Source: Gemmatimonadaceae bacterium (GTDB taxonomy: Bacteria > Gemmatimonadota > Gemmatimonadetes > Gemmatimonadales > Gemmatimonadaceae). Taken from it: a stretch of 57,994 bases of DNA. Numbering within the stretch: the stretch's first letter is position 1; each line of letters opens with the position of its first letter. The stretch spans positions 1 through 57,994 of the forward strand of contig JANWIF010000035.1 of NCBI GenBank assembly GCA_025450035.1. The letters run 5' to 3'. Positions 1 to 57,994 of this stretch are shown one piece after another. Both the position numbers and the translations under genes were made by a program. The notes beneath the pieces were generated by a model that worked only from the letters and a program-made list of their open reading frames with translations, was not told where the DNA came from and made no database searches.

Positions 1-2
1 AC

Positions 3-3000
3 TGGACCTCCGCCGACGCGTACGCACTCGTCCGCCGCGCCTATCCGTATCACCGGCTCACCCGCGCGGCCTTCGACGAGGTCCTCGGCATGTTGTCGGG
101 GAAGTATCCGTCCGACCTCGTAGCCGAGCTCGAACCGCGTCTCACCTGGGACCGGGTGAGCGACCGTGTCACCGGAACGCGGGCCAGCCGGCTGCTGGCC
201 GTGGTGTCGGGCGGCACGATCCCCGATCGCGGCCTGTACACCGCCGTGCTCCCGGATCGCACGCGGTTAGGCGAACTGGATGAGGAATTCGTGCACGAGT
301 CCCGGGTGGGCGACGTGTTCCAACTCGGCTCGGCCACGTGGCGCATCGGCGCCATCGAGCGCGACCGGGTGATCGTCACGCCGGCTCCGGGCGCGCCGGC
401 CCGGATGCCGTTCTGGCACGGCGAATACTCGGCCCGTGCGGCGGAACTGAGCGGCCGCGTGGGCGCGCTCCGCCGCGAGTTGGCCGCGCTCGAGCCGGAT
501 GATGATGCGGGCGTGCAGGCGCTCGCCACGCGGTTAGGCGCCGACCTGCCGGCGGCACGCGGGATGCGGGCGTACGTCGCCGAACAGCGCGCTGCGACGG
601 GCGTGATCCCCGACGATCGCACGGTGGTGGTCGAACACTTCCGCGACGAGATGGGCGCCGTGCGCGTGGTGCTGCATTCGGTGTTCGGCGGACGTGTGAA
701 CGCGCCCTGGGGCATGGTGCTGGGCCAGCGGGTTCGCGACGCGCTGCGCGGCGCCGACTGTCAGGTCCAGACGAGCGACGACGGCATCCTGTTCCGAATG
801 CCCGACGCCGCCGCACCGGTACCCATGCACGCGCTGCTCGATCTCAGAGCGGAGGAGGCGCGACACCGGATCGTGGACGAAGTCGGCCATGCGTCGCTCT
901 TTGGCGCGCGTTTCCGTATGAACGCCGCGCGTGCGCTCATCCTCGGCCGATGGCGGCCTAACCGGCGGATGCCGCTCTGGCTCCAGCGCCTTCGCGCGCT
1001 CGATCTACTGGAAGCGGTGCGTGCGATTCCCACCTTCCCGGTGCTCGTCGAGACGTATCGCGAAGTCCTGGATGACGCGTTCGATCTTCCGGCGTTGATG
1101 GAGGTGCTCGAGTCGATCGCTGCCGGACGAATCGCGGTGCGGGTGGTGGAGACCGAAGGTCCGTCGCCATTTGCCGCCGGTCTGCAGTTTGGCTTCATGA
1201 TGGAGTGGCTGTACACCGACGACACGCCGCGCGCCGAACGCGAAGCGGCGATGCTCGCGGTGGATCCTGTGCTCTTGAGCGAAGTGATGGGCGGCGCGCA
1301 GGGCGCGGTGGGGAGCGACGACACCACCATGCAGGCGCTGACGGAGCTCGTTGCCGATCGGCGCGGCACATCGCCGCGCCGCAGAGCGCGCACGGCCGAT
1401 GAGCTTGCGCACGTGCTCGACCAGGCCGGTGATCTCGCGCTCGAAGAACTGCACCTTCGTGCGGCTCCGCGCGAGGGGTGGATCGGCGTGGGCGATGCGG
1501 CCGATGAATTGCTGCGGCAGGGGCGCGTGATCGAGATTCAGATCCCGGCACGAGATGGAGGCGTCGACTGGCGAGTGATTCTGGTGGAGAACTTTCCGCG
1601 CTATGCGGCCGCGTTTGGACGCGATACGCTGGACCCCGTGCGGACCTGGACGACAGAGGGAATCGCGCCCCAGGAACGGTCGGTGGACGATGCGCTTCCG
1701 CAACAGTTTCGCAACCCTGTGGTCGAGCCGCGAGTGGCGCGACGCGAAATTCTGACGCGCTTCGTATCGCTCGCCGGCCCCGTGACGGTGAGGGAGATCG
1801 CCGAGCGCTACGGCTGGGATGAAACGTGGATCCGTGCGCGCCTAACCGAATGGGAGGCCGCCAACAAGTTGATGCGGGCCAAATTCCGGCGTGAGGTATC
1901 CGAACCGGAGTGGTGTCTGCGCGCGCTGGTTGACCGCGCCCGGCGGCGAGCACTGGCGGCGGTGCGGAGGCAGATCGAGCCGGTAGACCTGAGCACGTTC
2001 GGCGCGTTCTTGCGACGATGGCAGCACCTGGACCCGCGCGATCGCCTGTCCGGCCCCGAGGGTGTGAAATCAGTGCTGCGGCAACTGGCCGGTTTGCCGC
2101 GGCCGCCGGAACGGTGGGAGCGGGACTATCTGCCGTCACGTTTGGAGCGGTACGATGCGGCGTGGCTGTCGCATCTCGCATCGACGGGACAGTTGGTGTG
2201 GGCGGGGATGACGCGTGAGGATCGCGACGGAGTACCGCCGAACTTGTCGGCGATTCGGTTCTTTCCGCGCGAGGACAGCGCCCTCTGGATCGGCCCCGAC
2301 CACGATTCCGACATGGCGCCGAGTGCGCCGGCCCAGCGTGTGGTCGAAGCCTTGAGGCGGAATGGCGCATCGTTCTTGGCCGATCTGCAAGCGGCTACCG
2401 GACTGACGCCCGTGGTCCTGCGCGAGGCGCTGCGGGAGTTGGTTGCGCTGGGGAGGGTGACTAACGACACGGTGGAGGCCATGCGTGAAGTGGTGCGGAC
2501 CTGGCCGTTGCCACCGCGCGAGCAGGACGGCGGGGCCGATGCATCGCGGTGGCTGCCGTCCCATTTCACGCCGTCAGTTGGCCGACCGGTGGTTCAGCGC
2601 CGCGCATCGATCCGCCGCCTTCCCAAGTGGCGTCGCCCTGACCTTCCCGGTCCAACGACGGGTTGGGTGGGACGTTGGTCGCTGTTGCACCTTGATCGGG
2701 TGCCTTCGCTCTCCGAGGATGAGCACGCCGAGTTGGTGGCTCGACGCTGGCTTGATCGCTACGGCATCGTAACCAGCGACTGGTGGCGGCGGGAGCGGCC
2801 GCCGGTTGCCTGGCGGTCGGTCTATCGCGAGCTCAAGCGACTCGAGTACCGGGGCGAAGTGCGGCGCGGGTATTTCGTGGAGGGGATGGCGGGAGCCCAG
2901 TTTGCCCTGCCGGCGGCGGTCGAGCAATTGCGCGCCGCGCGTGAGGAAGGCGTCGCCGCACCGATGGTCGTTCTCGCGGCCAGTGACCCGGCAAATCCTT

Positions 3001-3368
3001 TCACGCTTCCGCTCATGTCACGCGTGCGATCGGCACTGGAGAATCCTCGAGGGGCGGGTGCACTCCTAGCTGTGAGGGGCAACGTAGTCGTGTTGTCAGC
3101 GGAATCCATGGGGCGGCGCCTCACGGTGTGCGGGGATGCCGATGCCGCGGATGTGACGGCGGCGGCGCACACGTTAGGCGTGTACGTCCGACGGCGCAGG
3201 GAATCCGTGTTGGGTGGGGCGCGCACAACCGGCGATGTGAGAGCTCGATGCGTAGTGGAGCAAATCGATGGTGAGCCGGCGGGCGTAAACCGGTGGGGAG
3301 CTGCGGTCGCGACAGCCGGATTCCGGAGGGTGACGCAAGGCTTCGAGTTCGATCCGCTGCGCGAGTAG
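3..3368 (+). CDS. lhr: Lhr-type ATP-dependent helicase, C-terminal part (5' truncated by window edge)
   Basis: The frame is open from the first bases of the window and already reads as protein before the first ATG at 90, so the gene starts upstream. About 1,120 residues are visible. The segment just after the edge (YPYHRL, then MLSGKYPSDL and LVAELEPRLTWDRV) and the following GGTIPDRGLY match the region after the two RecA helicase domains in Lhr (large helicase-related) proteins, from memory of the family. The helicase motifs themselves are outside the window. Lhr proteins are 3'-5' DNA/RNA-hybrid helicases linked to DNA repair; the long C-terminal part carries winged-helix and Lhr-specific domains. 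The stop TAG lies 3 bp before the stop of the convergent MerR-like gene. Confidence 0.85.
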   Translation, partial: WTSADAYALVRRAYPYHRLTRAAFDEVLGMLSGKYPSDLVAELEPRLTWDRVSDRVTGTRASRLLAVVSGGTIPDRGLYTAVLPDRTRLGELDEEFVHESRVGDVFQLGSATWRIGAIERDRVIVTPAPGAPARMPFWHGEYSARAAELSGRVGALRRELAALEPDDDAGVQALATRLGADLPAARGMRAYVAEQRAATGVIPDDRTVVVEHFRDEMGAVRVVLHSVFGGRVNAPWGMVLGQRVRDALRGADCQVQTSDDGILFRMPDAAAPVPMHALLDLRAEEARHRIVDEVGHASLFGARFRMNAARALILGRWRPNRRMPLWLQRLRALDLLEAVRAIPTFPVLVETYREVLDDAFDLPALMEVLESIAAGRIAVRVVETEGPSPFAAGLQFGFMMEWLYTDDTPRAEREAAMLAVDPVLLSEVMGGAQGAVGSDDTTMQALTELVADRRGTSPRRRARTADELAHVLDQAGDLALEELHLRAAPREGWIGVGDAADELLRQGRVIEIQIPARDGGVDWRVILVENFPRYAAAFGRDTLDPVRTWTTEGIAPQERSVDDALPQQFRNPVVEPRVARREILTRFVSLAGPVTVREIAERYGWDETWIRARLTEWEAANKLMRAKFRREVSEPEWCLRALVDRARRRALAAVRRQIEPVDLSTFGAFLRRWQHLDPRDRLSGPEGVKSVLRQLAGLPRPPERWERDYLPSRLERYDAAWLSHLASTGQLVWAGMTREDRDGVPPNLSAIRFFPREDSALWIGPDHDSDMAPSAPAQRVVEALRRNGASFLADLQAATGLTPVVLREALRELVALGRVTNDTVEAMREVVRTWPLPPREQDGGADASRWLPSHFTPSVGRPVVQRRASIRRLPKWRRPDLPGPTTGWVGRWSLLHLDRVPSLSEDEHAELVARRWLDRYGIVTSDWWRRERPPVAWRSVYRELKRLEYRGEVRRGYFVEGMAGAQFALPAAVEQLRAAREEGVAAPMVVLAASDPANPFTLPLMSRVRSALENPRGAGALLAVRGNVVVLSAESMGRRLTVCGDADAADVTAAAHTLGVYVRRRRESVLGGARTTGDVRARCVVEQIDGEPAGVNRWGAAVATAGFRRVTQGFEFDPLRE

Positions 3369-3371
3369 CGC

Positions 3372-3812
3372 TCAGCGAATGTCGTCGCGGCCCAACGTCG
3401 CGCGAACGGCTTCGCGCATCGCGACTACCGCATCGGCGCGCGACGCGGGGGAGTCATCGCGAACGTGAAGTTCGATACCGTTGGCGACGGGGATGCGGTG
3501 CCACACACCCTCGGTGGCGCCATCCTGCGCGACTACTGCGTCCGCGCCGGACATCAACGCCGGCGCCAGCGACGTAGCGACGCGTCGTTCAAGCGCATCG
3601 CCCATGAGCTCGCGCATCTCGACCCGAATCGTGTCCAGCGTTTGTCCTTCGCGCTGGCGGATCTTGATGAACAGCAACTGGAGAAGATGCCGGTAGCCGT
3701 AGGTGGCCGCGGTCCCCGTGCCCTCCGGTCGGTCGAGCAGTTTGCTGGCGACGTAGAAGCGAACGGCGCGCGCACTCGGTTCAGCGCGCGCGGCTGCGTT
3801 CGTTGGGCGCAT
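3372..3812 (-). CDS. MerR-like transcriptional regulator
   Basis: The chosen start is the ATG at 3812 (MRPTNAAARAEP), because the DNA-binding domain begins shortly after it. RAVRFYVASKLLDRPEG followed by a basic helix with YGYRHLLQLLFIK is the winged-helix pattern of MerR-family proteins. The open frame extends upstream to 4004 with another ATG at 3917, so a longer N-terminus is possible. The C-terminal 80 residues have no recognisable ligand motif; I see no cysteine set for metal sensing. It converges on the Lhr gene with 3 bp between stops. The regulated genes are unknown. The family call rests on the HTH pattern only. Confidence 0.6.
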   Translation of the reverse strand: MRPTNAAARAEPSARAVRFYVASKLLDRPEGTGTAATYGYRHLLQLLFIKIRQREGQTLDTIRVEMRELMGDALERRVATSLAPALMSGADAVVAQDGATEGVWHRIPVANGIELHVRDDSPASRADAVVAMREAVRATLGRDDIR

Positions 3813-4037
3813 GGCCGCCGCATTCACCAGGGACGTGGCATGGCCGGCTAATCCGCGGGCGTTCCACGGCGCGTGGCGTCCATGGGCCCGGAGTAATGGG
3901 ACGGGGGAGTCGACCATGGGCGTACAATAACGGACGCGCCAGTTACGCGACAGGACCGGCGGGTCCCGTACGGAAACGACGGCGGCGAGACGCGTCAGTG
4001 ACATCTCGCCGCCGGTCGTGTTGCAACCCCGTGATTG

Positions 4038-4613
4038 CTATTTTCTGCGGCGCGCGCCGCCACCCTTGCGAGCGGGTTTGCGGACTGCTTTGCGAGCGGC
4101 CTTCTTTGCCGCTGGCTTGCGGGCCGCGCCCTTCTTTGCAGCGCTCTTCTTTGCAGCCGCTTTGCGAGGCGCCTTCTTGGCGGCCTTTTTTTTGGCCTTC
4201 GCCGGCTTTTTCGCGGCTCCCTTCGTCGCGCTCTTCTTGGGAGCTGGGGGGGGCGCGGGCTTGGCGACGGCCTTTGGGGGAGGGGGGGGGGGCGCAGGCT
4301 TTCTGCCCGCAGGCGGCTTGGGCATAGACGTCCCTGCTCGGCCGGTGGAAGGTGCGATCGGCGTGCTGATGATGATCACCTCTTCCTCCACATCGGCGCC
4401 CTCTTCCGCTGTCCCGGGCTCCTCATCGTCGTCCTCGTCGTCCGTGCTGTCCCACAGGTCATCCGTGTGGGTTTTCATGCCCCAGCCGCTCGTCTCTTCC
4501 TCCTCCTCCTCCTCATCATACGACGAGCCGCCACCACCATACCCGAGGTCGTCTTCATCATCGTCATGCTCGGAAAGGTGGAACTTCTCGTTGTACTCGT
4601 CACCGCGCGGCAT
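4038..4613 (-). CDS. Histone H1-like / AlgP-like lysine-alanine-rich protein with acidic N-terminus
   Basis: The ATG at 4613 (MPRGDEYNEKFHL) is chosen because GGAGG sits 5 bp upstream; the frame is open to 4730. The 191-residue product has three parts. Residues about 10-75 are strongly acidic, with runs of D and E and a GYGGGG stretch. The middle has a proline run (PPPPPP). The last 80 residues are almost only K, A, P and R in KKAAKK/KSAAKKG-type repeats, as in the C-terminal tail of histone H1 and AlgP-type bacterial proteins that bind DNA without sequence specificity. A nucleoid-binding role is inferred from composition. The acidic half fused to the basic tail is unusual and could self-neutralise or recruit partners. 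The coding DNA is highly repetitive. Confidence 0.7.
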   Translation of the reverse strand: MPRGDEYNEKFHLSEHDDDEDDLGYGGGGSSYDEEEEEEETSGWGMKTHTDDLWDSTDDEDDDEEPGTAEEGADVEEEVIIISTPIAPSTGRAGTSMPKPPAGRKPAPPPPPPKAVAKPAPPPAPKKSATKGAAKKPAKAKKKAAKKAPRKAAAKKSAAKKGAARKPAAKKAARKAVRKPARKGGGARRRK

Positions 4614-4797
4614 GATTGCCTCCTGTAATGTTGTCGCGAAGCCCGTGGAGCTGCGGGTATGCATTCCGTTGGTTTGACCGGTAGCGGGAGTTATGAATTG
4701 TGTGCACCCTCCCCGCCCGGAACTCCCCAATACAACACATCACCCAATCCGTCAAGACGAGGGCCATGGTGGCATGTGACAGGGGGGGGAGTTTCGG

Positions 4798-7700
4798 CTA
4801 GTCCCCCGTAGCGGGAATGATGGCTCCTTCCGTATGCGGCTCGAACGCCTCGAAACGCCGTTGGAGTGAATCGAGGTAGGTATAGATCACCGGTGTGACG
4901 TACAGCGTCACGAGCTGGGAGAACGCCAGTCCGCCGCACACCGCGATGCCTAGTGGGCGGCGAGACTCGGCGCCCGCTCCGGTGCCCAAGGCGATCGGGA
5001 GGGTACCCATCAACGCCGCCATGGTGGTCATCATGATCGGCCGGAATCGCACGGAGCAGGCTTCCAGGATCGCGTCGATCGCCGACTTCTTCTCCTTGCG
5101 TTCCGCCTCGATCGCGAAGTCGATCATCATGATCGCGTTTTTCTTCACGAGGCCAATGAGCATGATGATACCCACGAATGCGTAGATGCTGAGCTCTGTT
5201 CGGAACACGAGCAGCGAGAGCAGCGCGCCGAACCCGGCGAACGGAAGGCCAGACAGAATCGTGAGCGGGTGGATGAAGCTCTCGTAGAGAATGCCGAGGA
5301 CGATGTAGATGACCACGATGGCGAGCACCAAGAGCCCCAGCAGTCCAGCTTGGGCCTGTTGGAATGCCTGCGCGGTGCCGGAGAAGGCAGTGGCAATGCT
5401 GGACGGCAGCAACTCGCTTGCCGCTTGCTGGACACGTCCTACCGCGTCGCCTAACGAGATGCCCGGCGCGAGGTTGAATGACAGAGTGACCGATGGAAGT
5501 TGGCCGGAGTGGTTGACCGTGAGCGGTCCGATGTCGGGCGACAGATGGGCAACGGCGGACAACGGGACCAGATCGCCGGACGTGGAGCGGACGTATAGCA
5601 GGTTGAGCGCCGACAGGTCCCGCTGATACTGCGGCTCGAGCTCCATGACCACCCAGTACTGGTTGTTCGACGTGTAGATTGTGGACACTTGCCCCGCACC
5701 GTAGGCGTTGTAGAGCGCCGATTCGATCTGGTTGGCCGTAATGCCGAGCGACGACGCGCGATCGCGATCGATTGCCACATTGATCTGCGGGTTCTTGATC
5801 TGCAGGTCAGTCGTCACGTCCTGCAGTCCTGGGATGTCGCGCATGCGGGCCAGCAGTTTGTTGGACGCGGCGTACATCGTTTCGATGTCCGCGCTCTGCA
5901 GCGTGAACTGGTACTGACTCTTGGTCGAGTGGCCCCCGATGTTGATGGGGGGCGGGTTCACGAGATACACCTTCATGCCCGTCACGCGGGCGAATTTTTT
6001 GTTCAGCTCCTGGATGAGCTCGTCAGCGCTGAGTGCGCGTTCGTTGCGCGGCTTGAGATGCAGGAGCACGCGCCCGTTGTTGATTGTGTTCGAGGATCCG
6101 CCGGCGCCCACCGATGACATGTAGTCGGCAACGTTCGGATCATCCTGGATGATCTGGGCGACTTGTTGCTCATGTTGGACCATGGCGTCGAACGAGATGC
6201 CCTCGGCGCCTTCAGTCGTACCGAACAGGAAGCCCTGATCTTCGCTGGGCAGGAAGCCTTTGGGTGTGATCACCGCGAGGACGCCCGTTCCGACGAGCAC
6301 GGCGAGCGCAAACACCATCACGGCGCGCCGGTGGTTCATGGCAATGCGCAGCGTGCGTTCATACGCGTGGAGGACGCGATTGTACACGCGCTCGGTCGCC
6401 TCGTAGAAGCGGCCGTGTTCCTCTCCGTAGTGCGGCTTGAGGAACCGGCTGCACAGCATGGGCGTGAGGGTGAGTGATACGAAGCCCGACACGAGAATCG
6501 CGACGCCGATCGTCACGGCGAACTCATGGAACAGGCGCCCGATAAGTCCGCCCATGAACAGGATCGGGATGAACACCGCGACGAGCGACATGGTCATGGA
6601 CAGGATCGTGAATCCGATCTCGCGCGAGCCATCGAGCGCGGCGACAAATACGGGTTCGCCTAACTCGATGTGGCGCACGATGTTCTCGAGCATCACGATG
6701 GCGTCGTCCACGACGAAGCCCACCGACAGCGTAAGCGCCATCAGCGACAGATTGTCCAGACTGTACCCCAGCAGATACATCGCCGCGCACGTGCCGATCA
6801 GCGACATCGGCAGCGCCAAGCTCGGGATGATGGTGGCCGAGATGTTCCGCAGGAACAGGAAGATCACCATCACGACCAGGCACAGCGTGAGCATGAGCGT
6901 GAACTTCACGTCCCGCACGGAATTGCGGATCGATTCCGAGTGGTCGTGGAGGATATCCACCTTGACCGATGGCGGGAATTCCTCCTCCATCTGCTGGAGC
7001 GCGTTCTTTACTCCGGTGGAGACGGCGACAGTATTCGTTCCCGGCTGGCGCTGGATGGCGAGTACGATCGCGCGCGCGCCGTTGTACCAACTTGCCTGGT
7101 GGCTGTCCTGCACGTCGTCCAGGACGTTGCCGAGATCCTGCAACCGAACCGGCGCGCCATTGCGGTAGGCCACAATGAGCGGTCGGAACTCCTTCGCGTT
7201 GTTCAGCTGTCCGTTCGCCTGGACGGTGTACGACTTGTTCGTGCCCCACAGAATGCCCGTGGGAAGGTTGACGTTCGCGCTGTTGATCGCATTGGCAACT
7301 TCATCGATGCCGATCTTGCGAATCGCCATCGCTTGCGGATCCAACTGCACCCGTACGGCGTACTTCTGGGATCCGTACACCTGCACCTGGGCCACGCCGG
7401 ACACCGTGGACAGCCGCTGAGCGAGGTAGGTCTCCGCGTATTCGTCCAGTTGCGACAGCGGAAGCGTCTTCGACGTGAGCGCGAGATACAGGATCGCCGA
7501 CGCCGAGGGGTCCACCTTCTGGTACGATGGTGGAATGATGCCCAACGGGAGCGTTCGTAAGGTTTTCGAAATGGAAGCCTGCACGTCCTGCGCGGCTGCA
7601 TCGATGTTGCGGTCGAGCGTGAACTGCAGCACGATGTTCGTCGAGCCTTGGCTGCTGCTCGACGTCATGACATCCACACCGGCGATGGTGGAGAACTGTT

Positions 7701-7905
7701 TCTCGAGCGGTGTGGCGACCGCCGAGGCCATGGTTTCCGGGCTCGCGCCGGGCAGCGACGCGCTGACGTTGATCGTCGGGTAGTCGACGGTGGGCAGATC
7801 GCTCACCGGGAGTTGCCGGTAGGCGACCACGCCGAAAATCAAAATGCCGACCATGACCAGCGTGGTCATGACCGGCCGGCGAATCCAGATTCCCGCGATG
7901 TTCAT
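4798..7905 (-). CDS. RND multidrug efflux transporter, inner-membrane subunit (AcrB/MdtB type)
   Basis: The 1035-residue product has the usual length for HAE1-family pumps. The N-terminus WIRRPVMTTLVMVGILIFG is the first membrane helix. It is followed by the porter-domain pattern (LPGASPETMASAVATPLEKQ), the TM4 segment with DDAIVMLENI, and a second half that starts after the AMNHRRAVMV helix. The family exports hydrophobic compounds out of the periplasm and inner membrane using the proton gradient, in a tripartite complex with an adaptor and a TolC-like channel. Both partners are encoded just upstream in the same operon. The start codon directly abuts the stop of the adaptor gene with no spacer. 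Substrate cannot be read from sequence. Confidence 0.93.
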   Translation of the reverse strand: MNIAGIWIRRPVMTTLVMVGILIFGVVAYRQLPVSDLPTVDYPTINVSASLPGASPETMASAVATPLEKQFSTIAGVDVMTSSSSQGSTNIVLQFTLDRNIDAAAQDVQASISKTLRTLPLGIIPPSYQKVDPSASAILYLALTSKTLPLSQLDEYAETYLAQRLSTVSGVAQVQVYGSQKYAVRVQLDPQAMAIRKIGIDEVANAINSANVNLPTGILWGTNKSYTVQANGQLNNAKEFRPLIVAYRNGAPVRLQDLGNVLDDVQDSHQASWYNGARAIVLAIQRQPGTNTVAVSTGVKNALQQMEEEFPPSVKVDILHDHSESIRNSVRDVKFTLMLTLCLVVMVIFLFLRNISATIIPSLALPMSLIGTCAAMYLLGYSLDNLSLMALTLSVGFVVDDAIVMLENIVRHIELGEPVFVAALDGSREIGFTILSMTMSLVAVFIPILFMGGLIGRLFHEFAVTIGVAILVSGFVSLTLTPMLCSRFLKPHYGEEHGRFYEATERVYNRVLHAYERTLRIAMNHRRAVMVFALAVLVGTGVLAVITPKGFLPSEDQGFLFGTTEGAEGISFDAMVQHEQQVAQIIQDDPNVADYMSSVGAGGSSNTINNGRVLLHLKPRNERALSADELIQELNKKFARVTGMKVYLVNPPPINIGGHSTKSQYQFTLQSADIETMYAASNKLLARMRDIPGLQDVTTDLQIKNPQINVAIDRDRASSLGITANQIESALYNAYGAGQVSTIYTSNNQYWVVMELEPQYQRDLSALNLLYVRSTSGDLVPLSAVAHLSPDIGPLTVNHSGQLPSVTLSFNLAPGISLGDAVGRVQQAASELLPSSIATAFSGTAQAFQQAQAGLLGLLVLAIVVIYIVLGILYESFIHPLTILSGLPFAGFGALLSLLVFRTELSIYAFVGIIMLIGLVKKNAIMMIDFAIEAERKEKKSAIDAILEACSVRFRPIMMTTMAALMGTLPIALGTGAGAESRRPLGIAVCGGLAFSQLVTLYVTPVIYTYLDSLQRRFEAFEPHTEGAIIPATGD

Positions 7906-9057
7906 CTAGGACCTCGGCTGGTCGCCTGTCGGCGCCGCGTGAATCTGCACTTTCGTCCCATCGGCGATGCGGAGTTGGCCGTCGGTCACGACTGTCTCGC
8001 CGGCGGTGAGACCCTTCTCGATGATGGACAGGTCGCCCGCCGTTCGCTCGATGACCACAGGCCGCTGCATGGCCGTGCCGTTAGCGTCGATAGTGAACAC
8101 CGACGTCCCGTTCTGGCTTTGCATGACTGCCGCGGACGGTACCACTATCGCCTTCTTCTCCACGAACAGTTCAAGGGCGACGTTCACGAATTCTCCCGGC
8201 CACAACGCCCCGTCTGTATTGGAAAATCTGGCTTTCATCATGATCGTTCCCGTGGTCGTGTCCACGGCATTGTCCAGGAACGACAAGGTTCCGCGGCTGG
8301 GGACGCCGTTACCGTTCGTTGGCTGCGCCACCGCACTCAGGCTATCGCTCGCGTACTGGCGAATGCGCGGCAGCGCCACCGCCGAAACGGCGAACCGCGC
8401 GAGGATTGGACGGATCTGATTGATCACCACCAACGTCTGACCGGCGGCGTGTACCAGGTTGCCTTGCTTGAGCAACAAGGCACCAGCGCGTCCGGAGATT
8501 GGTGATCTGATGGTGCAGTACTCGAGGTTGAGCTGTGCCGTCTCGACCATCGCCTGATCCGCTTCGACGGTCGCCTGTGCTGACGCGGCGTTGGCCTTGG
8601 CCTGATCGTACTGTTGTTGCGTGACGTAGTCGCTCTTCACGAGTTGGGCGAACCGCTGCTCATCCTGGAGCGCGGTGGAAAGTTGCGCGCGATCCTTGGC
8701 AAGACCGGCTTGAGCCTGTTGCAGCGCGGCTTGAAATGGGCGCGGGTCGATCTGAAACAGCAACTGGCCGCGCCGTACTTCGTCGCCTTCCTTGAAATCC
8801 ACGTGCGTCAAGATGCCGCCCACTTGCGCGGAAATGGCCACGGTCTGCAACGGCTCGATAGTTCCCGTGGCTTGGACCTCATACGGCACGTCGCGCTGTT
8901 CAACACGTGTCACGGTGACCGGGATTGCCGCCGTCGCCGACTTCTTGGGGTCCTTGCATCCCGCGGCGACGATGGCGAGAACGGCGACTGGCGCGAACGC
9001 CCGACGCCAACTTGCCGCTGCGCGCTTCGTTACGCGGGCGAAAACAATATCCATCAT
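7906..9057 (-). CDS. RND periplasmic adaptor (membrane fusion protein)
   Basis: The ATG at 9057 (MMDIVFARVTKR) is preferred because it overlaps the stop of the upstream outer-membrane-channel gene in an ATGA; the open frame runs to 9171. Residues about 17-33 form a signal peptide ending in a lipobox-like AAGC. VQATGTIEPLQTVAISAQVGG is the first lipoyl half-motif. The alpha-hairpin has repeated Q/A-rich heptads (QAALQQAQAGLAKDRAQL). Then come the second lipoyl half (IRSPISGRAGAL) and a beta-barrel. This is the standard HlyD/AcrA order. It links the inner-membrane pump to the channel. The gene is middle in the channel-adaptor-pump operon. Confidence 0.92.
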   Translation of the reverse strand: MMDIVFARVTKRAAASWRRAFAPVAVLAIVAAGCKDPKKSATAAIPVTVTRVEQRDVPYEVQATGTIEPLQTVAISAQVGGILTHVDFKEGDEVRRGQLLFQIDPRPFQAALQQAQAGLAKDRAQLSTALQDEQRFAQLVKSDYVTQQQYDQAKANAASAQATVEADQAMVETAQLNLEYCTIRSPISGRAGALLLKQGNLVHAAGQTLVVINQIRPILARFAVSAVALPRIRQYASDSLSAVAQPTNGNGVPSRGTLSFLDNAVDTTTGTIMMKARFSNTDGALWPGEFVNVALELFVEKKAIVVPSAAVMQSQNGTSVFTIDANGTAMQRPVVIERTAGDLSIIEKGLTAGETVVTDGQLRIADGTKVQIHAAPTGDQPRS

Positions 9058-10577
9058 CGTGGGGGACTGGATTTCGAGGTATCGGGCGCGAGACGGATCG
9101 GAGTGTTGCCATGTACGTCGAGCAGACCGGCGTCGTGGGCGAGCTGAGACAGCGCGGTCTGCCACTCCCACCGGGCCTGCACCTGTTGCGCCCGCGCGCT
9201 CGCCAGGGCGGATTGCGCGGTAAGCAGACTGAGTACGCTGCCCACGCCCGCTTTGTAGCTGCCCAGCGCGACGGAGTCCGACTCCTGGGCGCTGGCCAGC
9301 AGGTCGTCGGCGCTGCTCACGCGCTTGGTTGCCGTCTGGAGATTCTGGTACGAGCTGAACACGTCGAATACCACCTGCTGCCGCGTCTGGTCGACACGGG
9401 CGCCGGCGGCCTGCGCTTCCGCTTCGGCCGCTAATTGATTGTACTCGTGGGTGAAGCCATCGAAAATGGGAATGCTGAGCCCAAGTGACAGCGTGTAGCT
9501 GTTGGCGCCGCTCGGTATCGCCTTCGCGTAGGTCCGTCCGCCGCTCCCGGTGAATGACAGGGATGGCAGACGCGTCGCGTGAGCCACTCGTACGTTGGCA
9601 CGCGCCTCCTGGTAGGAGGCCTCCGCTGCCGCGAGATCGGGGCGCGCACGCATGGCCGCGGCGATGAGCACGTCCACGCTGTCAGCCAGCTTCGGCACTG
9701 CGTTAGGCATCGACGGTGGCTCGAGATCGTACGGGATGTTGGCCGGAAGGCCCATCGATACGGCCAACGTTCCGCGCGTCGTCGCGAGGGTACCCTGGGT
9801 CGTCTCCAGATCGAGCTGCGCTTGCGAGACCGCCGTCTTTGCCTGTAGCACATCGGCAATCGTGGCCACTCCGACGCGATGACGCTCCTGAGTTGCGGCG
9901 AAATTGGTATCCGCCTCGCTCAGCGTGGTGGTCTGCGCAACGAGGAGGGCCTTGGCGGCCATGTAGTTGAAGTACGCCGTTTCCACCGCCAGAACGAGAT
10001 CTTCGATCGCCGCGTTGTGCGTCCAATCGGCGGCGTACAGCGCTTGTTTGGCCGATTCGACGCTCCCCGAGCGCCCACCAAAATCGAACAACAGATACGA
10101 CAGGGTGAGTGCAGGCTCGAGCGTGGACTGCTTTACCGCGCTTCGCCCTTGTGTAGCGACGGTCTTGAGCTGAGTACCGGTGACCGCGGCGTCGATGGTC
10201 GGGAAGAAATTCCCGCGCTGCGCGCCATACGAGGCGGCAGCGGCACGCGCGTTCGCCCACGAGATGCGTGTCGAGGGGTTGTTACGCAGCGCCACGTCGA
10301 CAATGTCAGCGAGTGTCAACTTCTGCAATCGCTGCTCGATGTCCGGAGGGACTGCCGTAGCCGCCGATGGCCCGGTGGTATCGCGCTTGAGTTGCGGCGG
10401 CGGCGTCCAGGGTTGAGCAGGTGAGGGGGATGCACCGGGCGCGCCGTCCACCCCCGGCGTGTGGAAGCAGGCGACGATGACGAAGACGCAGAACGCCGCC
10501 GCAGCGGCGCGTACTCCGGCGCGCTGCCGGGCGAGAGATGACGGGGAAAGCACAACAGTACATACGCGTTGGGCCAT
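9054..10577 (-). CDS. TolC-family outer-membrane efflux channel
   Basis: The start is set at 10577 (MAQRVCTVVLSP), which leaves 49 bp after the upstream response-regulator gene; upstream in-frame codons would lie inside that gene. A long N-terminal signal peptide (AAAAAFCVFVIVAC) is followed by two copies of the outer-membrane-efflux repeat. These show as ALRNNPSTRISWANARAAAA and, later, AAEASYQEARANVRVAHATRLPSLSF, each leading into a long coiled-coil helix. These repeats build the TolC barrel-plus-tunnel trimer. The stop overlaps the adaptor start (ATGA), implying translational coupling. The cysteine near the end of the signal peptide may make it a lipoprotein, as in OprM. Confidence 0.88.
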   Translation of the reverse strand: MAQRVCTVVLSPSSLARQRAGVRAAAAAFCVFVIVACFHTPGVDGAPGASPSPAQPWTPPPQLKRDTTGPSAATAVPPDIEQRLQKLTLADIVDVALRNNPSTRISWANARAAAASYGAQRGNFFPTIDAAVTGTQLKTVATQGRSAVKQSTLEPALTLSYLLFDFGGRSGSVESAKQALYAADWTHNAAIEDLVLAVETAYFNYMAAKALLVAQTTTLSEADTNFAATQERHRVGVATIADVLQAKTAVSQAQLDLETTQGTLATTRGTLAVSMGLPANIPYDLEPPSMPNAVPKLADSVDVLIAAAMRARPDLAAAEASYQEARANVRVAHATRLPSLSFTGSGGRTYAKAIPSGANSYTLSLGLSIPIFDGFTHEYNQLAAEAEAQAAGARVDQTRQQVVFDVFSSYQNLQTATKRVSSADDLLASAQESDSVALGSYKAGVGSVLSLLTAQSALASARAQQVQARWEWQTALSQLAHDAGLLDVHGNTPIRLAPDTSKSSPPR

Positions 10578-10626
10578 GCCGGCGTTGGCACGGCGTAGCG
10601 CGCGGGTGAGGTATGGCCGAGTCCGC

Positions 10627-11760
10627 TTATCCGGATGAAAAGCGATTCGCGTCGTCGATGAACACGAGTGATTTGCGATGGCGGACGACCCCACGGAGCA
10701 CTTCGTACACCGCGGGATCGAGCAACGTACCCGCATTTTGCGCGAGATACTCGACCGTGGCTTGCGGCGATAGGGGCTCACGATAGGCGCGTCGCGAGGT
10801 CAAGGCGTCGAACGTGTCGGCAGCGCAAAGAATCCGGCCGCCAATCGAGATCGCCTGGCCGGACAACTGTCGTGGGTATCCGGTGCCATCCACGTGCTCG
10901 TGGTGGTCGTGGATGTAATCGAGGACGATGCCAAGATGCTTGAGAGGTGCGAGGATCTCCATCCCGATGCGCACGTGGTCCTGTACGTGGGCGTATTCCT
11001 CGGCCGTGAGTTTTCCGGGCTTATTCAGCACCTCCTCTCGAATCCCGATCTTCCCCACATCATGGAGGTGACCAGCCAGCCGCACAGCTTCCACCGTATC
11101 GGCGTCGAGCGACATGCTGTCAGCAATCGAGGCGCCCAGCTCGGCAACGCGTTGCGAGTGGCCTCGCAGATAGATGCTCTTCGCCTCCATTGCATTGATG
11201 AGCGTCTCGGCGACGCTCACTGTGAGCGATTTTAGCGCGTCCTGCTCGTGCTCCAATTCCTTCGTGCGCGACGCCACCTCGTCGCGAATCACCTGCTCTA
11301 CACGCCGCTGTTCGAGGACCAGCGTCCGCTTGTGGAGCGCGCGCTCGAGGGTGCCTTGCAGATGGGGTAACTCGACCGGCTTGACCAGATAGTCGTACGC
11401 TCCACGCGCGAGTGCTTCGGTAGCGGTGATGGCGTCATTCACCGCGGTCAGCATCACCACCGCCAGATCCGGGTCGTCCGACAGCGCGCGCCGAAGCACA
11501 TCGAGCCCGGTCATCCCGGGCATGCGCACGTCGCACAGCATGAGCGTGAACCGCTCCTCACCGAGGATGCTGAGCGCGGCTGCGCCCGAGGCAGCGTTCT
11601 CGACTTCAAACCCGCGCGTGCGCAGATAGCGGGTGAGCGCGTTGCGAATCGCGTCCTCATCGTCCACCACGAGCAGCCGCTTCGAGGCGTCGGACCGAAG
11701 CGTGGCGATGTCAGTGTGGGATGCGGGCGGCGTGAACAGCGGCGACAGTCGTACCATCAT
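10627..11760 (-). CDS. Response regulator with REC and HD-GYP cyclic-di-GMP phosphodiesterase domains
   Basis: The start at 11760 has AGGGG just upstream. The REC domain (about residues 25-140) carries the acidic pair in VVDDEDA, the phospho-acceptor Asp in LCDVRMPG, the Thr of MLTA and the Lys of YLVKPVE. A coiled-coil linker (about 145-190) leads to an HD-GYP domain with HLHDVGKIG and HHEHVDGTGYP, all the metal-binding residues and the GYP signature being present. Proteins of this class hydrolyse cyclic-di-GMP when phosphorylated (RpfG type). It is encoded on the same strand 49 bp before the efflux operon, so it may be co-transcribed with it. No partner kinase lies next to it. Confidence 0.9.
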   Translation of the reverse strand: MMVRLSPLFTPPASHTDIATLRSDASKRLLVVDDEDAIRNALTRYLRTRGFEVENAASGAAALSILGEERFTLMLCDVRMPGMTGLDVLRRALSDDPDLAVVMLTAVNDAITATEALARGAYDYLVKPVELPHLQGTLERALHKRTLVLEQRRVEQVIRDEVASRTKELEHEQDALKSLTVSVAETLINAMEAKSIYLRGHSQRVAELGASIADSMSLDADTVEAVRLAGHLHDVGKIGIREEVLNKPGKLTAEEYAHVQDHVRIGMEILAPLKHLGIVLDYIHDHHEHVDGTGYPRQLSGQAISIGGRILCAADTFDALTSRRAYREPLSPQATVEYLAQNAGTLLDPAVYEVLRGVVRHRKSLVFIDDANRFSSG

Positions 11761-11870
11761 CCCCTGGTCGAGCGGGAAGGCGGGTCTGCACAATGAAGTT
11801 GAAGTGTGCGCGTTCGTTGAGAGACGACTCGCCGGGAAGCCGAGCAACCCTTTAATCGATTAGCGCACTC

Positions 11871-12710
11871 TCACTCGCCAACGAATTCCACGGTCACGGC
11901 GCGATCGATGATGCCGGCGCTCGCCCCGCGCGCAAGCAGCTCGCGCACCGCTTTCCGCCCGGCTTCGCCGTAGTCGAGCGTCCAGTCATTGACGTACATG
12001 CCGACGAACGCGTCGGCGCGCGAGCGGTCGAGCCCCCTCGCGAAGCGCATCGCATGATCGAGTGCGCCCGCGCGATGCTCGAGTCCGTACGCGATGCTGG
12101 CTCGCAGGTCGTGCGAGATGCGACCGATAAGGGCCTCGCCCAGGTCCTTGCGTACCACGTTGCCGCCAAGCGGCAGTGGCAATCCGGTTTCGCCGAACCA
12201 CCACTCGCCCAGGTCCACTACGAGGTGCAGACCAAGGTCGCCAAACGTCAGCTGACCTTCGTGGATGAGAAGGCCTAAGTCCACTGCACCGCTGGCGACG
12301 GCCTCCTCGATCTCGTCGAACTTGGTGAAGACCGGCTCGAAATCGCGCTCGTAGAGTTGCAGCGCGAGATACGCGCTGGTAAGTGGACCCGGAATGGCAA
12401 CGCGCTTTCCGCGCACATCGGCGCGTCGCATCGGGGTGCGTGCCACCAATCGTGGGCCGTAGCGATCGCCCATCGACGCGCCGTGCGGGAGAAGCGCATA
12501 GCGGTCGGCGATGTATGCATAGGCATGGATGGACACCGCGGTGACTTCGAGCTCTGCGCGCAGCGCGCGCTGATTGAGCGATTCGATGTCCTGCAGCTCG
12601 TGAACATAGTGCAGGTCGCCGGTGTCGATCTTGCCTTCGGCGAGCGCATAGAACATGAAAGCGTCGTCTGAGTCGGGGCTGTGGGCGACGCGTATGGTGC
12701 GGTCCGGCAT
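11871..12710 (-). CDS. mqnD: 1,4-dihydroxy-6-naphthoate synthase (menaquinone, futalosine pathway)
   Basis: The 279-residue protein opens with RVAHSPDSDDAFMFYALAEG, the signature start of MqnD. Other family features are VTAVSIHAYAYI, the pair RGKRVAIPGPLTSAYLAL and the WWFGETGLPLPLGGN segment near residue 165-180. MqnD converts cyclic dehypoxanthine futalosine to 1,4-dihydroxy-6-naphthoate in the alternative menaquinone pathway; the fold is that of a periplasmic-binding-protein-like enzyme in the cytosol. Length fits the family. A GCCTAAC heptamer abuts the start codon directly, where a Shine-Dalgarno would normally be. No other mqn gene lies in the window. Confidence 0.88.
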   Translation of the reverse strand: MPDRTIRVAHSPDSDDAFMFYALAEGKIDTGDLHYVHELQDIESLNQRALRAELEVTAVSIHAYAYIADRYALLPHGASMGDRYGPRLVARTPMRRADVRGKRVAIPGPLTSAYLALQLYERDFEPVFTKFDEIEEAVASGAVDLGLLIHEGQLTFGDLGLHLVVDLGEWWFGETGLPLPLGGNVVRKDLGEALIGRISHDLRASIAYGLEHRAGALDHAMRFARGLDRSRADAFVGMYVNDWTLDYGEAGRKAVRELLARGASAGIIDRAVTVEFVGE

Positions 12711-12749
12711 GTTAGGCGAATGAAGGGTCAGTTGGTGTGCGGCCGGCCG

Positions 12750-13547
12750 TCAGTGAACGTCTTTCTTGGCCTGTTCGATGGCCGCGACGATCTCGTTCTG
12801 GTGTTGCTGGTACTCCGGCGAGTTTCTGGCCAACTCGGCTGATTGAGCGGCGAGGAGTTTTTGCTGCATCCGGCGCGCTGTTGCCTTGTCGCCGGCATCA
12901 TCGGCGGTCGAGATCGCGAGGATGAGCCCGAGTAGATGATTCGGGTGCCGGGCAAGAATTGTATCGGCCTGTGCCTGCGCTACGGGCAACGCTCCGGCGA
13001 CTTCAGCAATTCGTCCCATGTCGTACCGAGAGTCGGCATCCTGTTGCGGAAGCATCAGGTAGGCCGAGATTCCCATCTGGGCGAAGAACGTGGCGCTGTC
13101 CTTCTGGCCTTCGCTGGCGAGTCGCATGATGCGGTCGTAGAGGCGATTCGCGCGCTCGCGCGGCGACATCGCGGAGATGTCTGGCGCGCGCGTGGATGTC
13201 GGAGCGTCTGCGCTCGACGAGGGTGCCTCAGCCTCGGCGACCGGCGTCGGAGCAGGCGAGCGTCCGAAGCGCTGCGCCGCGACCAGTGCGATCAACGCGA
13301 GGAGGGCAATTCCCGCCACGGCCCATGGGAGCGCCGCGGTAAAGCCAGACTGGTCACTTGTTTGCGGCGCGGTCGCCGATGTTCCACAGCGGTGGCAGAA
13401 CTTGGCGCCCGGCGTGAGCGGTGCGCGGCACGATGGGCAGAGCGCGCCCACGAGCGGAGCACCGCAAGTGGCGCAGAAACGACCGCTGGCCGGCGCTGAG
13501 CAACTGGGGCAGGTTGTAGTGTCGTTCGGTGTGCTTGCGGACGGCAT
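12750..13547 (-). CDS. Zinc-ribbon, single-pass membrane protein with helical C-terminal domain
   Basis: The start at 13547 (MPSASTPNDTTTCPSC) is the first that places the zinc ribbons at the N-terminus; the frame stays open to 13811 but that part overlaps the glnA leader. Residues about 12-55 contain four C-x2-C pairs (CPSC, CATC, CPSC, CHRC), a tandem double-zinc-ribbon. One membrane helix follows (ALPWAVAGIALLALIALVAA, about 70-90), then a low-complexity P/A/S linker and a helical region of about 150 residues with TPR-like spacing. The function is unknown. It is divergent from glnA and shares its upstream region. Similar ribbon-TM-helix proteins are common and usually unnamed. Confidence 0.7.
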   Translation of the reverse strand: MPSASTPNDTTTCPSCSAPASGRFCATCGAPLVGALCPSCRAPLTPGAKFCHRCGTSATAPQTSDQSGFTAALPWAVAGIALLALIALVAAQRFGRSPAPTPVAEAEAPSSSADAPTSTRAPDISAMSPRERANRLYDRIMRLASEGQKDSATFFAQMGISAYLMLPQQDADSRYDMGRIAEVAGALPVAQAQADTILARHPNHLLGLILAISTADDAGDKATARRMQQKLLAAQSAELARNSPEYQQHQNEIVAAIEQAKKDVH

Positions 13548-13645
13548 GAGTGCGGCGTAGTTGAATTCCGGTACGGAATGTAGCCGCCGTGGCCGGCTCG
13601 CGGCACTGTGGGACCTTGCGAGAGCGGGCGAGCCAGCCTTGCGAT

Positions 13646-13659
13646 GTCTGAGTTCAGAC
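13646..13659. promoter_or_regulatory. 14-bp dyad upstream of glnA (possible operator)
   Basis: GTCTGA-GT-TCAGAC is a perfect inverted repeat 71-85 bp before the glnA start and about 100 bp before the divergent zinc-ribbon gene. It lies in the shared leader, where a regulator of glnA could bind. No known regulator is matched; the call rests on symmetry and position only. Confidence 0.3.
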
Positions 13660-13730
13660 CGACATTCCACCGCAGACGCTTCGCCGTCGGCAGTCGACAA
13701 ACGATCATCAACTGAAGACAGAGGACAGAC

Positions 13731-15095
13731 GTGCCTACCAAGAACCGATCGCTCGTTCCCGACACTACCGGCGCCACGAAGCAGGACATCCTCGAGCTCA
13801 CGCGCGCGCACGACGTGCGATTTCTCCGGCTGCAGTTCACCGATATCCTCGGCGTGAACAAGAACGTCGAAGTACCGGCGTCGCAGTTCGAGAAAGCGCT
13901 GGATGCGAACATGATGTTCGACGGCTCATCGATCGAGGGATTCGTGCGCATCGAAGAATCGGACATGCTCTTGGCGCCGGATCTGAGCACCTTCCGACTG
14001 TTTCCCTGGGGCGACGAGCACAACAGGGTGGCGCGCCTCATCTGCGACATCACGCTTCCTGACGGAACTCCGTTCGCGGGCGACCCGCGCGGGGTGCTCA
14101 AGCGCCAGATCGCGCGAGCGAAGGCCATGGGGTTCACGATGAACGCCGGGATGGAAGCGGAGTTCTTCATGTTCAAGCCCGCGTCGACTGCCCTTGAGAT
14201 GACTGAGACGCACGACGTCGGCGGCTACTTCGATCTCGCGCCGGTTGACCTGGGCGAGGATGCACGGCGGATGATCGTGGACTTGTTGGAGCAGATGGGC
14301 TTCGAGGTCGAGGCGGCGCACCACGAAGTGGCGCACGGGCAGCATGAGATCGACTTCCGCTATGCCGATGCGCTCAAGACCGCCGACAACATCGCAACCT
14401 TCCGATTCGTGGTGAAGTACGTGGCGCACCAGGTCGGTCTGGTCGCGTCGTTCATGCCCAAGCCGATTTTTGGACAGAACGGCAGCGGCATGCACACGCA
14501 CCAGTCGCTCTTCCGGGGCAACACGAATGCATTCTGGGAGAAGACTGCGCAGTGGGAGTTGAGCGATGTGGCGCTGCACTACATCGGCGGACTACTGCGG
14601 CACGCGCGCGGGTTCTGTGCAATCACAAACCCGCTCGTGAATTCGTACAAGCGGTTGGTGCCGGGCTACGAAGCGCCGGTGAACGTCGCCTGGTCGATGC
14701 GCAACCGGTCGCCGCTCATTCGCATCCCGGATCGTCGCGGCACCGGAACGCGGGTGGAATTGCGTATGCCCGATCCATCGGCGAATCCTTACCTGGCGTT
14801 GACCGTGATGCTTGCCGCCGGCCTCGACGGCGTCGAGACGAAGGCCGACTACCGGGAGCCGGTGGACGTGAACATCTGGGAACTCTCGTTCCGGGAGAAG
14901 CGCCGGCTGCGCATCGACGACCTGCCGCACGACCTGAACGAAGCCTGCGACGAGCTCGCGAAGGACAAGGTGATGGCCGCCGCGTTAGGCGACCATATCA
15001 CCGATCATTTCCTGGACGCGAAGCGACAAGAATGGAGGGAGTATATCACGCAAGTGAGCGCGTGGGAGTTGGAGAATTACCTGGAGAAGTACTAA
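13731..15095 (+). CDS. glnA: Glutamine synthetase type I
   Basis: The start is GTG at 13731, 6 bp after AGAGGA. The 454-residue protein carries the GSI landmarks: NMMFDGSSIEGF near residue 65, the ATP/metal site MEAEFFMF, the glutamate-site segment NGSGMHTHQSL, and NRSPLIRIPDRRGTGTRVE. The length and the C-terminus (WELENYLEKY) resemble the shorter GSI-alpha type of Bacillus. I do not see the GSI-beta adenylylation motif NLYDLP. It condenses ammonium and glutamate to glutamine with ATP in the cytosol. A type III enzyme is encoded 8 kb further on, and glnK-amtB 12 kb on, so the cell has layered ammonium assimilation. A 12-bp hairpin follows the gene. Confidence 0.95.
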   Translation: MPTKNRSLVPDTTGATKQDILELTRAHDVRFLRLQFTDILGVNKNVEVPASQFEKALDANMMFDGSSIEGFVRIEESDMLLAPDLSTFRLFPWGDEHNRVARLICDITLPDGTPFAGDPRGVLKRQIARAKAMGFTMNAGMEAEFFMFKPASTALEMTETHDVGGYFDLAPVDLGEDARRMIVDLLEQMGFEVEAAHHEVAHGQHEIDFRYADALKTADNIATFRFVVKYVAHQVGLVASFMPKPIFGQNGSGMHTHQSLFRGNTNAFWEKTAQWELSDVALHYIGGLLRHARGFCAITNPLVNSYKRLVPGYEAPVNVAWSMRNRSPLIRIPDRRGTGTRVELRMPDPSANPYLALTVMLAAGLDGVETKADYREPVDVNIWELSFREKRRLRIDDLPHDLNEACDELAKDKVMAAALGDHITDHFLDAKRQEWREYITQVSAWELENYLEKY

Positions 15096-15109
15096 TTGGT
15101 GATTGGTGA

Positions 15110-15151
15110 TTGGTGAACTGCTCACGACGATCGTAGTCTGCAGTTCACCAA
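15110..15151. terminator. Inverted repeat between convergent glnA and TPR gene, likely bidirectional terminator
   Basis: TTGGTGAACTGC and GCAGTTCACCAA form perfect 12-bp arms around an 18-nt loop, in the 80-bp gap between two convergent stops. The left arm is preceded by tandem TTGGTGA units and the right arm followed by ACCAACCAC units, so the structure can extend. No clear T tract follows on either side. A related GGTTGG...TTGGTGAACT sequence recurs at about 24865-24905, so it may also be a dispersed intergenic repeat. Confidence 0.5.
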
Positions 15152-15175
15152 CCACGAACCACCAACCACCAGCTA

Positions 15176-16108
15176 TCATTTCGTCGAATCCTGCTTCGCC
15201 ACTGACGTCATCGCGCGCTCGGCAAACGCATCGGCGAGCGAGCCGACGGTTACCGAGTCAACACCCGGTTGATCGCTTTTCCCGTCGATGCGCCCGAGAC
15301 TTACCTGTGCCTTCGTGTAGGAGCTGTCGATGGCCAACGCCGCATGGTACGCTTGCGCGGCGAGTGTGATGTGGCCGGTGCGCTCGAGTGCGATGCCTAA
15401 ATTGTTCTGGAACGCGGCCACGCGGTCGTCGAGCTGCACCGCGCGAGCAAGTGGGCCGAGCGCTTCGTCGAACCGCCCGGCGCCGATGAGCAGCAGGCCC
15501 ATGTTATTCATCGACCACGTGTCCTGCGGGTCGAGTGTGAGCGCGGTGCGGTATGCGTTGAGTGCGTCATCGACGTGACCCGCCTGTCCATTCACGCGAC
15601 CTAGAACGCGCCACGCGTCGACGCTTCCGGAATCGATGGCGATCGCCGCTTCAATGCGCTCGCGGGCCTCGGCCACCTGCTGCTGTTCCAGCAGCACGCG
15701 GCTCAGGTTCACGAGGCTCTTCACGTGATGTGGATCCAGCTTCAGGACATCCTCGAACGCGCCGCGCGCGTGATCGAGCTGTCCGGCCTTCCAGGCCGAG
15801 AGTCCGAGCATGTAGTGTCCCCAGGGGTTTTCGGGGCGGCGCGCCGTGTAGGCGGCGAACATCGCGGTCGCGACCGCATAGCGACGGGCGCGGTACGCCG
15901 AATCCGCGGCTTCGTACGACACGTTAGGCGGAATCGAGAGGGAATCCGGCACCGGCGCGGCGACTATCGATTCCGGCACCGCCGCCACAGGTGTCGTGGC
16001 AACGGCGGGCTCGCTCGACTTGGGCGTGTTGTTCGTGCCGCCACACGCGGCGGCGGCGAACAGCGTGACGAGGGCGAGCGTGCTGGGGTGAAGGTGTGGG
16101 CGGAACAT
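15176..16108 (-). CDS. TPR-repeat lipoprotein
   Basis: The start at 16108 (MFRPHLHPSTLAL) has GGAGAGG upstream. A signal peptide ends in the lipobox AAACGG (Cys about residue 21), so the product should be a lipid-anchored periplasmic protein. After a low-complexity linker come about six tetratricopeptide repeats (for example WGHYMLGLSAWKAGQLDHAR, then MNNMGLLLIGAGRFDEALGP), covering residues about 80-270. TPRs are protein-binding scaffolds; the partner is unknown. The promoter region has a sigma54-type -24/-12 element and two upstream dyads (separate entries), pointing to control by the NtrC-class regulator encoded next door. Confidence 0.82.
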   Translation of the reverse strand: MFRPHLHPSTLALVTLFAAAACGGTNNTPKSSEPAVATTPVAAVPESIVAAPVPDSLSIPPNVSYEAADSAYRARRYAVATAMFAAYTARRPENPWGHYMLGLSAWKAGQLDHARGAFEDVLKLDPHHVKSLVNLSRVLLEQQQVAEARERIEAAIAIDSGSVDAWRVLGRVNGQAGHVDDALNAYRTALTLDPQDTWSMNNMGLLLIGAGRFDEALGPLARAVQLDDRVAAFQNNLGIALERTGHITLAAQAYHAALAIDSSYTKAQVSLGRIDGKSDQPGVDSVTVGSLADAFAERAMTSVAKQDSTK

Positions 16109-16180
16109 GAGACCTCTCCATGGGTGGCGCGCCCGGGGGGGGGCGCTGGTGACGTGTGTGACGTCTGCGGACCCATGGAA

Positions 16181-16197
16181 AGGCAAGAGGTTGGCCG
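16181..16197 (-). promoter_or_regulatory. Predicted sigma54 (-24/-12) promoter for the TPR lipoprotein gene
   Basis: On the minus strand the sequence is CGGCCAACCTCTTGCCT. The invariant GG and GC are exactly 10 bp apart and the -12 half reads TTGC, as in the consensus TGGCAC-N5-TTGCW. It is 73 bp upstream of the start codon at 16108, giving a leader of roughly 60 nt. The -24 half is less perfect (CGGCCA for TGGCAC). The adjacent sigma54 activator gene and the upstream dyads strengthen the call. Confidence 0.65.
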
Positions 16198-16282
16198 TTC
16201 GCGCAACGGCCGCGGCTCGCGGACCAACCCGTTGTAGCGATGTCAGTTAGGCAAACCGCGAGCCGGCGCTCCGAGAGGGGAT

Positions 16283-16332
16283 GTGTCCAACGGGACACCA
16301 GGCTCGGAGGTGCTGTGTGTCCGTGCGGACAC
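16283..16332. promoter_or_regulatory. Tandem dyad GTGTCC-N4-GGACAC, predicted enhancer (UAS) for a sigma54 activator
   Basis: Two perfect inverted repeats occupy 16283-16298 (spacer AACG) and 16317-16332 (spacer GTGC). Their centres are 34 bp apart, about three helical turns, so dimers would sit on the same face. They lie about 90-135 bp upstream of the predicted sigma54 promoter, the usual place for NtrC-type activator sites, and immediately downstream of the gene of such an activator. I saw no further copy in the window. Confidence 0.65.
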
Positions 16333-16397
16333 CGGAGCGTGGACGAAGGCTCGGGTGCTGCGAGTGGTGCGAGGTCTTGCGCGTAATGCCACGCGTG

Positions 16398-17765
16398 TCA
16401 CGATCGCGCGATGTGATGTCGGCGCATGATTTTCAGGAGGCTGGCATGGTCCGCCAACCCGAGCTCATGCGCCGTTTGCGTGATGTGCCATTCGTTTCGT
16501 TCGAGCGCGGCGAGGATGATCTGCCGCTCTCCCTCCGCCTTGAGCTCGAGAAACGTGCGTCCGCCACCCGTGGCCGATGGTGGCGCGTGAAGTGCGGCCT
16601 CATCGCGCACTTCGGCCGGCACGTGCTCCGGCCCGATCACCTCGTCATCGGACGCGATGATCATCCGCTCGACCGCATTGCGCAGCTCGCGCACGTTGTT
16701 GAGGTGCCAATCGTAGGCGGACAGCAGCGCCAATGCGTTAGGCGACAGACGCTTGCGACGAACGCCGAAGCGTTCGCAGGTAATGGTGAGCAGGTGCTCC
16801 GCGAGCTCCGGGATGTCCGACAACCGGTCCCGCAGCGGCGGCACGCGCAGCGAGTGCACGTTCAGCCGAAAGAGCAGATCGCGCCGGAAGCGGCCTTCGC
16901 GTACCGCTTCCTCCAGATCGCGATTCGTGGCCGCGACCACGCGCGCAGGCGTCGCGACGCTGCGGCTGCTCCCCAAGCGAACCACAGCACGCTCCTCGAG
17001 CACCCGGAGGAGCTTGGCCTGCGCCGCCGGTAGAAGTTCGCCGATTTCGTCGAGAAAAAGCGTCCCGCGCCCGGCGGACTCGAAGGCGCCCTTTCGCGTG
17101 ACATTCGCGCCGGTGAACGCGCCGCGTTCGTGGCCGAACAGCTCACTCTCCACGAGTTGCTCCGGCAGCGCCGCGCAATTCACGGCCACGAACGGCTCCC
17201 GCGCACCGGCGCTCAACCGGTGGACGTCGCGCGCGACGAGCTCCTTCCCCGACCCGCTCTCACCCCAGATGAGAACGGGGCTCGGAATCGGCGCCGCGCG
17301 TGCGATCGCGTCCTTGAGTGCACGCATCGCCGGGCTGCCTCCCAGGAGCGCACTCTCGCCGTCGGCGTACCGTCGGAGCACCGCCACTTCATCCAGAATA
17401 CGCCGACGCTCTATCGCGTTCTCGACCTCGCGGACCACGCGCTCAACGGCCTCCTGTTTGTCAATGAACGCGTACGCGCCCCACTTGATGGCTTGCACGC
17501 ACCGGTCATAGCTGCCCGTGCCTGTGTAGACGATCACCGGCGTATCGATGGCGCGCTCCCTCAGCGCGCGCAATACGGCGAATCCATCCATGCCCGGCAT
17601 CTCGAGGTCGAGGATGATGCACTCCACCGGCTCGCGCCCGACGATTTCCATCGCCACCTCGCCGGAGCCGGCGATGAGGACTTCGTGGCCGGCCAGGCGG
17701 CGCAGATCGTACGCGTACTGCTCGGCGAGCGGCGTGTTGTCGTCGCAGACGAGGAGCGTGCTCAT
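16398..17765 (-). CDS. Sigma54-dependent response regulator (NtrC class)
   Basis: The 455-residue product has three standard parts. REC (1-120) has DDNTPL, phospho-acceptor Asp in ILDLEMPG, and the conserved Lys in FIDKQEA. The AAA+ domain (about 140-380) shows Walker A GESGSGKE, the sigma54-contact loop GAFTGA within ERGAFTGAN, Walker B TLFLDEIGEL and the R-finger region FRRDLLFRL. A Fis-type HTH closes the protein (ITQTAHELGLADHASLLKIM). The start ATG overlaps the stop of the kinase gene (ATGA), so the pair is coupled. It should activate sigma54 promoters after phosphorylation; a matching promoter and enhancer pair sits just beyond its 3' end. Confidence 0.94.
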   Translation of the reverse strand: MSTLLVCDDNTPLAEQYAYDLRRLAGHEVLIAGSGEVAMEIVGREPVECIILDLEMPGMDGFAVLRALRERAIDTPVIVYTGTGSYDRCVQAIKWGAYAFIDKQEAVERVVREVENAIERRRILDEVAVLRRYADGESALLGGSPAMRALKDAIARAAPIPSPVLIWGESGSGKELVARDVHRLSAGAREPFVAVNCAALPEQLVESELFGHERGAFTGANVTRKGAFESAGRGTLFLDEIGELLPAAQAKLLRVLEERAVVRLGSSRSVATPARVVAATNRDLEEAVREGRFRRDLLFRLNVHSLRVPPLRDRLSDIPELAEHLLTITCERFGVRRKRLSPNALALLSAYDWHLNNVRELRNAVERMIIASDDEVIGPEHVPAEVRDEAALHAPPSATGGGRTFLELKAEGERQIILAALERNEWHITQTAHELGLADHASLLKIMRRHHIARS

Positions 17766-19483
17766 GTCATTCCGTTAGGCGAAAGGGGATCCGCCGGGAA
17801 CGTGATCGTGACCGTGGTGCCGGCGCCGGGCTGGGTGTCCACGCGCAGCACGCCGTGGAGATCGGTGACCAGCCGGCGGACGATCGACAGACCGAGACCG
17901 GTGCCGCCGGCCTTGGTGGTGTAGAAGTCATCGAACGCGCGATCCAGCTGCTCGCGCGTCATCCCGCGCCCCGTGTCGGTCACCGTCACGCGCACACCGC
18001 CATCCGCGACCCGCGCCGAGGAAATCGTGACGCCGCCACTGCGCCCGTCGAGCGCATCGGTCGCGTTGGACACCAGGTTCGTCAGGATGCGCCGTAGCAC
18101 GAGGGCGTCGGCCGGCACCACGGGGAGGTGCTCGTCGAGGTCGAGCGCTACGATCGTATTCGGCGGCAGCGCCGCCCCCGCCGCCACGCCACGCGCGACG
18201 GCGTTCGCGTCACACGGCACGACGTCCAGGCGAGGCGTTAGGCGGGCGTAGTTACGGGCCAGTGTGTCCAGGTAGGCCACGCTCGCCTCCAGCGTCGCGC
18301 GACGTTCCGCGAACACGGCGGCGAGCTGCTCAGGGTGCTCCTGTTCCACCTGCGTGAGGTGGCGCAGCACGTGACGGATCGGCGCGAGCCCATTCTTCAC
18401 GTCGTGATTCACTTGCCGCGCCAGATCGCCCATCGCCGCCCGCCGCTCGGCGTCGCGCACGCGGCTCACGCTCGCGCGGAGACGCCGCATCATCGCGTTC
18501 ATCAACCGCGCGAGCGCGCCGATTTCATCGTCGCGGCCCGCGGGAAACTCCATGTCTAAACGCTCGAAGTCCATGCGTGCCGTGCGGTCGGCGAGCGCCC
18601 GCAACGGTCGGCTCGTACGCTCGGCGAGCCACGCCGCCCCGACGAGCGCGGCGCTCGCACTGAGCACCAGCACGCCCAGAAACCAACGGTCCACGCTGCT
18701 CCGCAACGCCTCGAGCGCCTTGGGTGAATGCGAAACTGTGAAGGCCGCCGTTTGCAGGGTGCGACGGCCATGGCTGCCGGCGGCGACGTACGGAACGGGC
18801 AACGTGGCGATGACGTCTCCTCCGCCGGCGCCACTGCTGTCGCGGAGTGCAGTCGGCGCCGTGCGTCCCGCGCTGTCAGGCAGCCGCAGCGCTACCGCGA
18901 GATCGCTGTCCGCGGCCAACCGTGAGAGAAATGTCCGGCCCACGGCAATGCCGCCCACAAGCGTGAATGTCCGACCCCCAAGCCTCACGGAGTCCGAGCG
19001 CGCGAGCACCAGCAGCGGGCCGTCCGGCGTGCGCGCATTCACCAGCGCGGCGCCGCCCGGCGCCGCGGCGAGCAGCGCCGGAAGATCCGGCTCCAGTCGG
19101 TCGTATTCATTGCGGAACTGACCGGAGCTCAGAATGCGCCCACTGCTGTCCTGGATCTGCAGCATGGACAGTCCGGTGAGGCGCATGGCACGGCCGGCAT
19201 AGTCGAGGAGGTACGGGCGCTCGGTGTTCACCCCTCGAACCGCCGCGAGTCGAAAGCGATCATCCTCAGCCAGCGCCTCGCCGAGCGACGAGAGCCGGCT
19301 GCCGATCGCTGTGCCCCGCTGAGCGAGGTCCGCGCCCGTTACCCTAGCGAGCGCGGCAACGCGCGCCCGGTATTGCGCGGTGAGGCGCCGATCCAGCTCG
19401 CGTCTGACCCCGAACGCGATCACGACTAACGGAACGATGGCGACGACGCCGAACGCGGTCATCAGCCGGGCGCGGAAGGTCAT
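17762..19483 (-). CDS. Membrane sensor histidine kinase, NtrB/AtoS-like, with HAMP
   Basis: The start at 19483 (MTFRARLMTAFG) overlaps the stop of the upstream lipoprotein gene (ATGA). TM1 is about residues 8-25, a periplasmic sensor region of about 220 residues follows, TM2 lies near SVDRWFLGVLVLSASAALVG, and then a HAMP segment (RPLRALADRTARMDFERL). The phospho-acceptor helix reads MGDLARQVNHDVKNGLAPIR. The ATPase has the N box NLVSNATDAL, G1 DTGRGM and G2 GGTGLGLSIV. Unlike NtrB it is membrane-bound with a large external domain, so the signal is probably periplasmic. It is cotranscribed with the sigma54 regulator and a lipoprotein, which may be the ligand-binding partner. Confidence 0.92.
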   Translation of the reverse strand: MTFRARLMTAFGVVAIVPLVVIAFGVRRELDRRLTAQYRARVAALARVTGADLAQRGTAIGSRLSSLGEALAEDDRFRLAAVRGVNTERPYLLDYAGRAMRLTGLSMLQIQDSSGRILSSGQFRNEYDRLEPDLPALLAAAPGGAALVNARTPDGPLLVLARSDSVRLGGRTFTLVGGIAVGRTFLSRLAADSDLAVALRLPDSAGRTAPTALRDSSGAGGGDVIATLPVPYVAAGSHGRRTLQTAAFTVSHSPKALEALRSSVDRWFLGVLVLSASAALVGAAWLAERTSRPLRALADRTARMDFERLDMEFPAGRDDEIGALARLMNAMMRRLRASVSRVRDAERRAAMGDLARQVNHDVKNGLAPIRHVLRHLTQVEQEHPEQLAAVFAERRATLEASVAYLDTLARNYARLTPRLDVVPCDANAVARGVAAGAALPPNTIVALDLDEHLPVVPADALVLRRILTNLVSNATDALDGRSGGVTISSARVADGGVRVTVTDTGRGMTREQLDRAFDDFYTTKAGGTGLGLSIVRRLVTDLHGVLRVDTQPGAGTTVTITFPADPLSPNGMT

Positions 19484-20469
19484 GGCGCGCCGAGCCACGC
19501 AAACGGAACCCCGTTCACTCCGCGCCGCGCAACGATCCGCGCGCGTGTGTCCACCAACGCCACTGGCACGACATGCTCGGCGCGCGCCCACGGCGCCACG
19601 TGCGCGAGGTCGGCGCGATCTCCGCAGGTGTCGACGGCGTGGGCCGCCAACGCAAATACAAACGCCGCGGCGCTGCCCTCGGTAAGCGTGCGCGCGAAGG
19701 TCGTTGTCGACAGCCCGTCGGCGCGCCGCGGGCCTCCTGCGGCTGCCAGCGAAGGAGCTATAGTTGCGAGCGCGCCGGGTCCCTGTGCATCACCCTCCGA
19801 CGCCAGGGCCACGAGCCGCGTGGCCAGTGCCCGCGCTACATCGTCGCCCCGCTCATACACAATGCGCGGTGTGCCCGCGGGCATGATGGGGGCCGTCGGC
19901 GGTGTGGGTCCGGCGCACGTGTCCTCATCCGCCTCACGGAACGTCACCTCCGATGCCCGTGCCTCCGCGCGCACCGCGTTCGCCGCCAGCTCGGCCCGCA
20001 GTATCGCGCGCAGCGAATCGGCGCCCGGCGCCTCGTTAGGCGGTGGCGCGCTGCGCGCCAGGAACACATATGTACGTTCCCAGCCGCGCGGCACCGAAAC
20101 CAGGTCCGCGCGTGTCGCGGCGTATGCGAGAGCCGAAGGGTCGGCGGTCACCAGCACATCCACGCCCACGTCCAACGCATCGCGCGCCTCGCGCACCGAG
20201 ATCCGCTTCACGATGAGCAGCGGTGAGGCGACCGGGCCCAGCGGCTGCAAGCGCGCCGTGCCGTCGACTCCGGTGGTCAACTGATAGTGTCCGCTGGCCA
20301 CGAGACGCGCAGGCAGCGAGTCGGTCGAATCCGTGAACGCGACCACGAGTGAATCCGGCATCGGTGCGGCAACCGCCGTCGGCGGCGACGGCACCAGGCG
20401 CGATCCGCCAGCGCCGGCGTGTGTGCAGCCGGCGAACGCGATCATGATGACGATCCCGACGCGAGACAC
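19480..20469 (-). CDS. Lipoprotein of unknown function in the sensor-kinase operon
   Basis: The N-terminus MSRVGIVIMIAFAGC is a short signal peptide with lipobox FAGC (Cys 15). The 329-residue product has no motif I can name with confidence. A central stretch (SPLLIVKRISVREARDALDVG, then VLVTADPSALAYAATR) looks like a ligand-binding or substrate-binding fold from residue pattern only. Three cysteines are present after the lipobox Cys. The stop overlaps the start of the kinase gene (ATGA), so it is likely made with the kinase and may modulate it in the periplasm. Confidence 0.6.
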   Translation of the reverse strand: MSRVGIVIMIAFAGCTHAGAGGSRLVPSPPTAVAAPMPDSLVVAFTDSTDSLPARLVASGHYQLTTGVDGTARLQPLGPVASPLLIVKRISVREARDALDVGVDVLVTADPSALAYAATRADLVSVPRGWERTYVFLARSAPPPNEAPGADSLRAILRAELAANAVRAEARASEVTFREADEDTCAGPTPPTAPIMPAGTPRIVYERGDDVARALATRLVALASEGDAQGPGALATIAPSLAAAGGPRRADGLSTTTFARTLTEGSAAAFVFALAAHAVDTCGDRADLAHVAPWARAEHVVPVALVDTRARIVARRGVNGVPFAWLGAP

Positions 20470-20567
20470 GGAGCGGAATGCGAAAATGGAAGCGGGAAGC
20501 GGTGGAGTCTCTCCTCTGTTGTAGAGGCCGATGGCCGCCAGGGTTCCGCGCCGCCCGTACAGAGCGT

Positions 20568-21692
<1,125 letters not shown>

Positions 21693-22076
21693 CTACGCGC
21701 GCGCTGCGCCGGCCTCGGCACGCGGCATTCGACCCACCAACTGCTCGCCAAACCCGATGGCCATGATGCCGATCACGAGGTGGATCACCTGGATGACCCA
21801 GTGCGCGTGTCCCGGCACCAGCCGCGTCTGCGCCATACCGAGCGCCAGCACTACCAGACCCCAGACGATCACCAGCGCCACGAACCCCGAGCTCACCCCC
21901 GCGCGCGCCACCAACAGCGCCAGCGCCCAGAGCGAGAGCACGAAGGCGAGTCCCAGCAGCATGTGCACCGGGATCAGACCGCGCGCGTGTCCGGCCCAGA
22001 CGATGATTCCGAGGATGACGAGCAGGGTGCCGGTAAGGCGAACCAGCATGCGCAACGTGACGATGGCGGTGGACAT
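21693..22076 (-). CDS. Small membrane protein with four predicted TM helices
   Basis: The start is set at 22076 (MSTAIVTLRMLVRL); a longer frame to 22163 exists but adds a charged, non-membrane leader. The 127-residue product has four hydrophobic segments (GTLLVILGIIVWAGHA, VHMLLGLAFVLSLWALALLV, FVALVIVWGLVVLALGMAQ, WVIQVIHLVIGIMAIGFGE). Histidines lie in or near the second and fourth segments (PVHMLLG, VIQVIHLVIG), which is reminiscent of small b-type cytochrome-like membrane proteins, but no family is recognised. It stands alone upstream of the old-yellow-enzyme gene on the same strand, 42 bp apart. Confidence 0.6.
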   Translation of the reverse strand: MSTAIVTLRMLVRLTGTLLVILGIIVWAGHARGLIPVHMLLGLAFVLSLWALALLVARAGVSSGFVALVIVWGLVVLALGMAQTRLVPGHAHWVIQVIHLVIGIMAIGFGEQLVGRMPRAEAGAARA

Positions 22077-22275
22077 CGGAAACTTTCGCCTAACTGTGAG
22101 GAGTGTGTCGAGCGACGCGGAGGGCATCGGGCACGGGAATCGGCGATCGACGAGCTGGCGCACCGCGGCCTATGTGCTGTGTGAATGCTGGCCGGCGGGA
22201 AGCGGTTCCCCGCCCTTCGCGTGCCGCATGGACCTTGAGATATCGAGCGGGCCGCCGGCCGGCAAGCCGCACTGC

Positions 22276-22644
22276 TCAGCGCGGCTTGCCCCGCGGAAAG
22301 GCCAGCAACGCCAGCGGCACCTTCCGCAGGCCGCGCCACTCCTGCAGGGTGCCGCTCGTATCGCGTAGCCGCAACTGACTGGAGATGCCTCCGTCCAGGG
22401 CCACCGCGCTGCGGCAGCCGGGCGCTCCCATCAGGGCAGGCATTTCCGGCGTGGTGAGGCCAAAAGGAACACAGTCCATCGCGCCGTCAAGCGCATCGAA
22501 TCGCGTGAGCGCGATGATCACGCGGCCATCAACGCGTTTCGCCGAATGCGAGGCGGGCGTCGCGGTGGCCAAGGTCCACGCCTCCGTTGGGCACCCGCCG
22601 CGGTCCAGCGCCAGCGACGACGGCGGCAATCGGTGCCGCGTCAC
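22276..22644 (-). pseudogene. C-terminal fragment of a phosphodiester glycosidase (NAGPA/DUF2233) domain protein
   Basis: The open frame begins at GTG 22644, which overlaps the glnN stop (GTGA). The 122-residue translation holds only the end of a NAGPA-type domain: RVIIALTRFD, then LTTPEMPALM, and the hallmark strand AVALDGGISSQL, followed by LRKVPLALLAF. Family members normally need about 200 further residues upstream, and none are visible because glnN occupies that DNA. It is therefore probably a remnant left when glnN or another event replaced the 5' part, though translational coupling could still express it. The DGG motif with SSQ instead of the more common SST is retained. Confidence 0.55.
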
Positions 22645-24860
22645 ACGGGGAACAGCATTTCACGATACTTGGGAAGCGGCCACTGATCGTCGGGCACCAG
22701 CAGCTCGAGCGTGTCGCAGCTCGACCGGATGTCGGCCATTCGGCCCGCGCCGTCGGATGTGAGCAGCTTGGCCTGCGCGTGCGGATCATGGTGCATTGCA
22801 TCCGCCTTCTCGATCACCTTGGCCAACGCGACGCGCTGCTTCTGGATCTGCTGAATGACGGCGCCCAACTCCTTGGCCGTTTCCAATTCGGGCACCGCGC
22901 CCAATCCCAGCCCTTTCGCCTTGGAGGCGGTGTCGATCAGCGCGCCGTGATAGGCGAATGCAGACGGGAGAATCATGGTGTCCACCATCTGACGAATGGT
23001 GTGCAACTCGATGAGCATGTCCTTCGTGTAGCGTTCCATGCGCACGTGGAAGCGCGACTCCAGCTCTTCGCGTGACAGGATGCCGAGGCCCTGGAACAAC
23101 GCGCGGGCCGGCTTAGTGAGGAGTTGCTCCAAGGCGTCCGGCGTGCTCCGCAAGTTAGGCAGCCGGCGCCGCGCGGCTTCCTTCACCCAGTCTTCGGAGT
23201 AGTTGTTGCCTTCGAACCTGATGTCGGCGGTCTCCTTGAACGCCTTGCGCACCACCTTCAGGACGGCGTCGTCCACGGATTTGGTGCTGCCGAGTGCCGC
23301 GCGCAGCTGCTCAGTGAGCTCGCCTATCGCTTCGGCAACCGTGGCGTTGAGCAGCATGACCGGGAAGGCGATGGACTGCGAGCCGCCCACAGCGCGGAAC
23401 TCGAACTTCGCCCCGGTGAACGCGAACGGTGATGTGCGGTTCCGATCGGTGTTGTCCTTCTGGATCTCCGGGAGCCGAGCGACGCCGAGCGTGATCATCG
23501 CCTGTTGGGCGTTGGCCGCCGATATCTTGCTAGCCGCGATGTCCTCGATCACGTGCGTCAACATCTCGCCCATGAAGACGGAGATGATCGCCGGCGGCGC
23601 CTCGTTGGCGCCTAACCGGTGCTCGTTCCCCGACGATGCTACTCCGGCGCGCAGCACACCGGCGTGGGTGTGCACCGCCTTCAACACCGCCGCCAGGAAG
23701 ATCAGGAACCGCAGATTCTGATGCGGCGTGTTGCCGGGCTTGAGCAGGTTGACGCCATCGAGCTCGTTGTCCGATGTGATGGACATCGACCAGTTGCAGT
23801 GTTTACCCGACCCGTTGATCCCGGCGAACGGCTTCTCGTGCAGCACCGCCTGCAGGCGGTGGCGCAGCGCGACCTTGCGCAGCGTGGCCATCACCAGCTG
23901 ATTGTGATCCACGGCCACATCGGTCTCTTCGAACATGGGCGCCATCTCGAATTGGCTCGGCGCCACCTCGTTGTGCCGCGTCACGATCGGCACGCCGAGT
24001 TTGTACAGTTCGTGCTCCACCTCGGCGATGCACGCTTGCACCCGTTCCGGAATGCCGCCGAAGTAGTGGTCTTCCAGTTGCTGCCCGCGCGGGGGCGGCG
24101 CGCCGAGGAGTGTGCGACCGGCCATGACCAGGTCGGGCCGCAAGGCGAAGTGCTCGCGGTCGATCAGGAAGTACTCCTGCTCCGGGCCCAACGTGGTGTA
24201 CACGCGCGACACGCCGCGGTCGCCTAACAGCTCGAGCAGCGCAATCGCTTTCTGCGACAACACGTCCGAACTGCGCAGCAGCGGCGTCATCTCATCGAGC
24301 GCTTCCCCGTTGTAGCCGATGAAGACCGATGGAATGCACAGCGTGCGCGTGGTGCCGGACTCGACGATGAAGATCGGGCTTGCCGGATTCCAGGCAGTGT
24401 ACCCGCGCGCTTCCCACGTCGCACGCAACCCGCCCGAGGGGAAACTGGACGCGTCGGGCTCACTCTGGATGAGCTGCTCGCCCGTGAACGACTCCATCGG
24501 CTGCCGGTCGTCGTCGAACGAGAGAAACGCGTCGTGTTTTTCCTCGGTGAGGCCGGTTTGCGGCTGGAACCAGTGGGTGAAGTGCGTCACCCCGCGCGAG
24601 ATTGCCCACTCCTTGATGACCTGCGCCACCGTCGGCGCGATGTGCTGGTCGAGTTTCTTGCCGTGACGGATCGCCGACACAAGCTCGGCGTACACGTCGC
24701 GCGGAAGCTTGGCTCGCATCTGCCGGACGCCGAACGTGTTGATCCCGAAATATTCCGAGGTGGGCAGGTGCGCGGGCGCGTTTCCGTTAGTGCGCGTCGT
24801 ATCAACCGTTGTCCGTCCCGTGATGTCGGTAAGGACCGTCTTGCGCGAGGTGAGGGGCAT
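22641..24860 (-). CDS. glnN: Glutamine synthetase type III
   Basis: The 739-residue product matches the long GSIII form. Landmarks are FGINTFGVRQMRAKL at the N-terminus, THWFQPQTG near residue 95, TLGPEQEYFLID (metal-binding Glu residues), VTRHNEVAPSQFEMAP, and NGSGKHCNWSMS of the active site. The C-terminal helical extension is typical of GSIII dodecamers. It makes glutamine from ammonium and glutamate. GSIII is often induced under nitrogen limitation in bacteria that also carry GSI, which fits glnA and glnK-amtB nearby. A conserved 12-mer that may be the promoter lies about 78 bp upstream (24939-24950). Confidence 0.94.
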   Translation of the reverse strand: MPLTSRKTVLTDITGRTTVDTTRTNGNAPAHLPTSEYFGINTFGVRQMRAKLPRDVYAELVSAIRHGKKLDQHIAPTVAQVIKEWAISRGVTHFTHWFQPQTGLTEEKHDAFLSFDDDRQPMESFTGEQLIQSEPDASSFPSGGLRATWEARGYTAWNPASPIFIVESGTTRTLCIPSVFIGYNGEALDEMTPLLRSSDVLSQKAIALLELLGDRGVSRVYTTLGPEQEYFLIDREHFALRPDLVMAGRTLLGAPPPRGQQLEDHYFGGIPERVQACIAEVEHELYKLGVPIVTRHNEVAPSQFEMAPMFEETDVAVDHNQLVMATLRKVALRHRLQAVLHEKPFAGINGSGKHCNWSMSITSDNELDGVNLLKPGNTPHQNLRFLIFLAAVLKAVHTHAGVLRAGVASSGNEHRLGANEAPPAIISVFMGEMLTHVIEDIAASKISAANAQQAMITLGVARLPEIQKDNTDRNRTSPFAFTGAKFEFRAVGGSQSIAFPVMLLNATVAEAIGELTEQLRAALGSTKSVDDAVLKVVRKAFKETADIRFEGNNYSEDWVKEAARRRLPNLRSTPDALEQLLTKPARALFQGLGILSREELESRFHVRMERYTKDMLIELHTIRQMVDTMILPSAFAYHGALIDTASKAKGLGLGAVPELETAKELGAVIQQIQKQRVALAKVIEKADAMHHDPHAQAKLLTSDGAGRMADIRSSCDTLELLVPDDQWPLPKYREMLFPV

Positions 24861-25208
24861 GGTGGTTAGTAGTTGGTGGTTGGCAGTTGGTGAACTACCA
24901 AGTGGTTCGCGAGAGTGTATAGACGGTCGTGCTTATTTCGCACAATCTACGACACGTTCTGCCATATTTCCAGGTCGACATCGGGCTACAACGGGTCAAT
25001 TATGCAATCCTGGCACGATCACCCGCTCATCGCTCAGTGGCTGTCAAACAGCGAGGGGACAGGGACTTAGGGAGGCGATCCGGGCCTGAATACACCCCGG
25101 TGCTGTCCCTGATTCCCTGCCCCCCCTCCCCTGTCCCCCCCCCCCGCCGGTGTCTGCAGTTCCCACTCTCTCCTCGCACGTCCCGTCTCGTCCCTCATAC
25201 CCGTCCCA
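24861..25208. other. 348-bp intergenic region between glnN and the OmpA-domain gene
   Basis: No coding sequence is supported here. From left to right it holds a repeat (about 24865-24905) with GGTGGTTGGCAGTTGGTGAACT, related to the hairpin at 15110-15151; the candidate glnN promoter 12-mer at 24939-24950; and a G-then-C-rich stretch at about 25050-25145. In that stretch GGGGACAGGGAC is mirrored by GTCCCTG and by CCCCTGTCCCC, so alternative hairpins are possible. These could terminate the OmpA-domain gene. The long C runs make assembly errors possible. Confidence 0.5.
24939..24950 (-). promoter_or_regulatory. Shared 12-mer GTAGATTGTGCG upstream of glnN, possible -10 region
   Basis: On the minus strand GTAGATTGTGCG lies 78 nt before the glnN start. 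The same 12-mer occurs 60 nt before the isocitrate-lyase-like gene (34495-34506). TAGATT could serve as a -10 hexamer. Both copies have ACGTGTC a short way upstream. No convincing -35 is seen, so it may instead be a regulator site. Confidence 0.35.
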
Positions 25209-26522
25209 CTACATCTTCACCAACTCCACGCGCCGGTTGTCCTGCCGTCCTTCCGGTGTTGTGTTAGGCGCAACGGGTTTGGTCGAGCCGAAGCCCTTGG
25301 TCGCCAAGCGCGCGGCATCGATATGGTCGGTGGTCACCAGATACGCCTTTACCGCTGCGGCGCGCTGCTCGGATAACGTGAGGTTGCTGGGCGCGCTGCC
25401 CACGTTGTCGGTGTGTCCCTCGATCGTAAGCTTCAACTCCTGGTGTGCCGTCAACATGTCGCTTATGGTCTTGAGTGTCGGGGCGCTTTCCGGGCGGATG
25501 CGGTTGGATCCCACATCGAACAGGATGCCGTGCGTGGCAACGTGCCCGCTGGCGGCGAGGGCGTCATAGAGCGGCTTGCCGCCTTCGGCCACGCGGATGT
25601 TGCCGATGTAGGCCGGGCTCTCAGCGCTTGCGGTTACCGTGAGCCAGATCCCCTTCGTGCGTCCCAGCGTGGCCTTGGGCACGTTAGCCACGCGTACGCC
25701 GTTCAAGTACGCCTTGACGTAGAGATTGTCCACCATCACCGCGACGTGGGTCACGGGGCGCACGGCATCGACTGGCAGACTCATTTGCGACTTGATGGGG
25801 CCGGCGACGCCGCCGCTGCCGGGGCTCATTTGAATCGTGGACACGCCGGCAGGTTCATGGTCCGGGTCGGCGAACTCGATCCCTCCGTCCCATCCACTGC
25901 CGCAGGTGAAATCCATCTCGAAAGTGAATTGCGGGGGCAGCACTTCGGGGAGTGGAATCATCACGCGGCCGGGCGTTGTGGCCCGTAGAAATGGCGCACC
26001 GTTCCACTTGGCGACCTCGAAGTTCCCTTGCACGAGCTCCATGCGTTTCGGGAAGTCGCCGATATTATCGCTGGAAAAATCCTCGGCGTAGATCACGCGG
26101 TCGCCGGGCACGAAGTCGTAGTTGACCAGCACCGTGTTGGCTGGCGGACCGGCCGGACTTGCTGCGTCGTTGTTGCCCGCGCTGTCCAACGCCGGTTGGG
26201 CAGCCTGGGCGGCTTGGGCGACGGCGGCGCTGATTGCCGCCGCCGAGTCGGCGCTGGACACGGGCTTGCCGCTCGCGTCGGTGACCTTGATGGGCTTCCC
26301 GGTCGCCTTCGCTTTGGCCATGCACGCGTTGTCGGTGATCGCGCAGACCACGGCGTTGGCCGCCCTGCTCAGCGCGCTGTCCATCGCCTGATTGGCGGTG
26401 GCATCGACCCGCTGCTTCGCCTTGCTGCCTAACTTGCTAAGGATCCCCTGGGCCGCGGCCGGCGCGCTCGCGCCAACCAGCGCGGCGCAGACAAGGGCGA
26501 GTACTCTCGTGATGTGACGCAT
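25209..26522 (-). CDS. OmpA-domain secreted protein with LamG-like middle domain
   Basis: The start at 26522 (MRHITRVLALVCAAL) has GAGAGG upstream; the frame continues to 26537. A cleavable signal peptide ends near APAAAQ. Residues about 130-310 start with FVPGDRVIYAEDFSSDNIGDFP and look like a beta-sandwich of concanavalin/LamG type. The C-terminal 110 residues are a clear OmpA domain: ILFDVGSNRIRPES, then TIEGHTDNVGS, LSEQRAAAVKAYL and QDNRRVELV. OmpA domains bind peptidoglycan, so the protein is likely anchored to the wall in the periplasm or outer membrane. The middle-domain ligand is unknown. Confidence 0.85.
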   Translation of the reverse strand: MRHITRVLALVCAALVGASAPAAAQGILSKLGSKAKQRVDATANQAMDSALSRAANAVVCAITDNACMAKAKATGKPIKVTDASGKPVSSADSAAAISAAVAQAAQAAQPALDSAGNNDAASPAGPPANTVLVNYDFVPGDRVIYAEDFSSDNIGDFPKRMELVQGNFEVAKWNGAPFLRATTPGRVMIPLPEVLPPQFTFEMDFTCGSGWDGGIEFADPDHEPAGVSTIQMSPGSGGVAGPIKSQMSLPVDAVRPVTHVAVMVDNLYVKAYLNGVRVANVPKATLGRTKGIWLTVTASAESPAYIGNIRVAEGGKPLYDALAASGHVATHGILFDVGSNRIRPESAPTLKTISDMLTAHQELKLTIEGHTDNVGSAPSNLTLSEQRAAAVKAYLVTTDHIDAARLATKGFGSTKPVAPNTTPEGRQDNRRVELVKM

Positions 26523-26758
26523 GCCTCTCGACTCCACAAAAAGGGATCCGTGATACGCCGAGCTCGACGAACACCGGAACGCCCGAAGATACTGCTTCCG
26601 GCCGAAACAATCACCACTGGATTCGATACCGAGCTCAGGTGGTTGGACAACACGGCTTCAGCGCACGCCACTGTGCATCGCGTTATGTCATCTGCGCACG
26701 CGCGATCGATCGAATAGCGGTCCCTTTCCAACTACATACCGGTCTATGTTCATGCAAT

Positions 26759-26775
26759 CGTGCAAAATATGCACG
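26759..26775. promoter_or_regulatory. 17-bp dyad CGTGCA-AAATA-TGCACG upstream of glnK-amtB
   Basis: Perfect 6-bp arms flank a 5-bp AT spacer. It ends 6 bp before the TTGACA of the predicted glnK promoter, a typical position for a regulator that contacts RNA polymerase. The half-site GTGCA recalls, but is inverted relative to, the NtrC consensus TGCACC-N3-GGTGCA. Confidence 0.45.
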
Positions 26776-26781
26776 GACATA

Positions 26782-26811
26782 TTGACACAGCCGATCGCGC
26801 ACTCGTACCTT
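26782..26811 (+). promoter_or_regulatory. Predicted sigma70 promoter of glnK-amtB
   Basis: TTGACA at 26782-26787 is followed after 18 bp by TACCTT at 26806-26811. The start codon is 37 bp downstream of the -10. The -35 is perfect, the -10 weak, which would fit an activated promoter with the dyad just upstream. Confidence 0.45.
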
Positions 26812-26847
26812 GAGCGGTCGACACCAACCACCAGCGGATCGGCCCTC

Positions 26848-27246
26848 ATGAAGCTCATTACCTGCATCATTCGCCCGGAACGGCTGGCTGCCGTGAAGGA
26901 AGCGCTGTTCCGGGCCGGCGTTACCGGCATCACCATCAGCCGCGTCAGCGGACACGGCGGTGAACGGGAGCTCGTCGAGCACTACCGCGGCTCGTCGGTC
27001 GTCCTTGAGTTTCGCGACAAAGTGAAAATCGAGATGGCGTGCTCGGAACCGTTCGTCGAGCCGACCATCAACGCGATCCTCTCGGGCGCGCGCACGGGAG
27101 ACGTAGGCGACGGAAAAATCTTCGTCCAACCCCTGGACTCCGTCGTGCGCATCCGAACGGGTGAGCGCGACAACGCGGCGCTCACGCCGGTGACGGCCAA
27201 TGAAGTCCAACGCAAAGCGCGGGCGACCCTCACCTCGGTCCCATGA
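26848..27246 (+). CDS. glnK: PII signal-transduction protein GlnK
   Basis: The ATG at 26848 (MKLITCIIRPERL) is chosen because PII proteins begin exactly so; the frame is open from 26746. The product is about 132 residues, slightly longer than the usual 112. Landmarks are KEALFRAGVTGITISRVSGHGG, the T-loop ELVEHYRGSSVVLEF, KVKIEMACSE and the C-terminal GDGKIFVQPLDSVVRIRTGE (ATP/2-OG binding). PII trimers sense ATP/ADP, 2-oxoglutarate and control AmtB. At the position of the uridylylated Tyr51 of E. coli (in YRGAEY) this protein has Val (YRGSSV), with Ser at 49 and 50. It is translationally coupled to amtB by an ATGA overlap. Confidence 0.93.
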   Translation: MKLITCIIRPERLAAVKEALFRAGVTGITISRVSGHGGERELVEHYRGSSVVLEFRDKVKIEMACSEPFVEPTINAILSGARTGDVGDGKIFVQPLDSVVRIRTGERDNAALTPVTANEVQRKARATLTSVP

Positions 27247-28568
27247 GCGCGTCGGTCATTTCCGCGGGCGACACGGCGTGGGTACTCGTGTCCGCCGCGC
27301 TCGTCATGCTCATGCTTCCCGGGCTCGCCTTTTTCTACGGCGGCCTGGTGCGGAGCTCGAGTTCGCTCAACACGCTCATGATGACGATAGCAGCGCTCGG
27401 CATCGTGAGTGTGCAGTGGGTGGTGTGTGGCTACTCGCTCGCCTTCTCGCCGCTCGCACCGTACATCGGCGGCCTCTCGTGGGCAGGCTTCGCGCACGTT
27501 GGCCTGGACGCCAACCCAAGCTATGGGCCCACCATTCCGCACCTCGCCTTCGCGGCGTTTCAATCGATGTTCGCCGCGATCACCGTGGCGCTCATCTCCG
27601 GCGCGGTGGTGGAGCGCATGCGGTTCCGCATGTACCTGGCCTTCGCGTTGTGTTGGACGACGTTGGTCTACGATCCGCTGGCCCACTGGGTGTGGGGCGA
27701 CGGCGGTTGGCTTCACACGTTAGGCGCGCTCGACTTCGCCGGCGGAACAGTCGTCCACGTGAGCGCGGGCACGTCGGCCCTGGTGGCGGCGATCATGCTT
27801 GGGAAACGGCGCGACGTTGGCCGTGCGGCGCTGGTGCCGCACAACGTGCCGGCCACGCTGCTGGGTGCGGGCCTCCTGTGGTTCGGCTGGTTTGGGTTCA
27901 ATGCCGGCTCGGCCCTCGCCGCATCTGGCGTGGCCGCGAACGCGTTCGTGACCACCAACACCGCTGCCGCCGCCGCACTCACCACGTGGATGCTGCTCGA
28001 CCTCGGTCGCACGGGTCGATCGACCGCCGTGGGCGCCGCGACCGGCGTGGTGGTGGGGCTGGTCGCCATCACTCCCGCGGCCGGGTTCGTGACGCCCGTC
28101 GCCGCGCTTGCCATCGGCGCCCTCGGCGCCGGCGCGAGCTACGCGGCCATTCAACTTCGCGCGCGCACCAGAATAGATGATGCGCTCGACGTGTTCGCCT
28201 GTCACGGCGTGGCGGGAATCGCCGGCGCACTGCTGACGGGCGTGTTCGCGACCAGGGCGGTGAATCCGGGCGGTGGTGACGGACTACTGGCGGGAAACCC
28301 CGCCCAACTTGGCATCCAGCTGTTGGCGGTGAGCGCGGCGATCGTGATCGCCGGCGCCGGCACAGCGCTCATCCTCGGCGCGCTGCGCGCCGTCGCCTCG
28401 CTTCGTGTTCCGTTGGGCGTGGAGATCACGGGGGGGGGGATCGATATTGCCGAGCACGGAGAGCGCGCGTACCACGGCGGGGATCTGGGGGAGACCGCCG
28501 GTGGCGACGTCGATCTTGGCGGTAGCGTGGTGTTGGTGGCGAGCGAGGTGGCGGGCGCCCACGGATAG
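27243..28568 (+). CDS. amtB: Ammonium transporter
   Basis: The start overlaps the glnK stop (ATGA), the classic glnK-amtB pair. The 441-residue protein has about 11 hydrophobic segments. Family landmarks are MLPGLAFFYGGLVRSSSSLNT, the segment DFAGGTVVHVSAGTSALVAA holding the first pore His, and DVFACHGVAGIAGALLTG with the second. These twin histidines line the ammonia-conducting pore. It imports ammonium across the inner membrane and is blocked by unmodified GlnK when nitrogen is sufficient. The C-terminal tail after residue 385 is a little longer and glycine-rich. Confidence 0.95.
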   Translation: MSASVISAGDTAWVLVSAALVMLMLPGLAFFYGGLVRSSSSLNTLMMTIAALGIVSVQWVVCGYSLAFSPLAPYIGGLSWAGFAHVGLDANPSYGPTIPHLAFAAFQSMFAAITVALISGAVVERMRFRMYLAFALCWTTLVYDPLAHWVWGDGGWLHTLGALDFAGGTVVHVSAGTSALVAAIMLGKRRDVGRAALVPHNVPATLLGAGLLWFGWFGFNAGSALAASGVAANAFVTTNTAAAAALTTWMLLDLGRTGRSTAVGAATGVVVGLVAITPAAGFVTPVAALAIGALGAGASYAAIQLRARTRIDDALDVFACHGVAGIAGALLTGVFATRAVNPGGGDGLLAGNPAQLGIQLLAVSAAIVIAGAGTALILGALRAVASLRVPLGVEITGGGIDIAEHGERAYHGGDLGETAGGDVDLGGSVVLVASEVAGAHG

Positions 28569-28769
28569 AAAGAGGCACGAGGGACCTGAAGGCCAAAGTA
28601 GTGAGTCGCAGAAACGTGGCGCGAGGTGTTACAGGGTCGGTCAGCTCTTCGTCTCGGATGTACGATGTAAGCTGACAGTCCGCCCATTCGTGAGATTGCT
28701 CTCACGTTCCCGCCGCGCCGCCAAGCCACGCGGTACCACATCGCCCTTGCTTCCCCGCCATTTCGTTCC

Positions 28770-29876
28770 GTGACCGCGCGACTCCTTCTCGTCCCGCTGG
28801 TGTGCGCCCTCGTGGGCGCGTGCGGCGGCAAATCTCACGCGATCGTCATCGGCGCCGCCGGCCCGCTGTCGCAGCCGTTCGGCGACATGAACAGAAAGGG
28901 TATCGAGATGGCCGTCGCCGAGATCAACGACTCCGGCGGCGTACGCGGCCAGCGGCTCGAAGTCCTGGAGCGCGATGATGCCAGCGACGGCGCCAAGGCG
29001 GCGACGATCGCCCAGGAGTTCGTCTCCAATCCCGCGGTCGTCGGCGTCGTTGGGCACGTCACGTCGGGCGCGATGGTGGCGGCAGCGAAGGTCTACGACA
29101 CCGGGCACCTGCCGGCCATCGCGACCTCGGCCACGTCGCCGGACCTCACGGGCATCTCGCCGTGGGTATTCCGCGTGGTGCCGAGCGACTCGAGCAACGG
29201 GATCACGATCGCGCACTTTGCAGCGGCGTTGGGCCGCAAGCGCGCCGCCATCCTGTACGAGAACGATTCTTACGGGCGCGGATTGGCCGAGTCGTTCCAG
29301 CGCAGTTTTCCCGGCCAGATCGTGAGCATCGATCCGATCTCGGCGAACATCACCGACGCCGAGCCGTACATCGCGTACTATAAGACGCGGTTGCCGGATC
29401 TCGTCTTCGTGGTGGGCGTCCAGAATTCGGGGCTGACGATCCTTCGCGAGGCGCGACGTGAGAACTTGGCCGTCGACTTCGTAGGCGGCGACGGGTGGAC
29501 GGGGATCGTGTCCGACACGGCGTTGTCGGAAGGCGCGTATGTCGGCACCGTTTTCACGGTACAGGATCCGCGGCCCGAAGTGCAGCGCTTTGTCGCCGAC
29601 TTCCGTTCGCGCTATCATGTCAAGCCGGACGCCTACGCTGCGTTAGGCTATGATGCGGCGCGCCTGCTGGGGCGGGCCATTCAGCAGGAGGGCCCCGACC
29701 GCACGGCCGTTCGCGCCTACCTGGCAAGCCTGACGGCGGCCACGGCGTACCACGGCGTCACCGGGGTGCTGCGTTTTCGGCCGGACGGCGATCCCGAAGG
29801 CTCGACGTATCGGATGACCCGCGTGCACCGGGGGACCTTCGAGCTCACGGCGGGCGAACCGGGGGACGCGCGATGA
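28770..29876 (+). CDS. Branched-chain-amino-acid-type solute-binding lipoprotein (Peripla_BP_6)
   Basis: The start is GTG at 28770. A signal peptide ends in the lipobox GACGG (Cys about 17). The core matches the LivJ-like fold: [37 protein letters not shown], then [19 protein letters not shown] and the hinge region [17 protein letters not shown]. This family usually binds amino acids or aromatic acids for an ABC importer, but no permease or ATPase gene is near. Instead the stop overlaps the start of a chemoreceptor gene (ATGA). I infer it delivers ligand information to that receptor rather than feeding a transporter. Confidence 0.88.
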
Positions 29877-31615
29877 CCACCGGCGCCGCGTTCTTACCCG
29901 TCCGTCGCCTAACGACGATTCGCAGCCGGTTGGTCATCGGCTTCGGCGTGCTGGTGTTGCTGCTCGTGGGCGCCGGGCTGCTGGCCCGTGCCTCCTTGCA
30001 CGCCACGGCGGCCACCGTGGACCGGGTGCTCGAGGACATTCAGCGCGAGAACCGGTTGGCTGCGGAGCTCTCGGCAGACATCGCGCGCAATCTGGCCGCC
30101 GCGAACGGCTACCTGGCCGCGCACGACTCGGCGAGCGAGTTCGCATTCCGTCGCTACGGGTGGGACGCGCACGGCGTGCAGCGCGCCATGAACGCGCTGC
30201 CGCGGCAATCCGCGGAAGAGATCGGCCTGATCGCCGACATCGACGCGCGGCTGTCCGACGTCGAAGTGCGCTACGACCTTGCCCACCGCCTGATGGATCT
30301 GGGCCGTGGGCCCGCCGCCCAAGCACAAGCCGCGGCCGTGCGCCCCGTGGTGGACACACTGCTCAGCCAGATCGACCGGCTCGGCCGGCTCAAGGCGAAC
30401 AAGCTCGTCATCGCGTCCACGCAACTGAAAGACGATACCGACCGGCGCTCGCTGATGCTGCTCGTGATGGTGATCGTCACGTTAGGCGTTGCGGCGACCG
30501 TCATGGTGCGCACGGTCCGGTCGATCGATCGGCCGCTGCGCGCGCTGGTGGGCCACGCGAAGCAGCTCAGTGCGGGCGACCTGTCGGCGCGAACCAACGA
30601 GGTGATGCCCGAGGAGTTCCAGCGCCTGGCCGACGCGATGAACCACGCCGGCAGTTCGTTGTCCAACGTGGTCTCCGTCACGTCGGCTACGGCGCAGCAA
30701 GTGGCCGGTTCGGCGACGGAGCTGGCCGAAGCGTCCACGCAGATCTCGGATGCGGCGAGCCAGGTGGCGGCGGCCATGTCGGATGTCACATCGGGCGCCT
30801 CGAATCAGGTGCAGCAGCTGCGGGACATCGACGGCGCACTGCAGGTGATCCGGCAGCGCGCGGACACGGTGCGCAACGGGGTGCACGACGTGACGGGCCT
30901 GGCGCACGACATCGCCGAGTCATCGTCGGCAAAACGACCGGAGTTGGAACGAGCGCTGGCGCTGCTGCTGCAGATCAAGACGACGGTAGAGTCGGCGGCC
31001 ACCGAGGTCGGCGCGCTCAACGACACGACGGAAACGATCACGACGTTCGTGGACACGGTGCGCGGCATCGCTGACCAGACGAATCTGCTCGCGCTGAATG
31101 CGGCGATCGAGGCAGCGCGTGCGGGAGATGCCGGACGCGGCTTCGCGGTGGTTGCGGCCGAAGTGCGCAAGCTTGCCGAGCAGACGCGTTCCGCGTCGGG
31201 CACCGTAGTGGAGATGACGCGATCGATCACCGAACGCATGGCGCGAACCTCTTCCGCGATGCAGGAAGGCGTGACCCACGTGGCCGAGATCGAGCGCGCG
31301 GCGCGTGGGTTGGACGAGACGCTGGCGTCGATCGCGTCGGCATCGGATCGAACGCGCACGGCGGCGTCGGGCGTAGGCATTGCGGCAGAAGAGAACCTGC
31401 GTGCGGTCGAGCAGGCGGCGAGCGGCATCGCGTCCATTGCGAAGGTGGCTGAGTCGCACGCATCCGCGGCCGAAGAAGTCACGGCGTCGAGCGAGGAGCA
31501 GAGCGCTGCCTGCGAGCAAATGAGCGCAACCGCGGCTACGCTGCACAAGGGCGCGATGCGATTGCAGGAGCTGGTTGATGGATTGGGAGTGCGATCCAAC
31601 GGCGGGCCGCGGTAG
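29873..31615 (+). CDS. Methyl-accepting chemotaxis protein
   Basis: The start overlaps the binding-protein stop (ATGA). The product is 580 residues: TM1 at about 20-40 ([18 protein letters not shown]), a periplasmic helical-bundle domain of about 145 residues, TM2 at about 190-210, and a HAMP domain with [20 protein letters not shown] long coiled coil follows. The signalling tip is fully conserved ([20 protein letters not shown], then [19 protein letters not shown]). It would control CheA in an array at the inner membrane. No che genes lie in the window. The extracellular domain is short, so ligand sensing through the co-encoded binding protein is plausible. Confidence 0.92.
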
Positions 31616-31751
31616 TGCTCGGCGGGCCGTGATTGCGCGGTGGCGAGTTCGGATGTAGGGTCAGGGGGGGCTGCGTGCGTTGGGCGCGCGGGCCGCCCTT
31701 TATCTGTCACGCAGCGACAACCTGAATTCCGCCCTCGATCGGGAGCGTGCG

Positions 31752-32090
31752 ATGCCACTTGTCCATTCCATGACCACCACCGCCAACTCCATCGATGGCT
31801 ACCGCGTGGTGCGTACGCTCGGGATCGTGCGGGGCATCATCGTGCGCTCGCGATCCATCTTCGGGCAGGTAGGGGCGGCGCTGCAGACGCTGGCAGGAGG
31901 AAACATCTCGTTGTTTACCAGCTTGTGCGAACGAACGCGCGAAGAGTCGTTTCAGCTCATGCTCACGCACGCCACGGACATCGGCGCGAATGCGGTGATT
32001 GCCATTCGGTACGACGCGACCGAGATCATGAGAGGCGTGACCGAAGTGCTGTGCTACGGGACTGCGGTCGTGGTGGAATCGCAGAACTGA
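31752..32090 (+). CDS. YbjQ/UPF0145 family protein
   Basis: The ATG at 31752 follows GGGAGC at a good distance; the frame extends to 31680. The 112-residue product has the YbjQ pattern: [20 protein letters not shown], the segment [25 protein letters not shown] and a closing [14 protein letters not shown]. YbjQ proteins form small pentamers. Their role is unsettled; heavy-metal-binding annotation in databases is not supported by any metal motif here. The gene stands alone between the chemoreceptor and the DUF411 gene. Confidence 0.85.
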
Positions 32091-32147
32091 TGTCGTTCGT
32101 ATGGGCGATTCGCACGCTCCGATCGTCACTTTCTCTATGAGGCTTTC

Positions 32148-32606
32148 GTGCTAACGCGCAGGCAATGGCTTGGTGTAACGCTGGGCGGTACGGCGGTGGC
32201 ACTCGTCGCGGGCGCCGTCCCCGCGTTTGCCGCTGCGCCGGTGGCGATCACTGTGTACAAGGATCCGTCGTGCGATTGTTGCGCGAAGTGGGTGGGCCAC
32301 CTGCGCGCGCACGGGTTCACGGTCACCACGCGCGACACGGCGGGCATGGCCGAGGTGAAGGACACGTTCGGCGTACCCAAGGCACTGCGCTCGTGTCACA
32401 CCGGTACGCTCGGTGCCTATGTGATCGAGGGGCATGTGCCGGCGGACGTCATCCAGCAGATGCTACACGATCATGCGAAGGTGGCGGGACTTGCTGTGCC
32501 GGGCATGGTGGTCGGGTCGCCAGGCATGGAGGGCGGCCACGCGCTACCGTACGACGTGATCGCGTATCAGCACGATGGTTCGACGCGCGTGTACGCGCAT
32601 CGGTAG
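32148..32606 (+). CDS. DUF411 metal-binding protein, exported
   Basis: The start is GTG at 32148 with ATGAGG upstream. The N-terminus MLTRRQWLGVTLGGTAVAL has a twin-arginine motif followed by a hydrophobic stretch and AFA cleavage site, so Tat export is likely. The mature part has the DUF411 landmarks: VYKDPSCDCCAKWVGHLRAHGF with a C-x-C-C metal site, VPKALRSCHTGTLGAYVIEGH with another Cys-His pair, and PGMVVGSPGME. DUF411 proteins are linked to copper handling in the periplasm. No copper genes flank it, so the role is from family knowledge only. Confidence 0.87.
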   Translation: MLTRRQWLGVTLGGTAVALVAGAVPAFAAAPVAITVYKDPSCDCCAKWVGHLRAHGFTVTTRDTAGMAEVKDTFGVPKALRSCHTGTLGAYVIEGHVPADVIQQMLHDHAKVAGLAVPGMVVGSPGMEGGHALPYDVIAYQHDGSTRVYAHR

Positions 32607-32663
32607 CGGCTCTCGCGCCGCGCGGCATCCGAGAAACGGCAGCGCGGCGCTCCATTGCTCATC

Positions 32664-33488
32664 TTACGCCCCGTTGGGCAGGCGCTCCACGGTGGACTTG
32701 ATGGTCTGTTGAATCGGCGCCGTTTCCGACAGCGAGTTCTTCATCGTAATGTCGATGCGCTGCATGGACTGCGAGCTGAGATAGACGCCGTCGTGGGTGA
32801 GCAAGTGCACCGCGTTCACCGTGCCTTGTCCCAGCAGTTGCAGCGGCTCGCCGCCTTCCTGGGAGTGCTCTCCACTCTGCACGATGTCCGAGTGCCGCAC
32901 CACACGCCACACGTGCTGGCCGTTGACCGTGGTGTCGCCGGCGACGCGCGTGAGAGTCACCGCGCGAGCGGTGACGTTGAACCCGTCCTTGTTCACGTGT
33001 TCGAGCGTGGTATCTGCCCAACTGGTGCCCACGGTGATGGGTTTCTGCGGGAACGACACCAGGAATCTCTCGAACGCTCCATAGAGCGCTTCGATTTGCG
33101 GATCGGTGTTGCCGGCGGGCGGGTTGAACGAGTAGACCTTTCCCTGCGGCGAGATGAGCCCGTCGAGTTTGGCGCCGAACAAGAGCTTGACGTCGGGTTG
33201 CGGCGCGTTGAATTCGGTGGACACGGCCACCGAATCGAGGGTGAGCTCGAGTGCTAACGTATCGCGCGCCCTGGGAGTGATGTGCACGGTGACGAGCTGT
33301 GTGGTCTTGACGTCGAACTCGAACGGTGCGCGTCCGCCTCCCTGTATCTGTGCGCGGTGCACGTCGGTCACGAGCCGGTAGTGCTGTGTGCCGGGCGCGT
33401 AGATGAAGCCGCCACTTTGCGCGGCGGCGACCGCGGCGCTCAGCGGGGCGAGCAGGAGGATGCCGAATCCAATGAGGCTGAGGCGCAT
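32664..33488 (-). CDS. Secreted protein of unknown function
   Basis: A clear signal peptide (MRLSLIGFGILLLAPLSAAV, cleavage near AAAQS) starts the 274-residue product. The rest is beta-rich with alternating hydrophobic residues (YRLVTDVHRAQIQ, VTVHITPRARDTLALELTLD). I recognise no catalytic motif or repeat. Proteins with this layout are common in this kind of genome as lone exported proteins. RBS: AAGGAG lies 5-10 bp upstream of the ATG at 33488. It is convergent with the DUF411 gene. Confidence 0.65.
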   Translation of the reverse strand: MRLSLIGFGILLLAPLSAAVAAAQSGGFIYAPGTQHYRLVTDVHRAQIQGGGRAPFEFDVKTTQLVTVHITPRARDTLALELTLDSVAVSTEFNAPQPDVKLLFGAKLDGLISPQGKVYSFNPPAGNTDPQIEALYGAFERFLVSFPQKPITVGTSWADTTLEHVNKDGFNVTARAVTLTRVAGDTTVNGQHVWRVVRHSDIVQSGEHSQEGGEPLQLLGQGTVNAVHLLTHDGVYLSSQSMQRIDITMKNSLSETAPIQQTIKSTVERLPNGA

Positions 33489-33594
33489 GACGAACTCCTT
33501 CGATGCTGTGATGCCGCCGATCGCCCAAGGGCGCGGCAGGTGATGAAGGCTTTCCCTAAGGATACAGCTTGCGCCGCGGTCTGAAGAGGGCCGC

Positions 33595-34434
33595 CTAGTT
33601 CCTCTTGCTGTGTCCGCCTTCCCTCTTCTCTAGTTCTTGCATGTCTCCATGGGATATTGCTCCTTCCAGCAGCCTATCGAACCGGCCGTCGCGCGTCAGG
33701 TCGGCAAGGCGCCGGCGGGTGACGCCGAGTGCGGCGCGCATGACGCCGCCGCCAATGCTGATGCGGGCCACGCCCAGTTGGGCCAGCTCGGCGACGGCGG
33801 GGGTGGCCGGCGTGGCGAGGACGTTGAGCGGGGCGGCGACCTCGCGCACCAGGGCGGCGATCGTGTCGCGGTCGGCGACGCCGGGCGCGAACAGGCAGTC
33901 GGCGCCGGCATCCCGGTACGCCGTTAGGCGGCGGATCGTCTCGGCGAACCGGGTATCCGGCGCGCCAACGGCGGCGAGGTAGACATCGGTGCGGGCATTG
34001 ATCACCAGGTGCACGCCTAACGCATCAGCCGCCGCGCGGGCGGCCCGGAGGCGTTCGACCTGGGCCGGGATGGGGAGTAGCGGATGGTCCGGGTCGTCGC
34101 TCGTGTCTTCGAAGTTGAAGCCCAGTGCACCGGCCTTCACCGCGTCGCGAGCCGTTTCGGCCGCGTCGTCGGGTCGCTGCCCGTAGGCCGCCTCGAGGTC
34201 GGCCGTGACCGGCAGTTTGACCGCGCGCACGATGCGTGCGACCGCGGCCAGCATCTCGTCACGCGAGATCTGTTCGCCATCCGGGTACCCGAGCGACCAC
34301 GCCACGCCGGCGCTCGTGGTCGCGATGGCCTCGAACCCGGCGTCCTGGATGATGAGCGCACTGGCGACGTCCCACGCGTTGGGCAGAATGAGCGGCGTGG
34401 GACGGTGGTGGAGGGCGAGAAGCGGATTCGGCAT
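33595..34434 (-). CDS. Isocitrate lyase / phosphoenolpyruvate mutase superfamily protein
   Basis: The ATG at 34434 ([20 protein letters not shown]) is chosen; the open frame upstream to 35253 is antisense to ettA and not coding. The fold signature is [25 protein letters not shown], followed by [38 protein letters not shown] and [11 protein letters not shown]. These are the metal/substrate loops of the superfamily. The KKCGH motif of true isocitrate lyase is absent, so this belongs to the short carboxyvinyl-phosphonate-mutase-like group that cleaves C-C bonds in oxaloacetate-like or methylisocitrate-like acids. The exact substrate is unknown. It is divergent from ettA. Confidence 0.85.
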
Positions 34435-34494
34435 GGGGGCGGAGGACAAGGGATAAGGGGCTCGGGACTCGGGACATATCGACGCGTGTCGATA

Positions 34495-34506
34495 CGCACA
34501 ATCTAC
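34495..34506 (-). promoter_or_regulatory. Second copy of 12-mer GTAGATTGTGCG, 60 nt upstream of the isocitrate-lyase-like gene
   Basis: The minus-strand 12-mer is identical to that before glnN (24939-24950). Downstream of it lies the small dyad GCGT-GTCGAT-ACGC. TAGATT could be the -10 of the promoter. Position relative to the start codon is similar in both cases. Confidence 0.35.
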
Positions 34507-34593
34507 CGTCTGCTTCGCGACACGTGCCGAGTCCCCGGTCCCGGTGTTCCCGTTCCGATAGGTTACATTACCGTTCCCATTTTCCGAGTACCC

Positions 34594-36270
34594 ATGGCTC
34601 CCCAGTTCATTTACGTCATGAAGGACCTGCGCAAGGTGGTGCCGCCATCGCGGGTCATCCTCGATGGCATCTGGTTGTCGTTCTATCCGGGGGCGAAGAT
34701 CGGCGTGCTCGGGGCTAACGGGGCCGGGAAGTCGTCGGTGTTGCGGATCATGGCGGGGGTCGATCACGACTTTCAGGGTGAGGCGTGGGCGGCGGCGGGG
34801 ACGCGTGTTGCGTACCTGTCGCAAGAGCCGCAGCTCGACGCGAGCAAGGATGTCAAGGGGAACGTGGAGGGGGCGGTGAAGGAGACGCGCGAGCTCCTGC
34901 AGCGGTTCGAGGCGATCGCGTTGAAATTCGCCGAGCCGATGTCGGACGACGCGATGCAGAAGTTGTTGGACGAGCAAGCGCGGGTGCAGGAGCGCATCGA
35001 TGCGAGCGATGCGTGGAATCTCGATCACAAGATCGAGGTGGCCATGGACGCGTTGCGCCTCCCGCCCGGCGACGCGAGCGTGGACACGTTGTCCGGTGGC
35101 GAGCGTCGGCGCGTGGCGTTGTGCCGGGTGTTGCTCGAGCAGCCGGACATGCTGCTGCTCGACGAGCCGACCAACCATCTCGATGCCGAGAGCGTCGCCT
35201 GGCTCGAGCGGCATCTCGCCGAATTTCCCGGCACCGTGGTGGCCGTGACGCACGACCGCTATTTCCTGGACAACGTGGCCAAGTGGATTCTCGAGCTCGA
35301 CCGCGGGCGGGGGATTCCTTGGGAGGGGAACTATTCGTCGTGGTTGGACCAGAAGCGGACGCGGTTGGCGCAGGAGGAGAAGCAGGCCAGTGCGCGGCAG
35401 CGGACGTTGGAGCGCGAGCTCGAGTGGGTGCGGTTGGCGCCGCGGGCGCGGCAGGCGAAGAGCAAGGCGCGCATCACGCGGTACGAGGAGCTCGTGGCCG
35501 GCGACACCGGCGAGCGCGTGCTGCAGAGCGAGATCGTCATCCCGCCGCCGCCCCGGTTAGGCAACGATGTCGTGATCGCGAAGGATCTGCGCAAAGCGTT
35601 CGGCGACACGCTGCTGTTCGACGGCCTGTCGTTCAGTCTGCCGCGCGGCGGGATCGTGGGTGTGATCGGGCCTAACGGGGCGGGCAAGACGACGTTGTTC
35701 CGGATGATCATCGGGGAGGAGCGGCCCGATGCCGGCGCGCTCACGGTGGGGGACACCGTCAGTATCGCGTATGTCGATCAGTCGCGCACGTTGGACGGCG
35801 CGCGCACCGTGTACGAGGAAGTGAGCCAGGGGCGGGACACCATCGCGGTTGGCAAGCGGGAGCTCAACGCGCGGGCATATCTGTCGAGCTTCGGGTTTCG
35901 GGGGCCGGACCAACAGAAGCTGGTGAAGGATCTTTCCGGCGGGGAGCGGAACCGGCTGCACTTGTCGAAGCTGCTCAAGAGCGGTGGGAACTTGCTGCTG
36001 CTCGATGAGCCGACCAACGATCTGGATGTCGATACGCTGCGGGCGCTTGAGGATGCGTTAGTCCAGTTCGCGGGGTGCGCGGTGGTGATCACGCACGACC
36101 GGTGGTTTCTGGATCGTATTGCGACGCACGTGTTGGCGTTCGAGGGGAACAGCGAGGTGGTGTGGCACGAGGGGAACTACGCGGAGTACATCGAGGATCT
36201 GAAGCGGAGGAAGGGGGCGGACGCGGATCAGCCGCACCGGATCAAGTATAGAAGGTTGGTGCGTATGTAG
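34594..36270 (+). CDS. ettA: Energy-dependent translational throttle protein EttA (ABC-F)
   Basis: The ATG at 34594 ([20 protein letters not shown]) gives a 558-residue protein, close to E. coli EttA (555). It has two ABC cassettes and no membrane domain. Cassette 1: [40 protein letters not shown]. Cassette 2: [35 protein letters not shown]. The interdomain linker with [16 protein letters not shown] is the P-site tRNA interaction motif region. EttA binds the ribosomal E site and gates entry into elongation according to ATP/ADP. It is a core gene and the last one before the tRNA fragment and the accessory region. Confidence 0.95.
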
Positions 36271-36451
36271 TTACGGCCCGCGCGCTGGTACGGCTGGCTT
36301 TGGTTTTTCGTGACGGCGCATGAGGTGTCCGGACCATGTTTTCGGAATGTTTGCAGCAGTTTTTGTATCAGATTTTGTACCGGGTTGCGCGCTGGAAACG
36401 TGGCGAGCTGCGCTGGCACTGTTCTTGGGCGAAGAGCCGCTGAAGAGGGAA
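36271..36451. other. Short non-coding stretch between ettA and the tRNA fragment
   Basis: This 181-bp stretch is lower in GC than the flanks (TTTTTGTATCAGATTTTG near 36360-36377). No recognisable gene is present. It may contain the remains of an element that joined the tRNA fragment. Confidence 0.4.
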
Positions 36452-36493
36452 CTGCAAAACCGCTATTCGCCGGTTCGATTCCGGCCCGCGCCT
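36452..36493 (+). other. 3' fragment of a tRNA-Cys(GCA) gene, probable attachment-site scar
   Basis: The 42 nt fit tRNA positions 32-73 exactly: anticodon loop CTGCAAA (36452-36458), 3' anticodon strand ACCGC, variable loop TATTC, T stem GCCGG, T loop TTCGATT, CCGGC, acceptor strand CCGCGCC and discriminator T. The bases upstream do not supply GCGGT for the anticodon stem or GGCGCGG for the acceptor stem, so the 5' half is missing. Such 3' pieces arise when an integrating element uses the tRNA gene as its attachment site. It lies at the border between core genes and the transposon/toxin region. Confidence 0.75.
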
Positions 36494-37314
36494 CTGAATT
36501 GACAACGACTTAGCTCGCCCGTGTCGGAGTGTGAGCAGCAGGTGTGGGAGAAACGTGGGAGAAGGACTGACCTCGCCAGCAGAATGGGAGCCTTCGGCTG
36601 GCCGATCGGGGCCGTCTCTGACCGAGTGTTCGGAGCGCAAGGCCCGAGAAACAACAGGGTCGGCCGGCTACCGGGTGTGTTTGGTCGAGCGAGCCTCCCG
36701 TCGAAATGCACCGACGTATCTGCAACTGAGCCGGCGCACGCGTCACGCGCGGCCATGACGGCGGCCTGGCGCCGCGCAGTGCGCGACAGAAATCCGTCAC
36801 GCGATCCGCAGAGCAGCGCGAACAGCGATGCCGGATTCTTATCGATCCAGCGATCGACTCACGGTCGCTCACGCTCCAGAACTCCAGGCCGTCGGTTCAT
36901 CGCCAGGGACCTGCGTTAGTCTAAGCGTGCTCTGCATTGAAGCAGGAATTTGACTTGGCTCCATCCCTCGCCAGTGGCTCCTTGCGGCGGCCGGACGTTT
37001 CGGCTACCAGTAGACAGGTGCCTGTTGGTCCGGCGCGTTCGTTAGTTAGATACCCTCGCACTCCTTCCGGCCGCATCAGACCCGCCTAACGTAGCGCGCT
37101 GTCGACCGCCGGTGGTTCGCCGACGGTCGGTGGTCGTGACACACCAGATCCCGCATGCCACTCCTCGGTCGTGTCCGATGAGTGGCGCGCCCCGTCTCCG
37201 CTCGTCCGCCGCCTGCCGTCGCTGTCGCCGCATGTCTGTCCGGGCTCGCCCAATCCATCGCCGCTGCAGACGGTCGCCATCGTCGCGCGCGGCGCGCCGG
37301 CGCGGGTGGCGGCC
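36494..37314. other. About 820 bp without a supported gene
   Basis: Open frames here are short or lack any coding character, and none resembles a known protein. The stretch starts right after the tRNA fragment. It is probably degraded island DNA. A direct TGTGGGAGAAACGTGGGAGA repeat-like run lies near 36540-36562. Confidence 0.4.
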
Positions 37315-37440
37315 ATGAGAACGGTGGTGCTGTGGTCGCTCGATGCGCGCGTGCGGCGCGAGCTCGCGGAAGACCTCGGCCGCTCCGTTCGCGTCATCGA
37401 GTGCGGCGACGAGGTTGAGATAGTGGCGGCGGCGCGTGCC
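37315..37440 (+). pseudogene. Possible 5' fragment of a regulator gene cut by the RHS fragment
   Basis: From the ATG at 37315 the translation MRTVVLWSLDARVRRELAED followed by LGRSVRVIECGDEVEIVAAA reads like the start of a receiver-like or sensor domain. It breaks near 37440, where RHS-like sequence begins in another frame. The evidence is residue pattern only. Confidence 0.25.
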
Positions 37441-38707
37441 GCAATGCACGTACTCCCAGGCGTGGGGCACGTTCGAGGAAACGCGGTACGATGCGCTTGG
37501 CCGGCGAATACTTGTCCGCTCACGCCGCGATTCGTCCGGCGTGGCGGACGGCACCATCACGCGCTTCGTGTGGGACGGCAGCCAAGTCCTGTGGGAGATC
37601 CACTATCCGGGCAACGATGCGGTGCTGGGAGACTCTCTCGAAGTCGACACGGCGTGGTACGGGGAGAGCTGTACGTGCACCTGTGTTCCACCGCAATGTG
37701 GGGGGAGCGGCAGCCACCTTTACGAGCCGTGGTACGGCCGGGCGGAATACATTCACGCGGGGGGGATGGATCAGCCGGTGGCCATCACCCGTCTGGTGTT
37801 TGGGATCGACAGCGTGGCGTTCCCCGACCTGGTGGTCTATCCCATGTACAACTGGAGGGGCGAGCCGGACGACGGAGGGTTGTTCTCGAACTCGAGCGCG
37901 ACGTACCTCTACCACGGCCAAACGGCAACCATCGTGTGGCCCGCGCGAAACGCCGCGGCGTACCGTCGCTACATCGCGCCCGGGGAGGCCCCGAGTTGGT
38001 TCGGCTCGCTGACCACGCTGGCGACGACCGATGCCGGCACGCAATATATGCGGAACCGGTACTACGATCCGGTCGCTGGGCGGTTCACCCAGGAAGACCC
38101 CTTGGGCCTCGCGGGAGGGCTCAACGCCTACGGGTTCGCCAGCGGGGACCCGATCAACTACTCCGATCCGTTCGGGTTGTGTGTTCCGAAATGGCTCTGC
38201 GATTTTTCGAGCAGCGCGAATGCAGGATATCACTACTACCTACGAACCTTAGGCCTGGAGAGTGGTTCTGCGGTAATCCCATCTGGCATCAGTTCTGTTC
38301 GCGGATTTGCCTTGGGCGAGCTCACCGCGGGACTCGTCATGGCCCTTCCGACAGCCCGCGCGTTTCCAGGCGGAGCTGCTGCAGCGGTTGACGCGGAAAC
38401 AGTCGGCACACGCTATATGGGCGCGGAGGAAGCCGCAGCGGTGGAGAGAGACGGAACCATTCCCGCGACCAATGCTCAGAATGAGCCCCGAGTAATCCAC
38501 TACACCACCGACGCTCCTACGGCATCGGCACAGGAAGCAATGGAGACGTATAAGCTTAAGCAGCCACCCACACACATGTGCCAGTTTCCCCTTTGCAATG
38601 TTCAGAACAGTGTGCCGCCGACGGGAACAGTTGCGCCCGGTGCAACGCAAGCTGCAACGTCATTACCGATCCGGGCACCCAACCCGCCCGTGCCCCTTAG
38701 GCCATGA
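37436..38707 (+). CDS. Orphan RHS-repeat C-terminal fragment with polymorphic toxin tip (possible ADP-ribosyltransferase fold)
   Basis: Only the last RHS/YD repeats are present: TRYDALGRRILVRSR, FVWDGSQVLWEI, then the hallmark core terminator (MRNRYYDPVAGRFTQEDPLG, NYSDPFGL) at about residues 200-245. There is no signal peptide, N-terminal domain or long YD array, so this is a displaced tip or truncated gene. The variable tip (about 250-423) has a hydrophobic helix and then TRYMGAEEAAAVERDGTIP, VIHYTTDAPTASAQEAMETY and PPTHMCQF. From memory this order resembles RHS toxin tips of the TreTu type, which ADP-ribosylate EF-Tu; that is a weak resemblance. The stop overlaps the next gene (ATGA), the usual toxin-immunity arrangement. 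Confidence 0.65.
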   Translation: MPQCTYSQAWGTFEETRYDALGRRILVRSRRDSSGVADGTITRFVWDGSQVLWEIHYPGNDAVLGDSLEVDTAWYGESCTCTCVPPQCGGSGSHLYEPWYGRAEYIHAGGMDQPVAITRLVFGIDSVAFPDLVVYPMYNWRGEPDDGGLFSNSSATYLYHGQTATIVWPARNAAAYRRYIAPGEAPSWFGSLTTLATTDAGTQYMRNRYYDPVAGRFTQEDPLGLAGGLNAYGFASGDPINYSDPFGLCVPKWLCDFSSSANAGYHYYLRTLGLESGSAVIPSGISSVRGFALGELTAGLVMALPTARAFPGGAAAAVDAETVGTRYMGAEEAAAVERDGTIPATNAQNEPRVIHYTTDAPTASAQEAMETYKLKQPPTHMCQFPLCNVQNSVPPTGTVAPGATQAATSLPIRAPNPPVPLRP

Positions 38708-39162
38708 GAGGGAGCATGTTTAGCATGCCACCGTCGCTGGAGATTCGGATTGTCGATCAGAACGGTGCGCCAGTTGCCGGTGCTCTCGTTTCTGTGAGAA
38801 CGTTTTATGAGGCTCAGTACTACTACGGCAATTTGCTTGGCCTAACGGATGAACAAGGGGTGGTTTGCCTAACTCGGAAGCAACTGCACCAAGATTTCGA
38901 GCGTGATCAGTTGATGTTCCCGATGGACTATAAAGTTGGCTTGGACGAGTGTGATCCGGAGATCGAGGTCCTTATCCGCGGAGGGGCTGAGTTCCGTCAA
39001 GCCAAGCACACGCTTGCCTCCAATAGCCTCGTGTCCGAAGACGTAAGATTACTGTACGATAGGGCTGTGAATGAGGGACTCGGTTCTGCTCGCAAACGCC
39101 TGGATACGCGTGATCACACATCCGGCGTTAGCGTGCAACTCACATCGGTGCGCGACGCGTGA
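38704..39162 (+). CDS. Candidate immunity protein for the 37436-38707 toxin tip
   Basis: The ATG overlaps the toxin stop (ATGA). The 152-residue product starts with a beta-sandwich-like segment, LEIRIVDQNGAPVAGALVSV followed by LGLTDEQGVVCLTRKQL. That is the carboxypeptidase-regulatory-like (transthyretin-like) pattern. The second half is charged and helical. No signal peptide is visible, so it should act in the cytosol. The immunity role is inferred from overlap with the toxin and from size; I do not recognise a named immunity family. Confidence 0.5.
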   Translation: MRGSMFSMPPSLEIRIVDQNGAPVAGALVSVRTFYEAQYYYGNLLGLTDEQGVVCLTRKQLHQDFERDQLMFPMDYKVGLDECDPEIEVLIRGGAEFRQAKHTLASNSLVSEDVRLLYDRAVNEGLGSARKRLDTRDHTSGVSVQLTSVRDA

Positions 39163-39344
39163 AGCAGCCGCTATTGCGACAGAGATTCCTCAGCGACGGA
39201 CCGCGCCTATTCGTTCGGGTTGCCGGGAACGTACACCTACACCCCAACCACCGGACGTCATCAGAGTTCGTTGAGCGAGGGCTTGAATAATGAACTGATC
39301 GATTTGTCCCGGTTCAGCGGGAATGTGACTCGTGGGGTACGTGT

Positions 39345-40253
39345 TCAATGCACATCGGGACGTGCTGGTCCTTCCTCGGTTAGGCTGTCCGTCCACTGCT
39401 GCCGGCGCCGCGCGCGGGCGGCTTCGAGCTTCTGATCGCGGGCCGCCCAGATCGCCTCGGCCCGGCCGGCAAGCAGGTCGGCTGGCGTGACGAAGCCGAT
39501 GGCGCTGTGGAGCCGCTGATGATTGTAATACTCGACAAACGCGGCCACCATGCGCCGTGCCGCGTCGAGCGAGTCGGGCGCCTTCGGGCGAATCGTAGTG
39601 ACCTTGAGCGTCTGGTGCCAGCGTTCGAGTTTGCCGTTCGACTGGGGGTAGTAGGGCGACGTGCGGACGTGCGTCATCCCCGCCAGCCGAATGAATTCCT
39701 TGAAGTCTTTCGCGATGCATTGCGGCCCGTTGTCCGAGATGATCCGCGGGTGGTCGTCGGGATAGCGTTCGCGCGCGCGTTGGATGACGGTCTCCACGTC
39801 GGCGGTGGTCATGCGCTCGCGGAGTTCCCAGTGGATGAGGAAACGCGTGGCCCCGTCGAGCAGGGAGTAGAGGTAGTCAAACGTGCCGGCGAGATTCACG
39901 TACGTTATGTCCACATGCCAGTGCTCGTGCGCGCGGAGCGGCTGCACGAAGCCGGTGCCCTTGCGCGAGGGGCGGTGGTTCCAGCGATCGAGCACGCCCG
40001 CGGCGCGCAACACCCGATAGACCGTCGCCGGGCTCACCGCGACCACATCGGCGTCGAGCATTATGAACGTCAGGCAGCGATAGCCTTCCGGCGCGTGCGT
40101 GTCGTAGTAGTCGAGCATCGCCTGGCGCTCCGCGGGCGTGAGCCAGTGATCGCGTGGCATCTGGCCGTTGTGGGTGTTCACGCGCCCGTACCGCGCCGTC
40201 CAGCGATAGAACTGGGTCGGCTGCACGCCCAAGTGGCCGAGCACCCAGCGCAT
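39345..40253 (-). CDS. IS3-family transposase OrfB (DDE domain)
   Basis: The product has the retroviral-integrase-type core: HVDITYVNLAGTFDY with the first Asp, IISDNGPQCIAKDF with the second and SNGKLERWHQTLK with the Glu, plus the HLHSAIGF-like end (NHQRLHSAIGFVTPADLL). The N-terminal HTH-like region (LGVQPTQFYRWTARYG) follows the listed start. Homology continues upstream of this ATG in the same frame (LRQRWVPPDLRDTVIDFART) to about 40335, so OrfB is probably made as a fusion with OrfA through a frameshift at the A7 run (40350-40356), or the copy is a frameshifted single gene. Confidence 0.88.
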   Translation of the reverse strand: MRWVLGHLGVQPTQFYRWTARYGRVNTHNGQMPRDHWLTPAERQAMLDYYDTHAPEGYRCLTFIMLDADVVAVSPATVYRVLRAAGVLDRWNHRPSRKGTGFVQPLRAHEHWHVDITYVNLAGTFDYLYSLLDGATRFLIHWELRERMTTADVETVIQRARERYPDDHPRIISDNGPQCIAKDFKEFIRLAGMTHVRTSPYYPQSNGKLERWHQTLKVTTIRPKAPDSLDAARRMVAAFVEYYNHQRLHSAIGFVTPADLLAGRAEAIWAARDQKLEAARARRRQQWTDSLTEEGPARPDVH

Positions 40254-40345
40254 CGGGAGCTCGGTGCGGGTGCTGAACGTCCGGGCGAAATCGATGACCG
40301 TATCGCGGAGATCGGGCGGTACCCATCGCTGTCTCAGCTCTCCCC

Positions 40346-40677
40346 AAGCTTTTTTTCAAGGCGAGATATTCCTCGGAGACCTCGGCGATGACGGCGTCCT
40401 TCTTCGCCAGCTTGGCTTCGAGCGCGGCGACCCGCGCGCGATCCGTCGCGGCGGTCTGCGACTCGCCCCGGCGCGTCCGCCCATCCTGCAAGGCGGCTCT
40501 CAGGTGCTCCAGCGCTTGCCACTGCCAGAGATAGAACAGCGTGGGTTGGATGTGGTACGCATCGCAGAGGTCCGACACCGGGATCTTGTACACCAGATGC
40601 CGCCGCAGGATCGTCGCCTTCTCCTCTGGCGTGAACGACCGCCGATGCGCTCCGTTCCGTCCAGGCTCTCGACTCAT
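40346..40677 (-). CDS. IS3-family transposase OrfA (HTH and coiled coil)
   Basis: The ATG at 40677 (MSREPGRNGAHRRSFTPEEK) opens a 110-residue region with the IS3 OrfA HTH (ATILRRHLVYKIPVSDLCDA, then IQPTLFYLWQW). It continues into a leucine-zipper-like coiled coil (ARVAALEAKLAKKDAVIAEV, SEEYLALKK). The reading frame stays open beyond 40346, but family resemblance ends at the poly-A run where OrfB sequence takes over in another frame. OrfA binds the IS ends and helps control transposition. Confidence 0.75.
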
Positions 40678-40900
40678 CGACTCCTCCGTGGTCCCACTGC
40701 ATGATGTGGGGCCGGTAGGAGTCACATTTCAACTGAGGCGGAACAGTGGCGCGGGTACCTTTCTCGACCAGCTAGTGGAACAGAGCGTAGTGGAAACAGG
40801 AAGGGCCTTTTCGGCTCCGTGGGGCACTATCTACTTCCCTGATGAAAGCTGGAACTATCCCCTCTTTGATCACGAATTCTTTCACCGAGCTCTTGTCAAG

Positions 40901-42250
40901 AAGTGTGTAAATGGCGTCAGGCGGCGCGCCGTGTTCGGGTTGGGGTGACGGTGCAGATGCCGTCGTGAAATACGGCGCCATCGTACACCGCGGTACAAAG
41001 GTGCGGGGCGTTCAGTTTCCGAAAATGTTGTTCGACGACGAGCAGAGTTTTCCAGATGAGCGTCGTCGCGTTGTCGACTTTCTTGAAGCGCTTCGCGGCC
41101 GACGTGCGGAGGCGCACTGCCGCGAACGGGGATTCAATGACGTTCGTCGTGCGGAGATGCTTCCAGTGTTCTTGGGGAAACGCGTAGTACGCGACCAAGC
41201 GGTCCCAGTCGCGCTCGAGGCAGGCGACCGCTTTGGGAAACACGCGGCAGTACGTGCGCGCCAACGTGTCGCGCAGCTTGGTCGCCTGGCGCAGGGTCTC
41301 GGCGTTCGCGATCTGCTGGAGCTGCACGGTGACTTCCGCCTGCCGTTTGCGCGGCACCGAATCGAGCACGTTCCGCATCTTGTGATTCCAGCACCGCTGC
41401 TCGGCACTCGTCGGGTAGATCGCCGCCAGCGCGCCCCAGATCCCGAGATGGCCGTCGGCAATCGTGAGTTTCGGCGCGCCCAGCCCGCGCGCTTTCAACT
41501 CGCGGAGCATCGCCGTCCAACTCGCGGCCGATTCGCGCTCGCCACTCGTGACCGCGCGCACATGCTTCCGCCCCTCGGCATCCGCGCCGATCCGGACCAG
41601 GAGCGCGGCCTTGCTGTCCTCGAGCCCGGCTTTCACGTACACGCCATCGGCCCACAGATAGACCAGCGTGATGTCGCTCAGATCGCGCTGCTGCCACGCG
41701 GCATATTGCGCCTGCCACGCCGCTTTCAACCGCACGAGCGAACTCGCACTCAGCGGCGCCGCGTCGCCCAAAAGCCCGCGCAGCGCGAGTTCGAAATCGC
41801 CGAGCGCCAGTCCGTGCAAATACAGCTCCGGCAAGAGCGCGCTCACTTCGGGCGTGCGCCGCTGAAAGAGCGGCAGCAGGCGACTGACAAAGCGCTCCTC
41901 GAGATCGCGCACCCGCGGCCGTCGCACCGTGATCGTCCCATGCATTAACGCGAGCTGGCGCGGCTTCCCGCGGCCATTGCGCGCACCGGCTGGCGGGTCC
42001 ACCGCGCTCCGGCGCGCCGACTTCTCCCGGCCCAACCGCTCGGTCACCTCATCCTCCAACAGCCGCTGAATGAATTCCTGGACATGGGTCCGGGCGAACG
42101 ATTCCAACGTGTCCCACGTCGCGCTTGACGCGGCCGGCTCTTGCATCATCTTCTGCATTGGCGGTGGCTCCTTTTCGTGGCCGGGATTTTCCCGGCGGGT
42201 GATGGTCTCACCCGAGAAGGTGTCACCGCCTTTCGCTCATTTCCACACTT
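40901..42250 (-). mobile_element. Complete IS256-family insertion sequence (copy A), 1,350 bp
   Basis: The ends are inverted repeats: AAGTGTGTAAATGGCGTCAG at 40901 and, read inward from 42250, AAGTGTGGAAATGAGCGAAA, both followed by GGCGG. One transposase gene fills the element. No identical 8-9 bp flanking repeats are seen, so the flanks may have been rearranged. The element splits the second toxin tip. Confidence 0.85.
40917..42158 (-). CDS. IS256-family (Mutator-type) transposase, full length
   Basis: The 413-residue protein is of normal family length and has an AAGGAG ribosome-binding site before the ATG at 42158. The N-terminal DNA-binding part includes EDEVTERLGREKSARRS. The catalytic triad is visible in VYLWADGVYVKAG (Asp), LTIADGHLGIWGAL (Asp) and TNVIESPFAAVRLR (Glu), with the C/H region QRCWNHKMRNVLD between the last two. 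It moves the element by copy-out-paste-in. It looks intact and may be active; a truncated relative lies 0.7 kb downstream in inverted orientation. Confidence 0.93.
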   Translation of the reverse strand: MQKMMQEPAASSATWDTLESFARTHVQEFIQRLLEDEVTERLGREKSARRSAVDPPAGARNGRGKPRQLALMHGTITVRRPRVRDLEERFVSRLLPLFQRRTPEVSALLPELYLHGLALGDFELALRGLLGDAAPLSASSLVRLKAAWQAQYAAWQQRDLSDITLVYLWADGVYVKAGLEDSKAALLVRIGADAEGRKHVRAVTSGERESAASWTAMLRELKARGLGAPKLTIADGHLGIWGALAAIYPTSAEQRCWNHKMRNVLDSVPRKRQAEVTVQLQQIANAETLRQATKLRDTLARTYCRVFPKAVACLERDWDRLVAYYAFPQEHWKHLRTTNVIESPFAAVRLRTSAAKRFKKVDNATTLIWKTLLVVEQHFRKLNAPHLCTAVYDGAVFHDGICTVTPTRTRRAA

Positions 42251-42522
42251 TTAGAAAATAGCTCCTTTCACCAGTTGCAGTGGAGTGCTGATCCTCTTGG
42301 GATGTTTTTTAATGAAGGGATTGACCAGGGGCTATATTCACTCGACATAACGAGCGTCTATGATCTCCCGTCGAATCTGTCAGGCAACGATTTTCCTTTC
42401 GATAATCCGGAACAGCAAGCGGTACTATTTTCAATGTGCGTAGCCAACAGAGCGTGCACGGGCGTGCCAGCTCCTTTGAATACCATATCAATTGCGACTG
42501 TACCTGCGCCGCTGGGGCAACG

Positions 42523-42978
42523 ATGAAGCGGCGTGTCGTCGTGTGCCTGGCACTAATCGTTTTGCTGGGAGTGGGGGCCTGTGATCAGTTAGTCGACGTT
42601 TCGTTGGCAACTGACGCCACACCTTCGCGACTAGACTTTACCATCGCCCAACGCGGGACTCATGGTCGACCAGTCGATGAGTTGCGTATGGTGTGGGTGC
42701 ACCGTTGCGCGAGCAATCCCGGACCGCCGATCTGGCAGATCAATACGGCTAGGCACAATTCCGTCGCCGACTTCACCTATGGCGAGACCCCCGCTGGGTG
42801 GTCGACGTATAGGACGGCCGAGAGTCTGACACCTGGCTGCTATTACATCCACGCTCAAGGTGCCGGAATCATGGGCTCTCGCTTTTTCGACGTCGACTCG
42901 ATGGGACGCGTCGTTCTCAAGAATATGAACGCTTCGCGCCCTGCGCGCGATACCGGCATGCCTATCACTCCGAGGTAG
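42523..42978 (+). CDS. Small lipoprotein, candidate immunity protein of the second toxin
   Basis: The ATG overlaps the stop of the split toxin (ATGA). The N-terminus MKRRVVVCLALIVLLGVGAC is a signal peptide with lipobox VGAC (Cys 20), so the 151-residue product is a lipid-anchored periplasmic protein. The mature part is beta-rich (RLDFTIAQRGTHGR, ELRMVWVHRCASN) with no known motif. Lipoprotein immunity proteins are known against toxins acting in the periplasm, which would fit a protease or envelope-acting toxin. The role is inferred from position. It is boxed in by two IS256 ends. Confidence 0.5.
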   Translation: MKRRVVVCLALIVLLGVGACDQLVDVSLATDATPSRLDFTIAQRGTHGRPVDELRMVWVHRCASNPGPPIWQINTARHNSVADFTYGETPAGWSTYRTAESLTPGCYYIHAQGAGIMGSRFFDVDSMGRVVLKNMNASRPARDTGMPITPR

Positions 42979-42985
42979 TTTCGAA

Positions 42986-43576
42986 AAGTGTGGAAATAGC
43001 AGGAAGGCGGTGACACCTTCTCGGGTGAAAGCAATCACCCGCCGGGAGAATCCCGGCAACGAGAAGGAGCCACCGCCCAATGCAGAAGATCACGAAAACG
43101 ACGTCGGAGTCAAGAGACGCCGGCCCACTATGGGAGACGTTGGAGCAGTACGAGCGGGGGGAGATTCAGCGGTTCGTCCAGCGCCCGTTGGAAGAGGAAG
43201 TGGAGGCGCCGTTGGGGCGCGCGAAGAGTGAGCGCCGCCACGACGCCACGCCCCCGGGGTTTCGGAATGGCCATGGGAAACCGCGGCAGCTCGCGCTGAT
43301 GAATGGGACGATCACCCTCCAGCGGCCCCGGGTCCGCGACCTGGAGGAGCGCTTTGTGAGTCGCGTGTTGCCGCTGTTCAAGCGGCGGACGGAGGCCGTG
43401 TCGGGCCGGTTGCCGGAGCTCTATCTGCACGGGTTGGCGCTCGGCGATTTCGAGTTGGCGTTGCGCGGGCTGTTAGGCGAGGCGGCGCCGTTGAGCGAGA
43501 GTTCGATTCTGCGGTTCAAGGCCGCATGGCAGGCGCAGTACGACGCGTGGCGCCAACGCCGCGCCGCGCGAGCCGT
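42986..43576 (+). mobile_element. Truncated IS256-family element (copy B), 5' part only
   Basis: The left end AAGTGTGGAAATAGCAGGAA followed by GGCGGTGACACCTTCTCGGG is nearly the same as the 42250 end of copy A, in opposite orientation. The transposase gene is cut near 43560-43576 and RHS sequence follows directly. No right end is present. Confidence 0.8.
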
Positions 43577-43586
43577 AAGGTGCTAA
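43080..43586 (+). pseudogene. N-terminal third of an IS256-family transposase
   Basis: Residues 1-160 align with the copy A transposase (GKPRQLALMNGTITLQRPRV, LPELYLHGLALGDFELALRG and KAAWQAQYDAW) but with many changes, so it is a different subtype rather than a recent duplicate. The catalytic domain is missing; the frame stops a few codons after the junction. A good RBS (GAGAAGGAG) precedes the ATG. Confidence 0.85.
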
Positions 43587-46500
43587 CGGGTTGCAGCGGC
43601 TCCAACATGACGATCACGCCATGCACATCGTTCGCAACCGTCGCGCCTTCGACCCAAGCGTACCGGGTATACACGGTCCAAAACAACGGCGTTCGAGATG
43701 TCGTCGCCTCGACCGGTTGTAGCATTTCGGGCGCGATCAGTTCGTGCTCCGCGTCACCCTCCAGCATCACCGTTACGAAGCTCGGTGGGTACGCAAACTT
43801 CACGGTTACGTACACGACGAGCAGCAGCGGCGTGAGCGGTGTCGTCAACGGTACCGTCCCGGGGTGGGGGCTGTCCGCGCAGATCAACGTCACGGTGCAG
43901 TACTTTACCGTGAGCACGGCGTTCAACAACAACGACGACCAAGATGTGAGTTTGTGTGAGGCCTCGTGTTTCGCCGCGTCGTACGCGCAAAGCACGGTCC
44001 CGAGTTTTTCGCTGGACGCGCCTCGCAACGTGACGCTCTTGTATCAGGGAGACCGTGTCGCCGTTCGGCCGTTCGTGTACGCCGACGTTTCGCCCGCAAC
44101 CGGGCCGACCCCGCAGCAGTACTGGCTCCAGGCGAGGGTGAACGGCTCGCTCGTCACGTTCGTGAATGGAGAGCAGACCCTTCACTTCTCGGCCAGTAGC
44201 TCACCGATGCGACTCGCCGGCCAATTCGACGCGAGCTATCTCTCCGGCGGCACGGGCATGTATCCGTTTCAGGTCATCGTCACGGCGCAGTATTCGACGT
44301 TCAATGCGCAGCAGATCGACAGTAGCAGCAAGTTGATGGTGATCAACGAGCGGACGTCGCCGATCGCCCGCGGGTGGACCGTGGCGGGCCTGGAACGGCT
44401 GTACATCCAGAGCGACAGCTCCGCACTCATTACGGATGGCAACGGTTCCGGCGTGTACTTCACGTCGTGCGGCTCCGCGTGTTTCGTCACGCCGACTGGC
44501 GACTTCAGCACGCTGGTTGGCAACTCGGGTGGGGGGTACACCCGATCGTATGTGGATTCCACGAAAGAGGCGTTTAATACCGTCGGGCAACTGATAGCGG
44601 TGACGGATGCCAACCTCGATACCGTTGCCTCCACGTACGACAGCCTTGGCCGATTGATCGGCGTGAGCGATCCCTACCGCACGGTCGTGCTGCACTGCTC
44701 CGACGCGCCGAGCGAGGACACGTTGCACGAGGGCATCGCCCTCACGTATAACGCCTATGGGCTTGATTCCATAGTCGACATCTGTCCTAACGTGCTGCTC
44801 AGCCCCAACTGCCGACGAACGATCATCTCCGTCGGGTCCGATTCCACGCTCCAGGCGATTGAAGATCCGGACAGCATCAGCACGAACTTTCGTTACGATG
44901 CGCGCCGACGCCTGAGTGCGGTGGTCGACAGGCGAGGCGATTCGACACGGTTTATCTATCGCAGCGACTCGTCGTGGAAGCTGGATTCCCTCGTACTACC
45001 CGCCGTTCCGGTAGACGCCGGCGGCGGAACGACCACGATGCAGTCACCGGCGTTTGCGCTGGCCGCATGGCAGGTCGCGGGCGTGCCGATGACGAGCACC
45101 GCGGGGTCACCCGCGACGCCAGTGGCAACGAGTGCGCCCAGTGACACCGTCATCGATCCGGAAGGGCACGTCACGCGGTCCACCGTGGATCGATGGGGGG
45201 AGGCGCTGACGATCACTGATGCGCTTGGCGGCATAACGCAGATTACGCGCAGCGGCATTCTTCCAACGACCGTTCAGCATACGGGAGGTGGGATCGACAG
45301 CGCACGATATCAGAACGGCCTCGTCGTCTGGGCCCGGCCTACTGGCCGAGACTCAACGAGTCTCCGATATGGGAGCGGTTTTGGAGCCCCAGACAGCGTG
45401 TGGGGTCCGAGCCAAGTTGCCGAGCGAATATTTCTCGATGCGCGCGGCAACATGACACGGATCCGCTATGCGGGCCGAGATTCGGACACGGTGGCCTACT
45501 ATCCGGATTCTCGCGGCCGCGACACCATGATCGTCGATGCGCTGGGACATGTGACGAAGAACACTACGACGCCGGCTCCGGCAACTTGGCGTCGGTGACA
45601 TTTCCTAACGGCGGTTATACGACGGGCGTGTTTGATAGGTACGGGCGCGATTCGCTGAGCCCGCGAGGCGGGAGAACCGTACATGCAGTACACCTATGAT
45701 CCAATGAATCGGCTGACGAAACGCTTCACCCTCGGCCAGAACGACACGATTACGCTGAGCTATGATCCAAGGTTTCTCGACCGCATGCGCGATGCAAAAG
45801 GTCAGGTGTTCCGTACGCAGAGCGATGCGTCAGGGTTGGTCGACACGGTATTTGACCCGGCCGACACTGCGCAGCGATTCACCTCATATCGCTATAACCG
45901 AGACGGCATGCTGACAAGCTGGACGAATCGCCGAGGCCAGCGAGTGGACTTGACCTATGACGCGCTCCACCGACCACTCCTCAAGCGCGGCGTCAACACC
46001 TCATCGGACAGCATATTCTATTCGAGTGATCGGCGAGTCCTCGTCGGTGCGAATAGCGTGTCACGCGATTCCATATTCGTTGCGCCATCATCTTGGGTCG
46101 ACTCGGTTGTGACCCGCTTCGCGAGTGGGAAGCGGTTTCGTTACTTCTACGGGCACAACAGCAATCTGATGCTCGACTCCATCGGGATCAGCAGTACGAC
46201 GAACATTGTGTTTCCCATGCAGCATCTCTCGTATGACACCAAGCTTCTCGCGCTCGACACCCTTCGGTTCGGAACGGATACGGTGAGCGTGTCCTACAAC
46301 AACGCGTTGCGAACTCAGACGGTTCGCTGGGGTGCCGGATTAAGCGAGACGCTGTTCTACACGACCGACGGGCAAGTCTTTCAAAGTTTTTTCAGCACGC
46401 CGGTCATCGATTCGGCGATCTGGCGCGCGTACAGCAGGGATTCGGCCGGACGCATCGCGAGCATGACAACGATGGACCGTGACTCCCTTCTGTTGGGCGG

Positions 46501-47950
46501 GGTGTGGCATCACTACACGTTTGCGCAGCACGACTTCTCGTATGACGGACTAGCACGGCTGTCGAGCGACAGCACGCTCTTCGGAACTAGCTGCACTCAA
46601 GACTCGACGGGCGAGCGTTGCGCCTCACAGGTAGGGCCGTTGCTCTCGTTGGCGTATGACCCCGCCTCCAATGTTCAGGTGCGCGATTCGGCTTCCAGTC
46701 AGGGGGCGAAGGTAGACAGCGCAAGCTACGCGATCGGCAATCGTCTCATGGCAGCGGGGTGGTTAGGCTTGAGCTATCAGTCCGATTCGGATGGGAACAT
46801 TCGAAGAAAATATGGCGCGACGACAGACATCCGATACGGCTGGAGTGCGGACAACCGCCTGGTAGGCGACACGGTTGCGGCGACGGGCGCCACCATCGGC
46901 TACGCGTATAATGCCTTCGGGATGCTGGCACGTCGGGATCGTGGGGGAGTGCCAGACCGGTACTATCTCTGGAGCCTTGGTGAACTGAGCGTCGAACTTG
47001 ACGGTACCGACACGAGCAGAATTTCCGAGTATGCGTATGCGCCTCAACAAGGGAGCACGGCGCCGTTTGCGCTCGTGACGGGCCGGACGTCGATCGCGCT
47101 CACCCGCAACCTCATGCAGGACGCGCTCGGCAGTGTCATCGGAGTGACCACGGGCACCAGCGTGGCGCAGCGCAGAGAGTACGACCGGTGGGGCAATCGG
47201 ATGCTGCAGTCAGGTGCTGTCGGCGATATGACGCGGCTTGGGTGGAAAGCGTTGCTTTTTGAAGGCGACTCGACGCAACTCTACTACGCGCGCAACCGAT
47301 GGTATGATCCGGCGACGGGGCGCTTCGTGAACGAAGACCCGGAGGGACTGGACGGCGGGGGCAATCAGTACAACTATGGCGACGACGACCACGTCAACGC
47401 CCAAGACCCGCTCGGAACATACAGTTTTTACGCGCCTCCGTGTGGAGGTCTGCTCTGCCGGTGGACGATACCCGGGCGACCCGGGTTCGCCAATCAGCAG
47501 CAGCCGTCCGACGGGTTTGCGAATTCCGACACGTGCGCCAAGCTGCGAACGATAATCAGTAAAAAGCTCAAGACACTGAAGAGGAGGCTGCACAATATGG
47601 ACAACCATCACGGGCGGGGTACATTCGACCACGGTCACTGGGTGCAAGTGACCGGTTTCAATAATGGCGTCACAAACGACCTCGCCGACTACGACAAGAA
47701 CAAGTGCAACGACGACAACGATGACGCGCACCGTCAGTTTGCCGGAGACTATGCGAACGCGAAAAAGTGGATCACCAAGCCGATCATCACGCCGCCAGAC
47801 GTTCCTAAGCCCGGGTACATCTATCCGACAATAGCCACTCCTGACATCAGAAGCGTCCAACAGGCCGCGCCGGCAGTTGGTGTTGCGGCTATCTTCGGGG
47901 CTATAGCGCTGTGGGGAAGTCGAATTGCTACGATCATAGCAGCGTTTTGA
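43577..47950 (+). pseudogene. RHS-repeat protein 1 with toxin tip; N-terminus lost and two compensating frameshifts
   Basis: The frame emerges from the truncated IS256 copy B with no start or signal peptide. Residues after the junction are extracellular beta-type (STQAYRVYTVQNNGVRDVVA), then a long YD-repeat array (VASTYDSLGRLIGVSDPYRT). At about 45560 one base is missing and at about 45661 one C is extra; between them the true protein continues in another frame (YDAGSGNLASVTFPNGGY), and after them the first frame resumes (MQYTYDPMNRLTKRF). The core ends with YYARNRWYDPATGRFVNEDP. The tip (about 47420-47950) has Cys-rich ends, a DHGHW segment, a basic helix and a C-terminal hydrophobic helix. 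Toxin activity is unknown. Confidence 0.8.
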
Positions 47951-47953
47951 GCC

Positions 47954-48631
47954 ATGGCTGACCGAATGGATTTTTTCGCCCGTATTGTGATCGTGCGCCC
48001 CGATCGAGACGCTAGCGGCGAAACAGCAGCATGTCTCCTCGGCGTTGACCTCGAGCACAAGCGCTCAATGGAAGCGAGCGAGGCGAAGAAGTTGGGCGTC
48101 GACCGTGGCGCACGTCTCGACTCGCTGCCGGCACTGGACGACGACGACGCTGCCGACTGGTCGGCAGCACTCGAAGAGCCGCTCATGTTCACGGTGGGAG
48201 CGCTGTTCGTCCGCGCGATGCTCGAGAAAATGATCACTGCCGGAGCAAGCTGCAGAATTGACGTGCATGGTGGCGTCGACGAGCGTCCACCGTGGCCAAT
48301 GCAGTGCGGTGACGCGCACGACGTTGAAGTGGCGGTCGAGGCGTTGCGACAGGTTGCTGTCCCGGGGTACCGAGGTTACCCGTACCCGGTTCTCGCCTGG
48401 ATCGTTCCTAACGACCGGGAATTCAGTGCAAACGAACTCATCACCTCGTTCCTCGATGAGAAGGATAGTGGGAGTTTGTGGAGCGCTATCATGAATGAAG
48501 GCGTGATGTTCATTTCGATCGCGCCGACCTATTGTGATCTGTCGGTCGATTGCGCTCGATTCGCCGACGCATCGGAGTGCGTGAAGCGCGCTTTGCACGC
48601 AGCCGCGCTCGAAGCGGAGTGGTTGTATTGA
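47954..48631 (+). CDS. Candidate immunity protein of RHS protein 1
   Basis: The ATG is 3 bp after the RHS stop. The 225-residue product has no signal peptide and is acidic (EAKKLGVDRGARLDSLPALD, then DDDDAADWSAALEEPLMF). Its layout resembles a cytosolic immunity protein. I recognise no family. The immediate position after the toxin tip, with a scar of RHS core sequence following, supports the role. Confidence 0.5.
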   Translation: MADRMDFFARIVIVRPDRDASGETAACLLGVDLEHKRSMEASEAKKLGVDRGARLDSLPALDDDDAADWSAALEEPLMFTVGALFVRAMLEKMITAGASCRIDVHGGVDERPPWPMQCGDAHDVEVAVEALRQVAVPGYRGYPYPVLAWIVPNDREFSANELITSFLDEKDSGSLWSAIMNEGVMFISIAPTYCDLSVDCARFADASECVKRALHAAALEAEWLY

Positions 48632-48703
48632 GGCGGTCGAACGGCCTGCGGCAGCGGAGTTGAGCTGCGGAAGCGCAACCCGATGGCTTCGACGCGGCCA
48701 TCA

Positions 48704-48800
48704 GTCGCGATTCGAGTTCCGGTCAAGGGTCGAAGGTGGACAGCGCAACCTACGGGTTAGGCAATCGCCTGGCGTCCGCGATCTGGCTCCACGTGAGCTA
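48704..48800 (+). repeat. RHS-core scar 1 (about 97 bp), downstream of an immunity gene
   Basis: The sequence from GTCGCGATTCGAGTTCCGGT to the GTGAGCTA near 48800 closely matches the RHS protein 2 core at about 51408-51512 (QGSRVDSATYGLGNRLASAS). It is not part of an open frame here. A third copy follows the next immunity gene (53331-53436). Such pieces remain when RHS tips are exchanged by recombination in the core. Confidence 0.75.
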
Positions 48801-48840
48801 GTCCTAACGGAGCGCCATTGGCTGGTCCTCGCGTGTCCCG

Positions 48841-49200
48841 CTACCGACGCTCTTCCTGCGGGCGCACGCGCACACGCTGCCGCTCGACGGTGACCAGCGC
48901 TCCGGCGGCGAGCTCGTCGCCATACCGCGCCAGAGCCGCCACGCACGCCGGTCCCTGGGCACGCGCGGCGAACCCAACGATCCGGATGATCCCCGCGTGG
49001 GGCAGCCGACGTACGACTGCCAACTCCCCGAAATCCTTATCGATCGTCACCAAGACGGCCCCGGCGCTCGCTGCCAGTCTCAGGATGTCCTCGTCGCCCG
49101 GATCAGCCGGCCATTCGCCGACCCAGTCGGTCGCGTGGCCGGCGGCTTCAATGACGGTCCTGGCCCCGCCCCACACGCAACTGTCGAGCAGGACCTTCAC
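48841..49200 (-). CDS. DUF5615 PIN-like toxin of a toxin-antitoxin pair
   Basis: The GTG start overlaps the antitoxin stop (GTGA). The 119-residue product has the DUF5615 pattern: KVLLDSCVWGG at the N-terminus, GDEDILRLAASAGAVLVTID and KDFGELAVV with acidic residues of a PIN-like nuclease site. Such proteins pair with DUF433 antitoxins and are predicted RNases. Gene order antitoxin-toxin on the minus strand is standard. The pair sits between two RHS modules and is unrelated to them. Confidence 0.82.
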   Translation of the reverse strand: MKVLLDSCVWGGARTVIEAAGHATDWVGEWPADPGDEDILRLAASAGAVLVTIDKDFGELAVVRRLPHAGIIRIVGFAARAQGPACVAALARYGDELAAGALVTVERQRVRVRPQEERR

Positions 49201-49463
49201 GCCGCGGAATCAGTGAGCTTCGGCTCCACACGCTCGTGCGCGACGAGGCGGCGCGCGTAGACGAGGCACGCGCGAACATCGTCCGGTTCCAACCACGGGT
49301 AGCCGGCGAGAATGGTCTCCGGAGTATCGCCAGCGGCTAGCATCCCGAGGACGTGCTCGACCGCAAGCCGATGGCCGCGGAGGATCGGCTTACCGCCGAA
49401 AATCGCCGGGTTCACGGTGATCCGCTCCAAGAGCGCGTCTTCCGGGTCCGGGCCCATGAACAC
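49197..49463 (-). CDS. DUF433 antitoxin
   Basis: The 88-residue protein has the family signature ITVNPAIFGGKPILRGHRLAVEHVLGML, here given in parts: NPAIFGGKPILRGHRLAVEH and GDTPETILAGYPWLEPDDVR. DUF433 proteins have a DNA-binding HTH fold and neutralise PIN-like partners. It precedes and overlaps the DUF5615 gene. Confidence 0.85.
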   Translation of the reverse strand: MFMGPDPEDALLERITVNPAIFGGKPILRGHRLAVEHVLGMLAAGDTPETILAGYPWLEPDDVRACLVYARRLVAHERVEPKLTDSAA

Positions 49464-49637
49464 TGCTCCTGCTAAAGTGGTGTTCGGATCAAAACAGTCC
49501 GTCGTGCTCAGTTATCTCAAAATGAGGATGATCCGTCGGCGGCCGCACGCGCAGGCCGCTCAGCTGGGAGCGACGGCGCGCAGGGATTGGCAAGATAGCG
49601 CTTTCCGAGCTTCCGCGCCCCGGTTCACGCAGGAAGG

Positions 49638-52600
49638 CCGGCGCCTGAGTGCGGTGGTCGACAGGCGAGGCGATTCGACACGGTTTGTCTATCGAAGCGA
49701 TTCGTCGTGGAAGTTGGATTCTCTCGTACTACCCGCCGTTTCGGTAGACGCCGGCGGCGGAACGACCACGATGCAGTCACCGGCGTTCGCGCTCGCTGCC
49801 TGGCAGGTCGCTGGCGTGCCGATGACGAGCACCTCGGGATCGCCCGCCACACCAGTTTCAACGAGTGCGCCGATCGATACCGTAGAGGATCCGGAAGGCC
49901 ACGTCACACGGTCGACGGTGGATCGATGGGGGGAAGCACTGACGATCACCGATGCCCTGGGTGGCCTAACCACCATCACCCGTGACGGCATCCTGCCCAC
50001 CGCGGTGGCCTATCCGTCCGGCGGGGCAGACAGCGCGCGGTATGCCAACGGGCTCCCGGTGTGGGTCCATCCCAGCGGGGCCGATACCACCGGCCTCAGA
50101 TATGGGAGCGGCTTCGGCATCCCGGACAGCATCACCGGCTCGAATCAAGTCGCGGAACGGATATTCCTGGATACGCACGGCAACGTGACACGGATTCGCT
50201 TCGAAAGCGCTGACTCAGATACCGTCGCGTACCACCGGGATGCGCTCGGCCGGGATACGATGATCGTCGACGCCCTGGGGCACGTCACGAAAAAGCAATA
50301 CGACCCGATCTCGGGCAATCTGGCCACGGTGACGTTTCCCAACGGGGGCTATGCAACAGAGCTCTTCGATGCGCTCGGCCGGGACTCGCTGAGCCGGGTG
50401 GCCGGAGAGCCCTACACCAGCCATGCATACGATGCTTTGAACCGGATGACAAAGCGCTATACCGTGGGCCAGGGCGACACGATCACCTGGGCGTACGACC
50501 CGCTCTATCTCGTGCGGATGCGGGACGCCAAAGGTCAAGTATTTCGCACGAGAGTCGATGCGCTCGGCACAGTCGACACGACATTCGATCCTGCGGATAC
50601 GGCCCTTCGCTTCACATCCTATCGCTACAACCGCGACCGGACGCTCACGAGTTGGACCAATCAACGCGGACAGCGAGTGACCTTGACCTATGATGCGCTC
50701 CACCGACTCGTGGCGAAGAGCGGGGTCAATGCCACGACCGACAGCTTGCTCTATTCGACCAACCGGCGGATTGTTGTAGGAGCGAATCCTGTCTCGCGCG
50801 ATTCGGTGTTCCTCGCCACGTCGTCGTGGGTGGATTCCGTGGTGACGCGGTTCAGTGATGGCAAGCGGTATCGCTACTTCTACGGGCACAACAGCAATCT
50901 CATGCTCGACTCACTGCGCATTGCCAGCACGACCAATATCACCTTTCCGAAGCAGTACTTCTCGTACAACGCGAAGACGACGGCTCTGGATACCGTGCGG
51001 CTCGACCTGGACACGGTCAGTTTCTCGGTGAACAACGCGTTGCGGACGCAGACGCTCCACTGGGGGTCTAGCCTACAGGAGGCGCAATTCTACACCACGT
51101 CCGGTCAGCTCTACCATACGGGCTTCAGCGCCCCCCAAATTGATTCCGCGTTCCAGAGGGGGTACGACCGGGATTCCGTTGGGCGCATGGCGAGTCTAAC
51201 GACCATGGACAAGGACTCCCTCCTGTTGGGCGGTATCTGGCACTCCTACCTCTTCGCTCAGCACGACTATAGTCGCGACGGTCTCTCCCGCCTGTCTGCC
51301 GATAGTACGCTCTTCGGGAGCTCGTGCTCGACGTCGAGCTCTGGCGAACGCTGTGCCTCACAGGCGGGCCCGGTGTTGTCGTTGGCCTACGACTTGGCGT
51401 CGAATCTCACCGGTCGCGATTCGAGCTCCAGTCAAGGGTCGAGGGTGGACAGCGCAACCTACGGGTTAGGCAATCGCCTGGCATCCGCGAGCTGGCTCGG
51501 CCTGAGCTACCAAGCGGATTCGGACGGGAATATGCGCCGGAAGTTTGGTACGACCACGGACATCCGCTACGGATGGAGCGCCGACGGCCGGCTGGTCGGT
51601 GACACGGTGGCGGCAACCGGAGCCACCATCGGATACGCCTACAACGCGTTCGGCTTCCTCGTGCGGCGGGATCGGCAGGGAGTGCCTGACCGCTATTATC
51701 TTTGGAGTGGCGGCAATTTGAGCGTCGAGCTCGACGGCACGGACACCAGTCGCGTGTCGGAGTACGCGTATGGGGTGCAAGACGTGGGAGCGGCACCGTT
51801 TGCCCTGGTGACGGGTCGCACCTCCATCGGCCTAACCCGAAACGTCATGCAGGATGCGCTCGGTAGCGTGATCGGCATCTCGACTGGGAGCAGCGTTGCG
51901 CAACGGCGGGAATTTGATCGCTGGGGCAAGCAGACGCTACAGACAGGTGCCGTGGCCGACACGAATCGGCTGCGGTGGGAAGCGCTGCTCTGGGAAGGGG
52001 ATTCCACGCAGCTCTACTACGCGCGGAATCGCTGGTACGACCCGGCGACGGGACGCTTCGTCAGCCAGGATCCCGAGGGGGTCGACGATGCTGGCAACCA
52101 GTATGATTTCGGCGACGACGACCAGGTGGCGGGTGAGGATCCGCTCGGCACCCACTATGGTCCCTGTGTCGGTGGCCCGTGTCTGCCGGGCGGCTACTTC
52201 CACGGATCTCCCTTCTTCGCCCATCAGGCGCAATCGGGCGGCTTTGTCGGCACTTTTGGAGGAGGCGACGGCTTTGGTGGTGCTGGTGGTGGTTCGTCTT
52301 GGGGCGACCCGAGTCGTGGCGCAGCGTCGAGTGGTGGCACAGCAGTGGGTAATGGAAGCTCGCCGATACCGATGCTGCCAACCCTGATTGGAGTAGCCGA
52401 GGCTGGCGACGCGGGCGGCAGTACTACTCAGCCCGCCCGCCCGCCCGTCACCATCTGGACCGAGAAACAGCTAGAGCATGTCTACGGCACAAGGGCGTGG
52501 GCCAACCGAGTTAAGCAAGGCACGCCAACTTCAGCGTTCTTCGACTTGCCATCCGCGGTAAGGTATACTACGGAAGCGTGGTACAGTGGTACACCTGTAA

Positions 52601-52746
52601 AGGGCAATCCCAACGTCCGAGATTTCGAGTTTGGCAAGCCGATTGGCGTTGGACCAAGAGGTGGATATCAGACTGCCGTTAGAGTCCACCGCAATGCGGA
52701 AAATCTGATCCACGGTCACCCCCGCGGTCCCGAGTATCGTTGGTAG
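49638..52746 (+). pseudogene. RHS-repeat protein 2 with toxin tip; N-terminus missing
   Basis: Homology to RHS protein 1 begins abruptly at about 49638 (RRLSAVVDRRGDSTRFVYRS) and runs to the core end (YYARNRWYDPATGRFVSQDP). The frame is open upstream to 49312, but that part is antisense to the toxin-antitoxin pair. So the gene lacks a start, secretion signal and the first third. Unlike copy 1, the core has no frameshift (GHVTKKQYDPISGNLATVTF is continuous). The tip after about 52150 has a Gly/Ser-rich linker, then EKQLEHVYGTRAWANRVKQG, TSAFFDLPSAVRYTTEAW, DFEFGKPIGVGPRGGYQTAV and RVHRNAENLIHGHP. The pattern is reminiscent of small RNase toxins of the BECR/CdiA-RNase-A-like type; this is weak. 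Confidence 0.8.
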
Positions 52747-52760
52747 AAGGCGAATACACC

Positions 52761-53267
52761 ATGGATAACGCTCCCAACGCGGACGATCCCACTGTGAATG
52801 GTATTCATGATGCCATTCGCATGGCGTACGTATCCCTCTCTCGTCCCGAGTGGTTTTTCGTCGAGCGCACAGCCGCCGAGCAGCCCTATCGGGAGTTCCT
52901 TGATCATCTAGAACGCCGTTTTGATATCACAGACACAACCGACTTCAATGATGACGTAAGCCTTGACCTCGTTCTCTGCGGAAACGAGCACGCATGGTCG
53001 CTCATGCTCTCGTTGGTCGGTCGGTATGCGGTACTCTGGCGTCTCCGCCCGAGCAGAGCACCTACTCCAATCACCGAAAAGGATAGTTTGACGGGTACCG
53101 AAACCTGGGTAATGGAACTGCTTCGGGCTCACCACATCAAGCTGCTCGAAAAGCGAGTCTTAGAGACACCGGTGGCCCTACGACTGCACAACACGTTACC
53201 GGGTCGAAGCCGAGTGTTTCAGGCACTCTTCTCCGATATGGATATACTGCCATGGGAAGACCGATAG
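52761..53267 (+). CDS. Candidate immunity protein of RHS protein 2
   Basis: The ATG at 52761 (MDNAPNADDPTVNGIHDAIR) is chosen; the frame is open from the TTG at 52740, which would overlap the toxin stop. The 168-residue product is helical and acidic, with YREFLDHLERRFDITDTTDF, SLDLVLCGNEHAWSLMLSLV and GRYAVLWRLRPS. No signal peptide. Small acidic cytosolic proteins in this position are typical immunity proteins of RHS toxins. No named family is recognised. Confidence 0.55.
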   Translation: MDNAPNADDPTVNGIHDAIRMAYVSLSRPEWFFVERTAAEQPYREFLDHLERRFDITDTTDFNDDVSLDLVLCGNEHAWSLMLSLVGRYAVLWRLRPSRAPTPITEKDSLTGTETWVMELLRAHHIKLLEKRVLETPVALRLHNTLPGRSRVFQALFSDMDILPWEDR

Positions 53268-53330
53268 CTATTCAGATTCTACCTTGATTCCCGCAGACGG
53301 GATAGCACCGCTCAGCTTCCAATCGCCCTC

Positions 53331-53436
53331 GGCGCGATTCGAGTTCCAGTCAAGGGTCGAGGTTGGATATCGCTACCCATGGGTTAGGCAATCGCCTGGC
53401 GTCAGCGAGCTGTCTCGCCGGGCCTACGCTACAAGC
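53331..53436 (+). repeat. RHS-core scar 2 (about 106 bp), downstream of an immunity gene
   Basis: GGCGCGATTCGAGTTCCAGT, CAAGGGTCGAGGTTGGATAT and GGGTTAGGCAATCGCCTGGC match the RHS 2 core at about 51412-51516 and scar 1 at 48704-48800. It is non-coding here. The rest of the 311-bp gap 53268-53578 shows no gene. Confidence 0.75.
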
Positions 53437-53578
53437 CGGCTCGGAGGCCGACCGCGCTGCGAGTGATCGATACGCGTGCCCCACGTGCGCATAAGGATCT
53501 GTACGTGAGAAAGCAGCATGCCCGACAGGGTGTGTCCCGCGTCTAGTTGACTTTCGGGCAGGGCCGCATCGGGAGACG

Positions 53579-54437
53579 CTAGGCCGCCGCGTCTCGGGGA
53601 ACCTTCATTTTCGGTGACAACGCCTGCCGGAGCAAGGGCAGGTGCGTGTAGCCCTTGACCCGCCGGAACTGCCGCTCCATCACGCCTAACGCCGCCGCAC
53701 ACCAGCGGAGTTTCTGATCGCTCGTCCGCCAGCGGTCCACTTTCGCGGTGCGATCCTCGACCCGCGCCATCACGCTCTCGATCAGGGTCGTGGTCTTGAA
53801 GCTCACCCCGAGCTCCGGGAACACGCCCAGCCGGTGGAGCGTCAACGTCTCCTCCAGTCCCTCCTCGAGACTCCGCGCCGCCGACTCGTTCTCCACACGG
53901 AGTTCGCCGATCAGCCGCAGCAACGCGCGCCGGGCATCGGCATAGGCTGGGTGCGCATACGCCGCCTGGAGCTTTCGGCGCCACACCGGCTGCTCGGTCT
54001 TGCCCAGGTAGCTCACGACGTTCTCGCGCTTGTGCCACTGGCACCGTTGCACGGCCACGCTCTCGCCGTAGACCTCGCGCACCGCCGCGCGCAGCCCCTT
54101 CGACCCGTCGAGCACCACCAGGAGCGGCCCGTCCACTGGGAAGCCGCGTTCGCCGAGCTCGCGGAGGAAGCTTGCACACACGCGCCGGTTCTCCGTCGCC
54201 GTCTGCACCACGCCGAGCATGCGCTTCTCCCCGGTCGTCGTCACGCCGAGCGCGATCACCAGCTGGTCGCCGGCGAAGCTCTTCCCATCGAGCACGAGGA
54301 CCAGCCACTGGGCGTCGCCTAACGGGCGCTCTTGCAGCCGCCGCAGTTCGCGCGCACTGGCCTGGATGAAGCGCCGGGACACGCTCGAGCGCGCGAGCCC
54401 GAACGCCGCCGGGACCGCCTCGGCGGCGGCCTTGTAG
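53579..54437 (-). pseudogene. Mutator/IS256-type transposase, 5' part cut off by an IS21-type element
   Basis: The translation from about 54437 downward starts in mid-protein (FFYKAAAEAVPAAFGLARSS). It carries the triad region: VLVLDGKSFAGDQLVIALGV (Asp), LLVVLDGSKGLRAAV (Asp), QRCQWHKRENVVSYL and TTTLIESVMARVEDRT (Glu). It ends with QALSPKMKVPRDAAA. The upstream N-terminal third is replaced by the end repeats of the IS21-type element. This lineage differs from copies A and B. The missing part may lie beyond the right edge of the window. Confidence 0.85.
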
Positions 54438-54439
54438 AA

Positions 54440-54484
54440 GAACACCCAAATTCCCGCACGTGTGAACACCCAAATTCCCGCACG
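54440..54484. repeat. Two direct 21-bp repeats at the end of the IS21-type element
   Basis: GAACACCCAAATTCCCGCACG occurs at 54440-54460 and 54464-54484, a 24-bp period. IS21-family elements carry such multiple terminal binding sites at their ends. The copies lie between the broken transposase and istA, marking the left end of the element. Confidence 0.7.
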
Positions 54485-55016
54485 CGCTTGACGGTGCCGG
54501 AGGAGCCGGCACCCTCTGCGTCGGATTCCCGGCGCGGAGCGAGCGATGGCGAAGTTAGGGAGGGCCCACGTGATGCTTGCCCAAGAGATGGTGGACCGTG
54601 GCGTGTCGGTCCGACAGATGGCAGGACAGATGGGCGTCGACGAGTCGACGCTCCGGTATCGATTGGGTCGCCCGCTCGATGAGCCGGATGGCCGGCGCGA
54701 GCGGGCGACGGCGATGGCGGGGTGGACGGAGCGGGTGGATGCGGTCCTCACGCGGTTTGGCGATGCACGGGTGGTCGCGGGCGGGACGGGCCACTGCGCG
54801 GCGCAGCAGCTCTACGACGTGCTGGTGCGGGAGTCCGACTTCCGCGGCAGCTATCAAGCGGTGCGGCGGTACCTCAAGCGGCGGTTTGTGTCGTCCGTGC
54901 AGGCGGTGCGGCGAGTCGAGACGCCGCCGGGCGTGCAAGCGCAGCATGACTGGTTTGATTTTACCGGGGTCATCCAGGGCGAGCGTCGCCCGCTCCACGG
55001 CTTGATCGGGGCGCTC

Positions 55017-56735
55017 TCACACAGCCGGGCGACGTTTGTGTGGGTGAGCCCAACGCAGACGCAGCTCGCCTGGCAGACGGGCCACTTGGCCTTGTTCCAG
55101 CGCTACGGCGGGGTGCCGCTCTGGGTGGTGCCCGGATGTCAAATCGAAATTGCCTGACACTGGCATCGCGAGGTGGATTTCGAGGCGCTGATTGGTCACG
55201 ACCACTCGCTCGACCAGCAGGCGAAGGATCCGCTGCTGCGTCGCGAAATCAGCGGTGAGGAGACTAGGCCCGAGGCGGCGCGCGATGTCCTGGGCGCCAA
55301 GCGCGCGGCTCCGTGCCACTTCCGCTTCGAGGTGCTCGGCCTTGAGGGTGCTCAGATGCTGTTCCGCCGTCTTCCGAGTGTCGTCGATCGTAGAGATTCG
55401 GCCTCGAAACACCTCGAGCGCCAGCGCTCCGAGCTGATACGCGTCGGTGAGGCGATCTCGTTGCCGGGTGAGGTCGTCGAGGCGTGCGACGGCGCGTTGC
55501 ACGCGAAGATCGGCGTCGGGGGGCGTGGCGGCGGACTGCTCCGCCCACGCGCCGAGTGCTCCGGCCACCGCGTCGGAATCCAAGAGGAGATCGCGGATGG
55601 TGGTCCAGACGGCCTCGTTCACGCCCTCGACATGCAGTCGCTCGTTGACGCAGCGCGTGCGCACCGCATCGGGGAGCGGCGCCACGCGCATACTGCAGAG
55701 GTAATAGGCGTATGTGTACTCGCCCCCGGCCCGGCGCCGCTCCACGCGTGACTCACCGAAGTACGCGTGCCCGCAGATCCCGCATTTGAGCAGCCCTTTG
55801 AGCAAGAAGATGCCATCGCGCTTGAGCCGACGACGAGCAAAGCGGCGGTTGTCGATCAGGCGCCCCTGGACGCGCTCGAAGAGCGACTCCTCGATCAGCG
55901 GCGGCACGGCGACTGTAATCCAGTCAGTCCGCGGGCGCTCAATGACGGCATACTCGGCGAGCCGTTTGTTGGGCAGCTCTGCGCCGGGTCGAGGATTCAG
56001 CGTACTCTTGGTACGATTATAGAATGCTCGTCCGATATACCACTCGCAGCGGAGCATGCGGAGCACGGTGGTGGCGGCCCACTCCTTCCGGCCCGCTCGC
56101 GTTGTCCACGACGAGGCATTGAGCCGGAGCAGCAGTTGATAGAGTGACACCCCATCCTCGGCATACCAAGCGAAGACCTGCCGGACCAATGCGGCTTCCT
56201 CCTCATGGATGCGGATCTGCCCATCACCACCGCTCCGCTTGGACACACGTCGGTACCCGTACGGCGGCGCAGCGGGCGTGATGTCGCCGCCGCGCGCTCG
56301 GTGGAGTCGCCCGCGGCGCGAGCGTTCGAGAATCTTCGTCCGTTCATACTCGGCGATCGCGCCCTGAATCTGCAGCAGCAGTTGGTCGTCGGGTGAGTCC
56401 GTGATCGGCCGCTCGCAGAAATGGACCGCGATGCCGATGCGCTTGAGCTCCTCGAGGAGCACCACCTGATAGGCGTACTTGCGCGCGAGGCGATCGGGGC
56501 AGAGCAGGACGACGGCATCGAAACGGCCTTCGCGCGCGTGATCACGCAAGGCATCGAGGCCGGGTCGATCGAGATGGCTCCCGCTATAGCCCTCGTCGAG
56601 ATAGGTCAGCGCAGGTGTGCTGTGAAACTGGTGGGCTTCAGCATACTGCGTGATCGCGCTCAGTTGGCTCTGAATGGTCTGTTCTTTCTCCTGCATTTCG
56701 GTGGAGACGCGGGCGTAGAGTGCAGCACGGATCAT
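55017..56735 (-). CDS. Large serine recombinase
   Basis: The ATG at 56735 follows GGAGGGAC. The catalytic domain opens with RAALYARVSTEMQEKEQTIQ (nucleophile Ser in ARVST), then EGYSGSHLDRPGLDAL and VLLCPDRLARKYAYQVVLLE. A recombinase domain (residues about 160-260: PPYGYRRV, RQVFAWYAEDGVSLYQLLLR) and a zinc ribbon with LLKCGICGHAY and YYLCS follow, then a coiled coil. This is the order of large serine integrases and transposon recombinases such as TndX. The native end should be near FDLTSG at the element boundary; the frame reads on 38 codons into antisense istA before a stop, so the tail is a read-through product of this insertion site. Confidence 0.92.
   Translation of the reverse strand: MIRAALYARVSTEMQEKEQTIQSQLSAITQYAEAHQFHSTPALTYLDEGYSGSHLDRPGLDALRDHAREGRFDAVVLLCPDRLARKYAYQVVLLEELKRIGIAVHFCERPITDSPDDQLLLQIQGAIAEYERTKILERSRRGRLHRARGGDITPAAPPYGYRRVSKRSGGDGQIRIHEEEAALVRQVFAWYAEDGVSLYQLLLRLNASSWTTRAGRKEWAATTVLRMLRCEWYIGRAFYNRTKSTLNPRPGAELPNKRLAEYAVIERPRTDWITVAVPPLIEESLFERVQGRLIDNRRFARRRLKRDGIFLLKGLLKCGICGHAYFGESRVERRRAGGEYTYAYYLCSMRVAPLPDAVRTRCVNERLHVEGVNEAVWTTIRDLLLDSDAVAGALGAWAEQSAATPPDADLRVQRAVARLDDLTRQRDRLTDAYQLGALALEVFRGRISTIDDTRKTAEQHLSTLKAEHLEAEVARSRALGAQDIARRLGPSLLTADFATQQRILRLLVERVVVTNQRLEIHLAMPVSGNFDLTSGHHPERHPAVALEQGQVARLPGELRLRWAHPHKRRPAV
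55134..55143. repeat. Terminal inverted repeat, left end of the serine-recombinase element
   Basis: GGATGTCAAA is the exact complement of 57851-57860. With flanking GGT-N4 on each side the match extends to 13 of 17. It overlaps the 3' end of the recombinase reading frame. Confidence 0.6.
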
Positions 56736-57103
56736 GAGTCCCTCCAGGAGAAGTGGCGATGAGGTCGGACAGGACCGTGAGCAGGCACGCCCATCGGTCG
56801 TGGACGATTGCGGTGCCGACCGGGATGAGTTGCACCTGAAAGTCGCCGACGATCCCGCCGGCCCATTCCGCCCCCACGGGATCGCGTTCGAGTAGGCCGA
56901 GCATTCCGAAGCGCTCGACCCGGCCGATGTCGAAGCGCACGGGCGTCGTGCGCGGACGCTGAAAGCTCGGCACGAGCATGTAGGCACGGAGCGCCTCGTA
57001 GCGCGTCTGCGGCTCACCACCCGATAGGCGGAAGTCGCTGGTGCCGAGCGACGCCGTATCGTGCGGCCCTCGCGCGTCTGCGGGGACGGCGGCAGCGCTG
57101 GGT
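56638..57103 (-). CDS. Accessory ORF in frame reachable from the HTH gene by slippage on A9
   Basis: Immediately after the HTH gene's stop an open frame continues with EPSAAAVPADARGPHDTAS and then SDFRLSGGEPQTRYEALRAY, RVERFGMLGLLERDPVGAEW and TVLSDLIATSPGG. It overlaps the first 98 nt of the recombinase gene. There is no good start codon of its own. The HTH gene ends on a run of nine A (57111-57119 on the plus strand as T9), and loss of one A in the transcript would fuse the two frames. No family is recognised. It may instead be a decayed 3' half of the HTH gene. Confidence 0.4.
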
Positions 57104-57565
57104 TCAGCGGTTTTTTTTTCCGGCCCGGGCGACGAGGCGCTCGATCGTGCGCCGATGCACGGCGATCCCGCGCTCCCGAAACAAGCGCTCGGCGATCGCA
57201 CGCCCACTCAAATCCGGATCGTCGCTCGCCAACGCCTCGACGAGTGCCACATCGTCGGCCGTCAGCTTCACGGGCCCGCGTCGCCCCCGCTGCTCGTCGG
57301 CGAGGCCGAACACCCCCCATGCCTCGAAGGCATCCAGGACCGTGTAAAACGTCTGCCGCGAGAATCCGAACACGTCACTGGCCTCCGCGACCGACATCCT
57401 GTCGATGACATGCGCGCGGAGCATCTCGTACTTGACCTGCACCTTGTCGAGGGGATCGAAGAAGCGAAGCCGGCGAAACAGCTCCGCGCGCACGCGTTCG
57501 GGGTGCGCGTGCAACGCGCCGGCCACGTCGAGAAAGGCCCGCTTCGGGTGTCGTGCGTCGCCCAT
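57104..57565 (-). CDS. HTH protein of the serine-recombinase element
   Basis: The ATG at 57565 has GGAGGAG 5 bp upstream. The 153-residue product has a winged/HTH domain in the middle (YEMLRAHVIDRMSVAEASDV, FGFSRQTFYTVLDAFEAWGV). It is followed by RRGPVKLTADDVALVEALAS and a second HTH-like end (SGRAIAERLFRERGIAVHRR). This resembles the paired HTH modules at the start of several transposases. Next to a serine recombinase it may be a DNA-binding partner or directionality/regulatory factor. It stops just after the A9 run (AGKKNR). Confidence 0.75.
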   Translation of the reverse strand: MGDARHPKRAFLDVAGALHAHPERVRAELFRRLRFFDPLDKVQVKYEMLRAHVIDRMSVAEASDVFGFSRQTFYTVLDAFEAWGVFGLADEQRGRRGPVKLTADDVALVEALASDDPDLSGRAIAERLFRERGIAVHRRTIERLVARAGKKNR

Positions 57566-57585
57566 GGCATCTCCTCCGATGCGAC

Positions 57586-57613
57586 AACATACGTCCCACG
57601 ACGACCATGTCAA
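57586..57613 (-). promoter_or_regulatory. Predicted sigma70 promoter of the HTH gene
   Basis: On the minus strand TTGACA (57613-57608) and TATGTT (57591-57586) are separated by 16 bp, about 20 bp before the start codon. The -35 is perfect. The short leader contains the GGAGGAG ribosome site. The promoter would drive the whole element operon. Confidence 0.55.
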
Positions 57614-57850
57614 GTCTTATGCGTCGCCTCCTAGTTTCCGTCGCCAACTGTTACCCCGTGTTATTATCTGCTGCGTGAAGTCGCTAGAGTGTCACACCTG
57701 TGTCATATGCGACATACAATGGTAGACATTTCTTCGGGAGGCTACGGCGGTGTCTCGCACGATGCCAACTCGCGGCGTGTGCGGCGCCTACGGTGGGTCG
57801 TCCACCAGTCCGTATATCGATCGGTCGTCTCGACCAACGGAATCCGGTGG

Positions 57851-57860
57851 TTTGACATCC
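57851..57860. repeat. Terminal inverted repeat, right end of the serine-recombinase element
   Basis: TTTGACATCC complements the left repeat at 55134-55143. The istA frame resumes 7 bp further on. Confidence 0.6.
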
Positions 57861-57994
57861 TAAGACCGTGCGGATCGACAATCTCAAGACGGCCGTCGCC
57901 TCGGGGGCCGGCCCGACGGCGGTGCTCTCGCCCGCGTTTGCGACCTTCGCGCGGACCTGTGGCTTTGCCGTCGACCCGTGTCGCGCGGCCACCG

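Follow-up and report, generated by a model that had tools for sequence, protein, structure and literature searches.

The ZraS-ZraR-ZraP system of E. coli is a sigma54 two-component system that drives an exported accessory protein, ZraP, which is not a TPR lipoprotein. Two further described systems are relevant for the locus considered here. The nearest analogue is the PrsK-PrsR-PrsT system, in which the genes for a membrane kinase, an NtrC-type regulator and a TPR lipoprotein are often found together (PMC1569441); the sigma54 targets in this system are the PEP-CTERM genes, and the expression of prsT is unaffected by disruption of rpoN1 (PMC9850573). In enterobacteria, the QseE-QseG-QseF system (GlrK/GlrR) relies on tandem TGT...ACA upstream sites and on the help of IHF, with the lipoprotein QseG controlling the kinase (PMC6075780).

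The locus in question lies in a window of 57,994 nucleotides (the whole stretch of DNA that was analysed), which is contig JANWIF010000035.1 of a Gemmatimonadaceae MAG (GCA_025450035.1). We are highly confident that the 290-bp gap between the end of an NtrC-class regulator gene (16398) and the ATG of a TPR lipoprotein gene (16108), both on the minus strand, represents a sigma54-dependent control region of the lipoprotein gene, to which the product of the adjacent regulator gene would bind. Very probably, the locus as a whole encodes a dedicated envelope-sensing circuit, as the earlier note on this sequence had guessed.

The window module shares with the Prs system the combination of kinase, NtrC-type regulator and TPR lipoprotein, as well as a conserved activator site and a -24/-12 promoter (PMC1569441, PMC9850573). 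However, all three window proteins score below the NCBIfam equivalog cut-offs for Prs (308.8 versus 502.6 bits for TIGR02915, 69.2 versus 300 for TIGR02916, and 79.3 versus 312.2 for TIGR02917) and exosortase (PF09721) is found in 0 of the 15 genomes with the system, so that membership in the PEP-CTERM (PrsK/PrsR/PrsT) group was rejected. The likeness to QseEGF comprises the sigma54 regulator, the tandem TGT...ACA sites, the putative assistance of IHF and the association of a lipoprotein with the kinase, whereas the differences concern the spacing within the sites (TGT-N12-ACA in QseEGF versus TGT-N8-ACA here) and the target, which in QseEGF is the sRNA glmY (and rpoE), not a lipoprotein (PMC6075780); the GlrR model yields 289.1 bits on the window regulator against a cut-off of 763. 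With ZraSRP, the module has in common a sigma54 two-component system and an exported accessory protein, and the cytoplasmic part of the kinase has ZraS among its best structural matches; the window proteins score well short of the ZraR and ZraS cut-offs (for ZraR, 311.4 versus 760 bits), and the window module, as compared to ZraSRP, includes a fourth gene, for an SBP-like protein. The module works like the Prs and QseEGF systems but is not a member of either.

All four genes of the module are on the minus strand. The predicted target (15176-16108), with Pfam TPR matches, has a lipobox cysteine that is invariant in 29 orthologues; its structure model is a TPR superhelix (pLDDT 88), which retrieves generic TPR structures from the PDB. 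The predicted activator (16398-17765) had been described in the earlier note as carrying GAFTGA and a Fis-type HTH, which holds: the HTH scores 27.6 bits (Pfam HTH_8, cut-off 22), and receiver, AAA+ and HTH are all above the Pfam cut-off, as in the NtrC class (bEBP). GAFTGA is conserved in 26 orthologues, with GAFSGA and GSFTGA as variants in single orthologues, and the HTH segment LADHASLLKIMRR is nearly invariant in the alignment of these 26 sequences. The membrane sensor histidine kinase (17762-19483; Pfam HAMP and HATPase_c) has a conserved histidine box, NHDxKN, and most likely starts at the ATG at 19483 rather than at the GTG at 19591, because the orthologues begin there; searches with its structure model return mainly cytoplasmic kinase domains. 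The fourth gene, which is a conserved addition to the circuit, codes for an SBP_bac_5-like lipoprotein (19480-20469), a possible signal receptor whose homologues precede the kinase in many loci. The SBP-like and kinase genes, as well as the kinase and regulator genes, overlap by ATGA. Five full-length orthologues of the SBP-like lipoprotein are above the PF00496 (SBP_bac_5) cut-off; the window copy has no Pfam match, being shorter than most orthologues and missing the part that matches SBP_bac_5, so its ligand binding may be changed or lost. Two glutamine synthetase genes flank the module in the window, a type I glnA (13731-15095) and a type III gene (22641-24860); glnA is found beside the locus in close relatives only, and none of the other loci compared has the type III gene as a neighbour. 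A link to nitrogen via these neighbours was rejected, since they are not kept across loci.

Within the gap, both GTGTCC-N4-GGACAC dyads reported in the earlier note are exact, the distal one at 16317-16332 (GTGTCCGTGCGGACAC) and the proximal one at 16283-16298 (GTGTCCAACGGGACAC), 34 bp start to start. The GG-N10-GC element that it placed before the lipoprotein gene is likewise present, on the minus strand at 16183-16196 (GGCCAACCTCTTGC), the 17-mer originally quoted ending 72 nt before the ATG, the A of which is 16108; transcription would be expected to start at about 16171. The -24 GG is separated from the proximal dyad by 86 bp. A pattern search of the 3.5-Mb source genome retrieves these two perfect dyads only, and a reversed control pattern has no matches there. 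As the bare GG-N9-TGC pattern occurs 169 times in the window (GG-N8-TTGCC, 11 times), the promoter match alone is weak evidence. Ten one-mismatch dyads in the source genome were considered as marks of further targets and rejected, as they lack a sigma54 site at the right distance and a good second dyad.

The conservation of these elements was assessed in a family set, made up of regulator orthologues (59-79% identity) and lipoprotein orthologues from the bacterial family to which the source MAG belongs. When aligned, the upstream regions have little in common apart from the two dyads, the promoter and the ribosome-binding site. Both dyads, with up to 2 mismatches allowed in each, are kept, 33-34 bp apart, in 14/14 orthologous loci with enough upstream sequence, and 15/15 have GG-N10-GC with C as the next base, the TGCC being invariant and a T lying three bases beyond the GC; this retention amid otherwise diverged sequence argues for a sigma54 enhancer. 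Among 79 family genomes, the dyad pair occurs in 11 of the 15 that have the system and in 0 of the 64 that do not (Fisher p ~1.5e-10, relatedness of the genomes being ignored). Nearly all the named loci are from MAGs, so that absence in any one genome means little.

The conservation of dyads and promoter, by which the earlier note proposed to check its reading, extends across phyla. A phylum-wide search of 395 genomes recovers the dyad pair in 37 of them, as against none for the reversed control. A gene-blind scan for double dyads in ~85,000 species genomes yielded 46 sites, of which 42 adjoin orthologues of the regulator and/or the lipoprotein (33 both, 9 one, most of the latter being cut by the end of the locus or contig) and 4 adjoin neither. 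Judged by record titles, the sites belong to Gemmatimonadota, Latescibacterota, Krumholzibacteriota, Bacteroidota/Rhodothermia and Acidobacteriota. In 55 distinct loci, the distal dyad is perfect in 39, with one mismatch in 14 and two in 2, and the proximal dyad is perfect in 32, with one mismatch in 19 and two in 4; a sigma54-type promoter is found in 54 of the 55. The switch has thus been retained almost base for base in at least five phyla, nearly always next to the gene of its likely activator, and this near-exclusive association makes the interpretation as a dedicated circuit very probable. When nine genomes were scanned for perfect dyads, every match fell at this locus, with 1-2 per genome in eight and only imperfect dyads in the ninth; these patterns suggest a single private target for the regulator. 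Two chromosomes from another family of the same class (G204 and G335) contain dyad pairs with neither regulator nor lipoprotein nearby (L175 2603-2651, L176 3284-3332 and L177 2647-2696), with a sigma54-type site 97-98 bp away; downstream lie genes that include those for a periplasmic-looking protein, a BlaI-like/BlaR1 M56 peptidase pair and a DUF5916 protein, so that the regulon may have expanded in this particular lineage. One more dyad pair (L187 1126-1174), on a 7-kb contig of a viral collection, may be a chance match or a misassigned bacterial fragment.

The geometry of the control region is similarly constrained. In the 55 loci, the dyads are spaced by 34 bp in 46 and by 33 bp in 9, and the proximal dyad lies 63-64, 76, 84-89 or 95-103 bp from the -24 element, with no distances between these bands. 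The periodicity of these distances exceeds that of all 500 random sets (p ~0.0005 with each distance counted once); since the best period, 11.5 bp, slightly exceeds one helical turn and related loci do not provide independent data, helical phasing of the dyads and the promoter is suggested rather than proven. Between the dyads and the promoter, a YAA-N4-TTR site (16225-16234 in the window, CAACGGGTTG on the minus strand) is present in 32/54 loci, where ~2.5 would be expected, as opposed to 0/54 in a control region downstream; nearly all such sites have their centre 32-38 and/or 48-52 bp before the -24 element, and their position is locked to the promoter, not to the dyads. A putative IHF site is a natural reading, and the source genome has a gene of the HU/IHF family; as the flank, inspected by eye, does not show the complete IHF consensus, the site may instead serve some other bending or binding protein. 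Stems of 5 bp or more occur within the predicted 5' leader of 37/54 loci versus ~12.5 expected, in the form of a short GC-rich hairpin just before the ribosome-binding site (16129-16146 in the window, minus strand); the folding energy of the whole leader is unremarkable (mean z -0.3).

The dyads are self-complementary with 4-nt loops, and the gap, as minus-strand RNA, is predicted to fold stably (z -5.3), as would be expected if they acted as RNA, forming a terminator or attenuator hairpin either where the regulator transcript ends or within a long leader. However, of the 44 base pairs that differ in 110 dyads, 34 have lost their pairing through a change on one side, 9 carry a one-sided change that leaves the pairing intact, and a single one has compensating changes on both sides. 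Furthermore, in two loci (L078 and L088) the regulator gene is ~2 kb away from the lipoprotein gene and the dyads remain with the latter, and an RNA would need neither the fixed spacing of 33-34 bp nor a phased distance to the promoter. As the changes are almost all uncompensated, the terminator/attenuator reading, which we consider extremely improbable, was rejected, and the dyads fit a protein-binding DNA site.

Given the frequency of GG-N9-TGC in this GC-rich window, the GG-N10-GC element might be fortuitous, with the lipoprotein gene transcribed from an ordinary sigma70-type promoter and the dyads serving its repressor or activator; the strict retention of the promoter in the family, down to the TGCC and the T beyond it, and its spacing from the dyads, which in 54 loci takes quantised values only, leave this a practically negligible probability. 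It is also very unlikely that the sigma54 enhancer is real but the dyads are bound by a different sigma54 activator. Most genomes contain at least 19 other NtrC-like matches, the regulator gene is sometimes ~2 kb from the element, and association as such does not prove that the adjacent regulator, and not another, binds the dyads; nevertheless, none of the 64 sampled family genomes that lack the system has the pair, although these encode many NtrC-like proteins, the adjacency of the regulator is kept across phyla, and its HTH segment is, like the dyad, nearly invariant.

Against the reading as a sigma54 enhancer bound by the adjacent regulator stand the failure to find rpoN in the source MAG, which is 81% complete, the departure of the promoter from the -24 consensus TGGCAC outside the GG, and the four scan sites without either gene. 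The rpoN gene is present in 60/60 high-quality genomes of the family and in 4/5 other genomes of the genus, in one of them as a fragment. Taken together, the conservation of dyads and promoter in the family, the adjacency of 42 of the 46 gene-blind matches to the regulator and/or the lipoprotein, the quantised dyad-promoter distances, the presence of sigma54 in all the high-quality family genomes, the stay of the dyads with the lipoprotein where the regulator lies ~2 kb away, the occurrence of the pair, but not of the reversed control, in the phylum and its restriction within the family to genomes with the system, and the location of all perfect dyads of nine genomes at this locus argue for this sigma54 enhancer.

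From this arrangement we infer how the circuit would function. A signal, probably from outside the cytoplasm and perhaps read via the SBP_bac_5-like lipoprotein of the same operon, would lead the membrane kinase to phosphorylate the NtrC-class regulator encoded with it. The regulator would bind the two dyads as an enhancer and, upon looping of the DNA, perhaps aided by a bend at the YAA-N4-TTR site, contact the sigma54-RNA polymerase at GG-N10-GC, using ATP to open the promoter. The TPR lipoprotein would then act as an effector in the envelope and/or feed back on the sensor, the latter amounting to the closed circuit that the earlier note envisaged.

The literature searched, largely from outside the subscription journals, yielded no description of this module. 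Tentatively, and at somewhat less than even confidence, we would regard it as an uncharacterised four-gene module of envelope surveillance (SBP_bac_5-like lipoprotein, kinase, sigma54 regulator and TPR lipoprotein) that is found in at least five phyla, whose activator would have a single private target in most genomes, this target either feeding back on the sensor or scaffolding envelope repair. The regulator, its site and its target would form a fully specified trio across mostly uncultured phyla, and a regulator with a single target would make the signal and the function unusually easy to test. Such a module would agree with the main role proposed for sigma54, that of serving the cell exterior (PMC3162934).
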